Assembly (NCBI GenBank): GCA_002708825.1
Contig: PAPF01000019.1
Span: 1 to 64,000, forward strand
DNA length: 64,000 nucleotides
Reading direction: 5' to 3'
Origin: Phyllobacteriaceae bacterium
GTDB lineage: Bacteria > Pseudomonadota > Alphaproteobacteria > Rhizobiales > Rhizobiaceae
The notes beneath the pieces were generated by a model. It made no database searches. It had not been told where the DNA came from and saw nothing but the letters and a program-made list of their open reading frames with translations. This document shows positions 1 to 64,000 of this stretch, in pieces. The translations under genes were made by a program, and so were the position numbers. Every line of letters starts with the position of its first letter. The first letter of the stretch is position 1.

Positions 1-98
1 TCGCCACCCGCTACGACAAGACCGCAAAGTCTTTCCTCGGCTTCCTATGCTTGGCTGCGGTGCGGCTCTGGTTGCCGTCTTTTGTCAACAGGACCTAG
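1..98 (+). mobile_element. C-terminal end of an IS5-family-like transposase, truncated by the window edge
   Basis: Frame 3 from nt 3 reads ATRYDKTAKSFLGFLCLAAVRLWLPSFVNRT* (stop TAG 96-98). The RYDKTA..F.....LAA..LW motif is typical of IS5-family DDE transposase C-termini. Not in the ORF track because it has no start in the window. Confidence 0.8.
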
Positions 99-195
99 CA
101 GGCCCTCTGTCGGGAACAAGGGCCGGGCTTCCGGCAAGTTCCGGGTGGCGCGACCGGCCTTCCGGTGGCATCGGTGCGGCAAAGGAGCACGATGC

Positions 196-1116
196 ATGAC
201 AATCAGTACAGGCCCGGCCCTGCAAGGCCCCACCATGAGCGCCCGCAACTGGGCCGAACTGTTGATTCTCGGTCTTGTCTGGGGCGCGGCTTTTTTCTTC
301 GGGCGCATCGCTGTTGGCGAATTGCATCCGCTGGTTCTCGTGTTCCTCCGCGTCCTGCTGGCGGCGCTTGCGCTGCACGCTTTCCTGTACCTGACGGGAA
401 GACCGTTCCGGGCGGACATGCGGCTGACCGGACAATTGCTGATTCTCGCGCTCTTCAACAATGTCATACCCTTTTCCCTGATCTTCACCGGACAAACGGA
501 ACTCGGCGCCGGACTTGCTTCCGTGATCAACGCGACGACGCCATTCTGGACAGTGATCGCCGCCCAGGTGCTGACCAGCGACGAGAAAATCTCGGCCAAC
601 AAGCTGGCGGGAATCGGCCTTGGCGTTGCCGGCGCAACGATCCTGGTCGGCCCGTCCGCGCTGGCCGGCATCGGGGGCCCGGCATGGGCGAAGTTCGCCG
701 TCATGGGGGCTACTGTCTCCTATGCCCTGGCAGCGATCTTTGCGCGGCGGTTGCGCGGGGTTTCGCCCGCGCATGTCGCGGCTGGCCAACTGTCATGCTC
801 GGCTCTGATGATGCTTCCGGCGGCCTTGCTGCTGATGACACCAGACGGCCTGATGACGGTCAGTGCGCCGGTATGGGCGTCGGTGGTCGCGCTTGCCCTG
901 CTGTCGACCGCTTTCGCCTACATCCTCTATTTCCGGATCGTCGCCTCCGCAGGTGCAACGAATGCCTCCCTGGTAACCCTTGTCGTGCCGGCCTCGGCCA
1001 TCTTGCTTGGCGCCGTCTTTCTCGGCGAAGCGCTGGAGCCATTCGAACTTGCCGGACTGGCCATGATCGCCACAGGACTTGTGACCATTGACGGAAGGCT
1101 GTTGCGGCGGCGATAG
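196..1116 (+). CDS. EamA/DMT-family transporter
   Basis: ORF 82..1116 with the start placed at ATG 196 after AAGGAG; ten-TM-like hydrophobic protein with EamA repeats (LILGLVWGAAFFFGRIAV, FLGEALEPFELAGLAMIATGLV). The ATG at 82 lies inside the transposase tail. Confidence 0.85.
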   Translation: MTISTGPALQGPTMSARNWAELLILGLVWGAAFFFGRIAVGELHPLVLVFLRVLLAALALHAFLYLTGRPFRADMRLTGQLLILALFNNVIPFSLIFTGQTELGAGLASVINATTPFWTVIAAQVLTSDEKISANKLAGIGLGVAGATILVGPSALAGIGGPAWAKFAVMGATVSYALAAIFARRLRGVSPAHVAAGQLSCSALMMLPAALLLMTPDGLMTVSAPVWASVVALALLSTAFAYILYFRIVASAGATNASLVTLVVPASAILLGAVFLGEALEPFELAGLAMIATGLVTIDGRLLRRR

Positions 1117-1152
1117 AAGCGTATCTTTTCGTTGACCTGGAGGGGGCATTTC

Positions 1153-2400
1153 ATGTTGTCGGTACGGGAAATCTGCGAGGGGGTCGCCTCCGGGCGCAAG
1201 ACCGCGAATGCCGCGCTTGCTGAAAGCCTTGCCGCCATCGAGGCCGGAGACGCGGATCTTCACGCCTTCACCTGCATCGCAAGCCGTGAGGCGATGGAAG
1301 CGGATGCGAAGCACGCGGAGGGGCCGCTTGCCGGCATCGCGCTTGGCGTGAAAGACATTTTTGATACGGCCGATCTGCCGACTGCCTATGGCTCGCCAAT
1401 CCATGCCGGCTGGCAGCCTCGCTCCGACGCGGCTATCGTCGCGATGGCTCGCAAGGCCGGCGCGAGCGTGATCGGCAAGACGGTGACCACCGAGTTCGCC
1501 TTCTTCCAGCCGGGTCCGACGGTCAATCCACATGACCATGCGCACACACCCGGCGGCTCCTCCTCGGGATCGGCGGCGGCCGTGGCGGCGGGCATGATCC
1601 CGGCCGCGCTGGGCACGCAGACCGGCGGTTCTGTCATCAGACCGGCAGCGTTCTGCGGCGTGGCCGGCTACAAGCCCGGCTTCCGGCTCGCACCGGCGAC
1701 CGGCATGAAGACCTTTTCCTGGACGCTGGACACGACGGGATTTTTTGCCGCGAGCGTGGACGATGTCGCCTTGCTTGCGGCGCGGATCCTTGAGCGCGAT
1801 CTCGAACCGGGCGCTGTGGATCCAGGCACCGTTCGCATCGGTCTCTATCGCACCGCGATCTGGGATGAGGCGGACGAAGTGATGCGCGAAGCCGTCGAGG
1901 ATGCCGCCGCCCGTTTCCAGCATGCCGGCGCGGCGGTGGTCGAAGTCGTCGAACCGGATATCCTGGCGGAGGCCCGGTCCATTCATCCGGTCATCCAGGA
2001 TCACGAGGCCGCGCGGGCACTGTGCTGGGAGCACATGCATGCGCGTGAAAGGCTCTCGCCGAAACTGCTCGATTGCCTCGACAGGGGCGCAGGCATTCCG
2101 GCGGGCGACTATGACAGGGCGCGTTCCATCGCGCGGCGGGCCCGCAAGGCCGCGACGTCGCTGTTCGAGCACGTGGACGTCCTGTTGACACCTTCCGCGC
2201 CAGGACCCGCGCCGCGCGGGTTGCAGGCAACGGGGGATCCGAAGTTCAACAAGCTTTGGACGCTCACGGGAAATCCGTGCGTCAACCTACCGGGCCTGAC
2301 GACCGAGAAGGGGCTGCCGCTCGGCATCCAGATGGTTGGCCGCTTCGGTCGCGACAAGTTGCTGCTGTCCGTTGCGCATTGGGCCGAGCGGTTGCTTTGA
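1153..2400 (+). CDS. Amidase (amidase signature family)
   Basis: GVKDIFDTADLPTAYGSP and TPGGSSSGSAAAVAAGMIPAALGTQTGGSVIRPAAFCGV signature; ATG 1153 after GGAGGGGG. Confidence 0.9.
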   Translation: MLSVREICEGVASGRKTANAALAESLAAIEAGDADLHAFTCIASREAMEADAKHAEGPLAGIALGVKDIFDTADLPTAYGSPIHAGWQPRSDAAIVAMARKAGASVIGKTVTTEFAFFQPGPTVNPHDHAHTPGGSSSGSAAAVAAGMIPAALGTQTGGSVIRPAAFCGVAGYKPGFRLAPATGMKTFSWTLDTTGFFAASVDDVALLAARILERDLEPGAVDPGTVRIGLYRTAIWDEADEVMREAVEDAAARFQHAGAAVVEVVEPDILAEARSIHPVIQDHEAARALCWEHMHARERLSPKLLDCLDRGAGIPAGDYDRARSIARRARKAATSLFEHVDVLLTPSAPGPAPRGLQATGDPKFNKLWTLTGNPCVNLPGLTTEKGLPLGIQMVGRFGRDKLLLSVAHWAERLL

Positions 2401-2558
2401 ACGCCTGGAGGCCCATGACCGGGACAGGCTGGGGGCCGCTGGGTCGCAAATTTTGTTCACAGGCAGGCATTCGGGGAAGGCTTCGCGATTACAGCATGTT
2501 GACTTTGCGGTCAGTGATTTTCGCCTTTCGTTCCGCCGCAGTGCAGCAACGAATTTGC

Positions 2559-2586
2559 TTGTCCGGACGGCACAAGGGGCTAGATT
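2559..2586 (+). promoter_or_regulatory. Putative sigma-70 promoter for the 28-aa small ORF
   Basis: TTGTCC-N16-TAGATT, about 33 bp upstream of the ATG at 2619. Confidence 0.35.
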
Positions 2587-2618
2587 CGGGGTGCTGAAGG
2601 AAACAGGAGGATATCGCA

Positions 2619-2705
2619 ATGGGACTGACCCGCTCTCTCAATGCGCTCGTGTTTTTTGCCGCGTTCGCCTTCATCGGGCTATTGGCTATCGGGGTCGTTC
2701 CCTGA
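2619..2705 (+). CDS. Putative 28-aa single-TM small membrane protein
   Basis: MGLTRSLNALVFFAAFAFIGLLAIGVVP*, preceded by a perfect AGGAGG 8-9 nt upstream and a plausible promoter. Below the ORF-track size cutoff. Confidence 0.6.
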   Translation: MGLTRSLNALVFFAAFAFIGLLAIGVVP

Positions 2706-2751
2706 TCGGAACCAGGGCTTCAGGCCAAGGTTTTTTCGTTTCTCATCCATG

Positions 2752-2784
2752 AAAAAACGATGCCGGAGGATAAGCCCGGCATCG
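2752..2784 (-). terminator. Rho-independent terminator of metF
   Basis: Minus strand: CGATGCCGG-N9-CCGGCATCG followed by TTTTTT. Confidence 0.8.
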
Positions 2785-2806
2785 CATCCCATTCCGGGTA
2801 AATGGC

Positions 2807-3724
2807 TCAGGCTGCCTTGGCGCCCGGTTGGCCGGGTGTTCTTGATCGTATGCCGATGAGATGGCAAATCGCGAAGACAAGGTCGGGCTTGTTCATCGTG
2901 TAGAAGTGGAAGTCATCGACGCCGCGCTCCATCAGGTCGAGAACCTGTTCCGCGGCGACCGCTGCGGCAACCAGTTGATGCGTGTGGGGGTCGTGCTCCA
3001 GGCCCTCGAAACGGTCTGCCAGCCATTGCGGAATGCTGGCACCGCAGCGTCCGGCGAAGTTCGCCACCTGCGTGAAGGCATGGACCGGCAGAATTCCCGG
3101 AACGATGGGAATGTAGATGCCGGCGCGCCGCGCCCTTTCCACGTAACGTTCGTAATTGTCATTGTCGAAGAAGAACTGCGTGATGGCCTTGGTCGCTCCG
3201 TTGTCGACCTTGCGCTTGAGCATCTCGATGTCAGTGGCGAAGTCCGGGCTTTCAGGATGCTTCTCAGGGTAGGCCGAGACGTAGACCTCGAAATCGCCCT
3301 TGGCGTGCAATGCCTTCACCAGGTCCGCGCCATTGACGTAGCCATCAGGATGCGGCTGGAACTGCGCTCCGACACCGGCCGCCGGATCGCCACGCAATGC
3401 AACGAAGCGGCGGACGCCGGAAGCGACGAATTCCCCGATGACGGCGTCCACTTCCTGGCGGGTGGCATCGACGCAGGTCAGATGGGCGGCAACATTGAGG
3501 CTGGTCTCAGCGATTATGCGCCGTACCGCATCCAGCGACCTCTCGCGGGTGGAGCCGCCGGCTCCATAGGTGACCGACACGAATTCGGGCTGGAGGGGGG
3601 CAAGGCGCTGGACGGTTTCCCAAAGCCGTTGCGCCATGGCCTCGTTGCGGGGCGGAAAGAACTCGAAGGACACGCTCAATGGCTGATCGGCGTGCGGGGT
3701 GCGGGTAAAACGGGGCGAAGCCAT
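2807..3724 (-). CDS. metF: 5,10-methylenetetrahydrofolate reductase
   Basis: MASPRFTR..LSVSFEFFPPRNEAM..., FVSVTYGAGGSTRERS, HLTCVDATRQEVD: MTHFR motifs. Confidence 0.93.
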   Translation of the reverse strand: MASPRFTRTPHADQPLSVSFEFFPPRNEAMAQRLWETVQRLAPLQPEFVSVTYGAGGSTRERSLDAVRRIIAETSLNVAAHLTCVDATRQEVDAVIGEFVASGVRRFVALRGDPAAGVGAQFQPHPDGYVNGADLVKALHAKGDFEVYVSAYPEKHPESPDFATDIEMLKRKVDNGATKAITQFFFDNDNYERYVERARRAGIYIPIVPGILPVHAFTQVANFAGRCGASIPQWLADRFEGLEHDPHTHQLVAAAVAAEQVLDLMERGVDDFHFYTMNKPDLVFAICHLIGIRSRTPGQPGAKAA

Positions 3725-3725
3725 G

Positions 3726-4742
3726 TCAGGCGGTCTCCGATGAGGTCGGGGTTGCTGTTTGGTCCGCAATCAGGCTCCGGCGGTCCTGGCCGATCCAGAG
3801 CTTGACCGTCAACCGGTCCGGGCCGTTCGCCGGTTCACCGATCGCGGCGGCTGTTGTCATGTCGAGACCGGTGGAATCGAGCCAGTCGGCGATCTGGCCA
3901 TCGGAAAAGCCCATGCGGATGTGATGATGGTGCTCGCGCAGGAAATCGAGCGCGTGCGGTGCGAAATCGACGATGACGATGCGTCCGCCCGGACGCAGGG
4001 CACGGGCCGCCTCGGCAATCGCGCGGCCCGGTTCATCGAGATAATGCAGCACCTGATGGATGGTGATGAGATCGTAATTCTCGCGATCGACGGGGAGGGC
4101 GAGAATATCTCCCTGGCGGACCTGGGCATGGGTCAGGCCTGCCTTGTCGAGATTGGCGCGGGCGACGGCAAGCATCTCGCGGGAAGCATCGATGCCCGTT
4201 GCCCGCAGGCAGATTGGGGCGAACAGTTCCAGCATCCGTCCGGTGCCCGTGCCGATGTCCAGCATGGTCTGAACCGGCGTGTCGCCCACCATGGAAAGCA
4301 GCGCCTTCTCCACGGCCTCGTCCGGGGCATGCAGCTTGCGCAGTTCGTCCCAGTCGGCGGCATTGCGCGCGAAATATTCGGCCGCCTGTTCGCGCATGCG
4401 GGTCTTGACGGTTGCCAGCCGTTCCATGTCCCGCTCCACCTGGGGGTCGGCCATGTCGAGGCGGGCAATCAGCAGTTCCACCAGATCGTCGGCCTGGCCG
4501 GTGTCGGCGAGCCTGAACCACGCCCAAGAGCCTTCCTGGTAGCGTTCGATGAGGCCGGCGTCCATCAGCAGCTTGAGGTGACGCGATACCCTCGGCTGGG
4601 ACTGGTTTAGAATCTCGGTCAGGTCGGAAACCGTGAGGTTCCCCCGCGATAGCAAGGCGAGAATCCGCAGCCGGCTGGATTCCGCGGCAGCCTTGAGTGT
4701 ATCAACGAGTTCCTCGAGGGATATGCGCGTGCGCGTCAGCAT
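3726..4742 (-). CDS. ArsR-type winged-helix regulator fused to a SAM-dependent methyltransferase domain
   Basis: N-terminal ALLSRGNLTVSDLTEILNQSQPRVSRHLKLLMDAGLI (ArsR HTH), C-terminal LDIGTGTGRMLELFAP (motif I of class I MTase). One nt between its stop and metF. Confidence 0.9.
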   Translation of the reverse strand: MLTRTRISLEELVDTLKAAAESSRLRILALLSRGNLTVSDLTEILNQSQPRVSRHLKLLMDAGLIERYQEGSWAWFRLADTGQADDLVELLIARLDMADPQVERDMERLATVKTRMREQAAEYFARNAADWDELRKLHAPDEAVEKALLSMVGDTPVQTMLDIGTGTGRMLELFAPICLRATGIDASREMLAVARANLDKAGLTHAQVRQGDILALPVDRENYDLITIHQVLHYLDEPGRAIAEAARALRPGGRIVIVDFAPHALDFLREHHHHIRMGFSDGQIADWLDSTGLDMTTAAAIGEPANGPDRLTVKLWIGQDRRSLIADQTATPTSSETA

Positions 4743-4759
4743 GATCAACTCCGAAGAAA

Positions 4760-4781
4760 GATATAAAGATATGTTTATGTC
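4760..4781. promoter_or_regulatory. Imperfect palindrome, candidate operator of the ArsR-methyltransferase regulator
   Basis: GATATAAAGATATGTTTATGTC; half-sites GATATAAAGAT / GACATAAACAT match 9 of 11; 18 bp upstream of the regulator start. Confidence 0.5.
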
Positions 4782-4870
4782 ATTTCTGTCTGTCTCGCAA
4801 CCCCCGTGTTCCGTGTGCGCCATTTTTGTTTCCGGCTGCGTCGTTTCTCTTGTGCGTCCGGGATATTGCG

Positions 4871-5380
4871 ATGTCTGAGAAACGCGACGGGGAAGAGGGG
4901 CTGGATTTCGATCCGGCGAGCCTGGCTGGCGACGGGCATGTGGTTTTCATCGGCCGGGTCGATTCACCGTGGACGGATCGCGAGACTTGTCCGCGCAACC
5001 TGACGAGGGCGCGGGAGGCCGGCAAGCCTGCACGCGTGCTGATCGATGCGCCCTACCGGCCGGGTCTGGGCGGGCTGGAAGGGGCGACGCATGTCGTTCT
5101 GCTGACGTGGCTGCATCATTCACCGCGGAACCTGATCGTCCAGCATCCGCGCCATGCTCAAGAAGCCAAGGGCGTCTTTGCACTGCGCTCGCCGGCCCGC
5201 CCGAACCCCATCGGTCTCCATGTCGTGCGCTTGACCGGGCTGGATGTCGCGGCGGGAATCCTCGAGATAGACGCCATCGATGTGCTGGACGGAACGCCGG
5301 TGCTTGACATCAAGCCCTATATCCCGGCGATCGATGCGGTTCCCGATGCGCAGACCGGCCGGGCGGGATCGTCGTCCTGA
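4871..5380 (+). CDS. trmO: tRNA (N6-threonylcarbamoyladenosine37-N6)-methyltransferase TrmO (TsaA/YaeB family)
   Basis: FIGRVDSPWTDRETCPRN, LLTWLHHSPRN, GVFALRSPARPNPIGLHVVRL, VLDIKPYIPAID motifs. Confidence 0.9.
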   Translation: MSEKRDGEEGLDFDPASLAGDGHVVFIGRVDSPWTDRETCPRNLTRAREAGKPARVLIDAPYRPGLGGLEGATHVVLLTWLHHSPRNLIVQHPRHAQEAKGVFALRSPARPNPIGLHVVRLTGLDVAAGILEIDAIDVLDGTPVLDIKPYIPAIDAVPDAQTGRAGSSS

Positions 5381-5712
5381 TGGCGGCGCGGACCGGCCGT
5401 CAGCGGGCCATTGCCAAGGCCTTGACCGCGCTTCTGCCGATGGCGCCCTATGCCGATATCGAGGCCATCCGCGCGGCGTCGTCGGCGCGCCACATGCGCG
5501 ACCTGCCACCGGCCATCGCTGTCTGGCTTGCCACCGTCGCCCATGTGCGTCACCGCTATACGGATTATGACGACTTGCGCGACAGCGGTTACGACAAGGA
5601 AAGCGCACGGCATTTCACAGCCGATGCGATCAACGAGCAATTGACTGCCTGGCGCGCGACAAGGCTGATCGACCCCGACAGTCCTGACGACGAGGATACT
5701 GTCGTCGACTGA
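5380..5712 (+). CDS. DUF2293 domain protein
   Basis: AIAVWLATVAHVRHRYTDYDDLRDSGYDKESARHFTADAINEQLTAWR; TGATG overlap with trmO. Confidence 0.75.
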   Translation: MAARTGRQRAIAKALTALLPMAPYADIEAIRAASSARHMRDLPPAIAVWLATVAHVRHRYTDYDDLRDSGYDKESARHFTADAINEQLTAWRATRLIDPDSPDDEDTVVD

Positions 5713-5727
5713 CGGTCCTTGCGGCGA

Positions 5728-5752
5728 AGGCAATTGCATTGCCTGTCTTTTA
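5728..5752 (+). terminator. Putative rho-independent terminator after trmO-DUF2293
   Basis: AGGCAAT-TGC-ATTGCCT followed by GTCTTTT. Confidence 0.5.
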
Positions 5753-5760
5753 ATCGTTCC

Positions 5761-5789
5761 CGGAATGCGCTTAAACTTGCAGCATTCCG
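5761..5789. promoter_or_regulatory. Inverted repeat CGGAATGC-N13-GCATTCCG upstream of the GH13 gene
   Basis: Perfect 8-bp arms, 13-nt spacer, 19 nt before the ATG at 5808. Confidence 0.4.
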
Positions 5790-5807
5790 ACGCGAGGCCC
5801 AGAACGA

Positions 5808-7562
5808 ATGCCTTTTCCCGCCCTGCTGCGCAACCGTCTCGAGGCGCATCTGGAGTTCATCTATCCGCAAGCCGATTCCAGCGTGCTGACGCAACGCGTG
5901 CTGGAGGCATTCTGGCCGGAAGGGCGCCAGGAATCTTGCCGCCCGAAGCGGCGGCGGCTCAACGCACCGGTCTGGTCGGAGCGGGATGCCTTTCTGATCA
6001 CCTATGCGAACACGCTTGTCGATGGCGAGAACACGCCGCTGACGCTGCTGGACGACTTCCTGACTCACCACGTTGGCAGCGCGATCAATTCCCTCCATGT
6101 CCTGCCGTTCTTTCCCTGGACCTCGGACGACGGTTTCGCGGTGGTCGACTACACCAAGGTCAATCCGGAAGTGGGTGACTGGCATCATCTGACCGCGATT
6201 GCCGGCCATCACAGGCTGATGGGGGACATGGTGCTCAACCATGTTTCGAGCCTGCACCCATGGTTCGTCCAGTATGTGCAGGGGCAGGAACCGGGACGCG
6301 GCTACTTCATCGAGGTCGACCCGCAGACCGACCTTAGCCAGGTGGTCCGTCCACGGCCGCAGAGCCTTCTGCGAGAGGTGGAGACGGTGAACGGTTCGCG
6401 GCATGTCTGGTGCACCTTCAGCCATGACCAGGTGGATCTCGATTTTTCCAATCCGGACCTGCTGCTGGAGTTCATCCGTCTGCTGCGCCTGTTCCTTGAC
6501 AAGGGCATCACGACGATCCGGCTGGACGCTGTCGCCTTCATCTGGAAGGAAATCGGAACAAGCTGCATTCATCTGCCTCAGACGCACGAGATCGTCCGGC
6601 TGATGCGAACGCTGGCGGATTACAGCCGCGAACCGATGGTTCTGATAACCGAGACGAATGTACCGAACCGCGAGAACCTCTCCTATTTCGGCAACCGCAA
6701 CGAGGCGCACGGCATCTACAATTTCCCGCTCCCGCCGCTGACGCTGCATGCCTTGCTGACCGGCGATGCCTCCGTGCTGACGCGGTGGCAAAGGCGCATG
6801 CCTCCATCGCCGGCCGGTTCGTTCTATTTCAACTTTACCGCCAGCCATGACGGGATCGGTGTCAGGGCGGCCGAAGGCTATCTCACGGACGATCAGCTTA
6901 CGGGAATGATCGACGCCATCCGCGACATTGGCGGGCTGGTTTCGATGCGGGCGATGCCGGACGGCTCTGTCCGGCCGTATGAAATCAACGTTTCGCTCTG
7001 GGATGCGATGCTGGCCGGACCCGGCGGCGCGGACCTTCGTTTCGAACGCTTCCTGGTCTCCCAGACCGTCATGCTGGCGCTTGAAGGCATTCCCGGTATC
7101 TACATCCACTCGCTCCTGGGCACGCCGAACGATCTGGCGCGCGTGGAGCGGACCGGTCACAACCGGTCGATCAATCGTCATCAATGGAATTATCCCGAAC
7201 TGGAGGCGCGGCTGGCCGATCCGGAAAGTGATACTTCACGGGTCTTTTCGGAGATGATGCGGCGCCTGGCGATCCGGCAGAAGCAGAAGGCCTTTCATCC
7301 GAATGCCACGCACATGACCATGGATTTCGGGCCGGGTATCTTTGCGCTCTGGCGCCAGAGCGGCGACCGGACGCAATCGATCTTCGCGCTTCACAATGTA
7401 TCGGCACGCGAACAGGTGGTGCCGCTCGACCGGATCAACCTTATCGAGAATGAGCCCTGGGTCGACCTGCTCAGCGGCGAGGAGGTGGACGAGCCGCGCG
7501 GCGAGGTTCTGCTCGGTCCCTATCAGTGCCGCTGGATCTCCAACGTTCTGCCTGAACGCTAG
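5808..7562 (+). CDS. GH13_18-type sugar phosphorylase (sucrose phosphorylase-like; probable glucosylglycerate phosphorylase)
   Basis: LHVLPFFPWTSDDGFAVVDYTKVNPEVGDW, DLMVLNHVS-like MGDMVLNHVSS, TIRLDAVAFIWKEIGTSCIHLPQTH, ASHDGIGVR, HNRSINRH; adjacent to GpgS/GpgP-like genes. Confidence 0.85.
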   Translation: MPFPALLRNRLEAHLEFIYPQADSSVLTQRVLEAFWPEGRQESCRPKRRRLNAPVWSERDAFLITYANTLVDGENTPLTLLDDFLTHHVGSAINSLHVLPFFPWTSDDGFAVVDYTKVNPEVGDWHHLTAIAGHHRLMGDMVLNHVSSLHPWFVQYVQGQEPGRGYFIEVDPQTDLSQVVRPRPQSLLREVETVNGSRHVWCTFSHDQVDLDFSNPDLLLEFIRLLRLFLDKGITTIRLDAVAFIWKEIGTSCIHLPQTHEIVRLMRTLADYSREPMVLITETNVPNRENLSYFGNRNEAHGIYNFPLPPLTLHALLTGDASVLTRWQRRMPPSPAGSFYFNFTASHDGIGVRAAEGYLTDDQLTGMIDAIRDIGGLVSMRAMPDGSVRPYEINVSLWDAMLAGPGGADLRFERFLVSQTVMLALEGIPGIYIHSLLGTPNDLARVERTGHNRSINRHQWNYPELEARLADPESDTSRVFSEMMRRLAIRQKQKAFHPNATHMTMDFGPGIFALWRQSGDRTQSIFALHNVSAREQVVPLDRINLIENEPWVDLLSGEEVDEPRGEVLLGPYQCRWISNVLPER

Positions 7563-8786
7563 CCGTTCATCACTGCCCACCGTTGTCGGCCTCGACCGCC
7601 GCCGCCAGTCGCGGAACACGTCCGGCCACGCATCATAGACCCGCCGCCAGTTCGGTATGAAGGGCGTTGCTGACGGGTCGTCGAAATAGATCTCGCCGGC
7701 CGCCATGATATTGGCGGCAAACAGTTCGACAGCCTGTTCCTCCTTGTGCCGGTCCAGGGTCAGCCCGTTGAAGACCGCATCGGCGTGATAGCTCTCGATC
7801 ATGTCGAGGGCGTTGCGGTAGTAGGCTGCCTTGACCGAACGCAATGTCGCCCGTGAGATCACCAGCCCCTCCGTCGCCAGCTTGCGCAGGATCGCCTTGA
7901 CGATGTCGGTCGACATGCGGGACAGGCCTTTCGAGGCGTCTTCGGCCGAGAGATCCTGGTGCTTGTGGTCATAGATGTCGGCGATATCGACCTGGCAGAT
8001 CTGGCGTTGGGACGTGTTGCGCCGCAATTCCGACAGGAAGCCGATTTCGAGCCCCCAGTCCGACGGTATGCGGATATCCGGGACAACTTCCATGCGCATG
8101 GCGAACTCGCCGGACAGGGGATAGCGGAATGACGAGAGGTAGCGGGTGTAATTGTGCGTTCCGCAGGTCATGTCGAGCGCTTCGAGAAAGGGTGTGACCA
8201 GCAGCCTGCAGACGCGGCCGTTGAGCGTGTTGTTGGCGACCCTGGAATAGTAGCCCTTGGAAAAGAGATAGGGGAAATCAGGGTTGACGACCGGATAGAT
8301 CAGCCGGGCCAGAAGTCCCTTGTCATAGGTGACGATGTCGCAATCATGAAGGGCAAGGACCTTGCCCCGCTGGGCTGCCAGCGCATAGCCCATCATATAC
8401 CAGACATTGAAACCCTTGCCGCGCTCGGTCGGCGCGAGTCCGGCGGCATCGAGTTTTTCATGGATCGCCGCCATGCGCGGCCCGTCATTCCAGATGACGC
8501 GATGGTGCTGGGGAAGGCGGTCGAAGAACGATTTCGCGTATTCGAACTGGTCGCGGTCCGCCTTGTCGAGACCGATGTAGATTTCGGACACGTAGGGAAC
8601 ATCCTTGAGAACGTCGATGATCCCTGGAAGGGCATCGCCTTCCAGTTCCGAAAAGAGCGAGGGCAGGGTGAGCGTGACCGGGCGTATCCGTGCAAATCGC
8701 GCGACTTCCGCTTCCAGTTCCTCCAGCGGGCGCCGGATGAGATTGTGCAACGTGGTGATGGCGCCTGTCTGGTGAAAATCGCTCAT
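7236..8786 (-). CDS. Glucosyl-3-phosphoglycerate synthase-like glycosyltransferase; C-terminus possibly frameshift-extended
   Basis: Long conserved GpgS-like core (GLDKADRDQFEYAKSFF, GKGFNVWYMMGYALA, LALHDCDIVTYDKGLLARL, CGTHNYTRYLSSFRYPLSGEFAM, DWGLEIGFLSE). The last ~108 codons run antisense through the GH13 3' end. Confidence 0.8.
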   Translation of the reverse strand: MSDFHQTGAITTLHNLIRRPLEELEAEVARFARIRPVTLTLPSLFSELEGDALPGIIDVLKDVPYVSEIYIGLDKADRDQFEYAKSFFDRLPQHHRVIWNDGPRMAAIHEKLDAAGLAPTERGKGFNVWYMMGYALAAQRGKVLALHDCDIVTYDKGLLARLIYPVVNPDFPYLFSKGYYSRVANNTLNGRVCRLLVTPFLEALDMTCGTHNYTRYLSSFRYPLSGEFAMRMEVVPDIRIPSDWGLEIGFLSELRRNTSQRQICQVDIADIYDHKHQDLSAEDASKGLSRMSTDIVKAILRKLATEGLVISRATLRSVKAAYYRNALDMIESYHADAVFNGLTLDRHKEEQAVELFAANIMAAGEIYFDDPSATPFIPNWRRVYDAWPDVFRDWRRRSRPTTVGSDERLAFRQNVGDPAALIGTEQNLAARLVHLLAAEQVDPGLILDKVDPVERHHLFACRYIVKREDRLRPVAALAPERKDTRPEIHGHVRGIRMKGLLLLPDRQAPHHLRKDP

Positions 8787-9565
8787 GTGATCGGTCCGGG
8801 TCCCTGTTCAGCGTCGGTTTCAATGATCCGGAGAACGGCTTCGTTCCAGCCGGCCGGGCCGGCGCGGCGCGTCCGGATGATCCGGCCTTCGTCTTCGCCC
8901 TCCAGTGGCGGTAGCGGGTCGTGTGCCGGATTTGCGACAATCACGCCCATGTCGGCCGCGCGCAACATGGCGATGTCATTGGGGGCATCGCCGAGCGCCA
9001 CGACGGGGCCGGTCGCGCCCAGGCTCTTGCAGACCTCGCCCATCCGCCTGGCCTTGTCGCTGCCAAGGGACAGCGTGAGGAAACGGCCGCCGCGAATTGC
9101 AGATACGCCTTTCGCTGCCAGCGCTGCGACAAACGCCTTCTCCTGTTCGGCCGTGCCCATGAAATCCCCCGGCTCGGAAAACCGGCGCTCCATGGCCCTG
9201 CGGGCCGCGTCCGGCGGCAGACCGGTGCGGGCCGAGACTTCCGCCAGGCTCCAGTCGCCGAACCCCTGGAAGAGCACACGCAATTCCTCCGGAAGGCCAT
9301 CCAGCGTGCCGCGTATCGCTGTCCATTGCGCATTGCTCCCGGCTTCCTGCCCGGGCCACGCTATTCCGGCACCGTTCTCCACGATCGCCGGTCCGGTCAT
9401 GCCAGCCTCGTGCATCACCGCACCCACTTCGGCGGCGGTCTTGGAGGTGGCGGGAATGACCGGGATCGAGCGGGCCGCGCATGCGGACAATGCCGGACGG
9501 GCCGCTTCCAGCGAATATGTTTCGTGGTCGAGCAGCGTGCCGTCGAGATCGGTGAAGATGATCAT
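8783..9565 (-). CDS. HAD-IIB phosphatase, mannosyl/glucosyl-3-phosphoglycerate phosphatase-like
   Basis: MIIFTDLDGTLLDHETYS, ATSKTAAEV, IVENGAGIAWP, ALGDAPNDIAML; 4-nt overlap with the GpgS-like gene. Confidence 0.8.
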   Translation of the reverse strand: MIIFTDLDGTLLDHETYSLEAARPALSACAARSIPVIPATSKTAAEVGAVMHEAGMTGPAIVENGAGIAWPGQEAGSNAQWTAIRGTLDGLPEELRVLFQGFGDWSLAEVSARTGLPPDAARRAMERRFSEPGDFMGTAEQEKAFVAALAAKGVSAIRGGRFLTLSLGSDKARRMGEVCKSLGATGPVVALGDAPNDIAMLRAADMGVIVANPAHDPLPPLEGEDEGRIIRTRRAGPAGWNEAVLRIIETDAEQGPGPIT

Positions 9566-9640
9566 CGTTAAATTATAGACTGCTCAACGCGCCCATCAAC
9601 ATGATGCAGCGCAAAATGCAGCCACGGCACGCAAATGACT

Positions 9641-10426
9641 TCACCGTGTATTGGCAACAACCCATTGCCTCCACTGGCTCTGCGAGCCATGGAAGACGTT
9701 GATATCCGTATTCCCCTTGATACCCGGAACGACCCCGGTGCCGGTGTACTGCCAGAAGGTCCAGTTCTGTTCGCCGTATTTCTGCGACGGATGACCGGCG
9801 ACCGACCGCAACCAGAACGGATAGCCGCGGATCTTCCAGAGCTGGTTCTCCTCATAGAAGTCCACGGTGGTATAGATCACGGGCGTCTTGCCGTAGTGAC
9901 GTGACACCTGCCGCAGGAAGACATCCATTTCCTTGCGCACGGCGTCCGGCTTCGGCCTGAAGGTGCAGGTAGGCGACTTGTGGTTCCACTCCATGTCCAG
10001 CACCGGCGGCAAGGAGGTGCGGTCGACGGGCACATTTTTCCTGAACCAGAGGGCCTGTTCGAAAGCCGGTCGGCAGAAATAGAAGAAGTGGTAGGCGCCA
10101 CGCGGTATGCCTGCCCGTTTGGCTGCCTGCCAGTTCGCGTGGAACCGCTCGTCAAGCCTGTCGCCGCCTTCGGTGGCCTTGATAAAGGCGAAGGAAACGC
10201 CGGCCTGCCTGGCTTTCTGCCAATCGATCTGGCCCTGGTATTTCGCAACGTCGATGCCGTGGACCGGATAATGCCAGGGCGTACGGCCGGACCAGTCGTG
10301 CGGGTCGTTGTCGGCAAAGCGCGGACTGCTGACGCTGACCTGCAGATCGAGCGCCTGATCGACGTTCGTGCTGGTGCACGCAGCCAGGACAATTGCGAAC
10401 AGGGCGATGGAAGCGGCGCGGCGCAT
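9641..10426 (-). CDS. GH25 family lysozyme, predicted lipoprotein
   Basis: MRRAASIALFAIVLAACTS lipobox; VHGIDVAKYQGQIDWQKARQAGVSFAFIKATEGGDRLDERF, WQYTGTGVVPGIKGNTDINVFHG. Confidence 0.9.
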   Translation of the reverse strand: MRRAASIALFAIVLAACTSTNVDQALDLQVSVSSPRFADNDPHDWSGRTPWHYPVHGIDVAKYQGQIDWQKARQAGVSFAFIKATEGGDRLDERFHANWQAAKRAGIPRGAYHFFYFCRPAFEQALWFRKNVPVDRTSLPPVLDMEWNHKSPTCTFRPKPDAVRKEMDVFLRQVSRHYGKTPVIYTTVDFYEENQLWKIRGYPFWLRSVAGHPSQKYGEQNWTFWQYTGTGVVPGIKGNTDINVFHGSQSQWRQWVVANTR

Positions 10427-10561
10427 GGATTTCAAATCACTCCGGTTTGGCTGCGTGCCAGAGTAAGCCAAGGCTTGCCTTGCGTCACCCTTGCGCCACC
10501 TTGTCATGCCGCCTTGTGTCGGTCACGTTGGCTCCGGGAAAACAGGACAAGGTTGGCGGGA

Positions 10562-11971
10562 ATGATGCGCTTCTTCAAGTGGCTTGCCGGACTGATTGCC
10601 ATCTTGCTCGCCGGCGGCGCCGTCTGGCTTGCCGTTTCGCCACCTGCGATGATCCGGGTTGCCACCAATTACGCGGCGAAGATCGTCTGCTCGAATGTCT
10701 TCATTGCCGGTCGCGATGCCGACGCGGTGATGGCGACAGATGTTCAGGCGCCCGGCCACCCGGTTTTCAAGGCAATTACGGTCGAAGTGGAAAGGACAGG
10801 CGCTCAGCCGGGCGTGACCGCCAAACTGCTTGGCATTTTCGGTGCCGGTCATGCCGTCTGGCGGGGCGAGGGGCTGGGGTGTTCCAGTGCGCAGGCCGGC
10901 GGAAACCTGACGCACGCAGATGCCCCGGTTTCGCAAAGGCCGGTAGATGGCAATGCGGAGGCGCTGTGGCCGAATGGCGACCGGGTTGCGCCTTCGCAGG
11001 ATCCGGCCATCGCAACCATTCTCGATGATGCTGCTATCGCCGGCCCGGGCATGCGGGCGATCGTCGTCGTCCACAAGGGCCGGATCATCGGGGAACGCTA
11101 TGGCGAAGGCTTCGATCCCCAGACACCCTTGCTCGGATGGTCGATGACCAAGACGGTAACAGCGGCGATCATCGGGACACTGGTGAAGGAAGGCCGCCTG
11201 TCCCTCGATCAAAGCGGTCTTTTCGACGGATGGACCGGAGATGCACGGAACGACATCACCCTGGAGTCCCTCCTGGAAATGTCGTCCGGCCTTGCCTGGA
11301 ACGAAGGCTACGGGGATGTATCCGACGTGACGCGGATGCTCTATCTGGAAGAAGACATGGCAGCCTTCGCCGCATCCAAGCCGTACGATCCGGAAAACGG
11401 CAATCCGGATGGCGACGGGCTGTTCAACTATTCCTCCGGAACTTCGGTCCTGCTTTCGGATATCTGGATGCGGGCCGCGCAGCAGCCGGTTTCCTATCCC
11501 TGGGAGGCTCTTTTCGAGACGCTCGGCATGACCAGTGCAACCTTCGAGATGGATGCCGCGGGAACATTTGTCGGTTCGTCCTACCTCTATGCCTCGGCCC
11601 GCGACTGGGCTCGCTTCGGCCAGTTGCTGCTGCAACGCGGCGCCTGGAACGGGCGGTCGCTCCTGCCGGCCGGATATGTCGACTGGATGACGGAACCCGC
11701 TGCGGCGTCCAGGGCGCCGTGGGGCGGCTACACCTACGGGCGCCATGTCTGGCTGGTCGGTCCGCGCGGCGATGTTCCGCGCGACCGGGACCCGGAGGCC
11801 GCATTCGATCTGCCCGGGGACACCTACTGGCTGCGCGGACATGACGGACAGACGATAGCAGTCGTTCCGTCCCGCGACCTCGTCGTGGTGCGCATGGGGT
11901 TGACGCCATCGAAGCTGAAATACCAGCCCCAGGGCTTGGTGGACGCACTCGCCAATGCGGTTGGCGGATGA
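10562..11971 (+). CDS. Serine hydrolase (beta-lactamase/class C-related)
   Basis: N-terminal TM segment; GWSMTKTVTAAIIGTLVKEGRL (SxxK), LEMSSGLAWNE, FNYSSGTSVLLSDI (YxS). Confidence 0.88.
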   Translation: MMRFFKWLAGLIAILLAGGAVWLAVSPPAMIRVATNYAAKIVCSNVFIAGRDADAVMATDVQAPGHPVFKAITVEVERTGAQPGVTAKLLGIFGAGHAVWRGEGLGCSSAQAGGNLTHADAPVSQRPVDGNAEALWPNGDRVAPSQDPAIATILDDAAIAGPGMRAIVVVHKGRIIGERYGEGFDPQTPLLGWSMTKTVTAAIIGTLVKEGRLSLDQSGLFDGWTGDARNDITLESLLEMSSGLAWNEGYGDVSDVTRMLYLEEDMAAFAASKPYDPENGNPDGDGLFNYSSGTSVLLSDIWMRAAQQPVSYPWEALFETLGMTSATFEMDAAGTFVGSSYLYASARDWARFGQLLLQRGAWNGRSLLPAGYVDWMTEPAAASRAPWGGYTYGRHVWLVGPRGDVPRDRDPEAAFDLPGDTYWLRGHDGQTIAVVPSRDLVVVRMGLTPSKLKYQPQGLVDALANAVGG

Positions 11972-11980
11972 GTGAAGGCG

Positions 11981-13183
11981 TCAGGCCTGACCCGTGCGGG
12001 CCAGGATTTCCCGGAACCACGCCGTTTGCGGATCGAACGGCTTGCCGCCGGCAATGCGCTCGAACTCGATGGTGCGAAGGCGCCCGTCATGGTCCTCGTC
12101 ATGGCCGACGACGCCTGAAACACCCTCCAGCGCGCTTGTCACTGCATGGTCGGCCATGCCCTTGATGAGATGCAGGTCATCGGGGTTGGCAGGCGCCGAG
12201 CGGGCATAGTAGCCCGATTTCTGGACAAGTGTCTTGTCCGCTCCGATGGCCTTGGCGAAGCGTCTGGCAAACCAGTCGCCCACGTTGACCGAATCCAGTC
12301 TGACATGCCCGAAGGCGTCGCGCTCGAGCGTCTCGCCACCGGCTTCGCGTTCTGACATGATTTCGTCGACGCAAGCCCCTTCCGAAACGAAAATGGTTGC
12401 GTAACCGGTGTCCCGCATTGCCCTGGACAAGCGCTCCGTCTCGCTCTCGATGTCGAATGGCATTTCAGGAACATAGACGGCTTCGACATCCTTGAGAGCG
12501 TGGTTCATCATCAGGCCCTCGCAATAGGTCCGCCCCTCGATCCGCTCATTGTAGGCGCGGAGCGTGGCGGCGGTGAGCCAGCCACAATGCCGGCCCATGA
12601 CTTCATGCACGACGAAGGTGTTCGGTGTGGCGCTCTGCTCGTTGGAGACGTGGTCGAAAAAGCGTGCTCCGACCTGCGCCGCGGTCAATGCGCCGAGCGA
12701 TTGGCGGATCGGCCTGATGTCGTTGTCGACCGTCTTGGGCAATCCAACCACAGTCATGTCGAAGCCGTCGGCCTTGAGATGGGCGGCGAGGTCGCCGGCG
12801 GTGGTGTTCGTGTCGTCACCGCCGATCGTGTGCAGGATCGTCACGCCGTCGGCTTCAAGTTGGCGGGCGGCGGCATCGAGCGGGCTCTCGCCCGGTTTGA
12901 CGAGGCCGCGTTTCTCGCAATCGGCGGCATTGGTCAGCTTCACCCGCGAATTGCCGATCGGCGATCCGCCATGATGCAGGAGCGCGCGGGCGTTGGCTCG
13001 AACCTGCGGGGTGACAGGCAGGATATCGCCTTTCAACAGGCCAGTGTAGCCTGAACGGTAGGCGATGATCTCAAGGTCAGGGGCGATTTCGCTATAGCGC
13101 TCGATGAGGCAGCCGACAGCGGCGGAGAGGCAGGGCGCAAGGCCGCCGGCGGTGAGGAGCGCGATCTTTTGCTTGGCAGGCAT
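11981..13183 (-). CDS. pfp: 6-phosphofructokinase, PPi-dependent type
   Basis: LLTAGGLAPCLSAAVG, HTIGGDDTNTTA (GGDD), GLPKTVDNDI, VHEVMGRHCGWL. Confidence 0.88.
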   Translation of the reverse strand: MPAKQKIALLTAGGLAPCLSAAVGCLIERYSEIAPDLEIIAYRSGYTGLLKGDILPVTPQVRANARALLHHGGSPIGNSRVKLTNAADCEKRGLVKPGESPLDAAARQLEADGVTILHTIGGDDTNTTAGDLAAHLKADGFDMTVVGLPKTVDNDIRPIRQSLGALTAAQVGARFFDHVSNEQSATPNTFVVHEVMGRHCGWLTAATLRAYNERIEGRTYCEGLMMNHALKDVEAVYVPEMPFDIESETERLSRAMRDTGYATIFVSEGACVDEIMSEREAGGETLERDAFGHVRLDSVNVGDWFARRFAKAIGADKTLVQKSGYYARSAPANPDDLHLIKGMADHAVTSALEGVSGVVGHDEDHDGRLRTIEFERIAGGKPFDPQTAWFREILARTGQA

Positions 13184-13279
13184 TCGCAGGCATTCCGCAG
13201 AAACGAGACATAACTAAATCGATTTAACAATATGCGAAACCTGTCTTCCTGTCCATGCGGAATGCGGCGTGGATCGCTG

Positions 13280-13999
13280 TCAGGCCAATCCCTGAAGCAG
13301 CATGCCGACGACATAGGCGAGGGATGACGCGGCTGCGCCGATCAAGAACGTCTCGAGGGCGGACCGCCACCATGGCGCCAGGGACCAACGGGACTTGGCA
13401 GCGCCGATTACAATGAAAACCATGCCCGTCATGACGACGGAGACCATGAACGCGTCTGCCAGTCCAATGGCGAAGGGCAGGAGCGGCACCGCACCGCAGA
13501 TCAGAAAGGCCAGGAATGTGACGACTGCGGCCATGCGGGGCGAAGGCCTCACCGAGGGAAAGCCGTATTCCTCCGTCAGCATGATGCGAATCCAGGTTTC
13601 CCGGTCAGCGGTTACGGCAGCAACTGCCTGTTCAAGCGTGTCTCCCGAAAGACCCTTCGAGGCGAGGATCTGGCGTACTTCCTCGCGTTCGCCTTCCGGT
13701 TCAAGCCGGATGTGCTTCTTCTCGATCTCGCGCACGCGGTCGATGTCATCGACGACGGTCTTGGTACCCGAGTAGTTGCCAGCGGCCATGGAGAAGCCGT
13801 CGGCCAGCAGGTTTGCCAGGCCGAGGATCAGGACAATGCCCGAGGACAGGCTTGCCCCCTCGACGCCTGCTACGATTGCGAATGTCGTCACCGATCCGTC
13901 GATCCCGCCATAGACGAAATCACGCAGATAGGAAGGTCTGGTGCCATCGGCCAAACGTGCGGCGATGGCCTTGGATTCGTGACTGTGTTCCAGTTTCAT
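13280..13999 (-). CDS. VIT1/CCC1-family transporter
   Basis: LRDFVYGGIDGSVTTFAIVAGVEGASLSSGIVLILGLANLLADGFSMAAGNY. Confidence 0.92.
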   Translation of the reverse strand: MKLEHSHESKAIAARLADGTRPSYLRDFVYGGIDGSVTTFAIVAGVEGASLSSGIVLILGLANLLADGFSMAAGNYSGTKTVVDDIDRVREIEKKHIRLEPEGEREEVRQILASKGLSGDTLEQAVAAVTADRETWIRIMLTEEYGFPSVRPSPRMAAVVTFLAFLICGAVPLLPFAIGLADAFMVSVVMTGMVFIVIGAAKSRWSLAPWWRSALETFLIGAAASSLAYVVGMLLQGLA

Positions 14000-14074
14000 C
14001 GCCTGTCACGCTACAATGGCCAGACCTGAATGGATAGACGGGGCGAAAGCCAGGCGACTTCGCCTCCGTCGCCA

Positions 14075-17000
14075 TCAAGGCTTGCCGTATCCGCCCGCAG
14101 TGGGCGTCGTCACGATCACGGCCTCCCCGGCTTTCAGCACGGTCTGGTCGCAGGCCTTGAGCGTTTCGAGCGTTCCGTCCTGACGGCGAACCTGGGTTGC
14201 TCCAACCTGGCCCTCTGTGCCACCGGCTATCCCCTGCGGTGGGCGGCCGCGATGCGATGACAGGATGGCGCAGTCCATCTCTTCCAGAAAGCGGAGTGTG
14301 CGCCGTGTCCCGTCGCCTGCATTCCACTTGCCCTTGCCGCCGGAGCCTGCCCGGATGTGGAAATCTTCCAGCACGACGGGAAAGCGCAGTTCCAGGATTT
14401 CCGGATCGGTCAGCCGCGAATTTGTCATGTGCGTATGCACACCGGACGTGCCGGCAAAGCCGCGTCCGTCATTCATGACGCCCGCCGGCGAACCGGAACA
14501 GATCGTTTCGTAGTACTGATACCGGTCATTTCCGAAGGTCAGGTTGTTCATCGTGCCCTGCGCATTGGCCAGCGCGCCCATGGCGGCGAAAAGGGCATTC
14601 GTGACATGCTGAGAGGTCTCCACGTTGCCCGCCACGACGGCGGCGGGATAGGCGGGCTTGAGCATGCAGCCGTCGGGGATCACGATGTGAATCGGGCGCA
14701 GGCACCCGGCATTCATGGGAATATTGCCTTCGACCATGACCCGGAAGGCATAGAGGACGGCGGCGCGGGTCACCGGTTCGGGGGCATTGAAGTTGTTCTT
14801 CATCACCGGCGATGTGCCCGTGAAGTCAACGGTTGCCTCGCGTTTCCCGCGATCGATGGTGATCCTGACGCGGATCGTCTGGCCCGTGTCGGTCTCGTAG
14901 GCATATTCGCTGACATCCGGAAGACGCGAGAGGACTTCGCGCACGGCCTCGGCGGCATTGTCCTGCACATGACCCATATAGGCTTCGACCACGTCGAGAC
15001 CGAAATTGGCGACCATGCGGCGAAGTTCCGCCACGCCCTTTTCGTTTGCGGCGATCTGGGCCTTCAGGTCGGCCACATTCTGATGGACATTGCGGACCGG
15101 ATAGGGATGGTCGGTTAGAAGCGCGATCAGTTCGGCTTCGCGGAAGCGACCCTTCTCGACCAGCCTGAAATTGTCGATGAGCACGCCTTCCTCGTCCACC
15201 GTCGTGGCCAGCGGTGTCATGGAGCCGGGTGCGGAACCGCCGACATCGGCATGGTGGCCGCGCGAGGCTGCCCAGAAGAGGATGGTCTTGCCCTCGTCGT
15301 CGAAGACGGGCGTCACCACCGTGATGTCAGGGAGATGCGTTCCGCCATTATAGGGCGCGTTCAACGCGAACACGTCACCGGGGTGGATGTCGCCTTCATT
15401 GAGCCGGATGATTGTTTCCACCGAGCGGTCCATGGATCCAAGGTGCACCGGCATGTGGGGGGCATTGGCCACGAGCGCGCCGTTGCGGTCGAAGACGGCA
15501 CAGGAAAAGTCCAGCCGTTCCTTGATGTTCACGGAATAGGCCGTGTTCTGAAGCGTCACCCCCATCTGTTCGGCAATCGACATGAAGAGATTGTTGAACA
15601 CTTCGAGCAGGATGGGGTCGGCGCCCTTGCCGTCGGCTCCGGTCGTGCCAAGCGCAGCCATGCGTTCCATCCGCTCCACCCGGCGCAACAGGACGTGATC
15701 GCGTTCCGTGATCTCCGCTTGCCAGCCGGGCTCGACGACGATGGTCTGGTTCGCCTCGATGATGAGGGCGGGTCCCTTGAGTCGCGCGCCCGGCGTCATC
15801 GCCTCGCGCTTCACGAGAGCGGCATCGTGCCATTTCCCTCCGGAGAACAGCTTCCGTGTCTCGCCGGGTTCAATATCGCGCGCTTCCGCTTCGAGTTCAG
15901 GCTCGATACCGCCAGGATCGCGAATGTCCATGGCTTCGAGCGACAGGCTTTCGACGATCAGCGGCTTGTCATCATAAATGAAACCGAACTGAGCCTTGTG
16001 GGAGGCCTCGAACTCGCTCTTTGCCTCATCGGCGGAAAAGCTGGAAAAATCCACCGGCAAGGTCGTGTCCGTTCCGTCATAGCGAACCTGCAGGACCGGC
16101 CGCCAGCCGATGGCGTCTTCAGGTATGCCCTGGCCAAGGAGCTCGGCATAGACCTGCTTGCGCAGATGATCGGCGGTCATGCGGATATCTGTCACGGCGG
16201 CGGAATCCAGCCGCTTGAGGATGGCCTGCTGGCGTGAGGCGAAGACCGCGGCAAGGCCGATGCCATAGGCGGAGAGCAGGCCGGACAGGGGATGGATCAG
16301 CACCGATTCCATGCCAAGCGCATCAGCCACCATGCAGGCATGCTGGCCGCCGGCGCCGCCGAAACAGTTCAGCAGATACTTCGTCACATCGTAGCCGCGC
16401 TGGACGGAGATCTTCTTGATGGCATTGGCCATGTTCTCCACCGCGATGGTGACGAAACCCTCGGCCACTTCCTCCGGGGTTTTTCCATCGGACGCTTGCT
16501 CTGCCATCTCGGCGAACTTGCGCACCACGATATCGCGATCGAGCGGCTGGTCCTGTCCCGGCCCGAAAATCGCGGGAAACTGGTCGGGCTGGAGCTTGCC
16601 AAGCATCACGTTGGCATCCGTGACCGCCAGCGGACCGCCGCGCCTGTAACAGGCCGGGCCTGGATTCGCACCGGCTGAATCCGGGCCGGCCTGGAAACGC
16701 CCCTGATCGAAATGGAGGATCGATCCGCCACCGGCTGCGACCGTGTGAATGCGCATCATCGGCGCGCGGATGCGTACGCCGGCCACCTCGGTGTCGAAAG
16801 CCCTTTCGTAGTCGCCATCGTAATGGGCAACGTCCGTCGAGGTGCCGCCCATGTCGAAACCGATGACCTTCTCGAAACCGGCGAGACGGGCGGTTTCCAC
16901 CATGCCGACGACGCCGCCTGCGGGACCCGACAGGATGGCGTCCTTGCCCTGGAACAGGTCGGCTGCGGTCAGTCCGCCCGAGGACATCATGAACATCAGG

Positions 17001-17746
17001 CGCGGCTTGCCGGGATCTGGTGCTGCTTCCGGATCGCCATCGATGTCGGCGCCCAGTTCGTCGGCCACCTGGCGGACATAGCGGCTGAGGATGGGTGTGA
17101 GATAGGCGTCCACGACGGTCGTATCGCCGCGTCCGACAAACTTGACGAGGGGCGAAACCATATGACTGACCGACACCTGGCCGAAACCCATGTTCCAGGC
17201 GGCGCTTGCCGCCATGACCTCGTGAGCCGGGTAGTTCCAGGCGTGCATGAAGCAGATGGCGACAGAATCGATACCCTCAGCCTTGATCCCGCGCAGCGCA
17301 GCATTGATCGGCTCGACCTGCGGCATCGTCTCGACGGTTCCATCGGCCAGCATGCGCTCGTCGATCTCGACCACACGCTCGTAGAGCTGTTCGGGAAGAA
17401 TGATTTCCTTGGCAAAGATGTCCGGTCGTGCCTGGTAGGCTATGCGCAAGGCATCGCGAAAGCCCTTGGTGACAAGGAGGGCCACCCGGTCCCCCTTGCG
17501 TTCCAGAAGCGCATTGGTGGCGACGGTCGTTCCCATCTTGACGTCGCCGATCCGGCCGGAGGGGATGGGGTCGCCAGCCTTCAGGCCGAGAAGGTCGCGG
17601 ATGCCCTGGATCGCCGCGTCGCGATAGGCTTCAGGATTTTCCGACAGCAGCTTGCGCGGATGCAGCGAGCCGTCCGGTGCACGGCCGATGACATCGGTAA
17701 ACGTGCCGCCGCGATCGATCCAGAAATCCCACTTGCCTTCGGTCAT
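14075..17746 (-). CDS. 5-oxoprolinase / hydantoinase, fused A and B domains
   Basis: [22 protein letters not shown]..., [54 protein letters not shown] (HyuA) followed by [30 protein letters not shown] (HyuB) in a single 1223-aa ORF. Confidence 0.92.
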
Positions 17747-17867
17747 GTCCGCTTCCCCGATCTCTCCCTGCGCGCAAGCGCGTAATGGGAGCATTGCATC
17801 ATGGTCCGGAATAGGTCACGATAGAAGCATTATGTCAACATTATATCGATAAAATCTCGGTGAAATC

Positions 17868-18407
17868 ATGGCTGACGCCAACAGGAACAAGGCCCCGGCC
17901 AATGCTGCCCATCCGGTCGTTTCGGCCGCTCATCTGGCCGACGGAGCCATGCCGGCGCTGTCGGAAATGGAATTCGCCCTGGTTGTCCAGGCGAATGCCT
18001 ATCACCGATGGATCGCCCGCTGCATGGCCGCGGCAGGGGGCGAGGGGCTGTCAGCCATGGAAGTGCAGATCCTGCATGCCGTCAATCACCGTTCCCGCGA
18101 CAAGAGCCTCGGTGAACTGACGATGATGTTCAACATCGAGGACACACACGTCGTTACCTATGCGTTGAAGAAGCTGGAGGGCCAGAAGCTCGTCGAGGCC
18201 GGCCGGCGTGGAAAGGAAAAGACGGTCCGTATCACAAAAGCCGGCGAATCCCTGTGCCTGAGATACCGCGATGTCCGGGAGGCGCTCCTCGTTGACGGGA
18301 TGAAGCAACTGGGCCTCGATGAGAAGCGGCTTTCGGAACTGGCGGCGCTCATGCGCGTGCTTTCGGGGCAATATGACCAGGCGGCGCGCGCGGCGGCGAG
18401 CATGTGA
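17868..18407 (+). CDS. MarR-family winged-helix regulator (LdtR-like)
   Basis: LSEMEFALVVQANAYHRWIARCMAAAGGEGLSAMEVQILHAVNHRSRDKSLGELTMMFNIEDTHVVTYALKKLEGQKLVEAGRRGKEKTVRIT. Confidence 0.85.
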   Translation: MADANRNKAPANAAHPVVSAAHLADGAMPALSEMEFALVVQANAYHRWIARCMAAAGGEGLSAMEVQILHAVNHRSRDKSLGELTMMFNIEDTHVVTYALKKLEGQKLVEAGRRGKEKTVRITKAGESLCLRYRDVREALLVDGMKQLGLDEKRLSELAALMRVLSGQYDQAARAAASM

Positions 18408-18499
18408 TCTGGAGCCGGGTTGGTTCCTGTTTGCGTGCATCAAGCAAAGATTGAAAAAAGTCCACTTTCGTTCGGACCTTCGATTGCCTAAACAGGGGA

Positions 18500-19210
18500 A
18501 TGTCGCTCTGGTCCGAACTCGGCGCCCTTGTGTCGCGCGTTTCGTCCCGCGCCTTTTCAGGCGTGCTGGATGCCATGCGCACTGTCTTCGAGGGCGATCC
18601 GGCAACACGCCGGCGCGTTGCGTTCTCGATCGCAATGATCGCCCTGTCGGCGAAAATGGCCAAGGCTGACGGGGTGGTAACCCAGGACGAGGTCCGAGCA
18701 TTCCAGCAGATTTTCCATGTTCCGGATGATGAGCGGCGCAACGTCGCCCGCCTCTATGACCTCGCCAAGCGCGATGTCGCGGGCTACGAGGTCTATGCAC
18801 GCCAGATGACGAACCTGTGCGGTGGCGGCGAGCCAGGTTGCCCGGTCATGGAGGACATTCTCGACGGTCTGTTCCATATCGCCAAGGCCGATGGCGTGGT
18901 CCACGAAAGCGAATGGGTATTCCTGGAACGCGTTTCGGAGATCTTCGGCTTTGACGAACACGGGTTCCGCCGCATTTCGTCACGCCACGTCGACCTCGGC
19001 GAGAGCGACCCCTATACCGTTCTTGGCCTTCGCCGCGGGGTTCCGTTTGCGGAGGTTCGCGCCCGCTATCGCGATCTGGTTCGGGAAAATCATCCCGACA
19101 AACTGGTGGCGCGCGGCGTTCCGGAAGAATTCATCGTGATTGCCCATGACCGGATGGCTGCGATCAATGCGGCCTACGCGGCGATCGAGAAGGAAATGGC
19201 GGAGGCATGA
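18500..19210 (+). CDS. TerB-J-domain protein (DjlA-like)
   Basis: TerB-like AMIALSAKMAKADGVVTQDEVRAFQQIF plus C-terminal J domain YTVLGLRRGVPFAEVRARYRDLVRENHPDKL (HPD). Confidence 0.88.
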   Translation: MSLWSELGALVSRVSSRAFSGVLDAMRTVFEGDPATRRRVAFSIAMIALSAKMAKADGVVTQDEVRAFQQIFHVPDDERRNVARLYDLAKRDVAGYEVYARQMTNLCGGGEPGCPVMEDILDGLFHIAKADGVVHESEWVFLERVSEIFGFDEHGFRRISSRHVDLGESDPYTVLGLRRGVPFAEVRARYRDLVRENHPDKLVARGVPEEFIVIAHDRMAAINAAYAAIEKEMAEA

Positions 19211-19971
19211 CAGGCTTCCGGCCCGAACATGCGGGAGCGGAAGTCCGGGCATCTCCCAATTTCGGTCCGCGCAGGGACGGGAAATCGCCGACCATTCTTT
19301 TGCTTCACTATACCGGCATGGAAACCGGCGCGGCAGCAGAAAGCTGGCTTTGCAATCCTGAGAGCGAAGTCTCGTGCCACTATCTCGTCCACGAAGATGG
19401 ACGGATCGTCCAGATGGTTCGCGAGTGCGATCGCGCGTGGCATGCGGGCAAGGCGTGGTGGGCTGGTGAAACGGACATCAATTCCGTTTCGATCGGTATC
19501 GAGATCGTCAACCCAGGGCATGCCGGTGGTCTTCCAGATTTCCCCTCAAGACAGATTGATGCCGTCATCGCCCTTTCAAGCGACATCATGCAACGCAATG
19601 CCATCGCCGCCCCAAATGTCCTGGCCCATTCCGACGTGGCGCCCGGGCGCAAATGCGATCCCGGCGAGAAGTTCCCGTGGTCGAGGCTGGCATTGGCGGG
19701 TGTCGTGGTTCACGTTCCGCCGGCACCGCTTGAGGATGGGACGATCCTTCAGCCTGGTGACGACGGTGAGGCGGTGGAGCAGTTGCAGTCGATGCTGGCT
19801 CTCGTCGGCTACGGCGTCGACATCAATGGAATCTTCGACGATCATACGCGTGCATGCGTCGCTGCCTTTCAACGCCGTTACAGGCCGTGTCGCGTGGACG
19901 GCATTGCGGATGCCTCGACCATAAGGACTTTGCAGGCCCTGATGGAAAAACTGCCGCAAGCCTTCGGCTGA
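19207..19971 (+). CDS. N-acetylmuramoyl-L-alanine amidase with C-terminal peptidoglycan-binding domain
   Basis: LLHYTGMETGAAAESWLCNPESEVSCHYLVHEDGRIVQMVRECDRAWHAG, SIGIEIVNPGH, LAHSDVAPGRKCDPGEKFPW; PG_binding_1-like tail; ATGA overlap with the upstream gene. Confidence 0.92.
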   Translation: MTGFRPEHAGAEVRASPNFGPRRDGKSPTILLLHYTGMETGAAAESWLCNPESEVSCHYLVHEDGRIVQMVRECDRAWHAGKAWWAGETDINSVSIGIEIVNPGHAGGLPDFPSRQIDAVIALSSDIMQRNAIAAPNVLAHSDVAPGRKCDPGEKFPWSRLALAGVVVHVPPAPLEDGTILQPGDDGEAVEQLQSMLALVGYGVDINGIFDDHTRACVAAFQRRYRPCRVDGIADASTIRTLQALMEKLPQAFG

Positions 19972-20171
19972 CCGGAACACTTCTTGCTGCACTGCGAAAC
20001 AAACTGTCTCGAAACGTGATTGGACGCGTCATACTCGGGCCGTTTGCGGCGGCCAGAAGCGCCCCATGAAAGGTTGAGCGGCGCGACCGTCCCTTTTCAT
20101 TCACAGGAGCAAGAGACCACGGGCAGCCGGTTCATCGACGCTGGCACCAGACCAACCAAAATCGGGGTATC

Positions 20172-20747
20172 ATGAAAAGATTGAATTTTGCCACGGCGGC
20201 ATTTGCTGCCGGGATTGCGAGCCTTGTTGCCATGCCGCAGGCTCAGGCCGAATCTGACAAGGCGTCCGCCGCCTACTATCAGGCGCGTGTGGCCATCGAC
20301 CGTACCGAGACCGCATCGGTCAAGAGGACATCGACGGAAACGCGCCACGAGGTCACCGCGGGCTATGCAAAGCCGCTCGCCGGGGAGAAATATTCCGCGC
20401 TGATCAACCGGTATGCAAAGGAATATGGTGTGGCCTCCAACCTCGCTCACGCCGTGGTCCGCGTGGAAAGCAACTTCCGCGCAAATGCACGCGGCGCTGC
20501 CGGCGAGATCGGCCTGATGCAGTTGAAGCCCGCCACGGCCCGCATGATGGGTTACCGCGGCTCCACGAAGGGCCTCTATCACCCTGAAACGAACATCAAG
20601 TTCGGCATGAAGTATCTGGCCAAGGCACAGAAACTGGGCGGTGGACCGCTCTGCCAGACAATCCTGAAATACAATGCCGGGCATGGTGCCAAGCGGATGA
20701 ATCCGATCTCGGCCAACTACTGCGCGAAGGTCAAGCGCTATCTCTGA
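20172..20747 (+). CDS. Lytic transglycosylase (SLT) domain protein, secreted
   Basis: Signal peptide; ASNLAHAVVRVESNFRANARGAAGEIGLMQLKPATARMMGYRG...NIKFGMKYLAKA. Confidence 0.9.
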   Translation: MKRLNFATAAFAAGIASLVAMPQAQAESDKASAAYYQARVAIDRTETASVKRTSTETRHEVTAGYAKPLAGEKYSALINRYAKEYGVASNLAHAVVRVESNFRANARGAAGEIGLMQLKPATARMMGYRGSTKGLYHPETNIKFGMKYLAKAQKLGGGPLCQTILKYNAGHGAKRMNPISANYCAKVKRYL

Positions 20748-20774
20748 GCCTTGTTCGGTATCTCAAATCTCATG

Positions 20775-20804
20775 CCCGCCGGTGATCTGCCGGCGGGTTT
20801 TTTT
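20775..20804 (+). terminator. Rho-independent terminator of the SLT gene
   Basis: CCCGCCGG-TGATCTG-CCGGCGGG-TTTTTTT. Confidence 0.9.
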
Positions 20805-20831
20805 CTTGGAAGGCGGCGCACAAAAGGCTAT

Positions 20832-21284
20832 GGACGAGCCGTCAGCCGGCCGGGCGGCCGCGGTTGCAAGTGCCGAAAGGCCGCAATCGAGGAAAGTCCG
20901 GGCTCCACGGAAACACGGTGCCGGGCAACGCCCGGCGGGGGAGACCCCAGGGAAAGCGCCACAGAAAGCAAACCGCCCCGCCTGCATTCCGGCTCCATCG
21001 CCGCCAGATACGTGGCTGTCGAGCCTGAATGCTGGCGGGGCAAGGGTGAAAGGGTGGGGTAAGAGCCCACCGCGGGGGCAGCAATGTCAACGGCACGGCA
21101 AGCCCCACCGGGAGCAAGACCGAATAGGGACGACGCGGCGAAAGCCGGGGCTGTTTCCGGCCCCAGTCGTCCGGGTGGGTTGCTTGAGGCGTCCGGTAAC
21201 GGACGTCCCAGAGGAATGGCCGCCACGTCCATGTCCATCCGGGCATGGGCCGTACAGAACCCGGCTTACAGGCCGGCTGACACC
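20832..21284 (+). ncRNA. rnpB: RNase P RNA (bacterial type A)
   Basis: Conserved GAGGAAAGTCCGGGCTCC near the 5' end, P4-pairing ACAGAACCCGGCTTACAGGCCGGCTGAC near the 3' end, internal GGTAAGAGCCCACCGC and GAAAGCGCCACAGAAAG elements. End points approximate. Confidence 0.95.
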
Positions 21285-21296
21285 TTGCCTTGCCTT

Positions 21297-22412
21297 TCAG
21301 CCCGCAGCGGCAAGGGCGTCCTCGATTGCCTGCCAGAGAACCTCGGCCGGTTCGCAGCCGATGGCCAGGCGCACAAAACCATCGGGAACCGCGTCGCCCC
21401 ATCGCGCGCGCCGCTCGGCCGAGGTGTGAACGCCGCCGAAGGATGTGGCGGGCTGAATCAGCGGGCAATTGTTGATGAAGTTTTCCGCTCTTTCTTCATC
21501 GGGCAGCGTCAATCCGATCAGGAAGCCGTGACGCTGCATCTGTCGCGCGGCGATGGCATGGCTCGGGTCTGACGGAAGTCCGGGGTAGCGGATGGCCGTC
21601 ACAGCCGGGTGGTCCTGAAGCCGCTCCGCAATGAGCGCTGCGCTGCGGCACATGCGGTCAAGCCGGACTTCCAGCGTTTCCATGCCCCGATGGACCAGCC
21701 ATGCCTCAAAGGGTCCCGGAATGGCACCGGCGAGCTTGCGCCAGTCCTTCAGCGCAGAAACCAGCGCTTCCTGACGCGTGGCGACATGGCCAAAAAGGGC
21801 ATCGGAATGGCCGTTCATGGCCTTGGTGTCCGATGACAGCACCATGTCGCATCCAAGTTCCAGCGGTTGCTGGCCGAGCGGTGTCATCGTCGTGTTGTCG
21901 GCGACAGTGAGCGCGCCTGCAGCGCTGGCCTGACGGGCCACTTCGGCGATGTCACACACGTCCAGTCCGGGATTGGAAGGGCTCTCGATGAAGACGAGAC
22001 GGTAGCCGCCAAACCCGCCCTCGGCAAACCGGGCAGTGGCGCGCGTGTCGATGCCGACGCCCAGCGGCGCCAGAAACCGTTCCGCCAGAATTCGCGTGGT
22101 ATAGTAGCCATCTGAGGGCAGAAGAATGCGATCGCCTGCCTTCAGCGTGCTGTAGAAAACAGCGGCAATGGCCGCCATTCCGGACGGGAATGCCACCGCC
22201 TGCGCGTTTTCCAGAAGTCCCAGCGCCTCTTCCAGATGCTCCCAGGTCGCGTTCGAGAAACGGCCGTATTGCGCGTGGCCGGCGGGATCGCCCGGAAGGT
22301 GGTACATCGAGGCCATTGTCAGCGGCAGCGCCACGGGCTCCCCCTTTGCAAGGGTTTCGGCTCGCAGGTGAAGCAGGCGGGCGGCGCGGCTTTCGGGCGT
22401 CGTGGTCATCAT
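21297..22412 (-). CDS. Cys/Met metabolism PLP-dependent enzyme (cystathionine beta-lyase-like)
   Basis: YGRFSNATWEHLEEALGLLENAQAVAFPSGMAAI, TVADNTTMTPLGQQPLELGCDMVLSSDTKAMNGHSD (PLP lysine region). Confidence 0.85.
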   Translation of the reverse strand: MMTTTPESRAARLLHLRAETLAKGEPVALPLTMASMYHLPGDPAGHAQYGRFSNATWEHLEEALGLLENAQAVAFPSGMAAIAAVFYSTLKAGDRILLPSDGYYTTRILAERFLAPLGVGIDTRATARFAEGGFGGYRLVFIESPSNPGLDVCDIAEVARQASAAGALTVADNTTMTPLGQQPLELGCDMVLSSDTKAMNGHSDALFGHVATRQEALVSALKDWRKLAGAIPGPFEAWLVHRGMETLEVRLDRMCRSAALIAERLQDHPAVTAIRYPGLPSDPSHAIAARQMQRHGFLIGLTLPDEERAENFINNCPLIQPATSFGGVHTSAERRARWGDAVPDGFVRLAIGCEPAEVLWQAIEDALAAAG

Positions 22413-22501
22413 GTCTCCTGCCGGAAGTCCGGCGAATGTCGGGGCTCAATTCGTATTGTGCGGCGGTTTTCCCGGCAAGCCCCCGATAGCGGACGGAAAT
22501 C

Positions 22502-22516
22502 CTAACCGATCCTTAA
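22502..22516. promoter_or_regulatory. CtrA-like site upstream of mraZ
   Basis: CTAA-CCGATCC-TTAA, one mismatch to TTAA-N7-TTAA. Confidence 0.35.
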
Positions 22517-22598
22517 TCTTAATGGCTCATAAACCATGATCGAGCGGGAAAGCCGCGAGCCCCGGCATCAGGCCTTGAGGCGTGTCGGGGGAGCCAAT

Positions 22599-22623
22599 TC
22601 CCATTGACGCCCATGAAGTCCCA
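22599..22623 (-). promoter_or_regulatory. Three phased MraZ-box-like TGGG repeats (on the minus strand)
   Basis: CCCAT tgacg CCCAT gaagt CCCAT with CCCA at 22600, 22610 and 22620; minus strand TGGGA-N5-TGGGC-N5-TGGGA. Confidence 0.6.
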
Positions 22624-22821
22624 TGTTACGCCAAAACCCACATCGCCAGTCAGTTCCAGTTTCTTGTTCGCGGAATGAATCTCCGCCCGGGTTCAGTATC
22701 CGGCGGCCATATTTCTGCATGGGGGCAACAAGCCTGACGAGCGAAGAGGGCCTGCAGGGTGAAAGCCTTGCGGGATGCGGCGCAAGAGAGGACCGGCGAG
22801 CGGCAGCGGACCGGGAGGGCA

Positions 22822-23301
22822 ATGGACCGTTTTCTGTCGAATGCGGTAAACCGGATCGATGCGAAGGGGAGGGTTTCCGTTCCCGCGCATTTCCGGGCGG
22901 TCCTCCAGAAGCGCGGATACCAGGAGCTTTATGCGCTCGGCGCACTGGATGTTCCGGCCGTCGACATGGGCGGGCTGGATCTCCTCGACAGGTACGAGGC
23001 GCGGATCGGCGCCGAAGATCCTTTCCTTCAGGCAGCGGACGACATGTCCTTTTTCTGCCATGGGGATGGCGCCTTCGTGAAGGTGGACACGGAGGGGCGG
23101 ATGACCGTTCCGGATTTCATCCGGGAGCACACCGGGATCACCACGGAAGTGGCTTTCGTCGGACGGGGCCAGTTTTTCCAGGTCTGGGAACCCGGACGCT
23201 TTGCAAGCCATCGGCACGAGGTGCGCGCAAGGCTATTGAAGTTGAGGCAGGAACTGTCTGCGCAGACGCGCGCCCTGGACCCGTCCGGCGGGGTGGCGTG
23301 A
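22822..23301 (+). CDS. mraZ: Transcriptional regulator MraZ
   Basis: [28 protein letters not shown]; second repeat [21 protein letters not shown]. Confidence 0.95.
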
Positions 23302-24323
23302 TGCCGGTTGGAGAGGGCAGGGCCGGTTCCGAACGTCCTGACGGGCGTCATGTACCAGTCATGCTGCCGGAAGTCCTGGATGCGCTGAAACCGGAGGCGG
23401 GTCAGGTCATCTGCGACGGTACCTTCGGTGCGGGCGGTTACAGCCATGCCATCCTGGATGCCGGCGCCAGCGTGATCGCCATTGATCGTGATCCGGATGC
23501 AGCCGAAACCGCTGCCGGGTTCAAGGCACAGTTTGGCGACCAGTTCCGGTTCGAGGCCGGGCCGTTTTCGCGTCTCGACCAACTGGTTGGCGAACCTCTG
23601 GATGGTGTCGTGCTCGACATCGGCGTTTCCTCTATGCAACTGGACCAGGCCGAGCGCGGATTCTCGTTTCGCCAGGACGGACCGCTTGACATGCGCATGG
23701 CTCAGGCTGGCCTCTCGGCCGCCGACGTTGTCAACAGGTTCAAGGCGGGTGACCTCGCCCGCATCTTCTCGTTTCTCGGCGAGGAACGCCATGCCGGCCG
23801 CATCGCCCGCGCCATCGAGCGCCGCCGGGTGGAAAGGCCGTTCTCCCGTACGGTTGATCTGGCTTCCGCTGTCGAAGCCGTGATCGGGCGAAATCCGAAG
23901 GACAAGATCCACCCTGCGACGCGGGTTTTCCAGGCATTGCGCATCTTCGTCAACGACGAACTGGGTGAACTGGCCAGGGCCCTGTTTGCTGCCGAGCGCA
24001 TCCTGAAGCCGGGCGGGCGGCTTGTCGTCGTGACGTTCCATTCGCTGGAGGACCGTATCGTGAAGCGCTTCATCCAGGACCGTGCCGGGGGCGGCGGCGG
24101 GTCGCGTCATCTGCCCGAGACACAGGCAAGGGCGCCCACTTTCACCAAGGCTGGCGGTGTGGTGATGGCGAGCGAGAAGGAAGCCGCTGAAAATCCACGG
24201 GCGCGCTCGGCGAAATTGCGCGCCGCGCACCGTACTGATGCGCCGGCGGAAGACGAAGCATACACCATTTTCGGACTGCCGAAGCTGCCGGCGGTCGACA
24301 GGCATCCAGACGGGCAGGAGTGA
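23301..24323 (+). CDS. rsmH: 16S rRNA (cytosine1402-N4)-methyltransferase
   Basis: [70 protein letters not shown] coupling to mraZ. Confidence 0.97.
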
Positions 24324-24325
24324 CC

Positions 24326-24700
24326 ATGTTCAGAACCTTCGACATGATCCTGATTGCCGCCATGGTGGCGGCCGCGGCCTTCACCTACCAGACCAAGCAT
24401 GAAGCGGAATCGGTCAAGCGCAGCATTCATGCGCTGAACGAGAAAATCCGGCATGAACGGGACACGATCGACATTCTCGAAGCGGACTGGGCACTGCTGA
24501 CCCAGCCGTCGCGAATCCAGGTCATGGCCGACAAGTTCGCCGGGGAACTTGGACTTGAAACATTCGATCCCACACAGGTTGGCGATGTTGCATCCATTCC
24601 GCCCCGTCCCCTGGAAATCGACGGTGACGGGAACGGGCTTACCGAGGCGATGGCGGAGCTTGGCCAGGATGGCGTCACGACGGGAGCGGTCAAGCCATGA
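24326..24700 (+). CDS. ftsL: Cell division protein FtsL-like
   Basis: Small bitopic protein with coiled coil, between rsmH and ftsI; ADWALLTQPSRIQVMADKFAGELGLETFDPTQV. Confidence 0.85.
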   Translation: MFRTFDMILIAAMVAAAAFTYQTKHEAESVKRSIHALNEKIRHERDTIDILEADWALLTQPSRIQVMADKFAGELGLETFDPTQVGDVASIPPRPLEIDGDGNGLTEAMAELGQDGVTTGAVKP

Positions 24701-26412
24701 GGGGATTGTCTTTCAAACAGAAGGCGGTGGAAGCCGGAGCGGCTGAAAACCAGATCGTGGTCCAGGGCGCGCGCAAGTTTTCCGGCGGCCGGGCCCGGCA
24801 GCGTGTCCTTATGACCATGGCCGTCTTCATGGGCATCTATACGGTAATCGGCGGACGGCTTGCACTGCTTGCCATGGAAGAACCTCGCGCCAGTGGCCCG
24901 GCGATCGCCCGGCAGCAGGCGTCGCGTCCCGATATCGTGGACCGGAACGGGGAGGTCATGGCCACGGACATCATCACCGCGTCCCTGTTCGCGGAGCCGC
25001 GCAATATCGTCGATCCGGACGAGGCGATCGAGCAACTCGTGACGGTCCTGCCGGACCTTGACTATGAGCAGACCTACCGGCGGCTGAAGAGCGATGCCGG
25101 TTTCGTCTGGCTGAAGCGCGAGCTGACGCCCGCGCAAAAAGCGCAGATTCACGGGCTTGGCATCCCCGGTATCGGTTTCAGGGCCGAAAAGCGGCGCTTC
25201 TATCCCGGCGGTCCTACCGCCGCGCATATTCTCGGCCTGGTCAACATAGACAACCAGGGCATTGCCGGGATCGAAAAGCACATAGACGGGCAGGGGCTGG
25301 CCGATCTGCGGGATGCAGGCCTGGCGACCGCAGACGACCTTGCGCCTTTCCGGTTGTCGATCGATCAGCGCGTGCAACATATCGTTCGTGATGAACTCGA
25401 GGACGCCATGGTGCGTTACAAGGCCGTCGCGGCCGGCGCGGTTGTGCTCGACGTCCATACCGGCGAGATCGCTGCCATGGCGTCGCTGCCGGACTTCAAC
25501 CCGAACAATCCGTTCAATGCGAACGACAAGGATCGCCTGAACCGCATGTCGGCCGGCGTTTTCGAGATGGGATCGACGTTCAAGGCGTTCACCACCGCCA
25601 TGGCACTGGATTCCGGTCTCGTTTCCATCAACGACCGCTTTGACGCCTCGCGCCCAATTCGCATTGCCCGGTTCACGATCAACGACTTTCATGGAAAGCG
25701 GCGCGTGCTCTCCGTTCCGGAGATATTCATCTATTCCTCCAATATCGGCACGGCGAAGATGGCCGATACCGTGGGGATCGAGAACCATCGCGCCTTCCTT
25801 CAGCGAATGGGATTGCTCGACCGTGTTCCGCTCGAACTGCCGGAAGTGGCGACACCAACCGAACCGAAGGAGTGGAAGAAGCTCAACTCGATCACGATTT
25901 CCTTCGGGCACGGCATGGCGACGACGCCGCTCCAGACGGCCGTGGCCGCCGCGGCATTGCTGAACGGCGGCAAGCTTGTGCCGCCGACCTTGCGGCCCCG
26001 GAGCAGGGCGGAAGCCGATGCCGTGGCCACGCAGGTGCTCTCGCAAAAGACCAGCCAGGAAATGCGTTATCTGTTCAGGCTGAACGTCGAAAAGGGTTCC
26101 GGCCGCCGCGCGGAGGTGCCGGGATATTTTGTGGGCGGCAAGACCGGCACCGCGGAAAAGGTCGTGAACGGGCGCTATTCCTCCGACAAGCGTTTCAACG
26201 CTTTCCTCTCCGGTTTTCCGATCAACGACCCGAAATACGTGGTGCTCGTCATTATTGACGAACCAAAGCCGGAGCGCGCCGGTATTGGCGCCACGGCAGG
26301 CCTGAATGCTGCGCCGACCGTGGGAAACATCATCCGGCGCTCCGCGGCGCTGCTTGGCGTCAAGCCCGAATTCGGTCATGAAAGTGGGGCTTTGCTCGCT
26401 TCCTATCGCTGA
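24697..26412 (+). CDS. ftsI: Peptidoglycan D,D-transpeptidase FtsI (PBP3)
   Basis: RPDIVDRNGEVMATD, FEMGSTFKAFTTAMAL (SxxK), IYSSNIGTAKMA (SxN), GGKTGTAEKV (KTG). Confidence 0.96.
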   Translation: MRGLSFKQKAVEAGAAENQIVVQGARKFSGGRARQRVLMTMAVFMGIYTVIGGRLALLAMEEPRASGPAIARQQASRPDIVDRNGEVMATDIITASLFAEPRNIVDPDEAIEQLVTVLPDLDYEQTYRRLKSDAGFVWLKRELTPAQKAQIHGLGIPGIGFRAEKRRFYPGGPTAAHILGLVNIDNQGIAGIEKHIDGQGLADLRDAGLATADDLAPFRLSIDQRVQHIVRDELEDAMVRYKAVAAGAVVLDVHTGEIAAMASLPDFNPNNPFNANDKDRLNRMSAGVFEMGSTFKAFTTAMALDSGLVSINDRFDASRPIRIARFTINDFHGKRRVLSVPEIFIYSSNIGTAKMADTVGIENHRAFLQRMGLLDRVPLELPEVATPTEPKEWKKLNSITISFGHGMATTPLQTAVAAAALLNGGKLVPPTLRPRSRAEADAVATQVLSQKTSQEMRYLFRLNVEKGSGRRAEVPGYFVGGKTGTAEKVVNGRYSSDKRFNAFLSGFPINDPKYVVLVIIDEPKPERAGIGATAGLNAAPTVGNIIRRSAALLGVKPEFGHESGALLASYR

Positions 26413-26461
26413 TTCTGCGCAGGCGGGCCACGGTCCGCGGCGCCCAAGAGATTGAATTGCA

Positions 26462-27916
26462 ATGCTGTTGAAGGACTTCGCCGCCATACTGCCATCGATC
26501 CCGTCAGGCGCGGGAGACGAAAACGTCACCGGAATCACCGCCGATTCAAGGGTTGCCGCTCCGGGCAACCTGTTCGCTGCGCTCTCCGGGACGAAGGCGA
26601 ACGGCGCCGATTTCGCCAATGATGCAGCGGCCCGCGGCGCGATTGCCGTGATCGCTGACGAACATGCGCGGATCGGGGACCCTGGCGTGCCGGTCTTGCG
26701 GGTACCGGATGCACACCGGGCGCTGGCGCTTGCCGCGGCGCTCTTTCATGGCGCCCAGCCGGAAACGATGGTTGCCGTCACGGGGACCGCCGGTAAGACG
26801 TCTGTCGCAGCCTTCACACGGCAGGTCTGGGAGCGAGCCGGATTGGCCGCGGCTTCTATAGGAACGACAGGCGTCGTCGCTCCTGGACGAGTGGACTACG
26901 GCTCGCTGACGACGCCGGATCCCGTTGCCTTGCACAAGCTTCTGGCGGAACTTGCAGGTGCCGGCGTGACGCATGGTGCGATGGAGGCTTCCAGCCACGG
27001 CCTTGACCAGCGGCGCCTTGACGGCGTCCGCCTCAAGGCCGGTGCTTTCACCAATCTCGGCCGCGATCACATGGATTATCATCCGACGGTCGAAGCCTAC
27101 CATGCCGCCAAGATGCGCCTCTTCGACACGCTTCTCGAACCCGGTGCCCCGGCCATCATTTTCGCCGACGATTCATGGTCCGAACCGACCATTTCGGTGG
27201 CGAAAAGGGCCGGGCTCGAAGTGCTGACGGTGGGACGAAAAGGCGATTTCCTCTGTCTCAAGCGCGCCGAGCACGAACGGTTCCGGCAAAGGGCGGAGAT
27301 CGTCCACCAGGGCGAAACCCATGAGATCGACCTGCCGCTTGCCGGTGATTTCCAGATTTCGAATGCACTCGTGGCCGCCGGCCTGGCAATCGCAACCGGG
27401 ACGGACGCGCATACCGCGCTCAAGGCGCTCGAACATCTTGAAGGCGCGCCCGGCCGGCTGGACCTCGTCGGGCATACGAAACAGGGCGCGCAAGCCTATG
27501 TCGACTACGCGCACAAGCCGGAAGCACTGGAAAACGTCCTCGATTCCGTCAGGCCATTCACGACCGGCCGCGTGGTTGTCGTTTTTGGTTGCGGAGGCGA
27601 CCGCGATGCCGGAAAGCGGCCGATCATGGGTGAGATCGCAGCCCGTCTGGCCGACATCGTCATCGTCACAGACGACAATCCGCGCAGCGAGGAGCCTGCC
27701 GTCATTCGCAGCCAGATCCTTGCCGCAGCTCCGGGTGCAATGGAAATCGGCGACCGACGGGATGCGATACGAACGGCAGTTTCGCTCCTGAAGAGCGGTG
27801 ACACGCTGATCGTGGCCGGCAAGGGGCATGAAACGGGCCAGACCGTCGGCACCGAGACGCGCCACTTCTCCGATCACGAAGAAGTCGCCCAGGCATTGCA
27901 GGAGGGTTCGGTTTGA
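26462..27916 (+). CDS. murE: UDP-MurNAc-tripeptide synthetase MurE
   Basis: [80 protein letters not shown]. Confidence 0.96.
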
Positions 27917-29364
27917 CTTTGTTGTGGACCACCGAGGCGATGGTCGAGGCCATGGAAGGCCGGCCTTTCGGCGACCTGCCCGAGGGCGTGAGCGGGCTGT
28001 CCATCGATACGCGGACGCTGCAGCCGGGCGAGGCGTTCTTCGCGATCAAGGGCGAGAAGTTCGACGGACACAATTTCGCGACCGCAGCCATGGCGGCGGG
28101 CGCAGGCCTCATGGTCGTATCCGAGGCGAAGCTGCCAGCGCTCGGACGCCTGAAGATCGGCATGATCGTCGTTGACGATGTCCTTGAAGCGCTGGGCCGG
28201 CTGGCTAAGGCCGCGCGTGCCCGAGTGCGCGGCCAGGTCATCGGGGTGACCGGATCGGCCGGCAAGACGACGACAAAGGAAATGTTGCGGGCCGCGCTTT
28301 CACCTTCGGGGCCGGTTCATGCGTCAGCCAAGTCGTTCAACAATCACTGGGGTGTGCCGCTTTCACTGGCGCGAATGCCGGAAAATACCGCGTTCGCCGT
28401 TTTCGAGATCGGCATGAACCATCCCGGCGAAATCACGCCGCTGGTGAAAATGGTACAGCCGCATGTGGCGATCATCACCATGATTGGCGCGGCGCATCTC
28501 GGCCATTTCAGGAATCTCGACGAGATCGCCCATGCGAAGGCGGAGATCTTCTCCGGGGTCGTACCCGGTGGCTACGTGCTTCTCAATCGTGACGACGGAA
28601 AGTTCCGTCTGCTTGACAGGCTGGCAAGGGATGCCGGAACGGAGCATGTCCTTTCGTTCGGTGAACATGCCAAGGCGGACTACCGGCTTGCCGATTGCCG
28701 CCTGGATGCAGAGGGTTCGGAGTTCAAGGCCCGCATCGGTGCCGAAATGGTCAAGGCGCGCATCAGTGTTCCAGGACGCCATCTGGTGCAGAATGCGCTT
28801 GCAGTGCTTGCCGCGGCCCATCTGACGGGAGCGGACATAGGTCAGGCGGCCAAGGCATTCGCCCGGATGTCGGCAGAAGAGGGTCGGGGACGCCGTCATG
28901 TTCTCGACATGGGCACCGGCGGGCAGCTTCTCCTGATCGACGAGAGTTACAATGCAAATCCGGCATCGGTTCGCGCCGCCCTGTCCGTGCTTGCGGCAAC
29001 GCCAGCTAACGATGGAGGCCGGCGGATCGCTGTTCTTGGCGACATGCTGGAACTTGGCAAGCACGCCGCCAGGCAGCACGCGGAACTGGCAGGTCCTGTG
29101 CAGGATGCCGGTCTCGATACCCTGTTCCTGGCTGGAGCAGAAATGTCCGCACTCAAGGACGCACTGCCGGAAGACTTTCCGGTCCGTCATTTCGCGACAT
29201 TGGATGATCTTCGCGTGGCCCTGCTCGAAGACCTGAAGGCCGGGGACACGGTCATGCTGAAATCGTCCAATGGCATCGGATTCAGGCGGATCGTCGATGC
29301 TTTGCTTTCATCCCATGCCGAGGTGGCGCCGTCGCCCTCGCCAACCGCGACCGGCGGAGACTGA
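27913..29364 (+). CDS. murF: UDP-MurNAc-tripeptide:D-Ala-D-Ala ligase MurF, TTG start
   Basis: [79 protein letters not shown] 8 nt before TTG 27913. Confidence 0.96.
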
Positions 29365-29367
29365 CCG

Positions 29368-30450
29368 ATGTTTTTCCAACTCGTCGACCTGAGCGACCAG
29401 ATCTCGGTATTCAACGTTTTCCGCTACATCACGTTCAGGACAGGCGGCGCGCTCATCACATCCGCGCTGCTCGTTTTCCTGTTCGGGCCGCGGATCATCA
29501 ATTCGCTGCGGGTCAGGCAGGGCAAGGGTCAGCCGATCCGCGCGGACGGACCGCAGACGCATTTCAAGAAGGCCGGCACGCCGACCATGGGCGGGCTCAT
29601 GATCCTGTTCGGAATCATTGCTTCAACGATGCTCTGGGCCAATCTGACATCGGCTTATGTCTGGGTCGTCATCCTGGTCATGCTGGCCTTCGGTATCATC
29701 GGCTTCTACGATGACTACCTGAAAGTCACCAAGCAGTCCCATCTGGGCTTCTCCGGCAAGGCAAGGCTCAGTGCGGAGTTCCTGATCGCCGGCATCGCCT
29801 GCTGGGTCATCATGCAAGCGGGCCAGCAACCCTTCTCTTCCTCGCTGGCATTTCCGTTCTTCAAGGACTGGCTGCTCAATCTCGGCCTGTTCTTCATTCC
29901 CTTCGGCGCACTCATCATTGTGGGCGCGGGAAATGCCGTCAACCTGACGGACGGGCTGGACGGCCTGGCAATCATGCCCGTCATGATTGCCGCGGCCTCC
30001 TTCGGGCTGATCGCCTATGTGTCCGGCAATGCCATCTTTGCAGATTACCTGCAGATCCATTTCGTTCCGGGAACCGGCGAACTCGCTGTCGTGCTTGGAG
30101 CAGTCATCGGGGCCGGGCTCGGTTTCCTGTGGTTCAATGCGCCGCCCGCCGCCATCTTCATGGGTGACACCGGTTCCCTGTCGCTTGGCGGATTGATCGG
30201 CACCGTTGCCGTTGCAACGAAGCACGAGATTGTCCTGGGCATCATCGGTGGACTTTTTGTCGTCGAAGCCCTTTCGGTCATCATCCAGGTGGCATGGTTC
30301 AAGCTGACCGGGCGACGGGTGTTCCTCATGGCGCCCATCCACCATCATTTCGAGAAGATGGGCTGGACCGAAAGCCAGGTGGTTGTCCGTTTCTGGATCA
30401 TCGCTTTCATCCTGGCGATGATCGGCCTTTCGACCTTGAAGCTGAGGTGA
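29368..30450 (+). CDS. mraY: Phospho-MurNAc-pentapeptide transferase
   Basis: [76 protein letters not shown]. Confidence 0.98.
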
Positions 30451-30454
30451 GCGG

Positions 30455-31855
30455 ATGATCGCCGCCACCGCATTTGCAGGCAGGAATGTCGCCCTGTTCG
30501 GACTTGGCGGTTCGGGCGTTGCCACGGCACATGCCCTGCTTGCCGGCGGTGCGGCCGTGACCGGCTGGGATGACAATCCCGACAGTGTCGCAAAAGCCGC
30601 TGAATCGGGTATCGCGACAACCGACCTTCGGCAATCCGACTGGACCGGTTTCGATGCGCTGGTGCTCTCGCCCGGAGTGCCGCTGACCCATCCGAGGCCG
30701 CACTGGAGCGTCGATCTGGCGACCGCATCCGGCGTGCCGATCATCGGCGATGTCGAACTGTTCGTTCGCGAAAGGGCGAAACGCTCGCCGAGTGCGCCCT
30801 TCATTGCCGTCACTGGGACCAACGGAAAATCGACGACCACGGCGCTCATTGCGCACCTTGTTTCCTCTGCTGGCCGGGATACACAGATGGGGGGCAATAT
30901 CGGCCGGGCAGTGATGACCCTCGATCAGCCGGAACCGCAGCGGCACTATGTTGTTGAATGCTCTTCCTACCAGATCGACCTTGCGCCCTCGATCAACCCG
31001 TCCGCCGGTATCCTGCTCAACCTGACGCCGGACCATCTGGACCGCCATGGTTCGATGGAGCACTACGCGAGCATCAAGGAACGGCTGGTCGCGGGCAGCG
31101 ATACGGCCATTGTCGGTGTCGATGACGAATGGTGCGCCGCCATTGCCCGGCGTCTTGAATTGGCGGGCCGGCGTGTCGTGCCGATCTCGGTGACCCGGCA
31201 TCTGGGCGAAGGCATTTTCGCCGACGGCTCGGACCTGGTGCTTGCGCAGAATGGCCAGAACCGTGTGATCGCCTCGCTGGAGGGCATCGGCTCGTTGCGT
31301 GGACGCCACAATGCACAAAATGCGCTGGCGGCGGTTGCCGCCTGTCTCGTCGCCGGCTTGACGGAAGAGGACATCGTCAAGGGTCTGCGCAGCTTTCCCG
31401 GGCTTGCCCATCGCATGGAGCAGATCGGCCGCCTTGGCGACGTGCTGTTCATCAACGATTCCAAAGCCACGAACGCCGAAGCGGCAGCACCTGCACTGTC
31501 TTCCTTCGAGCGTATCCACTGGATTGCGGGCGGGTTGCCCAAGAGTGGCGGCATCGAACCACTCAGGCCTTTTTTCCCGAGGATCGCCAAGGCCTATCTG
31601 ATCGGCGAAGCGGCGGCAGCATTCGCCGCAACGATCGGCGATGCGGCACCATTCGAGATTTCCGGCGATCTTGCCTCGGCCGTCAGGCACGCCGCCAATG
31701 ATGCGCTGGCCGAAGGCGCGGGCGTTGTCCTCCTCTCGCCGGCTTGTGCCAGCTTCGACCAGTTCCGGAATTTCGAAATGCGCGGCGATGCGTTCCGCGA
31801 GGCCGTACTAGCATTGGGAAACGTAACCCGTATCGGGGGAGACAGCCATGGTTAG
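30455..31855 (+). CDS. murD: UDP-MurNAc-L-Ala:D-Glu ligase
   Basis: [84 protein letters not shown]. Confidence 0.97.
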
Positions 31856-33005
31856 CCGTGCAGAACGAGGCCAGGTTTCCGACTGGTGGTGGACAGTGGA
31901 CAGGTGGCTTCTGTCGGCCTTCATCATGCTCATGGTGCTGGGGGTGGTGCTGTCTTTCGCGGCCAGTCCCGCAGTTGCCGAAAGGATCGGCCTCGACAGC
32001 TACCATTTCGCGACCCGGCAGATCGTATTCATGATCCCGGCGCTGGCGGCGATGATCGCGATCTCCTTTCTCAGCCCGAAGAATATCCGGCGGTTTGCCC
32101 TGCTCATGCTTGCAGGGTCGCTGGTGCTCATGGTTGCCGCATTGTTCTTCGGCATAGAGGTCAAGGGGTCGCGGCGGTGGATCTACCTCTTCGGCGTATC
32201 GATCCAGCCGTCGGAATATCTCAAGCCCGCATTCGTCATCATCTGTGCCTGGCTGTTTTCAGAACATGTGAAAAATCCCGAAATCCCGGGTAACCTGTTC
32301 GCCATCATCCTGCTCGGTCTCGTCGTCGCTCTTCTGGTCGCCCAACCGGATCTCGGCCAGACACTGCTTGTCACGGCGACATGGGGCATCATGTTCTTCC
32401 TCGCCGGCCTGTCCTGGATCTGGATCTTCCTGCTTGGCGGACTGGGAATCGCCGGCGCCCTCGGGGCCTATCTGTCCTTTCCCCATGTCGCGGGCCGTAT
32501 TGACCGGTTCCTGACCGGTGAGGGCGATACCTACCAGGTCGACCGGGCGCTGGAAGCCGTCGTTCGCGGTAGCTGGCTTGGGCAGGGGCCGGGTGAGGGG
32601 ACGATCAAGCGGGTTCTTCCCGACAGTCATACCGATTTCGTCTTCGCCGTCGCCGCGGAGGAATTCGGCATTGTGCTTTGCCTCATCATCCTGGCGCTGT
32701 TTGCCTTCGTGGTGCTGCGTGCGATGGCACTGGCGCTTCGCGAGCGAGACGATTTCGCGCGGCTTGCGATCACGGGCCTGGTGACACTGTTCGGATTCCA
32801 GTCGATCATCAACATGGGCGTGAACCTGCAATTGCTGCCGGCCAAGGGCATGACGCTGCCATTCATTTCCTATGGCGGTTCCTCGCTGGTGGCCATGGCC
32901 ATATCGATGGGCATGGTTCTGGCCCTGACCCGTGTACGTCCGGAGAAACGGACCCAGTTCGGCTGGCCCGCGCGCCCGGCACCGCTGCCGCGACCGGCGG
33001 AGTAG
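31848..33005 (+). CDS. ftsW: FtsW-type SEDS protein
   Basis: Multi-[80 protein letters not shown]. Confidence 0.97.
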
Positions 33006-33009
33006 GATC

Positions 33010-34110
33010 ATGGCGGACAAGGGCGTCATCGTGCTGGCGGCGGGGGGAACCGGCGGTCACCTTTTTCCCGCCGAGGCGTTGGCACATGAACTCAAGGGGC
33101 GGGGATGGTCCGTTCATCTGGCGACCGATGAGCGCGCGAACCGCTATTCCGCAGCCTTTCCGGCCGACGATATCCACATCATTCCTTCGGCAACCCTGGG
33201 GTCCAGGAACCCGGTCGCCATGATCAGGACATTGCTCACGCTCTGGCGTGGCGTGCGGGAAGCACAGAGGGTTTTTGCCCGCATCAAGCCGAGCGCGGTT
33301 GTCGGATTTGGCGGCTATCCGACACTGCCCCCGCTGTTCGCCGCGACCCGGATCGGCCTGCCGACAATGATCCACGAACAGAACGCGGTGATGGGGCGGG
33401 CGAACAAGGCGCTCGCGGGCCGCGTCACCGCCATCGCGGGCGGTTTCCTGGGGCCAGATGGTGCGGCAAGCAAGGAGCGTGTCCACATCACCGGAAACCC
33501 GGTGCGTCCGGACGTGCTTGCAGCCATGGACATACCCTATTCCCGTCCGGATACCGGGCCGATCAATCTCCTGGTCTTTGGCGGCAGCCAGGGCGCGAAG
33601 TTTTTCTCGGACATGGTACCGGAGGCAATCGCCTTGTTGCCCGAGCCTCTTCGCAGGCGGCTTCGGGTGACGCAACAGGCGAGGCCGGAGGATGAGGCGC
33701 GTGTGAGGACCGCCTATGGAAAACTCGGTATTTCGGCGGAGATCTCTCCTTTCTTCGAGGCAATGGCGGAGCGCATGGCAAGCGCCCATTTCATCATTTG
33801 CCGGTCAGGCGCGTCCACCGTGTCGGAAATCGCAGCCATCGGCCGACCGGCCCTGCTTGTGCCCTATCCCTATGCGCTGGACCATGACCAGGCTGCCAAT
33901 GCAGCCGCATTGAAAGCGCAGGGAGGCGCGGAAGTCCGGGCCCAGGATGAACTAACGGCCGAGGCCATGGCCGGCCTGCTCGAAGACCTTGTTTCTCGGC
34001 CCGAACGCCTTTCATCCATGGCCGCTGCGGCGAAACGGACCGGGAAACCCGAGGCTGCACAGTTGCTTGCCGATCTTGCAGAGGCTATTGCCTCGGGAAC
34101 CAGAATTTAG
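33010..34110 (+). CDS. murG: UDP-GlcNAc:lipid I N-acetylglucosaminyltransferase
   Basis: [100 protein letters not shown]. Confidence 0.97.
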
Positions 34111-34135
34111 TCCGGATCAGACAGGGAGTGCGCGC

Positions 34136-35542
34136 ATGAAAATGCCGCAGAACATCGGACCGGTGCATTTCATCGGCATCGGCGGCATCGGCATGAGCGG
34201 CATAGCCGAGGTGCTGAACAATCTCGGCTACACCGTTCAAGGGTCTGACCAGGCTGACAATGCCAATGTGCAGCGCCTTCGCGAGAAGGGGATCGAGGTC
34301 CATGTCGGTCACCGCGCCGAAAACCTCGGTGACGCCGAAGTCGTGGTTGTCTCGACCGCGATCCGGAAAACGAATCCGGAACTGCAGGCGGCCAGGGCGC
34401 GGTTCCTGCCCATCGTGCGGCGTGCGGAAATGCTGGCTGAACTGATGCGGTTCCGGCAGGCCGTTGCCGTGGGAGGAACCCATGGAAAGACCACGACGAC
34501 CTCAATGATCGCGACGCTGCTCGATGCAGGCAAACTCGACCCGACCGTCATCAATGGCGGGATCATCAATGCCTATGGCACGAATGCGCGGATGGGCGAG
34601 GGCGAATGGATGGTCGTCGAGGCGGACGAGAGCGACGGCACCTTCCTCAAGCTGCCGGCCGATGTCGCGGTCGTTACCAATATCGATCCGGAGCATCTCG
34701 ATCACTATGTGTCGTTCGACAAGGTTCGCGAGGCGTTCAAGCAATTCGTCGAAAACGTGCCGTTCTACGGGTTCGGTGTGATGTGCATCGATCATCACGA
34801 GGTGCAGGCGCTGGTCAGCCGGATCGAGGACCGCAGGATCGTCACCTACGGGCAGAACCAGCAGGCGGATGTCCGCTTTTCCAATCACAGGATGGATGGT
34901 GCTGTCTCGGTGTTCGACGTCGTGATCCGTGACAGGAAAAGCGGCGCGGAAACCCGGCTGGACGGATTGCGGCTTCCCATGCCAGGGCGGCACAACGTTT
35001 CCAACGCGGTTGCCGCCATTGCGGTGGCGCACGAATTGGGTATAGGCCCGGAGGATATCCGCAAGGGTCTCATGGCGTTTGGCGGTGTGAAGCGGCGTTT
35101 CACCCATACCGGTTCGTGGAACGGGGTCGAGGTTTTCGATGACTACGGCCACCATCCGGTCGAGATCAAGGCGGTCCTTGCCGCCGCGCGCGACGCCTGC
35201 AACGGGCGGGTAATTGCCATCGCGCAGCCACATCGGTTCACGCGTCTGCGCGATCTCTTCGACGACTTCGCCGCGTGTTTCAACGATGCAAACATGGTTG
35301 GAATCCTTCCGGTCTATTCCGCCGGTGAAGATGCAATCGAGGGTGTGAATTCGGAAACCCTGGTGGAAAAAATCCGTGCCGGCGGTCACCGTGATGCCCG
35401 CCTTCTGGAAGATCAGGCGGCAATCGCTCCTTTCGTGCGCGAAAACGCCAAGCCCGGTGACTTCGTGGTGTTCCTTGGTGCTGGCAACATTTCCGCGTGG
35501 GCATATGCCTTGCCGAAGGACCTAAACGGCGAGAAGGCGTGA
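34136..35542 (+). CDS. murC: UDP-MurNAc:L-alanine ligase
   Basis: [69 protein letters not shown]. Confidence 0.97.
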
Positions 35543-36513
35543 TGGCGCTGGTTGACGGTGAGGCGCTGCTGAAGAAACTGGCTGGCCGGTTGCAAGGCGT
35601 TCGCGGATCACTGATGCCCAATGCACCCATGGATGCCGTGACATGGTTTCGCGCCGGCGGTCCCGCGGAAGTCCTGTTTCAACCCGTCGATGAGGAAGAC
35701 CTTTCGGATTTCATGCGTGCGATACCGGAGGACATTCCGGTCATGCCGGTCGGGGTCGGATCGAACCTTCTGGTTCGTGACGGAGGCATCCCCGGTTTCG
35801 TCATCCGGCCTGCGGTCAAGGGTTTCGGCCGAATCGAACGCGTGGGCGACACCGGGCTGCGCGCCGGCGTACGGGTACCCGACCGGATGCTTGCTGCCGC
35901 CGCACGCGACGCCGAAATCGCCGGTTTCCACTTCTACCACGGTATCCCCGGCGCCGTCGGCGGCGCGTTGCGCATGAATGCCGGCGCCAACGGGGTTGAA
36001 ACGAAGGACCGGGTGGTGGAAGTGCGGGCCGTGGACCGCAAGGGCGAACTGCATGTCCTTTCCCTTGAGAAGATGGGCTATTCCTATCGTCATTCGGAAG
36101 CGCCGGAGGATCTGATCTTCACGTCTGCCCTCTTCCGCGGAGAAGCGGGTGAACGCGAAGCGATACAGGTTGCGATGGATGAGGTGCAACGCCATCGCGA
36201 AACGGTGCAGCCGGTCAAGGAGAAGACCGGCGGATCGACCTTCCGCAATCCCGAAGGTACGTCTGCCTGGAAGGAAATCGACAGGGCGGGTTGCCGCGGA
36301 CTGATGATCGGAGCAGCCCAGATGTCTCCGCTCCACTGCAATTTCATGATCAACACGGGCAGCGCCAGCGGTCACGATCTCGAACTGCTTGGCGAGACCG
36401 TCCGGTCCCGGGTGCTCGATGCCTCCGGCATTCCCCTGCACTGGGAGATCAAGCGGCTGGGCCTGTTCGAACCCCATCGCACCGTCGCGGCTTTCCTCGG
36501 GCGGGAGCAATAG
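35542..36513 (+). CDS. murB: UDP-N-acetylenolpyruvoylglucosamine reductase
   Basis: [62 protein letters not shown]. Confidence 0.96.
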
Positions 36514-36519
36514 GCGCCC

Positions 36520-38469
36520 ATGCACCAGACGCGGAGACCCGAGGCGGTGGCATTTTCCGGGTACATGCCATTCGTTGACGGGCTTCGCGCCCTGGCCGTG
36601 ATCGCCGTCGTTCTGAATCACGCCCACATGCCAGGGTTTTCAGGCGGGTTCTCCGGTGTTGACATCTTCTTCGTCATTTCCGGCTTTCTGATCATCGGGC
36701 AGATCAGGAGCGAAATCGCCAGCGGTGATTTCTCGATCCTGCGCTTCTATGCGCGCAGAACGCTGCGCATCCTGCCGGTCTTCTTCCTCGTGCTCGCATG
36801 TACCTTCCTGGCGGCGCCGTTTTTCCTCTTCATTCCGGATGCCTATGAGAGCTTTGCAAAGTCGGCCGTCGCCGCACCGCTGATGATCTCCAACATCCTG
36901 TTCTTCGTGGAGCAGGGTTATTTCGACACGGCCGCACAACTGAAGCCTCTGCTTCACACCTGGACGCTTTCGGTTGAAGAGCAGTTCTATCTGGTGGTTC
37001 CGGTGTTGCTGCTTGGCCTGGTCTGGCTGTACAGGCGCGGTTTCCGCCACGCCGAACCGGTCGCTGCCGTTGCCATCTTCGCCCTCTCGCTCCTGGCGTG
37101 CATCGTCTGGACTGATACCGGAGACCGCAATCCGGCCTTCTACCTGACGCCGTTCAGGGCATGGGAATTCGTTGCCGGGGGCCTGATCGTTCCCGCGGTC
37201 GCCCATCGGCTCGCGCGCCTGCCGGTCTTTGTACTGGAAGCATTGGCACTGGCGGGCATGGCGCTGATTGCCGTCGCAATCGCGGGCGTATCGGAAAACA
37301 GCACCTGGCCGGGATGGCTGGCGCTGCTGCCCGTCATCGGGACAAGTCTTGTCATCGCAGTCTCACTGGCCCGGCCCGACGTCGTGGTCGCCCGCCTGTT
37401 GTCGATGCGATTGCCGGTCGCGATCGGTCTTGTTTCCTACGGCTGGTATCTTTGGCACTGGCCTCTCCTCGCCTTCGGCCGCATGTCCCGGACGGAGCCC
37501 GGTCTCTCCATCGATCTGCTGCTTGGCGGCGTTGCCGGACTGGGTCTGGCGACTGTCAGTTACCTGCTGGTCGAAAAACCGGTTCGCCAGTGGCGCAAGC
37601 GCGCGAAACCCGAAAAGAACGCCGGGCGAATCTTTGCCAGCGGTTTTGCAGGAGTCTTCATGATGGCGGCGCTTGGCGGCGGGATCACCTATGCCGGGTA
37701 TCTGGCCAACGACCGTCATATCCGCAACCTCTATGCGACGGAAGGCGCCGGAACCCTAGACAATGGTTGCCGGGTCCGGACCGGGGATGCGGTCCCGGAG
37801 TATTGCGTTGCCGGCGACTACGTCCTGATCCTGGGGGATTCCCATGCCGACGCGCTTCAACCCGCCATGGCCAAGGTTGCCGGGGAACGCGGATTGAACG
37901 CGCTATCGCTTGCACGCGGCGGATGCCGCCTGTCGTGGTTCTCCCCGCAATCCATGCAGTCCGGCGACCTGCATCGCTGCTCCAACCTGGTGACCGCCTT
38001 GAAGGGCGTCATGGCGGGACCGAACCTGCCGCGCGCTGTTCTCATTACCTCCATCTTCCTGCCGGGAAGCGTACCGGACAAGGATGAGGCATCGGAGTTG
38101 GTAAGGCAATTTGCCGACGCCGGCGTGCGTGTCTTGCTGATCGGTCCGACACCGCGCTTCGATCAACCGGCTCTCGATTGTGTTCATGGCGCCGAGCGGA
38201 CCGGTGGCGACCGGCGGCGGTGCAGCGTGTCCCGCGCACAGACAGACGCCATGTTCAACGGGGTCGTGCCCCTGTTGCGCTCCGCTGCCGGACAGGTTGA
38301 GGACGCGCGGGCCATCGATATCCTTCCAGCCTTCTGTGATGACCAGGTCTGCCGACCGGACGCCAACGGCGTGCTGTTTTTCCGGGATCGCGATCACCTG
38401 TATCCGGCCGGGGTTCATCGCCTCGTCGAACTGTACCCGGACGATTTCGCCTGGGCACTTGGCCGATAA
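36520..38469 (+). CDS. Acyltransferase-3 fused to SGNH domain (OafA/OatA-like O-acyltransferase)
   Basis: AT3: YMPFVDGLRALAVIAVVLNHAHMPGFSGGFSGVDIFFVISGFLI, FYARRTLRILPVFF, WTLSVEEQFYLVVPV. SGNH: VLILGDSHADALQPAM and C-terminal DRDHLYPAGVHRL (DxxH). Starts 6 nt after the murB stop. Confidence 0.93.
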   Translation: MHQTRRPEAVAFSGYMPFVDGLRALAVIAVVLNHAHMPGFSGGFSGVDIFFVISGFLIIGQIRSEIASGDFSILRFYARRTLRILPVFFLVLACTFLAAPFFLFIPDAYESFAKSAVAAPLMISNILFFVEQGYFDTAAQLKPLLHTWTLSVEEQFYLVVPVLLLGLVWLYRRGFRHAEPVAAVAIFALSLLACIVWTDTGDRNPAFYLTPFRAWEFVAGGLIVPAVAHRLARLPVFVLEALALAGMALIAVAIAGVSENSTWPGWLALLPVIGTSLVIAVSLARPDVVVARLLSMRLPVAIGLVSYGWYLWHWPLLAFGRMSRTEPGLSIDLLLGGVAGLGLATVSYLLVEKPVRQWRKRAKPEKNAGRIFASGFAGVFMMAALGGGITYAGYLANDRHIRNLYATEGAGTLDNGCRVRTGDAVPEYCVAGDYVLILGDSHADALQPAMAKVAGERGLNALSLARGGCRLSWFSPQSMQSGDLHRCSNLVTALKGVMAGPNLPRAVLITSIFLPGSVPDKDEASELVRQFADAGVRVLLIGPTPRFDQPALDCVHGAERTGGDRRRCSVSRAQTDAMFNGVVPLLRSAAGQVEDARAIDILPAFCDDQVCRPDANGVLFFRDRDHLYPAGVHRLVELYPDDFAWALGR

Positions 38470-38522
38470 AGCGGTTCGGGCGCCAGCGCCTGAAGATATT
38501 TCCGGCAGGTTATCAAACGAGG

Positions 38523-38537
38523 TAAACGACCTGTTAA
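38523..38537. promoter_or_regulatory. CtrA-like half-consensus TAAA-N7-TTAA upstream of ddl
   Basis: TAAACGACCTGTTAA, one mismatch to TTAA-N7-TTAA. Confidence 0.3.
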
Positions 38538-38580
38538 CGGTCTGGGCTGCACCTTGATCCGAACGCAATGGCGTGGCTGC

Positions 38581-38659
38581 GATTCGGGTTTTTGCTCCAC
38601 GGGCTTGCCACGGAATCAACTCTCTGATTCCTTGGTGACAGGGGTTTCATCATTGAGTC
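38581..38659. promoter_or_regulatory. Cluster of four GANTC (CcrM-type) sites in the ddl upstream region
   Basis: GATTC 38581, GAATC 38613, GATTC 38626, GAGTC 38655; the middle two form a 28-bp dyad 38608-38635. Confidence 0.55.
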
Positions 38660-38746
38660 GCGTTGGCGCGCGTGTTGCGCGGCCGGGCACAGGGTCCGGC
38701 CGAGGGACTATTGCGTGCCGGACGCTGCGCGGAAGAGGGGTTTGTG

Positions 38747-39673
38747 ATGGCAAGGAAGCACGTGGCGGTGCTGATGGGCGGTTTCTCGTCCGAGCGTCCC
38801 GTCAGCCTGGCTTCGGGTAAGGCCTGCGCCGATGCGCTTGAGGCCGAGGGCTATCGCGTGTCCCGGATTGACGTTGACCGCAACGTCGCCATGGTGCTTG
38901 CGGACCTGAGTCCGGATGCCGTGTTCAATGCCCTGCATGGACCTTTCGGGGAAGACGGCACGATACAGGGCATCCTGGAATATCTGCAGATCCCCTATAC
39001 CCATTCCGGTGTTCTTGCCTCGGCCCTTGCCATGGACAAGGACAAGTCAAAGAAGCTCGCCAAGGTGGCGGGAATTCCGGTCGCCGAATCGAAGGTCATG
39101 AACCGGTTCGAGATCACGTCCGCGCATCCGATGAAGCCGCCCTACGTGGTCAAGCCGGTTGCCGAAGGTTCGAGTTTCGGCGTCGTCATCGTCAAGGAGG
39201 ATCAACCGCATCCGCCCCAGGTCATCACATCGGATGACTGGAAATATGGCGACCGCGTCATGGTGGAGCGGTTTGTGCATGGACGTGAACTGACCTGCAC
39301 CGTGATGGGTGATGTTGCGCTTGGCGTCACCGAGATCATCCCGGTGGGGCACCAGTTCTACGACTACGATTCAAAGTATGTCTCGGGCGGATCGAAGCAT
39401 GAATGCCCGGCGCGGCTTTCACCAAATATTTACCAAAAAATACAGACACTGGCGCTGAAGGCTCATCAGATTCTGGGATGCCGCGGCGTAACCCGATCCG
39501 ACTTCCGCTATGACGACCGCCATTCCGAAAACGGCGAACTGATCTGGCTGGAGGTCAATACGCAGCCCGGGATGACCGAAACATCGCTGGCGCCTGAACT
39601 GGCGCGGCATGCCGGTCACAGTTTCGGTGAGTTCGTGAGTTGGATGGTGGAGGACGCATCGTGCATGCGCTGA
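38747..39673 (+). CDS. ddl: D-alanine--D-alanine ligase
   Basis: [73 protein letters not shown]. Confidence 0.96.
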
Positions 39674-40578
39674 AGCGTGGAATCGCCGGGATTGCAGGGA
39701 CGGGGCGTGCCGATGCGCCCGAGCGGCTTGTATTGCCCCGCCTGCTGCGCCGGCCTGTCCGCCATGTTTCGAGGCTGATATCCGGCGAAGTGCATGTCCC
39801 GCGCCATGCCTTTGGCTTGATGGCCGCCGGATTCCTCGGCGCCTCGGCTGCCTATGGTTCGTGGCTTGGCGGTCACGTTCCGGCGATCGTCTCGGCGGTG
39901 GCTTCGGGAACCGGCTTCGCCATTTCGCAGGTCGACATTGCCGGCAACACCGAAACGTCCGAGATCGATGTCATGGGCGCGATCGGTCTGACCGGATGGA
40001 CGGCCTTGCCCGGATTTTCGCCGGAAGCCGCGCGCCAGCGAATCGCCGAACTGCCCTGGGTGCAGGAGGCGTCGGTGCAGAAGGTCTATCCGGGAACCCT
40101 CCAGGTGAAGGTTTCGGAACGTACGCCTTTCGCGCTCTGGCAGCAGGGGGATTCGGTTGCCGTGATCGAGCGCGACGGATCCGTTATCGCACCCTACAGG
40201 AATGACCGGTATGCCAGCCTCCCGCTGGTTGTCGGCCATGGTGCTGCACAGAAGGCAAGCATGTTCATCGCCGGCATGGAGCGCTTCCCTGTCATCGCGC
40301 AACGCGTTCGCGGCTATGTGCGCGTCGCCGACCGGCGCTGGGACCTGATCCTCGACAATGGTGTCACGATCAAGCTGCCGGAGCGCGGCGAGCTTGCAGC
40401 CGTGCAAAAAGTCGTGGAACTGCAACAAGGCGAGGGGCTCCTCGACAAGGATATCGTCAGCGTGGACATGCGGTTGGGCGAGCGCATCGCCATCAGGCTC
40501 AGCGCGGCTGCCGCGGAAGAACGCCGGGAGCGCATGGAGAAGCTGGTGAAGGACGAAGCGAAGCGGGGGCGGACATGA
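39640..40578 (+). CDS. ftsQ: Cell division protein FtsQ (start uncertain: ATG 39640 or GTG 39661)
   Basis: Single TM, POTRA-like [75 protein letters not shown]. Confidence 0.93.
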
Positions 40579-41894
40579 GCCTGCTTTCGGCAACTTCCTC
40601 TTCCTCCTCGCGCCGCACTGGCGTGGTCACCGTGCTCGATGTCGGCTCTTCGAAGATCTGCTGCATCATCGCGCGGCTCATGCCGCGGGATGAAGGCGAA
40701 CTGCTGCGTGGTCGTACCCACGACATCAGGGTGATCGGCATAGGTCATCACCGCTCGGAAGGTGTGAAGTCCGGCGTCATCACTGATCTCGACAGCGCCG
40801 AGCGGGCCATTCGCCATGCTGTCGATGCTGCCGAGAAGATGGCCGGCGTGATGGTCGAATCGCTCATCGTCAACATCTCGGCCGGCCGCCTCAAGAGCGA
40901 GATGTTCTCGGCAACTGTCAATTTGGGCGGCGAAGAAGCCGATGCCAATGACATTCACAAGGTTCTGGTCGCCGGTGCGAGGCAGGCGCAGGCGATCGAA
41001 CGCCAGGTCATCCATTCGCTGGCCACGGGCTATGCTCTGGACGGCGAACGCGGTATTCGCGACCCTCTCGGCATGATCGGCGATACGCTCGGCGTGGAAA
41101 TGCATGTCCTTTCTGCCGACGCGGCGCCACTTCGCAATCTCGAACTCGCAGTAAACCGGTGTCATCTCTCCGTGGAGCGCATGGTCGCCACGCCCTATGC
41201 CAGTGGACTTGCGGCGCTCGTTGACGACGAAACGGAAATGGGGGCCGCCTGCATCGATATCGGCGGCGGGACAATCACGATGTCCGTCTTTGCCAATGGT
41301 CGCTTCGTTCATGGCGATTCGCTGCCGATCGGCGGACGCCACATCACCATGGATCTCGCCCGCGGGCTTTCCACGCGGGTGGAAGCGGCAGAGCGCCTGA
41401 AGGCGATGCATGGATCCGCATTGCCGAGTGCGGCCGACGACCGCGACGTCGTGACGATTCCCTCGATCGACGACGACGGCGGTGATCGGGATGAAGGCCA
41501 GCAAATCCCGCGCGCCATCATGACGCGCATCATCCGCGCCCGTACCGAAGAGATGCTCGAACATGTCCGCGACCGGATGAATGCATCCGGTTTCGGCGCT
41601 GTGGTCGGGCGCCGTGTCGTGCTGACGGGCGGCGGTGCCCAACTCAACGGGCTACCGGAAGTCGCCCGTCGGATTCTGGGACGAAATGTGCGTGTCGGAC
41701 GGCCGCTCGGTGTGGCGGGTTTGCCGCCGGCGGCCAAGGGTCCGGCATTTTCAACCGCAGTCGGCCTGATGATCTATCCGCAGGTGGCAGGGCTGGAGAC
41801 CAGTGTCATGAAGCATTCGAGATGGAGCAGAAGGCTGACGGGAACCGGCGGACGGCTCAGCCGTGTGGGGCAATGGCTGAGAGACAATCTTTGA
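40575..41894 (+). CDS. ftsA: Cell division protein FtsA
   Basis: VVTVLDVGSSKICCIIARL, IDIGGGTITMSVFANGRFVHGDSLPIGGRHITMDLARGL, VLTGGGAQLNGLPEVARRIL. Confidence 0.96.
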   Translation: MSLLSATSSSSSRRTGVVTVLDVGSSKICCIIARLMPRDEGELLRGRTHDIRVIGIGHHRSEGVKSGVITDLDSAERAIRHAVDAAEKMAGVMVESLIVNISAGRLKSEMFSATVNLGGEEADANDIHKVLVAGARQAQAIERQVIHSLATGYALDGERGIRDPLGMIGDTLGVEMHVLSADAAPLRNLELAVNRCHLSVERMVATPYASGLAALVDDETEMGAACIDIGGGTITMSVFANGRFVHGDSLPIGGRHITMDLARGLSTRVEAAERLKAMHGSALPSAADDRDVVTIPSIDDDGGDRDEGQQIPRAIMTRIIRARTEEMLEHVRDRMNASGFGAVVGRRVVLTGGGAQLNGLPEVARRILGRNVRVGRPLGVAGLPPAAKGPAFSTAVGLMIYPQVAGLETSVMKHSRWSRRLTGTGGRLSRVGQWLRDNL

Positions 41895-41902
41895 ATCAAC
41901 GA

Positions 41903-41919
41903 GGGGCATTGTGCCCCTT
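41903..41919 (+). promoter_or_regulatory. Stem-loop in the ftsA-ftsZ gap
   Basis: AGGGGCA-TTG-TGCCCCT perfect 7-bp stem 8 nt after the ftsA stop; no T-tract. Confidence 0.5.
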
Positions 41920-41979
41920 GGGTAATATGGCCGCGAAGGCAAGCGGCGGCGAGACGGAAGAGCGGACAAGGACAGGATC

Positions 41980-43719
41980 ATGAGCATCAACCTTCAAAAA
42001 CCCGACATCACAGAACTGAAGCCCCGCATCACCGTCTTCGGTGTTGGCGGCGGGGGCGGAAACGCGGTCAACAACATGATCACGGCCGGATTGCGCGGCG
42101 TGGAATTCGTCGTGGCGAATACCGATGCGCAGGCACTGACAATGTCCAAGGCGGAGCGCCTGATTCAGCTCGGCGCCCATGTGACAGAAGGTCTGGGCGC
42201 CGGTTCCCAGCCCGAAGTCGGGCGCGCTGCGGCCGAGGAATGCATCGACGAGATCGTCGATCATCTTTCCAACACGCACATGTGCTTCGTCACCGCGGGC
42301 ATGGGCGGGGGCACCGGAACGGGCGCCGCGCCGGTCGTTGCCCAGGCTGCCCGCGAGAAGGGCATCCTCACTGTGGGTGTCGTCACCAAGCCTTTCCATT
42401 TCGAGGGCCAGCGGCGGATGCGGCTTGCAGACAGTGGAATCGAGGAACTGCAGAAGTGCGTCGATACACTGATCGTCATTCCGAACCAGAATCTTTTCCG
42501 GATCGCGAACGAGAAGACCACGTTTGCCGACGCGTTCGCCATGGCCGACCAGGTGCTCTATTCGGGCGTTGCCTGCATCACCGACCTGATGGTCAAGGAA
42601 GGCCTGATCAACCTCGATTTCGCCGACGTTCGCTCCGTCATGCGCGAGATGGGCAAGGCCATGATGGGCACGGGCGAGGCTTCCGGCGAAGGACGCGCCA
42701 TGGCTGCGGCCGAAGCAGCCATTGCCAATCCGCTGCTCGACGAATCCTCGATGAAGGGGGCCCAAGGCCTGCTCATCTCGATCACAGGCGGTCGGGACCT
42801 GACGCTCTACGAGGTCGATGAAGCGGCAACACGTATCCGTGAAGAAGTCGACCAGGATGCCAACATCATCCTCGGCGCCACGTTCGACGAGGAACTGGAA
42901 GGCGTGATCCGCGTTTCGGTGGTCGCCACGGGCATCGAAAACACGGCCGGGATCGCGAAGGCAGTGACAGCCGAAGCGCGCACGGTTTCGCGGCCGGTGC
43001 AACAGCCCGCGGCAGCCGCGCCGGCACAGGCCCCGATGGCGCCTTCGCAGCCGCAGGTCCGTCAGCAGACCGCAGCGCCCCAGCAGCCGCAGCAGCCCGT
43101 CCGGCAGGCGCCGGCGGATCCGGTGGCGGCAGCCATTGCGCGCGCCGAATCAGAGTTCCAGGTTCAGCCCGAGCCGGATGAATTCCGGCCTGCCAGCCGT
43201 CTGTTCCAAGGACAGCCCGAGTTGCAGGGGGTCACGCCCAAGCAGCCGTCACAGCCGGCACCTGCCGAGCTGCCGCGCGAAACAGTTGCCGAGCATCCTT
43301 CTGTCGCTCCCGCTGTTCAGCCTGCATCGGCTGCCGCAACGCCGCGGATGCCGAGGGTTGAGGATTTTCCGCCTGTTGCGCGCGCCGAGATTTCTGCCCG
43401 CGACAACAACCATGCGACCGTGGACCATGAGGAGCGCGGCCCCATGGGATTGCTGAAGCGCCTCACCAATGGCCTGTCACGCCGGGAAGACGAACCTTCC
43501 GCTTCGCTCAAGCCGGCAGCGGAAGCAAGCGGTCCCCGCGAGCCCCAGCTTCGGCAGGCCGCCCCGGAAATGCGCCGGACTGCGCAACAGGACAGCCAGC
43601 TTTACGCGCCTCGCCGCGGTCAGCTGGACGGGAACGGGCGTGTCATGCCGACCGGCCCGTCCGCACAGGATGACGATCGGCTCGAGATTCCCGCCTTCCT
43701 TCGCCGGCAGGCGAACTGA
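41980..43719 (+). CDS. ftsZ: Cell division GTPase FtsZ with long disordered linker and C-terminal [10 protein letters not shown] peptide
   Basis: [31 protein letters not shown] (tubulin signature), C-terminal [16 protein letters not shown]. Confidence 0.98.
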
Positions 43720-43752
43720 TCATCCATCCACTTGTAACAATTGATCAAAAAG

Positions 43753-43781
43753 GGTGGCGGTCATGCGCCGCCCTTTTTTTA
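43753..43781 (+). terminator. Rho-independent terminator after ftsZ
   Basis: AAAGGGtGGCG-gtcatg-CGCCgCCCTTT followed by TTTT. Confidence 0.8.
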
Positions 43782-43984
43782 GAAAAGCGTATATATTGCA
43801 GTAATTTAGATCACTCCTTGGGTATGTGAGGAGCCGTTACAAAAGGTAAGAAACCGTGATTTGGAATGCCGGGTTCACCACAGTATGGTCTTTCGCGATC
43901 AGGCGGGGGCGCAGCTGACGATGGGGATCGCTGCTAGCCTGTAAACAGACACCCGGTCCACTTGCCTGAAGGCTGTGGATCGCC

Positions 43985-44947
43985 GTGCAGGGGTCAAGGG
44001 GCGTAATCTTGTCGGACTTTCAGAGAACGCTGAAAACTTGTGTTTCGCTTGGTGGTATCGGCGTCCATAGCGGAAAACCCGTTACCATCCATTGTCATCC
44101 GGCCGATCCGGATACCGGGATCGTGTTTCATCGCCTTGGCAAGAATGGCGAGCCGACCGAAATCCGGGCACTTGCTTCTGAAGTCGGTGCGACCGACCTT
44201 GCAACCGTGCTCGGCAATCCGGCCGGTGTGTTCGTCGCGACCGTCGAGCACCTGATGGCAACGCTCTACGGACTCGGCATCGACAATCTCCAGATCGAGA
44301 TCGACGGGCCGGAGGTTCCCATTCTCGATGGAAGTTCAGCCTGCTTCGTCGATGCTTTCGAGCAGGCGGGGCTTGTGACCCAGGCTGCAAAACGCCGTTT
44401 CATCCGTGTCCTGAAGCCGGTTCGCGTGGAGAACGGTCCGTCATGGGCGGAATTCCGCCCCTATGGCGGTACACGGTTCGAGGTCGAGATCGATTTCGAC
44501 AGCCCGGCAATCGGCAGGCAGGCCTTCGGAGCAGACATGACGCCAGAGACATTCCGGCGTGAAGTCTCCCGGGCGCGCACGTTCGGCTTCATGAAGGATG
44601 TCGAGCGCCTGTGGGCTGCGGGGTACGCACTTGGTTCTTCCCTGGAGAACTCCGTTGTCATTGGTGACGATCACAAGGTCATCAACATGGAAGGCCTTCG
44701 CTATACGGACGAGTTCGTCCGGCACAAAACGCTCGATGCGCTCGGTGACCTGGCCTTGGCGGGAGCGCGCATTCTTGGTTGCTTCCGCTCGTTCCGTGGC
44801 GGGCACAAGCTGAATGCCGGTGCGTTGCGCGCCTTGCTCAGCGACGAAACCGCATTTGAAATCGTCGAGACGAATCGCAGGACGGGCGGACGGGGCGCAG
44901 ACCTCGTCGCCGTGAGTGCGCCGGTCCACGCACCCTGGGCCTTGTGA
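43985..44947 (+). CDS. lpxC: UDP-3-O-acyl-N-acetylglucosamine deacetylase; non-ATG start (GTG 43985 or TTG 44009)
   Basis: RTLKTCVSLGGIGVHSGKPVTIHCHPADPDTGIVFHR, TVEHLMATLYGLGIDNLQIEIDGPEVPILDGSS, KTLDALGDLALAG. Confidence 0.95.
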   Translation: MQGSRGVILSDFQRTLKTCVSLGGIGVHSGKPVTIHCHPADPDTGIVFHRLGKNGEPTEIRALASEVGATDLATVLGNPAGVFVATVEHLMATLYGLGIDNLQIEIDGPEVPILDGSSACFVDAFEQAGLVTQAAKRRFIRVLKPVRVENGPSWAEFRPYGGTRFEVEIDFDSPAIGRQAFGADMTPETFRREVSRARTFGFMKDVERLWAAGYALGSSLENSVVIGDDHKVINMEGLRYTDEFVRHKTLDALGDLALAGARILGCFRSFRGGHKLNAGALRALLSDETAFEIVETNRRTGGRGADLVAVSAPVHAPWAL

Positions 44948-45108
44948 GTTCCCAAACCTGATCGTCGACCGAAGGCGGATGCCGGCAGCGCGGCATTTCG
45001 TTTTTGCGCCACAATGTTGCGCGATTGGCATCGGGTGGCATTGCCGCTCATGCGGCGATATGATTTATGGCGATGGTGACGAGATCGCTCTACCGGCAGG
45101 ACGGATGC

Positions 45109-45981
45109 ATGGCTCTTGTAAAGTTTGTTTCAAACGCTTCGCGGCAAACCTTGCGGCCTGCATTTTTCGCCTTGGCCTGCGCGCCGTTTCTGCTCGCGGG
45201 CTGTTCCTCGGACGATGATATCGACCTGTCGACCTATGTGGAGCAGACCGAACCGGCCGACCAGCTCTACAATCAGGGTCTGGCCAATCTGGAGGCCGGG
45301 CGTCTCGGCGAGGCGTCGGCAAAGTTCGCGGCCGTGGACCGGCAGCATCCCTATTCCGAATTCGCCCGCAAATCGCTGGTCATGAATGCCTTTACCCAGT
45401 ACCGGCAAGGCAATCACGAGGACTCGATCAACAGCGCCAAGCGATATCTCACGCTGTATCCCAACACCGATGAATCCGCCTATGCGCAGTATATCGTGGG
45501 ATTGAACTATTTCCGGCAGGTCCGGAACGTCACGCAGGACCAGCGCGAAACCAAGCTGATGATCCAGGCGATGAACGAGGTCGTGGAACGCTGGCCGGAC
45601 TCCGAATATGCTCCGGATGCGGAATCGAAGATCCGCTTCGGGCGTGACCAGCTTGCTGGCAAGGAAATGCAGGTCGGGCGTTACTATCTCGAACGCCGCG
45701 AATATATTGCCGCGATCAAGCGATTCCGGGCAGTGGTGGAAGAGTTCTCCAATACCCGCCATGTCGAGGAAGCACTTGCGCGGCTGACCGAAGCCTATCT
45801 CGCGATGGGCATCGTCCACGAGGCACAGACAGCCGCCGCCGTTCTCGGGCACAATTACCCTGATTCCAAGTGGTACAAGGATGCATACGCCCTGCTGCAG
45901 CAAGGTGGCTATGCGCCGGAGGAAAACCAGGGTTCGTGGATTTCCCGGGCAGCACGCAGGCTCTCGACAAGCGCGAGCTGA
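45109..45981 (+). CDS. bamD: Outer membrane assembly lipoprotein BamD
   Basis: Lipobox [13 protein letters not shown] protein: [48 protein letters not shown]. Confidence 0.93.
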
Positions 45982-45992
45982 AACGGCGGGCC

Positions 45993-50507
<4,515 letters not shown>

Positions 50508-50591
50508 GGCGGTCCATCAGTCCAACTTGTGGCTCGCATCAGAACTATTGGCGTGACAGGTCAGGGAGGCTGTCCTAACGTCCGGCGCGTC

Positions 50592-51326
50592 ATGACACAT
50601 CCTTCAGAGACAAGCACGGCAAGAGCCGAGATCATCGACGGCCTGAAAGCCAGCGTCCCCGTGGTGCTGTCGTCGATGCCGTTTGGCCTGCTGTTTGGCG
50701 CCATAGCGGTCAAGAACGGGTTCACGACCTTCGAAGCCGTGTTCATGAGCGCAACGCTCTTTGCCGGAGCGAGCCAGATGGTGGGGCTGGAACTGTTCGG
50801 GACCAATGTGGCGCCATGGCTCATCGTCCTGTCCATCTTCGCGGTGAATTTCCGGCACGTTCTCTATTCGGCTGCGATCGGGCGGATCCTGCGGCCTTGG
50901 GGCACGCTGCGGATGTCGATCGCCTTCTTCCTTCTCGTCGATCCGCAATTCGCCGAGACAGAGCGCCGGCGGGAGCAGGGCCGGAAGGTCACGTGGCGCT
51001 GGTACATGTCCATGGCGCTGACCATCTATGTTTTCTGGATCGCCGATACCTGGGTCGGCGCCAGTTTCGGCAACCTGATCACCGACCCCCATGCCTTGGG
51101 CCTGGATTTCGTGTTGCCGATTTATTTCCTGATCATGGTCATGGGGTTCCGGAAGAGAAAGAGTTTCATACCCGTGGTGCTCTCCAGCGGGATATGTGCC
51201 GTGCTGGCTGAGAGCGTGGTCGGATCGCCCTGGCATGTTTCCATCGGAGCGCTTGCCGGCATCATCGTTGCGATGCTGATGCCGATACCGGCGGAGGAAG
51301 CAGCTGCCGAGCAGGTGCAGCGATGA
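50592..51326 (+). CDS. azlC: AzlC family branched-chain amino acid exporter subunit
   Basis: EIIDGLKASVPVVLSSMPFGLLFGAIAVKNGFTTFEAVFMSATLFAGASQMVGLELFG. Confidence 0.92.
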   Translation: MTHPSETSTARAEIIDGLKASVPVVLSSMPFGLLFGAIAVKNGFTTFEAVFMSATLFAGASQMVGLELFGTNVAPWLIVLSIFAVNFRHVLYSAAIGRILRPWGTLRMSIAFFLLVDPQFAETERRREQGRKVTWRWYMSMALTIYVFWIADTWVGASFGNLITDPHALGLDFVLPIYFLIMVMGFRKRKSFIPVVLSSGICAVLAESVVGSPWHVSIGALAGIIVAMLMPIPAEEAAAEQVQR

Positions 51327-51619
51327 GCACGATTTTCTGGATCACGGTCGCAGGCGCTATCGCCACCTATGCAACGCGGGTCGGCGGTCATCTCGTCCTG
51401 TCACGGTTCGAGCGCATTCCGCGCCGGGTTGACCGCGCGCTCAACGCGGTCCCCGCGGCGGTGCTGACAACGCTCGTTGCCCCGTCTTTTGCGAAGGGTG
51501 ACTGGCGCGAGGCGTTGACATTGGCCCTCGTCGCCGCCGCGACGCTTCGCCTTCCCGGCCTTGCCGTCTTCGCGGCCGGTTGGGCGCTGATCATCGGTTT
51601 CAGACAGATCGGGGGGTAG
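51323..51619 (+). CDS. azlD: AzlD family protein
   Basis: Small multi-TM protein overlapping azlC by 4 nt; ATYATRVGGHLVLSRFERIPRRVDRALNAVPAAVLTTLVAP. Confidence 0.9.
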   Translation: MSTIFWITVAGAIATYATRVGGHLVLSRFERIPRRVDRALNAVPAAVLTTLVAPSFAKGDWREALTLALVAAATLRLPGLAVFAAGWALIIGFRQIGG

Positions 51620-53465
51620 GCTGCTTGTCCATCGGGGCGCAGGCCATCTTCAACCAGTCACGGTCCGGTTCCTCCAGCGCAGGGGCGATCTCATCCAGGA
51701 CACGCGCGTGATAGGCGTCGAGCCATTCGATCTCTTCGCGGTCCAGCATCTCCGGCACGATGAGCCGACGGTCAAACGGGCAGAGCGTCAGTGTTTCGAA
51801 ACCATGCATCGCGATGTCGCCGCCGGGCAGGTCCCGGGCCGGCGTCACGGCAATCAGGTTTTCGAGGCGGATGCCATAGTGGCCGGGCTTGTAGTATCCA
51901 GGCTCGTTGGAAAGGATCATGCCTTCCAGCAATGGCTGGATGCCGGTCTTCGCGATCCTCTGCGGACCTTCGTGAACGGAAAGAAACGAACCCACGCCGT
52001 GTCCGGTTCCATGGGCGAAATCGACCCCGGCTTTCCAATGCGCAATCCGTGCCAGCGGATCGATGTCGCAGCCGCGTGTCCCTGCAGGAAAGCGGATCGT
52101 CGAGATGGCAATGAGACCCTTCAAGACAATCGTGTAGCGCCTACGCATCTCTTCGGAGGGCTCGCCGACCGGCACGGTACGCGTAATGTCGGTCGTGCCA
52201 TCTTCGTATTGGCCGCCGGAATCCACCAGGTAGAGTTCGCCACGGGCCAGTGTGCGGCAGGACGCGTGCGTGACCCGGTAATGCATGATTGACCCATTGG
52301 GACCTGCGCCGGAAATCGTGTCGAAAGAGATGTCCTTCAGCGGCATCTGGGCTTCCTGCCCGGCAAGCATGCGGGCGCTTTCGAGCGCGACCACGGCGCT
52401 TGTCTCGGTGACCGTGCCAGGCTCCTGCCGGTCCAACCAGGCGAGAAAGCGCGCCATGGCCACTCCATCCCGGCGATGGGCAGCGCGTGCGCCCTGCAAT
52501 TCGGTCGGGTTCTTGCAGGCCCGTGGCAGGCGGGCCGGGTCGGGCATGGAAAGCCATCGGCCACCGTTTCCGGTCGCCAGGATCCGCAACTTTTCGGCTG
52601 CCAGTTGCGGATCGAGTCCGACTGTCCGGCCTTTTTGTGCCAGTTCAGCCACCGCGTCGTCCAGTTCGGAAGGCGGGCGAATATCGCAGAGTTGCGTCAG
52701 ATAGGCTTCGACCTCCCTCGTCATCTTGCGCTTGTCCATGAACAGCTGATGGTTGCCCTTCGCCGAAACGATCGCAAACCCGAGCGCAAGCGGCGTATGG
52801 GGCACATCGGAGCCGCGGATGTTGAAGGCCCATGCCAGGGAAGACGGATCAGTCAGCACACAGGCATCGGCACCGGCGTCGCGCACGGCTGCCGCCAGGG
52901 CTGCAAGCTTGTCGCGTGCCAGCACTCCCGCGCGTTCAACCGGATGGATGAGGACAGGTTCGAGCGGCGGGGCAGGGCGGTCGGTGCGAACGGCGTCGAC
53001 GGGGTTGCCTTCCAGCATGACCAGTTCGCCGCCCACCTTTTCCAAGGCTGCGGAAATCCGCTCCACCTCGCCGATCGTGTGCAGCCAGGGGTCGATTCCG
53101 AGCTTCCCACCCGGTTTCCAGTTCGCTTCGATCCAGGCAGTTGGCGGGTTCGAGACAAGATCCTCATAACCGAAGAGTGCCGGGTCTGTCTGCAGCCTCA
53201 CCTGCTCGGTGTAGCGTCCGTCAACGAAGATCACTGCGGTCTGCCTGGCGATGAGAGCCATGCCTGCCGAGCCGGTAAAGCCGGTCAACCATGACAGGCG
53301 TTCGGCATAGCCGGCGACATATTCTCCCTGGTGTTCATCTGCCCGCGGCACGAGAACACCATGAACATCGTCCCGCAACAGGATCGTCCGCAATCCTTCG
53401 ATCCGTGCCGCGGCGTTTCTCGGGTCCGACGTGCTTTCAAATGACTGAAAATTCGGTGCGTGCAT
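51600..53465 (-). CDS. M24-family aminopeptidase P (Xaa-Pro aminopeptidase)
   Basis: Creatinase-N plus M24: LVDSGGQYEDGTTDITRTVPVGEP, FAHGTGHGVGSFLSVHEGPQ, EGMILSNEPGYYKPGHYGIRLENL. Confidence 0.93.
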   Translation of the reverse strand: MHAPNFQSFESTSDPRNAAARIEGLRTILLRDDVHGVLVPRADEHQGEYVAGYAERLSWLTGFTGSAGMALIARQTAVIFVDGRYTEQVRLQTDPALFGYEDLVSNPPTAWIEANWKPGGKLGIDPWLHTIGEVERISAALEKVGGELVMLEGNPVDAVRTDRPAPPLEPVLIHPVERAGVLARDKLAALAAAVRDAGADACVLTDPSSLAWAFNIRGSDVPHTPLALGFAIVSAKGNHQLFMDKRKMTREVEAYLTQLCDIRPPSELDDAVAELAQKGRTVGLDPQLAAEKLRILATGNGGRWLSMPDPARLPRACKNPTELQGARAAHRRDGVAMARFLAWLDRQEPGTVTETSAVVALESARMLAGQEAQMPLKDISFDTISGAGPNGSIMHYRVTHASCRTLARGELYLVDSGGQYEDGTTDITRTVPVGEPSEEMRRRYTIVLKGLIAISTIRFPAGTRGCDIDPLARIAHWKAGVDFAHGTGHGVGSFLSVHEGPQRIAKTGIQPLLEGMILSNEPGYYKPGHYGIRLENLIAVTPARDLPGGDIAMHGFETLTLCPFDRRLIVPEMLDREEIEWLDAYHARVLDEIAPALEEPDRDWLKMACAPMDKQPTPRSV

Positions 53466-53582
53466 GAAATGCAGTTCCTCCGGGGATCGGCCGATTTCCG
53501 GCCAATGATGAATTCAGCGGGACGGTAAACAAGCGGCCTTGCGGTGTCCATCGATTGCGCGGACGGGCCTTTCGTGTTGCGT

Positions 53583-53602
53583 TGCGAAATCGTTATTTCG
53601 CA
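53583..53602. promoter_or_regulatory. Perfect dyad TGCGAAAT-CGTT-ATTTCGCA
   Basis: 8-bp arms, 4-nt spacer, between the divergent pepP-like gene and the 60-aa gene. Confidence 0.5.
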
Positions 53603-53667
53603 TATGCACAATACGCAAGGGTGCCATGCGCGGACGGCTCTGGTTGATTGGAGGGATCGGGCCTATC

Positions 53668-53679
53668 TGTTGATCAACA
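53668..53679. promoter_or_regulatory. Perfect 12-bp palindrome TGTTGATCAACA
   Basis: 35 bp upstream of ATG 53715. Confidence 0.45.
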
Positions 53680-53714
53680 CATTGATTTCAGTTCAACCCG
53701 ATGAGGACAGAACG

Positions 53715-53897
53715 ATGCCGACCAAATCCCGTGGCTTTTTCCGCAATGCCTATGACGCCATGCTGGAAGCACGCCAGCGTCAGGCAAACCAGTATGTCAA
53801 TGGCGCCCTCCTCATGCTCGACGACGAGACGCTGAAGGCGCGCGGCTATTCCCGTGCTGAACTGCGCCGCAAGGGCTATACCGGTTCCTACATCTGA
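53715..53897 (+). CDS. DUF1127-related small basic protein (60 aa)
   Basis: MPTKSRGFFRNAYDAMLEARQRQANQYVNGALLMLDDETLKARGYSRAELRRKGYTGSYI. Confidence 0.75.
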   Translation: MPTKSRGFFRNAYDAMLEARQRQANQYVNGALLMLDDETLKARGYSRAELRRKGYTGSYI

Positions 53898-53921
53898 CCG
53901 GACCTGACAGCCGGTTCCATG

Positions 53922-53950
53922 AAAAGGCGGGCCTTCGGGGCCGCCTTTTT
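53922..53950 (+). terminator. Rho-independent terminator of the 60-aa gene
   Basis: AAAAGGCGG-ccttcgggg-CCGCCTTTTT. Confidence 0.9.
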
Positions 53951-54013
53951 CTTTGGAACGTAGCTGCTTTCGCGTGTCTGCATCCCTGTGCGGCAGTTCG
54001 TGCCAGCGCGTAT

Positions 54014-54889
54014 TCAGCGCTTCATGTGAATGGTGACCCAGCCTTCGCGCCAGAGCGTTCGGACATGCCGGAAGCCCTGGCCCCGGTAAGCCGCGACAAC
54101 GCTTGCGCGCTGGTGTGCCAGGATTCCCGAGAGAATGACCGAACCACCTGGCGCCAGATGCCGGGCCATTTGCGGCGCCAGCCGCATCAGCGGCCTGGCA
54201 AGGATATTCGCGACGACAAGGTCGAAGGGCATCGACTCGATCATGGCCCGGTTGCGGAAACCGGTCGCTGTCAGGCAGGTGACGAGGCGTTCAACCGCAT
54301 TGAGGCGAACGTTCTCGCGGGCAACGCGGGTCGCGACGGGATCAATATCCGTCGCCAGTACCGGAATACGGGCATATTTCGCCAAGGCGATCGCCAGGAC
54401 AGCGGAACCTGTCCCCAGATCCAGCGCCTTCAGCGGCTTCTCCCTTCGCACCACCTGCTCCAGCATGATCAGGCAGCCTGCTGTCGTTCCGTGATGCCCC
54501 GTTCCGAATGCCTGTCCCGCCTCTATCTCGATGCCGATGTTTCCCGGTCTAATCCTGCTGCGATCGTGCTGGCCATGTACCAGGAACCGTCCCGCGCGGA
54601 CAGGTGCGAGGCCTTCCAGGGACTTGCTCACCCAGTCAATGTCGGGCAGTGCCTCGACCGCCGGTGCGCCCGCGATCCCGAGGTCACCCATGACCGCGGC
54701 GATCCGGCTCTGCACATCGATGGTCGCGTCCTGCTCGGCATAGACCGACACCTCGTGCATGTCGGCGGCCTCGTCGACTTCAAGAACGGCTATGGGAAAT
54801 CCTTCGTCCTCGAAAAGCTGCTCCAACCGGTCGCTTGCCGCATATGCAGTGCTTCTGCTGGCGGTGAAGAAAAATCTGATCTGGTTCAA
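54014..54889 (-). CDS. prmA: Ribosomal protein L11 methyltransferase
   Basis: IEIEAGQAFGTGHHGTTAGCLIMLE, LDLGTGSAVLAIALAKYARIPVLATDIDPVA, NILARPLMRLAP. Confidence 0.94.
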   Translation of the reverse strand: MNQIRFFFTASRSTAYAASDRLEQLFEDEGFPIAVLEVDEAADMHEVSVYAEQDATIDVQSRIAAVMGDLGIAGAPAVEALPDIDWVSKSLEGLAPVRAGRFLVHGQHDRSRIRPGNIGIEIEAGQAFGTGHHGTTAGCLIMLEQVVRREKPLKALDLGTGSAVLAIALAKYARIPVLATDIDPVATRVARENVRLNAVERLVTCLTATGFRNRAMIESMPFDLVVANILARPLMRLAPQMARHLAPGGSVILSGILAHQRASVVAAYRGQGFRHVRTLWREGWVTIHMKR

Positions 54890-56739
54890 GGCTGGTTATC
54901 CGGTTGTGCGGCTGACCCCGCTCCATTCCCGGCATCCCGTGTCCGGGTATCCGGCCTGGGAGGGGCGAAGGAAAGGATCGTGTCACCCGCCTGGGGCTTT
55001 CCATCCGGCGCCGTGGACGCGAATACAAGTTGCCCCGATGCCTTGCGCCAAAGGATCATTCGTGCGCCTTCTGCCCGGGTTTTCAGATATTTGTCAAAGG
55101 GAAACTCATCCGTGACGCGGGTCGCCTGGATGCCCCAGCCGCGTGTCATGTTGATCTGGAAGTCGAACCAGCCAAGCGCCGGTTCGCGGGTCAGCGGGCG
55201 CCCGCCCAGGGTGAAATTCAGTGCCAGGCGTTCCGAACGCTCCTTGGCGCTGCCGATCTGGAAGACATGGCTGCGGCCGACCTCCGGTCCCAGATCCGTG
55301 CAAACAAGCGTGTTGTAGGCATCGTTCGGTGTCGCGGCGATGATGTTCTGGTAACGGTTCAGTGCCAGCGAATGATGGGCATCCTCCGAAAGCACTTCAC
55401 CAAAATAGACGGGAATGTCGGCAAGGCGTGCCTCGCGGATACGGTCCCATTCGGTATCGGCAATCAGCACCGGCACCTTCAGTTCCTTCAGCTTTCGCGC
55501 AAGGCTGGTGGCGAAGCGCGAACCGCCCACAATGAGAACACCGGGACTTTCCGCAGACTTCAGACCGAGCAGGGTGGCAAGGGGCGAGAGCGTGAAACCA
55601 TGCGCGATGATCGTCGTGACGACGACGACAAAGGCGAATGCGACCATGAGTTGTGCGTCTTCCACGCCGTTGTCGGCGAGTGCGGCGCCAAACAGGCCCG
55701 ATACGGCCACAGCAACGATGCCCCTCGGTGCAATCCAGCCGACGAACAGCCGTTCCTTCAACGACAGACCCGTTCCCATGGTCGCGATGAAGACAGCGGC
55801 CGGGCGGATCGCAAACATGACCAGGGCAACGAAGGCGGCGGCATGCCAATCCAGCGCCATGATCGCGTCGACGTCGAGCGCTGCGGTCAAGAGGACGAAA
55901 AGGCCGGAGACGAGCAGAATGGTCACGGTTTCCTTGAAGCGGCGTATTTCTGCGAGGCTCGCGATCCGGGTATTGGCGAGCGTGATTCCCATCACGGTCA
56001 CGGTAAGCAGTCCCGCTTCCTCAAGGACAAGGTTTGTCGCCACGAAGGCTGCCAGAACGGCAGCAAACAGGACCGGAACCTTCAGGTATTCGGGCACATG
56101 GCCGCGAATGAACGACCAAGCGATGAACCGGCCCATCAGGATGCCACCGGCGACGGCTGCAACAAAGGCAAGGATGACCGAAATGGCAAGCCGGTCGGCA
56201 TGATGGGTCCCGTGCATGACGAGAAACAGTTCGAACGCAAGAACTGCAAACAGCGCGCCAATGGCATCATTGACGATCGCTTCCCACCGCAAAAGCGATG
56301 CCGGACGTTGCGACAACTTCGCCTGGCGCAGAAGTGGCATGATGACGGTCGGACCAGTGACGACCAGGATCGCGCCAAGCACGGCCGCGGTCGGCCATGA
56401 AAGGCCTCCGACGAAATGTGCAGCAAGCGCTGTCATGACCCAGATCAGCGGGCCTGCAACGGTGATCATCCGCCGTACTGCGGTGGACGTCTCGGATATC
56501 TCCTTGAAATTCAGCGTCAGCCCGCCCTCGAACAGGATGATCGCCACGGCCAGCGAAACCGCGGGCCGGTACACGTCACCAAAGTCGCGTACGGGATCGA
56601 TGAAACCTGTCACGGGACCAACGAGACCGCCGGCAATCAGCAGCAGAACGATCGCCGGCACGCGAATACGCCAGGCGATCCACTGGGCGAGAATGCCGGC
56701 TGCCGCAATGCTGGCGAGCTTGAAGCCGACCAGTTCCAT
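54886..56739 (-). CDS. CPA1-type Na+/H+ antiporter with C-terminal TrkA-N domain
   Basis: LAQWIAWRIRVPAIVLLLIAGGLVGPVTGF, LGAILVVTGPTVIMPLLRQ, WIAPRGIVAVAVSGLFG; NAD-binding VLIVGGSRFATSLARKLKE. Confidence 0.9.
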   Translation of the reverse strand: MELVGFKLASIAAAGILAQWIAWRIRVPAIVLLLIAGGLVGPVTGFIDPVRDFGDVYRPAVSLAVAIILFEGGLTLNFKEISETSTAVRRMITVAGPLIWVMTALAAHFVGGLSWPTAAVLGAILVVTGPTVIMPLLRQAKLSQRPASLLRWEAIVNDAIGALFAVLAFELFLVMHGTHHADRLAISVILAFVAAVAGGILMGRFIAWSFIRGHVPEYLKVPVLFAAVLAAFVATNLVLEEAGLLTVTVMGITLANTRIASLAEIRRFKETVTILLVSGLFVLLTAALDVDAIMALDWHAAAFVALVMFAIRPAAVFIATMGTGLSLKERLFVGWIAPRGIVAVAVSGLFGAALADNGVEDAQLMVAFAFVVVVTTIIAHGFTLSPLATLLGLKSAESPGVLIVGGSRFATSLARKLKELKVPVLIADTEWDRIREARLADIPVYFGEVLSEDAHHSLALNRYQNIIAATPNDAYNTLVCTDLGPEVGRSHVFQIGSAKERSERLALNFTLGGRPLTREPALGWFDFQINMTRGWGIQATRVTDEFPFDKYLKTRAEGARMILWRKASGQLVFASTAPDGKPQAGDTILSFAPPRPDTRTRDAGNGAGSAAQPDNQP

Positions 56740-56842
56740 CCAATGATCTCCTGTAATCACCCGCCCGTGCCGGCAGGGCTGCGAATCTACGGAGACCTCG
56801 ATGAAGGTCAACCGTGCATGAACGGCGGATACTCGGCCGCGT

Positions 56843-57427
56843 CTATCCGGCTGCAAGCCGCTTCAGCTTCGCCATGGCTGATGCTGCGTCCTCGCCATAG
56901 GCAATCGTTCCCTCGAAACCGCCGCTGGCATTCAACAGCAGGATGGAAGCCGTATGGTCCATCGTGTAGTCCTTGCCTTCATTCGTCGGGATCTTCTTTG
57001 CATAAATCTTGTAGGCGCGAATGACCCTGGCGACTTCCTCCGGATCGCCGGAAATGCCTGTGACACGGTCGGTCACGTTGGTGATGTAGTCCTTCAATGT
57101 TTGCGGTGAATCCCGTTCGGGATCGACCGAAAAGAAGAAGGCCTTCACATTGTCGGCTTCCGGCCCCAACTGCGACAGCCAGCCGTTCAGTTCATAAAGG
57201 GTCGTCGGGCAGACCTCGGGACAATGGGTAAACCCGAAGAACAGGGCAACCGGCTGGCCACGCAATGCCTGTTCGGTGATTTCGTTGCCGTTCATGTCAG
57301 TCAGCGTGAAGGGGCCGCCGAATGCCTTGTCTTCCGGGTTCATGGCGAAATAGGCTGTATAGCCGAGCACGCCGGTCGCAAGGACAACAGCCGCAAGGAT
57401 TGCGTATAAAATACCGCGCATCATCAT
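56843..57427 (-). CDS. SCO family copper-binding/assembly protein
   Basis: FFGFTHCPEVCPTTLYELNGWL (CxxxC), FFFSVDPERDSPQTLKDYI, DHTASILLLNASGGFEGTIAYGED. Confidence 0.92.
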   Translation of the reverse strand: MMMRGILYAILAAVVLATGVLGYTAYFAMNPEDKAFGGPFTLTDMNGNEITEQALRGQPVALFFGFTHCPEVCPTTLYELNGWLSQLGPEADNVKAFFFSVDPERDSPQTLKDYITNVTDRVTGISGDPEEVARVIRAYKIYAKKIPTNEGKDYTMDHTASILLLNASGGFEGTIAYGEDAASAMAKLKRLAAG

Positions 57428-57452
57428 GATATTCTTTCCGGAATCAGGATAT

Positions 57453-57614
57453 TCAGAGGCACCACGAAAGGCCGGTCTCGGCCAGTGAGAGAAACAGCGC
57501 GGCGCCGTGGTCCAGCCAGGCCGCAAATGCCAGCCCAAGCACAATTGCCGCGACGGCCAGAATTGCCACCACGGGGAAACGGAACCCCTCGTTCGTCAAT
57601 CGCGTCTGTTTCAT
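57453..57614 (-). CDS. Putative 53-aa single-TM protein upstream of the SCO gene
   Basis: MKQTRLTNEGFRFPVVAILAVAAIVLGLAFAAWLDHGAALFLSLAETGLSWCL*, 25 nt before the SCO start, same strand. Below the ORF-track cutoff. Confidence 0.65.
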   Translation of the reverse strand: MKQTRLTNEGFRFPVVAILAVAAIVLGLAFAAWLDHGAALFLSLAETGLSWCL

Positions 57615-57758
57615 GGCAGATATATACCGCGTCTGTCCCGATCCGGCAAAGGACGAAGCGTCGCGGTTTGCAGCATGGGGGCCATCACCCCATATGCTTT
57701 GAAATACCAGATGGAAGACATGCCGGTACGGCTGTCAGACGCGGAAAGGAACAGAACG

Positions 57759-58253
57759 ATGAAAATGCACGGGACCATGCTGGCCGTGGCAATGCTGGCC
57801 CTGTCTGTCGGGACGGGCAGCGCCAGCGCCGAGCAGGTGGGCGAAGTCGGTGTGGACTGGCTTGGAAACGACATTCTCATCGAGGCAATCGCCGATCCGC
57901 AGATCGAAGGCGTCACCTGTCACGTCGCCTATTTCGACCGTGGCATCATTGATCGTCTTCAAAAGGGCAACTGGTTCGAGGACCCCTCCAACTCATCCAT
58001 CGCCTGCCGCCAGACCGGGCCGATCTCGATCGGTGCTATCGATCTCGACGAGAACGGAGAGGAAGTCTTCAATCAACGCCAGTCACTGATCTGGAAACAG
58101 CTTGTCGTGAAGCGAATCTATGACAAGTCCAACGACACGCTCATCTATCTCGCCCATTCCCGGCAGGTGCAGGACGGATCGGCCAAGATGTCCATCTCGA
58201 CGGTGCCGCTCTATGGGCAGACCGTAACCTGGCGGGAAGGCAAGCCGGAATAG
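57759..58253 (+). CDS. creA: CreA family secreted protein
   Basis: Signal peptide; VGEVGVDWLGNDILIEAIADPQIEGVTCHVAYFDRG..., DPSNSSIACRQTGPI. Confidence 0.9.
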   Translation: MKMHGTMLAVAMLALSVGTGSASAEQVGEVGVDWLGNDILIEAIADPQIEGVTCHVAYFDRGIIDRLQKGNWFEDPSNSSIACRQTGPISIGAIDLDENGEEVFNQRQSLIWKQLVVKRIYDKSNDTLIYLAHSRQVQDGSAKMSISTVPLYGQTVTWREGKPE

Positions 58254-58300
58254 ACGCCGGCGATCTTGCCGGGCGACGCCATGGACCTTAAGGCTTTCGC

Positions 58301-58957
58301 ATGACCAGCGATGACGACCTTGCCCTGCGATATCGCGCGAGCGAACCGAAGATACATCCGACCGCCAGCATGAAGGACTGCCGGCTCGCCCGTCATTGTG
58401 TCATTGGCGAAAGGGTCATCCTGCGCGACGTCCACCTTGGTCCGTATTCCTATTTTGAACGCAATTCGGAAGCCGCTCACGCGACCATAGGGGCTTTCTG
58501 TTCCATCGCTGCCAACACACGCGTCAACGCGCTGGAACACCCTGTCGAGCGGGTCAGCAGTCACAAGATAACCTACCGGCCAAACGAGTATTTCCGATAC
58601 CTGCCGGTGGACCAGGAAATCCGGCAGCGCAGGAAAGAAAAACGCGTTGTCATCGGGCATGACGTCTGGATCGGCCATGGCGCGGTGATCATGCCGGGTG
58701 TCCGGATCGGGACCGGCGCGGTGATCGGGGCCAACAGCGTTGTCACCAGGGATATCGAGGCCTACACGATCGTCGCCGGTGCACCCGCGCGCATGATTCG
58801 CCGGCGGTTCGACGAAGGCGTCGCAAAGGCACTTCTCGATCTGGAATGGTGGAACTGGCCGGATGAGCGGCTCTTCGAAGCGATTCCCGACATGCAGCGC
58901 ATGCAACCACTGGATTTTGTCGCAAAGTGGTCAGGATCCCCTGATTGCAGGCGGTGA
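58301..58957 (+). CDS. Hexapeptide-repeat acetyltransferase (phosphonate-metabolism-associated type)
   Basis: LHBH repeats; DVHLGPYSYFERNSEAAHATIGAFCSIAANTRVNALEHPVERVSSHKITYRPNEYF, VVIGHDVWIGHGAVIMPGVRIGTGAVIGANSVVTRDIEAYTIVAGAPARMIRRRF. Confidence 0.85.
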   Translation: MTSDDDLALRYRASEPKIHPTASMKDCRLARHCVIGERVILRDVHLGPYSYFERNSEAAHATIGAFCSIAANTRVNALEHPVERVSSHKITYRPNEYFRYLPVDQEIRQRRKEKRVVIGHDVWIGHGAVIMPGVRIGTGAVIGANSVVTRDIEAYTIVAGAPARMIRRRFDEGVAKALLDLEWWNWPDERLFEAIPDMQRMQPLDFVAKWSGSPDCRR

Positions 58958-59106
58958 CCGGTCACCCGGATATGCATCATGTTGCATTGCAAAATTGATT
59001 CTTGCAGATACATCTTGCAACCCTAGCCATGAATCCGTTCAACTCTGCGGCACAAAGGCGCGGAGGGACCCTTCGTTCGAAGGGATGCGCCAATGGGAGG
59101 CACGAT

Positions 59107-59922
59107 ATGTCCATGGCCGATTCGGATCAGCAAAATACCCAGACCGCAGGCCCCGCCAACCGGATGCCGGAGGTCAATGCGGTCACCGTCGATGATCTCA
59201 AGGCTGTCCTGAGACAGGGGCTGGCCGATTTCGGAAAGGCCCCGCTCTATGGGCTTTTCTTTGGCGGCGTTTTTGCCGTGGCCGGAATACTGATCGTTCT
59301 AGCCGTGACGCAATGGGACATGCCATGGCTCATCTATCCCTTTGCCATCGGTTTTCCCCTGATCGGACCGTTCGCGGCGGTCGGCTTTTACGAGATCAGC
59401 CGTCGTCTTCAACAAGGCGAGCCGCTCTCGTGGAGCGCAGTGCTCGGTTTTGTCTGGCGGCAACGCTTCCGGGAACTCTCCTGGATGGCGTTCGTGATGC
59501 TGTTCATCTTCTGGATCTGGATGTACCAGATCCGCCTCCTGATCGCGCTCGTGCTGGGGCGGATGTCTTTCTCGACACTGGACCGTTTCCTCGAGATCGT
59601 GCTTACGACGCCGACAGGATGGCTCTTCCTTGCCATCGGCCATGTCGTCGGCGCTGTCCTTGCCTTGATCATGTTCAGCGTCACGGTGATCTCGATCCCG
59701 CTTCTCATGGAGCGTGAACTGGACATCGTCACAGCCATGATCACGTCGTTCAAGGCGGTCCTCGCGAACCCGCCGGTCATGCTGGGATGGGGCGTGGTCG
59801 TCACGCTTGCCGTCATTGCGGCATCAATTCCGCTGTTTCTCGGCCTGCTCGTCGTGCTTCCGGTTTTGGGGCATGCAACCTGGCATCTCTACAAGCGTGC
59901 CGTGAAGCCGGCCGGAGCGTGA
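59107..59922 (+). CDS. DUF2189 domain membrane protein
   Basis: Multi-TM; LADFGKAPLYGLFFGGVFAVAGILI, AIGFPLIGPFAAVGFYEISRRLQQGEPLSW. Confidence 0.85.
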   Translation: MSMADSDQQNTQTAGPANRMPEVNAVTVDDLKAVLRQGLADFGKAPLYGLFFGGVFAVAGILIVLAVTQWDMPWLIYPFAIGFPLIGPFAAVGFYEISRRLQQGEPLSWSAVLGFVWRQRFRELSWMAFVMLFIFWIWMYQIRLLIALVLGRMSFSTLDRFLEIVLTTPTGWLFLAIGHVVGAVLALIMFSVTVISIPLLMERELDIVTAMITSFKAVLANPPVMLGWGVVVTLAVIAASIPLFLGLLVVLPVLGHATWHLYKRAVKPAGA

Positions 59923-59979
59923 GACCCGTTTGTCAAGAATGGCCCTGATCCCATGGTCATGGGACAAGCCGGGAACTGG

Positions 59980-60690
59980 TCAATCCGGCAGGCAGCGGTC
60001 GATCCAGTCCAGCAGTACCTTGGCTACTGTTTCCGGTTGTTCGGCGATCGTGAAATGCCCGGCTTCCTCGAAGACGACAAGGCGGGCATCCGGGATTGCG
60101 GCAGCCATTGCCTCATGGTCGGCTGGCGGGCTCCATTTGTCATGGCTGCCAGTGGCCACGAGAACGGGGCAGGTGATGGTCGGCAATACCGGACCAGCAT
60201 CCGGGCGCGAAAGAAGTGCCTTGATCTGACGCTCGTGGCCCTGTGGCGTCATGCGCTCGACCATGGCGCTCAATGAAGCCATCAGGGCCATGTCGGCATG
60301 CCGCGCGGGATGAACGAATGGCGGCAGCCAGTCGGCGGCCAGCGCACCCATCCCCTCGTCGTAAGCCAAGGCAACGCGCCGGGCGCGCAGTTTTTCCTCG
60401 CCCTGCTTGTAGGCCGTGGTCCCGGTATCGAGAACCGCCATGCCTTCAATGCGTTCGGGTGCCTGGCGCCACATCTCGAAGGCGACCCGCCCGCCTAGCG
60501 AATGGCCAGCAACCAGCAAGGGGCCGGGTACCCGGTCCAGGATGTCACGGGCCATTGCCGGAATGCTCTCCTGCGTCGTGATGTCCGCCATGACGACCGG
60601 CAGACGACCGGCAAGCCGGCCCGGGATCGTGGACCAGCTTGCGAAATCGCACAACAGGCCCGGAATGAGTACGAGGACAGGTCGCGTCAC
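59980..60690 (-). CDS. Alpha/beta hydrolase
   Basis: LIPGLLCDFASW, LLVAGHSLGGRVAFEMWRQAPERI (GHSLGG), C-terminal EEAGHFTIAEQPE. Confidence 0.9.
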   Translation of the reverse strand: MTRPVLVLIPGLLCDFASWSTIPGRLAGRLPVVMADITTQESIPAMARDILDRVPGPLLVAGHSLGGRVAFEMWRQAPERIEGMAVLDTGTTAYKQGEEKLRARRVALAYDEGMGALAADWLPPFVHPARHADMALMASLSAMVERMTPQGHERQIKALLSRPDAGPVLPTITCPVLVATGSHDKWSPPADHEAMAAAIPDARLVVFEEAGHFTIAEQPETVAKVLLDWIDRCLPD

Positions 60691-61892
60691 GGTTCATGGC
60701 CTCCTTCGGCAAGTGCGGAGGCAGCGGCCACAGCCGATGCCCAGGCCCACTGGAAATTGTAACCGCCAAGCCATCCGGTAACGTCCACGGCCTCGCCGAT
60801 GAAGTAGAGGCCCGGTTGGTGTTTCGCCATCATTGTCCGCGATGACAGGAATGCAGTCGATACCCCGCCTGATGTCACTTCCGCCTTGGCGAAACCTTCC
60901 GTGCCATTCGGGTGGAAAGGCCAATCCGAAAGCATCGATTCAATGGCCGCAAGCGTTTTGTCCGGAAAGTCCGCCAAATTGCCGGAACAGTTGACCTTTT
61001 CAGCCAAGGCAATGGCGAGCCGCTCGGGGAGGCATGCCCCCAGAGCGGTCTTCAGTTGTGTCCTGGGACGCTCGCGTTTCGCTGTGCGCAGCCAATCCGG
61101 CGGTTCATCCGGGAGGAAGTCTATCCGGATTTCCTCGCCCGGCTTCCAGTAGGATGAAACCTGGAGAATCGCTGGCCCGGAGAGGCCCTTGTGCGTGAAG
61201 AGCGCCGCCTCGCTGAACCGCACCTTGCCTGCGCGGGCAGTGACTTGTGCCGCGATGCCAGACAATTCGCGAAACAGCGCATCCGCTGGCGGAAGGGTAA
61301 GGGGAACGAGGGCAGGGCGCGGTTCCACGACGCGGCAGCCAAATTGCCGCGCGATGTCGTAGGCCAGGCCACTGGCGCCAAGCTTCGGGACCGAAAGCCC
61401 GCCAGTAGCCACCACAAGGGCCGGCGCGGACAGCATTTCGCCATTGCGGGCAAGACTGAACCGGCTGCCGTCGTGGCTGATGGAAGAAACGGGGTGGCCC
61501 AGCATAAGGGCGACCCGGTCCTTCGGACATTCTTCAATCAGCATGTCGACGACCTGGCGGGCAGAACCGTTGCAGAAGAGTTGCCCCAGGGTCTTTTCGT
61601 GCCATGCAATGGCGTATTTTTCGATGAGGGCGATGAAGTCCGCAGGGCGATACCGGCCGAGGGCCGACTTTGCGAAATGCCGGTTGGCGGACAGGAAGTT
61701 CGCTGCCGTCACGTCGCGATTGGTGAAGTTGCAGCGGCCTCCGCCGGAAATGAGGATCTTCTTTCCAGGCGCGTCCATGTGGTCGACAAGTGCCACTTGC
61801 AGGCCGGCCTGACCGGCCTTGCCCGCGCACATGAGTCCCGCCGCTCCAGCGCCGAGGATGATGACGTCAAAATATCGACAGGAAGCCTGCAT
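60687..61892 (-). CDS. BaiN/HI0933-family flavoprotein (NAD(P)/FAD-dependent oxidoreductase)
   Basis: DVIILGAGAAGLMCAGKAGQAG, GKKILISGGGRCNFTN, ATGGLSVPKLGASG, FIGEAVDVTGWLGGYNFQWAWASA. Confidence 0.92.
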   Translation of the reverse strand: MQASCRYFDVIILGAGAAGLMCAGKAGQAGLQVALVDHMDAPGKKILISGGGRCNFTNRDVTAANFLSANRHFAKSALGRYRPADFIALIEKYAIAWHEKTLGQLFCNGSARQVVDMLIEECPKDRVALMLGHPVSSISHDGSRFSLARNGEMLSAPALVVATGGLSVPKLGASGLAYDIARQFGCRVVEPRPALVPLTLPPADALFRELSGIAAQVTARAGKVRFSEAALFTHKGLSGPAILQVSSYWKPGEEIRIDFLPDEPPDWLRTAKRERPRTQLKTALGACLPERLAIALAEKVNCSGNLADFPDKTLAAIESMLSDWPFHPNGTEGFAKAEVTSGGVSTAFLSSRTMMAKHQPGLYFIGEAVDVTGWLGGYNFQWAWASAVAAASALAEGGHEP

Positions 61893-61898
61893 GCGTGT

Positions 61899-62114
61899 CT
61901 AGGAGGCCTTCTTCACGAACTCCGTCCGCAGCATCAAACCCTTGATCTGCCTTGAACGGACCTCGATCAGGGCAGGATCGTCCGTCAGGTGAATGTCCTT
62001 GAACACGGTTCCGCGCTTGACGACCGAGGAGGAGCCCTTGACCTTCAGATCCTTGATGACGGTTATGCTGTCGCCTTCCGCCAGAAGGGCCCCGTTGCAA
62101 TCTTTCGTTTCCAT
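61899..62114 (-). CDS. YjdM/PhnA C-terminal-domain protein (71 aa)
   Basis: METKDCNGALLAEGDSITVIKDLKVKGSSSVVKRGTVFKDIHLTDDPALIEVRSRQIKGLMLRTEFVKKAS; N-terminal zinc ribbon absent. Confidence 0.85.
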   Translation of the reverse strand: METKDCNGALLAEGDSITVIKDLKVKGSSSVVKRGTVFKDIHLTDDPALIEVRSRQIKGLMLRTEFVKKAS

Positions 62115-62211
62115 CTCCGCGTCACTCCCCTGTGCCGGCGCAATCGGACTTAGCCCTATTCGATGCAAATGGCGATAGGGATGGGGGAAACTATGCGCGA
62201 CAACCAAATGG

Positions 62212-62240
62212 AAAGGGCGGGTTCCTTCCGGATCCCGCCC
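62212..62240 (-). terminator. Putative terminator downstream of aceA
   Basis: Minus strand GGGCGGG-N12-CCCGCCC-TTTCC; weak T-tract. Confidence 0.45.
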
Positions 62241-62299
62241 CTCGCAACTGCCGCCAGAAAGCGGCCGCGAATACCACGGCCGCTTCCTTGTCCGCGCCG

Positions 62300-63895
62300 T
62301 CAGGCAGCGAACTGGTTCATGGTATTTTCCTTGCCGCCGGCCTTCAGCGCGGCCTCGCCAGCGAAATACTCCTTATGATCATCGCCGATGTCGGAACCAG
62401 CCATGTTCTGGTGCTTGACGCAGGCGATGCCTTGGCGGATTTCCTCGCGCTGGACGTTCAGCACGTAGCCCAGCATGCCTTCGTCGCCGAAGTAGCGCTT
62501 GGCAAGGTTGTCCGTGGAGAGGGCGGCCGTGTGGTATGTCGGCAGCGTGATGAGGTGATGGAAGATGCCGGCATCGCGTGCGGCATCCGCCTGGAATGTG
62601 CGGATCCGCTCGTCGGCCTCGATCGCGAGGTCGGTTGCATCATAGTCCACGCTCATCAGCCGGGCGCGGTCATAGGCCGAGACGTCCTTGCCCGCTTCCT
62701 TCCATGCATCATAGACCTGCTGGCGGAAATTCAGCGTCCAGTTGAACGACGGTGAATTGTTGTAGACCAGCTTGGCGTTGGGGACGACCTCGCGGATTCG
62801 CTTCATCATGCCGCCGATCTGGCCGATATGCGGCTTCTCGGTCTCGATCCAGATGAGGTCGGCGCCGTTCTGGAGAGAGGTGATCGAGTCGAGCACGCAA
62901 CGGTCCTCGCCGGTTCCCGGACGGAACTGGAACAGGTTGGAGGGCAGACGCTTCGGGCGCATGAGCTTGCCGTCGCGCTTGATGACCACGTCGGACGGCT
63001 TGAGGTCGTCAATGGCCACTTCCTCGCAATCCAGGAAGGCATTGTACTGGTCGCCAAGGTCGCCCGGCTCGGCGGAGTAGGCAATCTGCTTGGTCAGGCC
63101 GGCGCCGAGGGAGTCGGTGCGGGTGACGATGATGCCGTCCTCGACTCCCAGCTCCAGGAAGGCGTAGCGGCAGGCGCGAACCTTCTGCAGGAAGTCCTCA
63201 TGCGGCACTGTCACCTTGCCGTCCTGGTGGCCGCACTGCTTTTCGTCGGAAACCTGGTTTTCGATCTGCAGCGCACAGGCACCCGCCTCGATCATCTTCT
63301 TGGCCAGGAGATAGGTGGCTTCCGCATTGCCGAAACCGGCATCGATATCGGCAATGATCGGAACGATATGGGTCTCGTGATTGTCGATCCTGTGCTGGAT
63401 TTCGGCGGCCTTGTTGGTGTCGCCAGCATTGCGCGCAGCATCGAGGTCGCGGAAAAGCTGGTTCAGTTCACGCGCATCGGCCTGGCGCAGGAAGGTGTAG
63501 AGTTCCTCGATCAGCGCCGGAACGGAGGTCTTCTCATGCATGGACTGGTCCGGCAGCGGGCCGAACTCGGACCGGAGAGCGGCAACCATCCAGCCCGACA
63601 GGTAGAGGTAGCGGCGCTTGGTGGTGCCGAAATGCTTCTTGATGGAAATCATCTTCTGCTGGCCGATGAAGCCGTGCCAGCATCCCAGCGACTGTGTGTA
63701 GTTGGCCGGATCGGCATCATAGGCCGCCATGTCCTGACGCATGATCTTCGCCGTGTAGCGGGCGATGTCCAGGCCGGTCTTGAAACGGTTCATGGCCTGC
63801 ATGCGCGCGACGGATTCGGCGTCGATGGCGTTCCAGGTGCCGTTCTTGCTCGTGATGAGGGAGCGAGCCTTCTCGATGTCCTGAGAATATGACAT
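62300..63895 (-). CDS. aceA: Isocitrate lyase (long 531-aa form)
   Basis: IVPIIADIDAGFGNAEATYLLAKKMIEAGACALQIENQVSDEKQCGHQDGKVTVPHEDF (KKCGH-type motif as KQCGH), ITRTDSLGAGLTKQ. Confidence 0.95.
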   Translation of the reverse strand: MSYSQDIEKARSLITSKNGTWNAIDAESVARMQAMNRFKTGLDIARYTAKIMRQDMAAYDADPANYTQSLGCWHGFIGQQKMISIKKHFGTTKRRYLYLSGWMVAALRSEFGPLPDQSMHEKTSVPALIEELYTFLRQADARELNQLFRDLDAARNAGDTNKAAEIQHRIDNHETHIVPIIADIDAGFGNAEATYLLAKKMIEAGACALQIENQVSDEKQCGHQDGKVTVPHEDFLQKVRACRYAFLELGVEDGIIVTRTDSLGAGLTKQIAYSAEPGDLGDQYNAFLDCEEVAIDDLKPSDVVIKRDGKLMRPKRLPSNLFQFRPGTGEDRCVLDSITSLQNGADLIWIETEKPHIGQIGGMMKRIREVVPNAKLVYNNSPSFNWTLNFRQQVYDAWKEAGKDVSAYDRARLMSVDYDATDLAIEADERIRTFQADAARDAGIFHHLITLPTYHTAALSTDNLAKRYFGDEGMLGYVLNVQREEIRQGIACVKHQNMAGSDIGDDHKEYFAGEAALKAGGKENTMNQFAA

Positions 63896-64000
63896 TGCAG
63901 ATGTCCTTCTTTCCTATGACAGTGCGGTCAAGTTGTAAAACCTGTCACGACCTCGCCGGCTCCATTTCCGCCGGCATTGAGCGTTCGGGTGTTTCAGAAC

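Follow-up and report, generated by a model that had tools for sequence, protein, structure and literature searches.

The window analyzed in this study is a 64,000-nucleotide stretch of DNA whose forward strand carries ddl (D-alanine--D-alanine ligase, 38747–39673; NCBIfam NF002378, 4e-121), ftsQ (39664–40578, overlapping ddl; NF008043, 6e-12), ftsA (40575–41894, overlapping ftsQ; TIGR01174, 1e-101), and ftsZ (41980–43719; TIGR00065, 5e-122, and TIGR03483). Considering that ddl, ftsQ, and ftsA overlap, that ftsZ begins only 85 bp past ftsA, and that no terminator-like site other than one within ftsQ was detected on the forward strand of ddl-ftsQ-ftsA-ftsZ, these genes likely form a single operon in which ftsZ would be cotranscribed with ddl. 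Upstream of ddl lies a 277-bp gap (38470–38746, forward strand), which extends from the stop codon of an acyltransferase gene (38469) to the ATG of ddl (38747) and is the predicted regulatory region of these four genes. Named hits placed the genome in the Rhizobiaceae sensu lato, the closest named Ddl being that of Aliihoeflea (85%). Both CcrM and GcrA are encoded: the former (L032:1384–2517) matches PDB 6pbd with an E value of 3.5e-162 and the NCBIfam CcrM model with 2.6e-191, yet below that model's cutoff, and the latter matches PF07750 (E = 9e-60).

The acyltransferase gene (36520–38469), located between murB and ddl, encodes an OafA-like protein with a fused SGNH domain (PF01757 and PF19040). 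Among approximately 105 loci compared, an acyltransferase was found at this position only in the window and in a congener (G001, locus L003). These two acyltransferases are 56% identical, compared with 91% for the Ddl proteins of the same genomes, which suggests that this is a fast-evolving surface-modification gene.

The preliminary description had reported four GANTC sites in the gap at 38581, 38613, 38626, and 38655, and both letters and coordinates proved exact. All four are given here on the forward strand. Site 1 (GATTC, 38581–38585) reads CGATTCG with its flanks and fully matches YGAKTCK. Site 2 (GAATC, 38613–38617; GGAATCA) lies 13 bp upstream of site 3 (GATTC, 38626–38630), which is part of a core AACTCTCT-GATTC (38618–38630) and matches six of the seven letters of YGAKTCK. 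Site 4 (GAGTC, 38655–38659; TGAGTCG), 29 bp from site 3, is another full match to this GcrA consensus. They precede the ddl ATG by 166, 134, 121, and 92 bp, respectively. No GANTC is wholly contained in the 85-bp ftsA–ftsZ gap; one at 41893 overlaps the end of ftsA.

The window is poor in GANTC, with 118 occurrences (1.84/kb) where dinucleotide shuffles predict 339, and four sites in 79 bp are therefore far from chance. When the gap was dinucleotide-shuffled 5,000 times, 0.02% of the shuffles reached this density; the gap holds the tightest three-site and four-site clusters of the window. To place these values in the background of the genome, 2.45 of 4.70 Mb (52%) was sampled as 20-kb stretches from 40 contigs, in which 2,188 genes were called with our own simple codon model (some starts are off, e.g., ddl at 38762, and the result is unaffected). 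The GANTC rate was 1.39/kb overall, 2.11/kb in intergenic and 1.29/kb in coding DNA, in agreement with published Rhizobiales values. Four sites within 79 bp or less were found at two places in the 2.45 Mb, the ddl gap and a spot on contig C36. When 1,343 intergenic regions were compared, the ddl gap alone had four GANTC in 80 bp, and eight regions had three, so that such clusters are not equally common elsewhere, an outcome that the preliminary description had named as refuting its inference. Regardless of spacing, at least four sites were found in 28 of these regions, mostly long ones, and in 3 of the 219 regions of 200–350 bp; ranked by Poisson probability of its site number per length at the intergenic rate, the ddl gap was sixth (P = 3.6e-3). 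What is exceptional about this gap is the density and tight spacing of its sites, together with their conservation, and not the count per region.

Several other GANTC-rich spots were observed in this genome. Five sites are present in a 241-bp divergent promoter between genes for a 3-methyladenine glycosylase (PF03352) and an L,D-transpeptidase (PF03734) (contig C33, 4598–4700); these DNA repair and cell-wall genes are plausible further GcrA targets. Contig C5 has three sites in 30 bp (31078–31107) ahead of a gene beside pepN for a membrane histidine kinase with a PAS domain, which may be PleC-like, and three in 32 bp before a probable nagZ (419643). Another five separate a pair of small genes, of which the one downstream encodes a YbjN-domain protein (PF10722) (contig C29, 62117–62240). 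Contig C36 has 41% GC in a genome of 62–66% GC and 6.3 GANTC/kb; it looks like a foreign element or a contaminating contig (the assembly lists 2.69% contamination).

The distribution of GANTC upstream of ddl was then compared in relatives, using the 250 bp before the gene. In 72 dereplicated Rhizobiaceae s.l. loci, the rate was 11.67/kb, versus 1.58/kb in ddl and downstream DNA, a 7.4-fold enrichment; seven control palindromes of the same make-up gave 0.8- to 1.9-fold. At least three sites were present in half of these loci (36 of 72). The enrichment was absent in nine loci from other families of the order (0.88-fold, none with three or more sites). Mesorhizobium relatives have up to eight sites in the 250 bp, the extra ones being at further places. 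The cluster is missing in many species of the Rhizobium branch, with 16 changes on the Ddl tree, indicating that ddl can be expressed without it.

A common layout, cTTGcca-N3-GAnTC-AACTCTCT-GATTC, followed by another GANTC 28–32 bp downstream (in 45 of 47), was found in 47 loci, which come from both of the lineages separated by the deepest split in the Ddl tree. The expectation that the sites are kept in close relatives was thus confirmed, with fixed spacing. Because the 47 loci were picked by TTG/TTT at −21 and TYTGATTC, conservation of those letters was built into the set; no selection was made for CAA, for the first C of CTCT, or for the GANTC upstream or downstream of site 3. The TTG/TTT element, 21 bp upstream of site 3, is preceded by C in 40 of 47 loci and corresponds in the window to CTTGCCA (38604–38610, forward strand), a predicted −35 element. 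CTTGCCA resembles the rhizobial −35 sequence CTTGAC. Site 2 is a GANTC in 28 of the 47 loci, with A, T, or G as the middle base. An exact match to CTTG-N14-CTCTGATTC occurs once genome-wide, in the ddl gap, and the idea that the same promoter is used elsewhere in the genome was rejected on this basis. A consensus scan of the gap revealed neither a canonical sigma-70 promoter nor a good −10, and a LexA operator (GTTC-N7-GTTC) is absent from both of its strands. In the core (38617–38625 of the window), the CAA and CTCT letters are conserved in 42–47 of the 47 loci; neither GANTC nor a standard −10 explains them, and an additional protein contact is possible.

Among the 45 copies of site 4, the position varies by up to 4 bp, and G (26), T (18), or A (1) stands in the middle; with flanks, the site reads TGAGTCG (26), TGATTCG (16), TGATTCT (2), or CGAATCA (1), i.e., TGAKTCG in 42 and TGAKTCK in 44 copies. 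With one exception, changes of the middle base stay within the G or T permitted by YGAKTCK. Selection has kept the GANTC letters and a YGAKTCK-type site at this place, and because G, A, T, and C are retained while N drifts at a roughly fixed distance, the likely target of selection is the methylation site itself. The share of YGAKTCK among GANTC sites upstream of ddl (89/208) is higher than in the window genome (753/3277, P = 1e-9) and is not raised relative to the sites that these loci have in ddl and the DNA following it (152/359); hence the fixed site 4, rather than the whole region, speaks for the extended motif.

A reasonable hypothesis, which we consider quite probable, is that the gap is the promoter region of a ddl-ftsQ-ftsA-ftsZ operon, laid out such that CcrM methylation is read via GcrA; that the promoter responds to DNA methylation and GcrA appears very likely from the sequence comparison. 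As a prediction, the cell-cycle, methylation-responsive promoter put forward in the preliminary description is well supported by rarity, conservation, the presence of CcrM and GcrA, and the YGAKTCK form of site 4. From these features, we infer the promoter position, its methylation, the binding of GcrA and CtrA, and the timing as follows. RNA polymerase with the housekeeping sigma factor would recognize CTTGCCA as the −35, and the poor −10 would leave the promoter in need of help, which suits dependence on an activator. GcrA, carried on sigma-70, would dock at methylated GANTC. With a spacer of 17–18 nt, sites 2 and 3 (38613 and 38626) would lie inside or at the edge of the −35/−10 spacer, and site 4 (38655) just after the start, some three helical turns (about 30 bp) beyond them. 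When the replication fork passes, the sites would become hemimethylated until CcrM remethylates them late in the cycle, and transcription of peptidoglycan-precursor and divisome genes would thereby be tied to replication of the ddl locus. A CtrA-like box further upstream may provide a second cell-cycle input in the genus of the window.

This putative promoter would extend the known CcrM/GcrA biology of division promoters, acting at ddl instead of ftsZ, and is no new kind of system. In Caulobacter crescentus, the ftsZ and mipZ promoters are activated by CcrM methylation (PMC3973325), and CcrM is needed for fast growth because methylation activates ftsZ. The ddl gap resembles them in having conserved GANTC in the predicted promoter of essential division genes, with GcrA predicted as the reader. 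In contrast to them, its cluster lies at ddl, the head of ddl-ftsQAZ, whereas the ftsA–ftsZ gap has none, and it comprises four sites (up to eight in relatives) at fixed spacing. The motif published for Caulobacter GcrA is TGATTCG, with YGAKTCK as its broader form (PMC7987155), and GcrA of B. subvibrioides lacks a preference for an extended motif (PMC3667746, PMC7987155). The full matches at sites 1 and 4 and the near match at site 3 are shared with GcrA-sigma-70 promoters (PMC3667746, PMC7987155); at the ddl gap, GcrA binding is a prediction. A GANTC between −35 and −10 accompanies activation at 40–60 min of the Caulobacter cycle (PMC4287350), and as in Caulobacter ctrA P1, with GANTC at about −29 (PMC4287350), a GANTC would lie near −29 of the predicted −35/−10 promoter. 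The CtrA-controlled ftsQ promoter of Caulobacter (PMC4287350) offers a parallel for candidate CtrA control of a division gene; the CtrA-like box of the window differs in lying upstream of the GANTC promoter and in having one mismatch. Within the Rhizobiaceae, the Agrobacterium ori2 repABC promoter also has multiple (three) GANTC, which were studied by mutation (PMC11514494), although it serves replicon maintenance rather than cell division. In Brucella, GcrA ChIP peaks are 4.4- to 4.7-fold rich in GANTC (PMC6813329; data set GSE136733), and on the promoter model proposed here GcrA contact would be expected over CTTGTCACGGAATCAATCCTCTGATTC upstream of ddl. Our search of openly accessible papers found none joining GANTC with ddl, which does not prove novelty.

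The CtrA-like box, TAAACGACCTGTTAA (38523–38537, forward strand), reads TAAA-N7-TTAA, with one mismatch to TTAA-N7-TTAA. It is the counterpart of a near-constant TAAACGCTTCATTAACCAT before ddl in the Rhizobium/Agrobacterium/Ensifer branch, where it lies at about −120 from ddl, compared with −224 in the genus of the window. TAAAC-N6-TTAA occurs six times in 2.43 Mb of the window genome. In the Rhizobium/Agrobacterium branch, the box is constant and the GANTC cluster is often lost; 96 loci comprised 31 with GANTC (at least three) only, 30 with the box only, 23 with both, and 12 with neither. A mutual exclusion of cluster and box, to which these raw counts would point, was considered and rejected: on the Ddl tree the GANTC core changes 14 times and the box 3 times, and independent pairs give no support. 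Judging from this quick single-gene tree, whose many open forks allow a coarse statement only, the pattern is a branch-level event and not a repeated trade-off.

Other readings of the gap were also weighed. A chance cluster without function might be entertained, considering that GANTC is short and that intergenic DNA is richer in it (2.11/kb), but it is hardly credible when none of the other 1,343 intergenic regions sampled has such a cluster and relatives throughout the family retain it; the comparative data already refute it. An ordinary constitutive promoter accompanied by the site of another factor is a more serious possibility, in which some GANTC would be carried inside that factor's motif, e.g., the dyad GAATCA-N6-TGATTC (38613–38630) or CAACTCTCTGATTC. 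Sites 2 and 3 do form an inverted repeat in the window genome, and TTG, CAA, and CTCT are as well conserved as GATTC. However, 19 of the 47 loci lack the upstream arm, and where it is present its middle base can vary (A, T, or G), which breaks the dyad and keeps GANTC, and the dyad was rejected as a repressor site for this reason. In addition, site 4 is outside the block, shifts and varies while remaining GANTC in 45 of 47, and Mesorhizobium relatives have extra sites elsewhere. We regard this explanation as unlikely.

It is equally doubtful that the main input is CtrA, or another OmpR-type regulator, acting via TAAAC-N6-TTAA, with the GANTC sites as fine-tuning elements or relics. The near constancy of the box at its two positions, its rarity in the genome, and the CtrA control of Caulobacter ftsQA would fit such a role, but outside that branch the GANTC architecture without the box prevails in the family (the 31 GANTC-only loci of 96), and CtrA of S. 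meliloti is said to act on division via minCD and not ftsQA (PMC4433202). NtrX or CenR, both of which have ChIP peaks upstream of ddlA in Rhodobacter sphaeroides (PMC7240162, PMC9275681), could be the real regulator as at the ddlA-ftsA promoter of that organism, and one TGA-N8-TGA is present at 38625. On the other hand, the gap lacks the NtrX repeat GCA-N9-TGC, so that an NtrX operator was rejected there, and the repeat occurs in only 15 of 96 family loci; as neither motif predicts GANTC conservation, this reading is very improbable. Against the methylation-responsive promoter that we favor counts the finding that S. meliloti cell-cycle promoters overall are not GANTC-enriched, as does the small response of Agrobacterium ftsZ to CcrM depletion.

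CcrM depletion in Agrobacterium hardly changed ftsZ (PMC11514494). This weak response, in a branch where the cluster is mostly reduced, fits the idea of a GANTC promoter but does not test it. One tentative scenario, which we regard as possible rather than probable, is that the common ancestor of Mesorhizobium, Brucella, Rhizobium, and the other Rhizobiaceae s.l. had its divisome operon under a multisite CcrM/GcrA promoter before ddl. On the side of Mesorhizobium, this promoter might have been kept or expanded to as many as eight GANTC; in Rhizobium/Agrobacterium, it might have been rewired so that a constant CtrA box took over, with intermediates (the genus of the window and some Rhizobium) having both inputs. 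If true, such rewiring would help explain the weak ftsZ response in Agrobacterium. The family also provides a natural series, from GANTC only through both to the CtrA box only, in which a change of the regulator in charge of a division promoter can be studied. A deeply conserved GANTC/GcrA-type promoter heading ddl-ftsQAZ in Mesorhizobium, Brucella-like, and related genera offers a specific, testable target for studies of how methylation is linked to division in Rhizobiales.

In a contig labeled as a Sphingomonadaceae MAG (L056), the Rhizobiaceae-type ddl promoter core was found twice (−289 and −134), together with a Rhizobiaceae-like Ddl; this is a duplicated promoter in a probably mislabeled bin.
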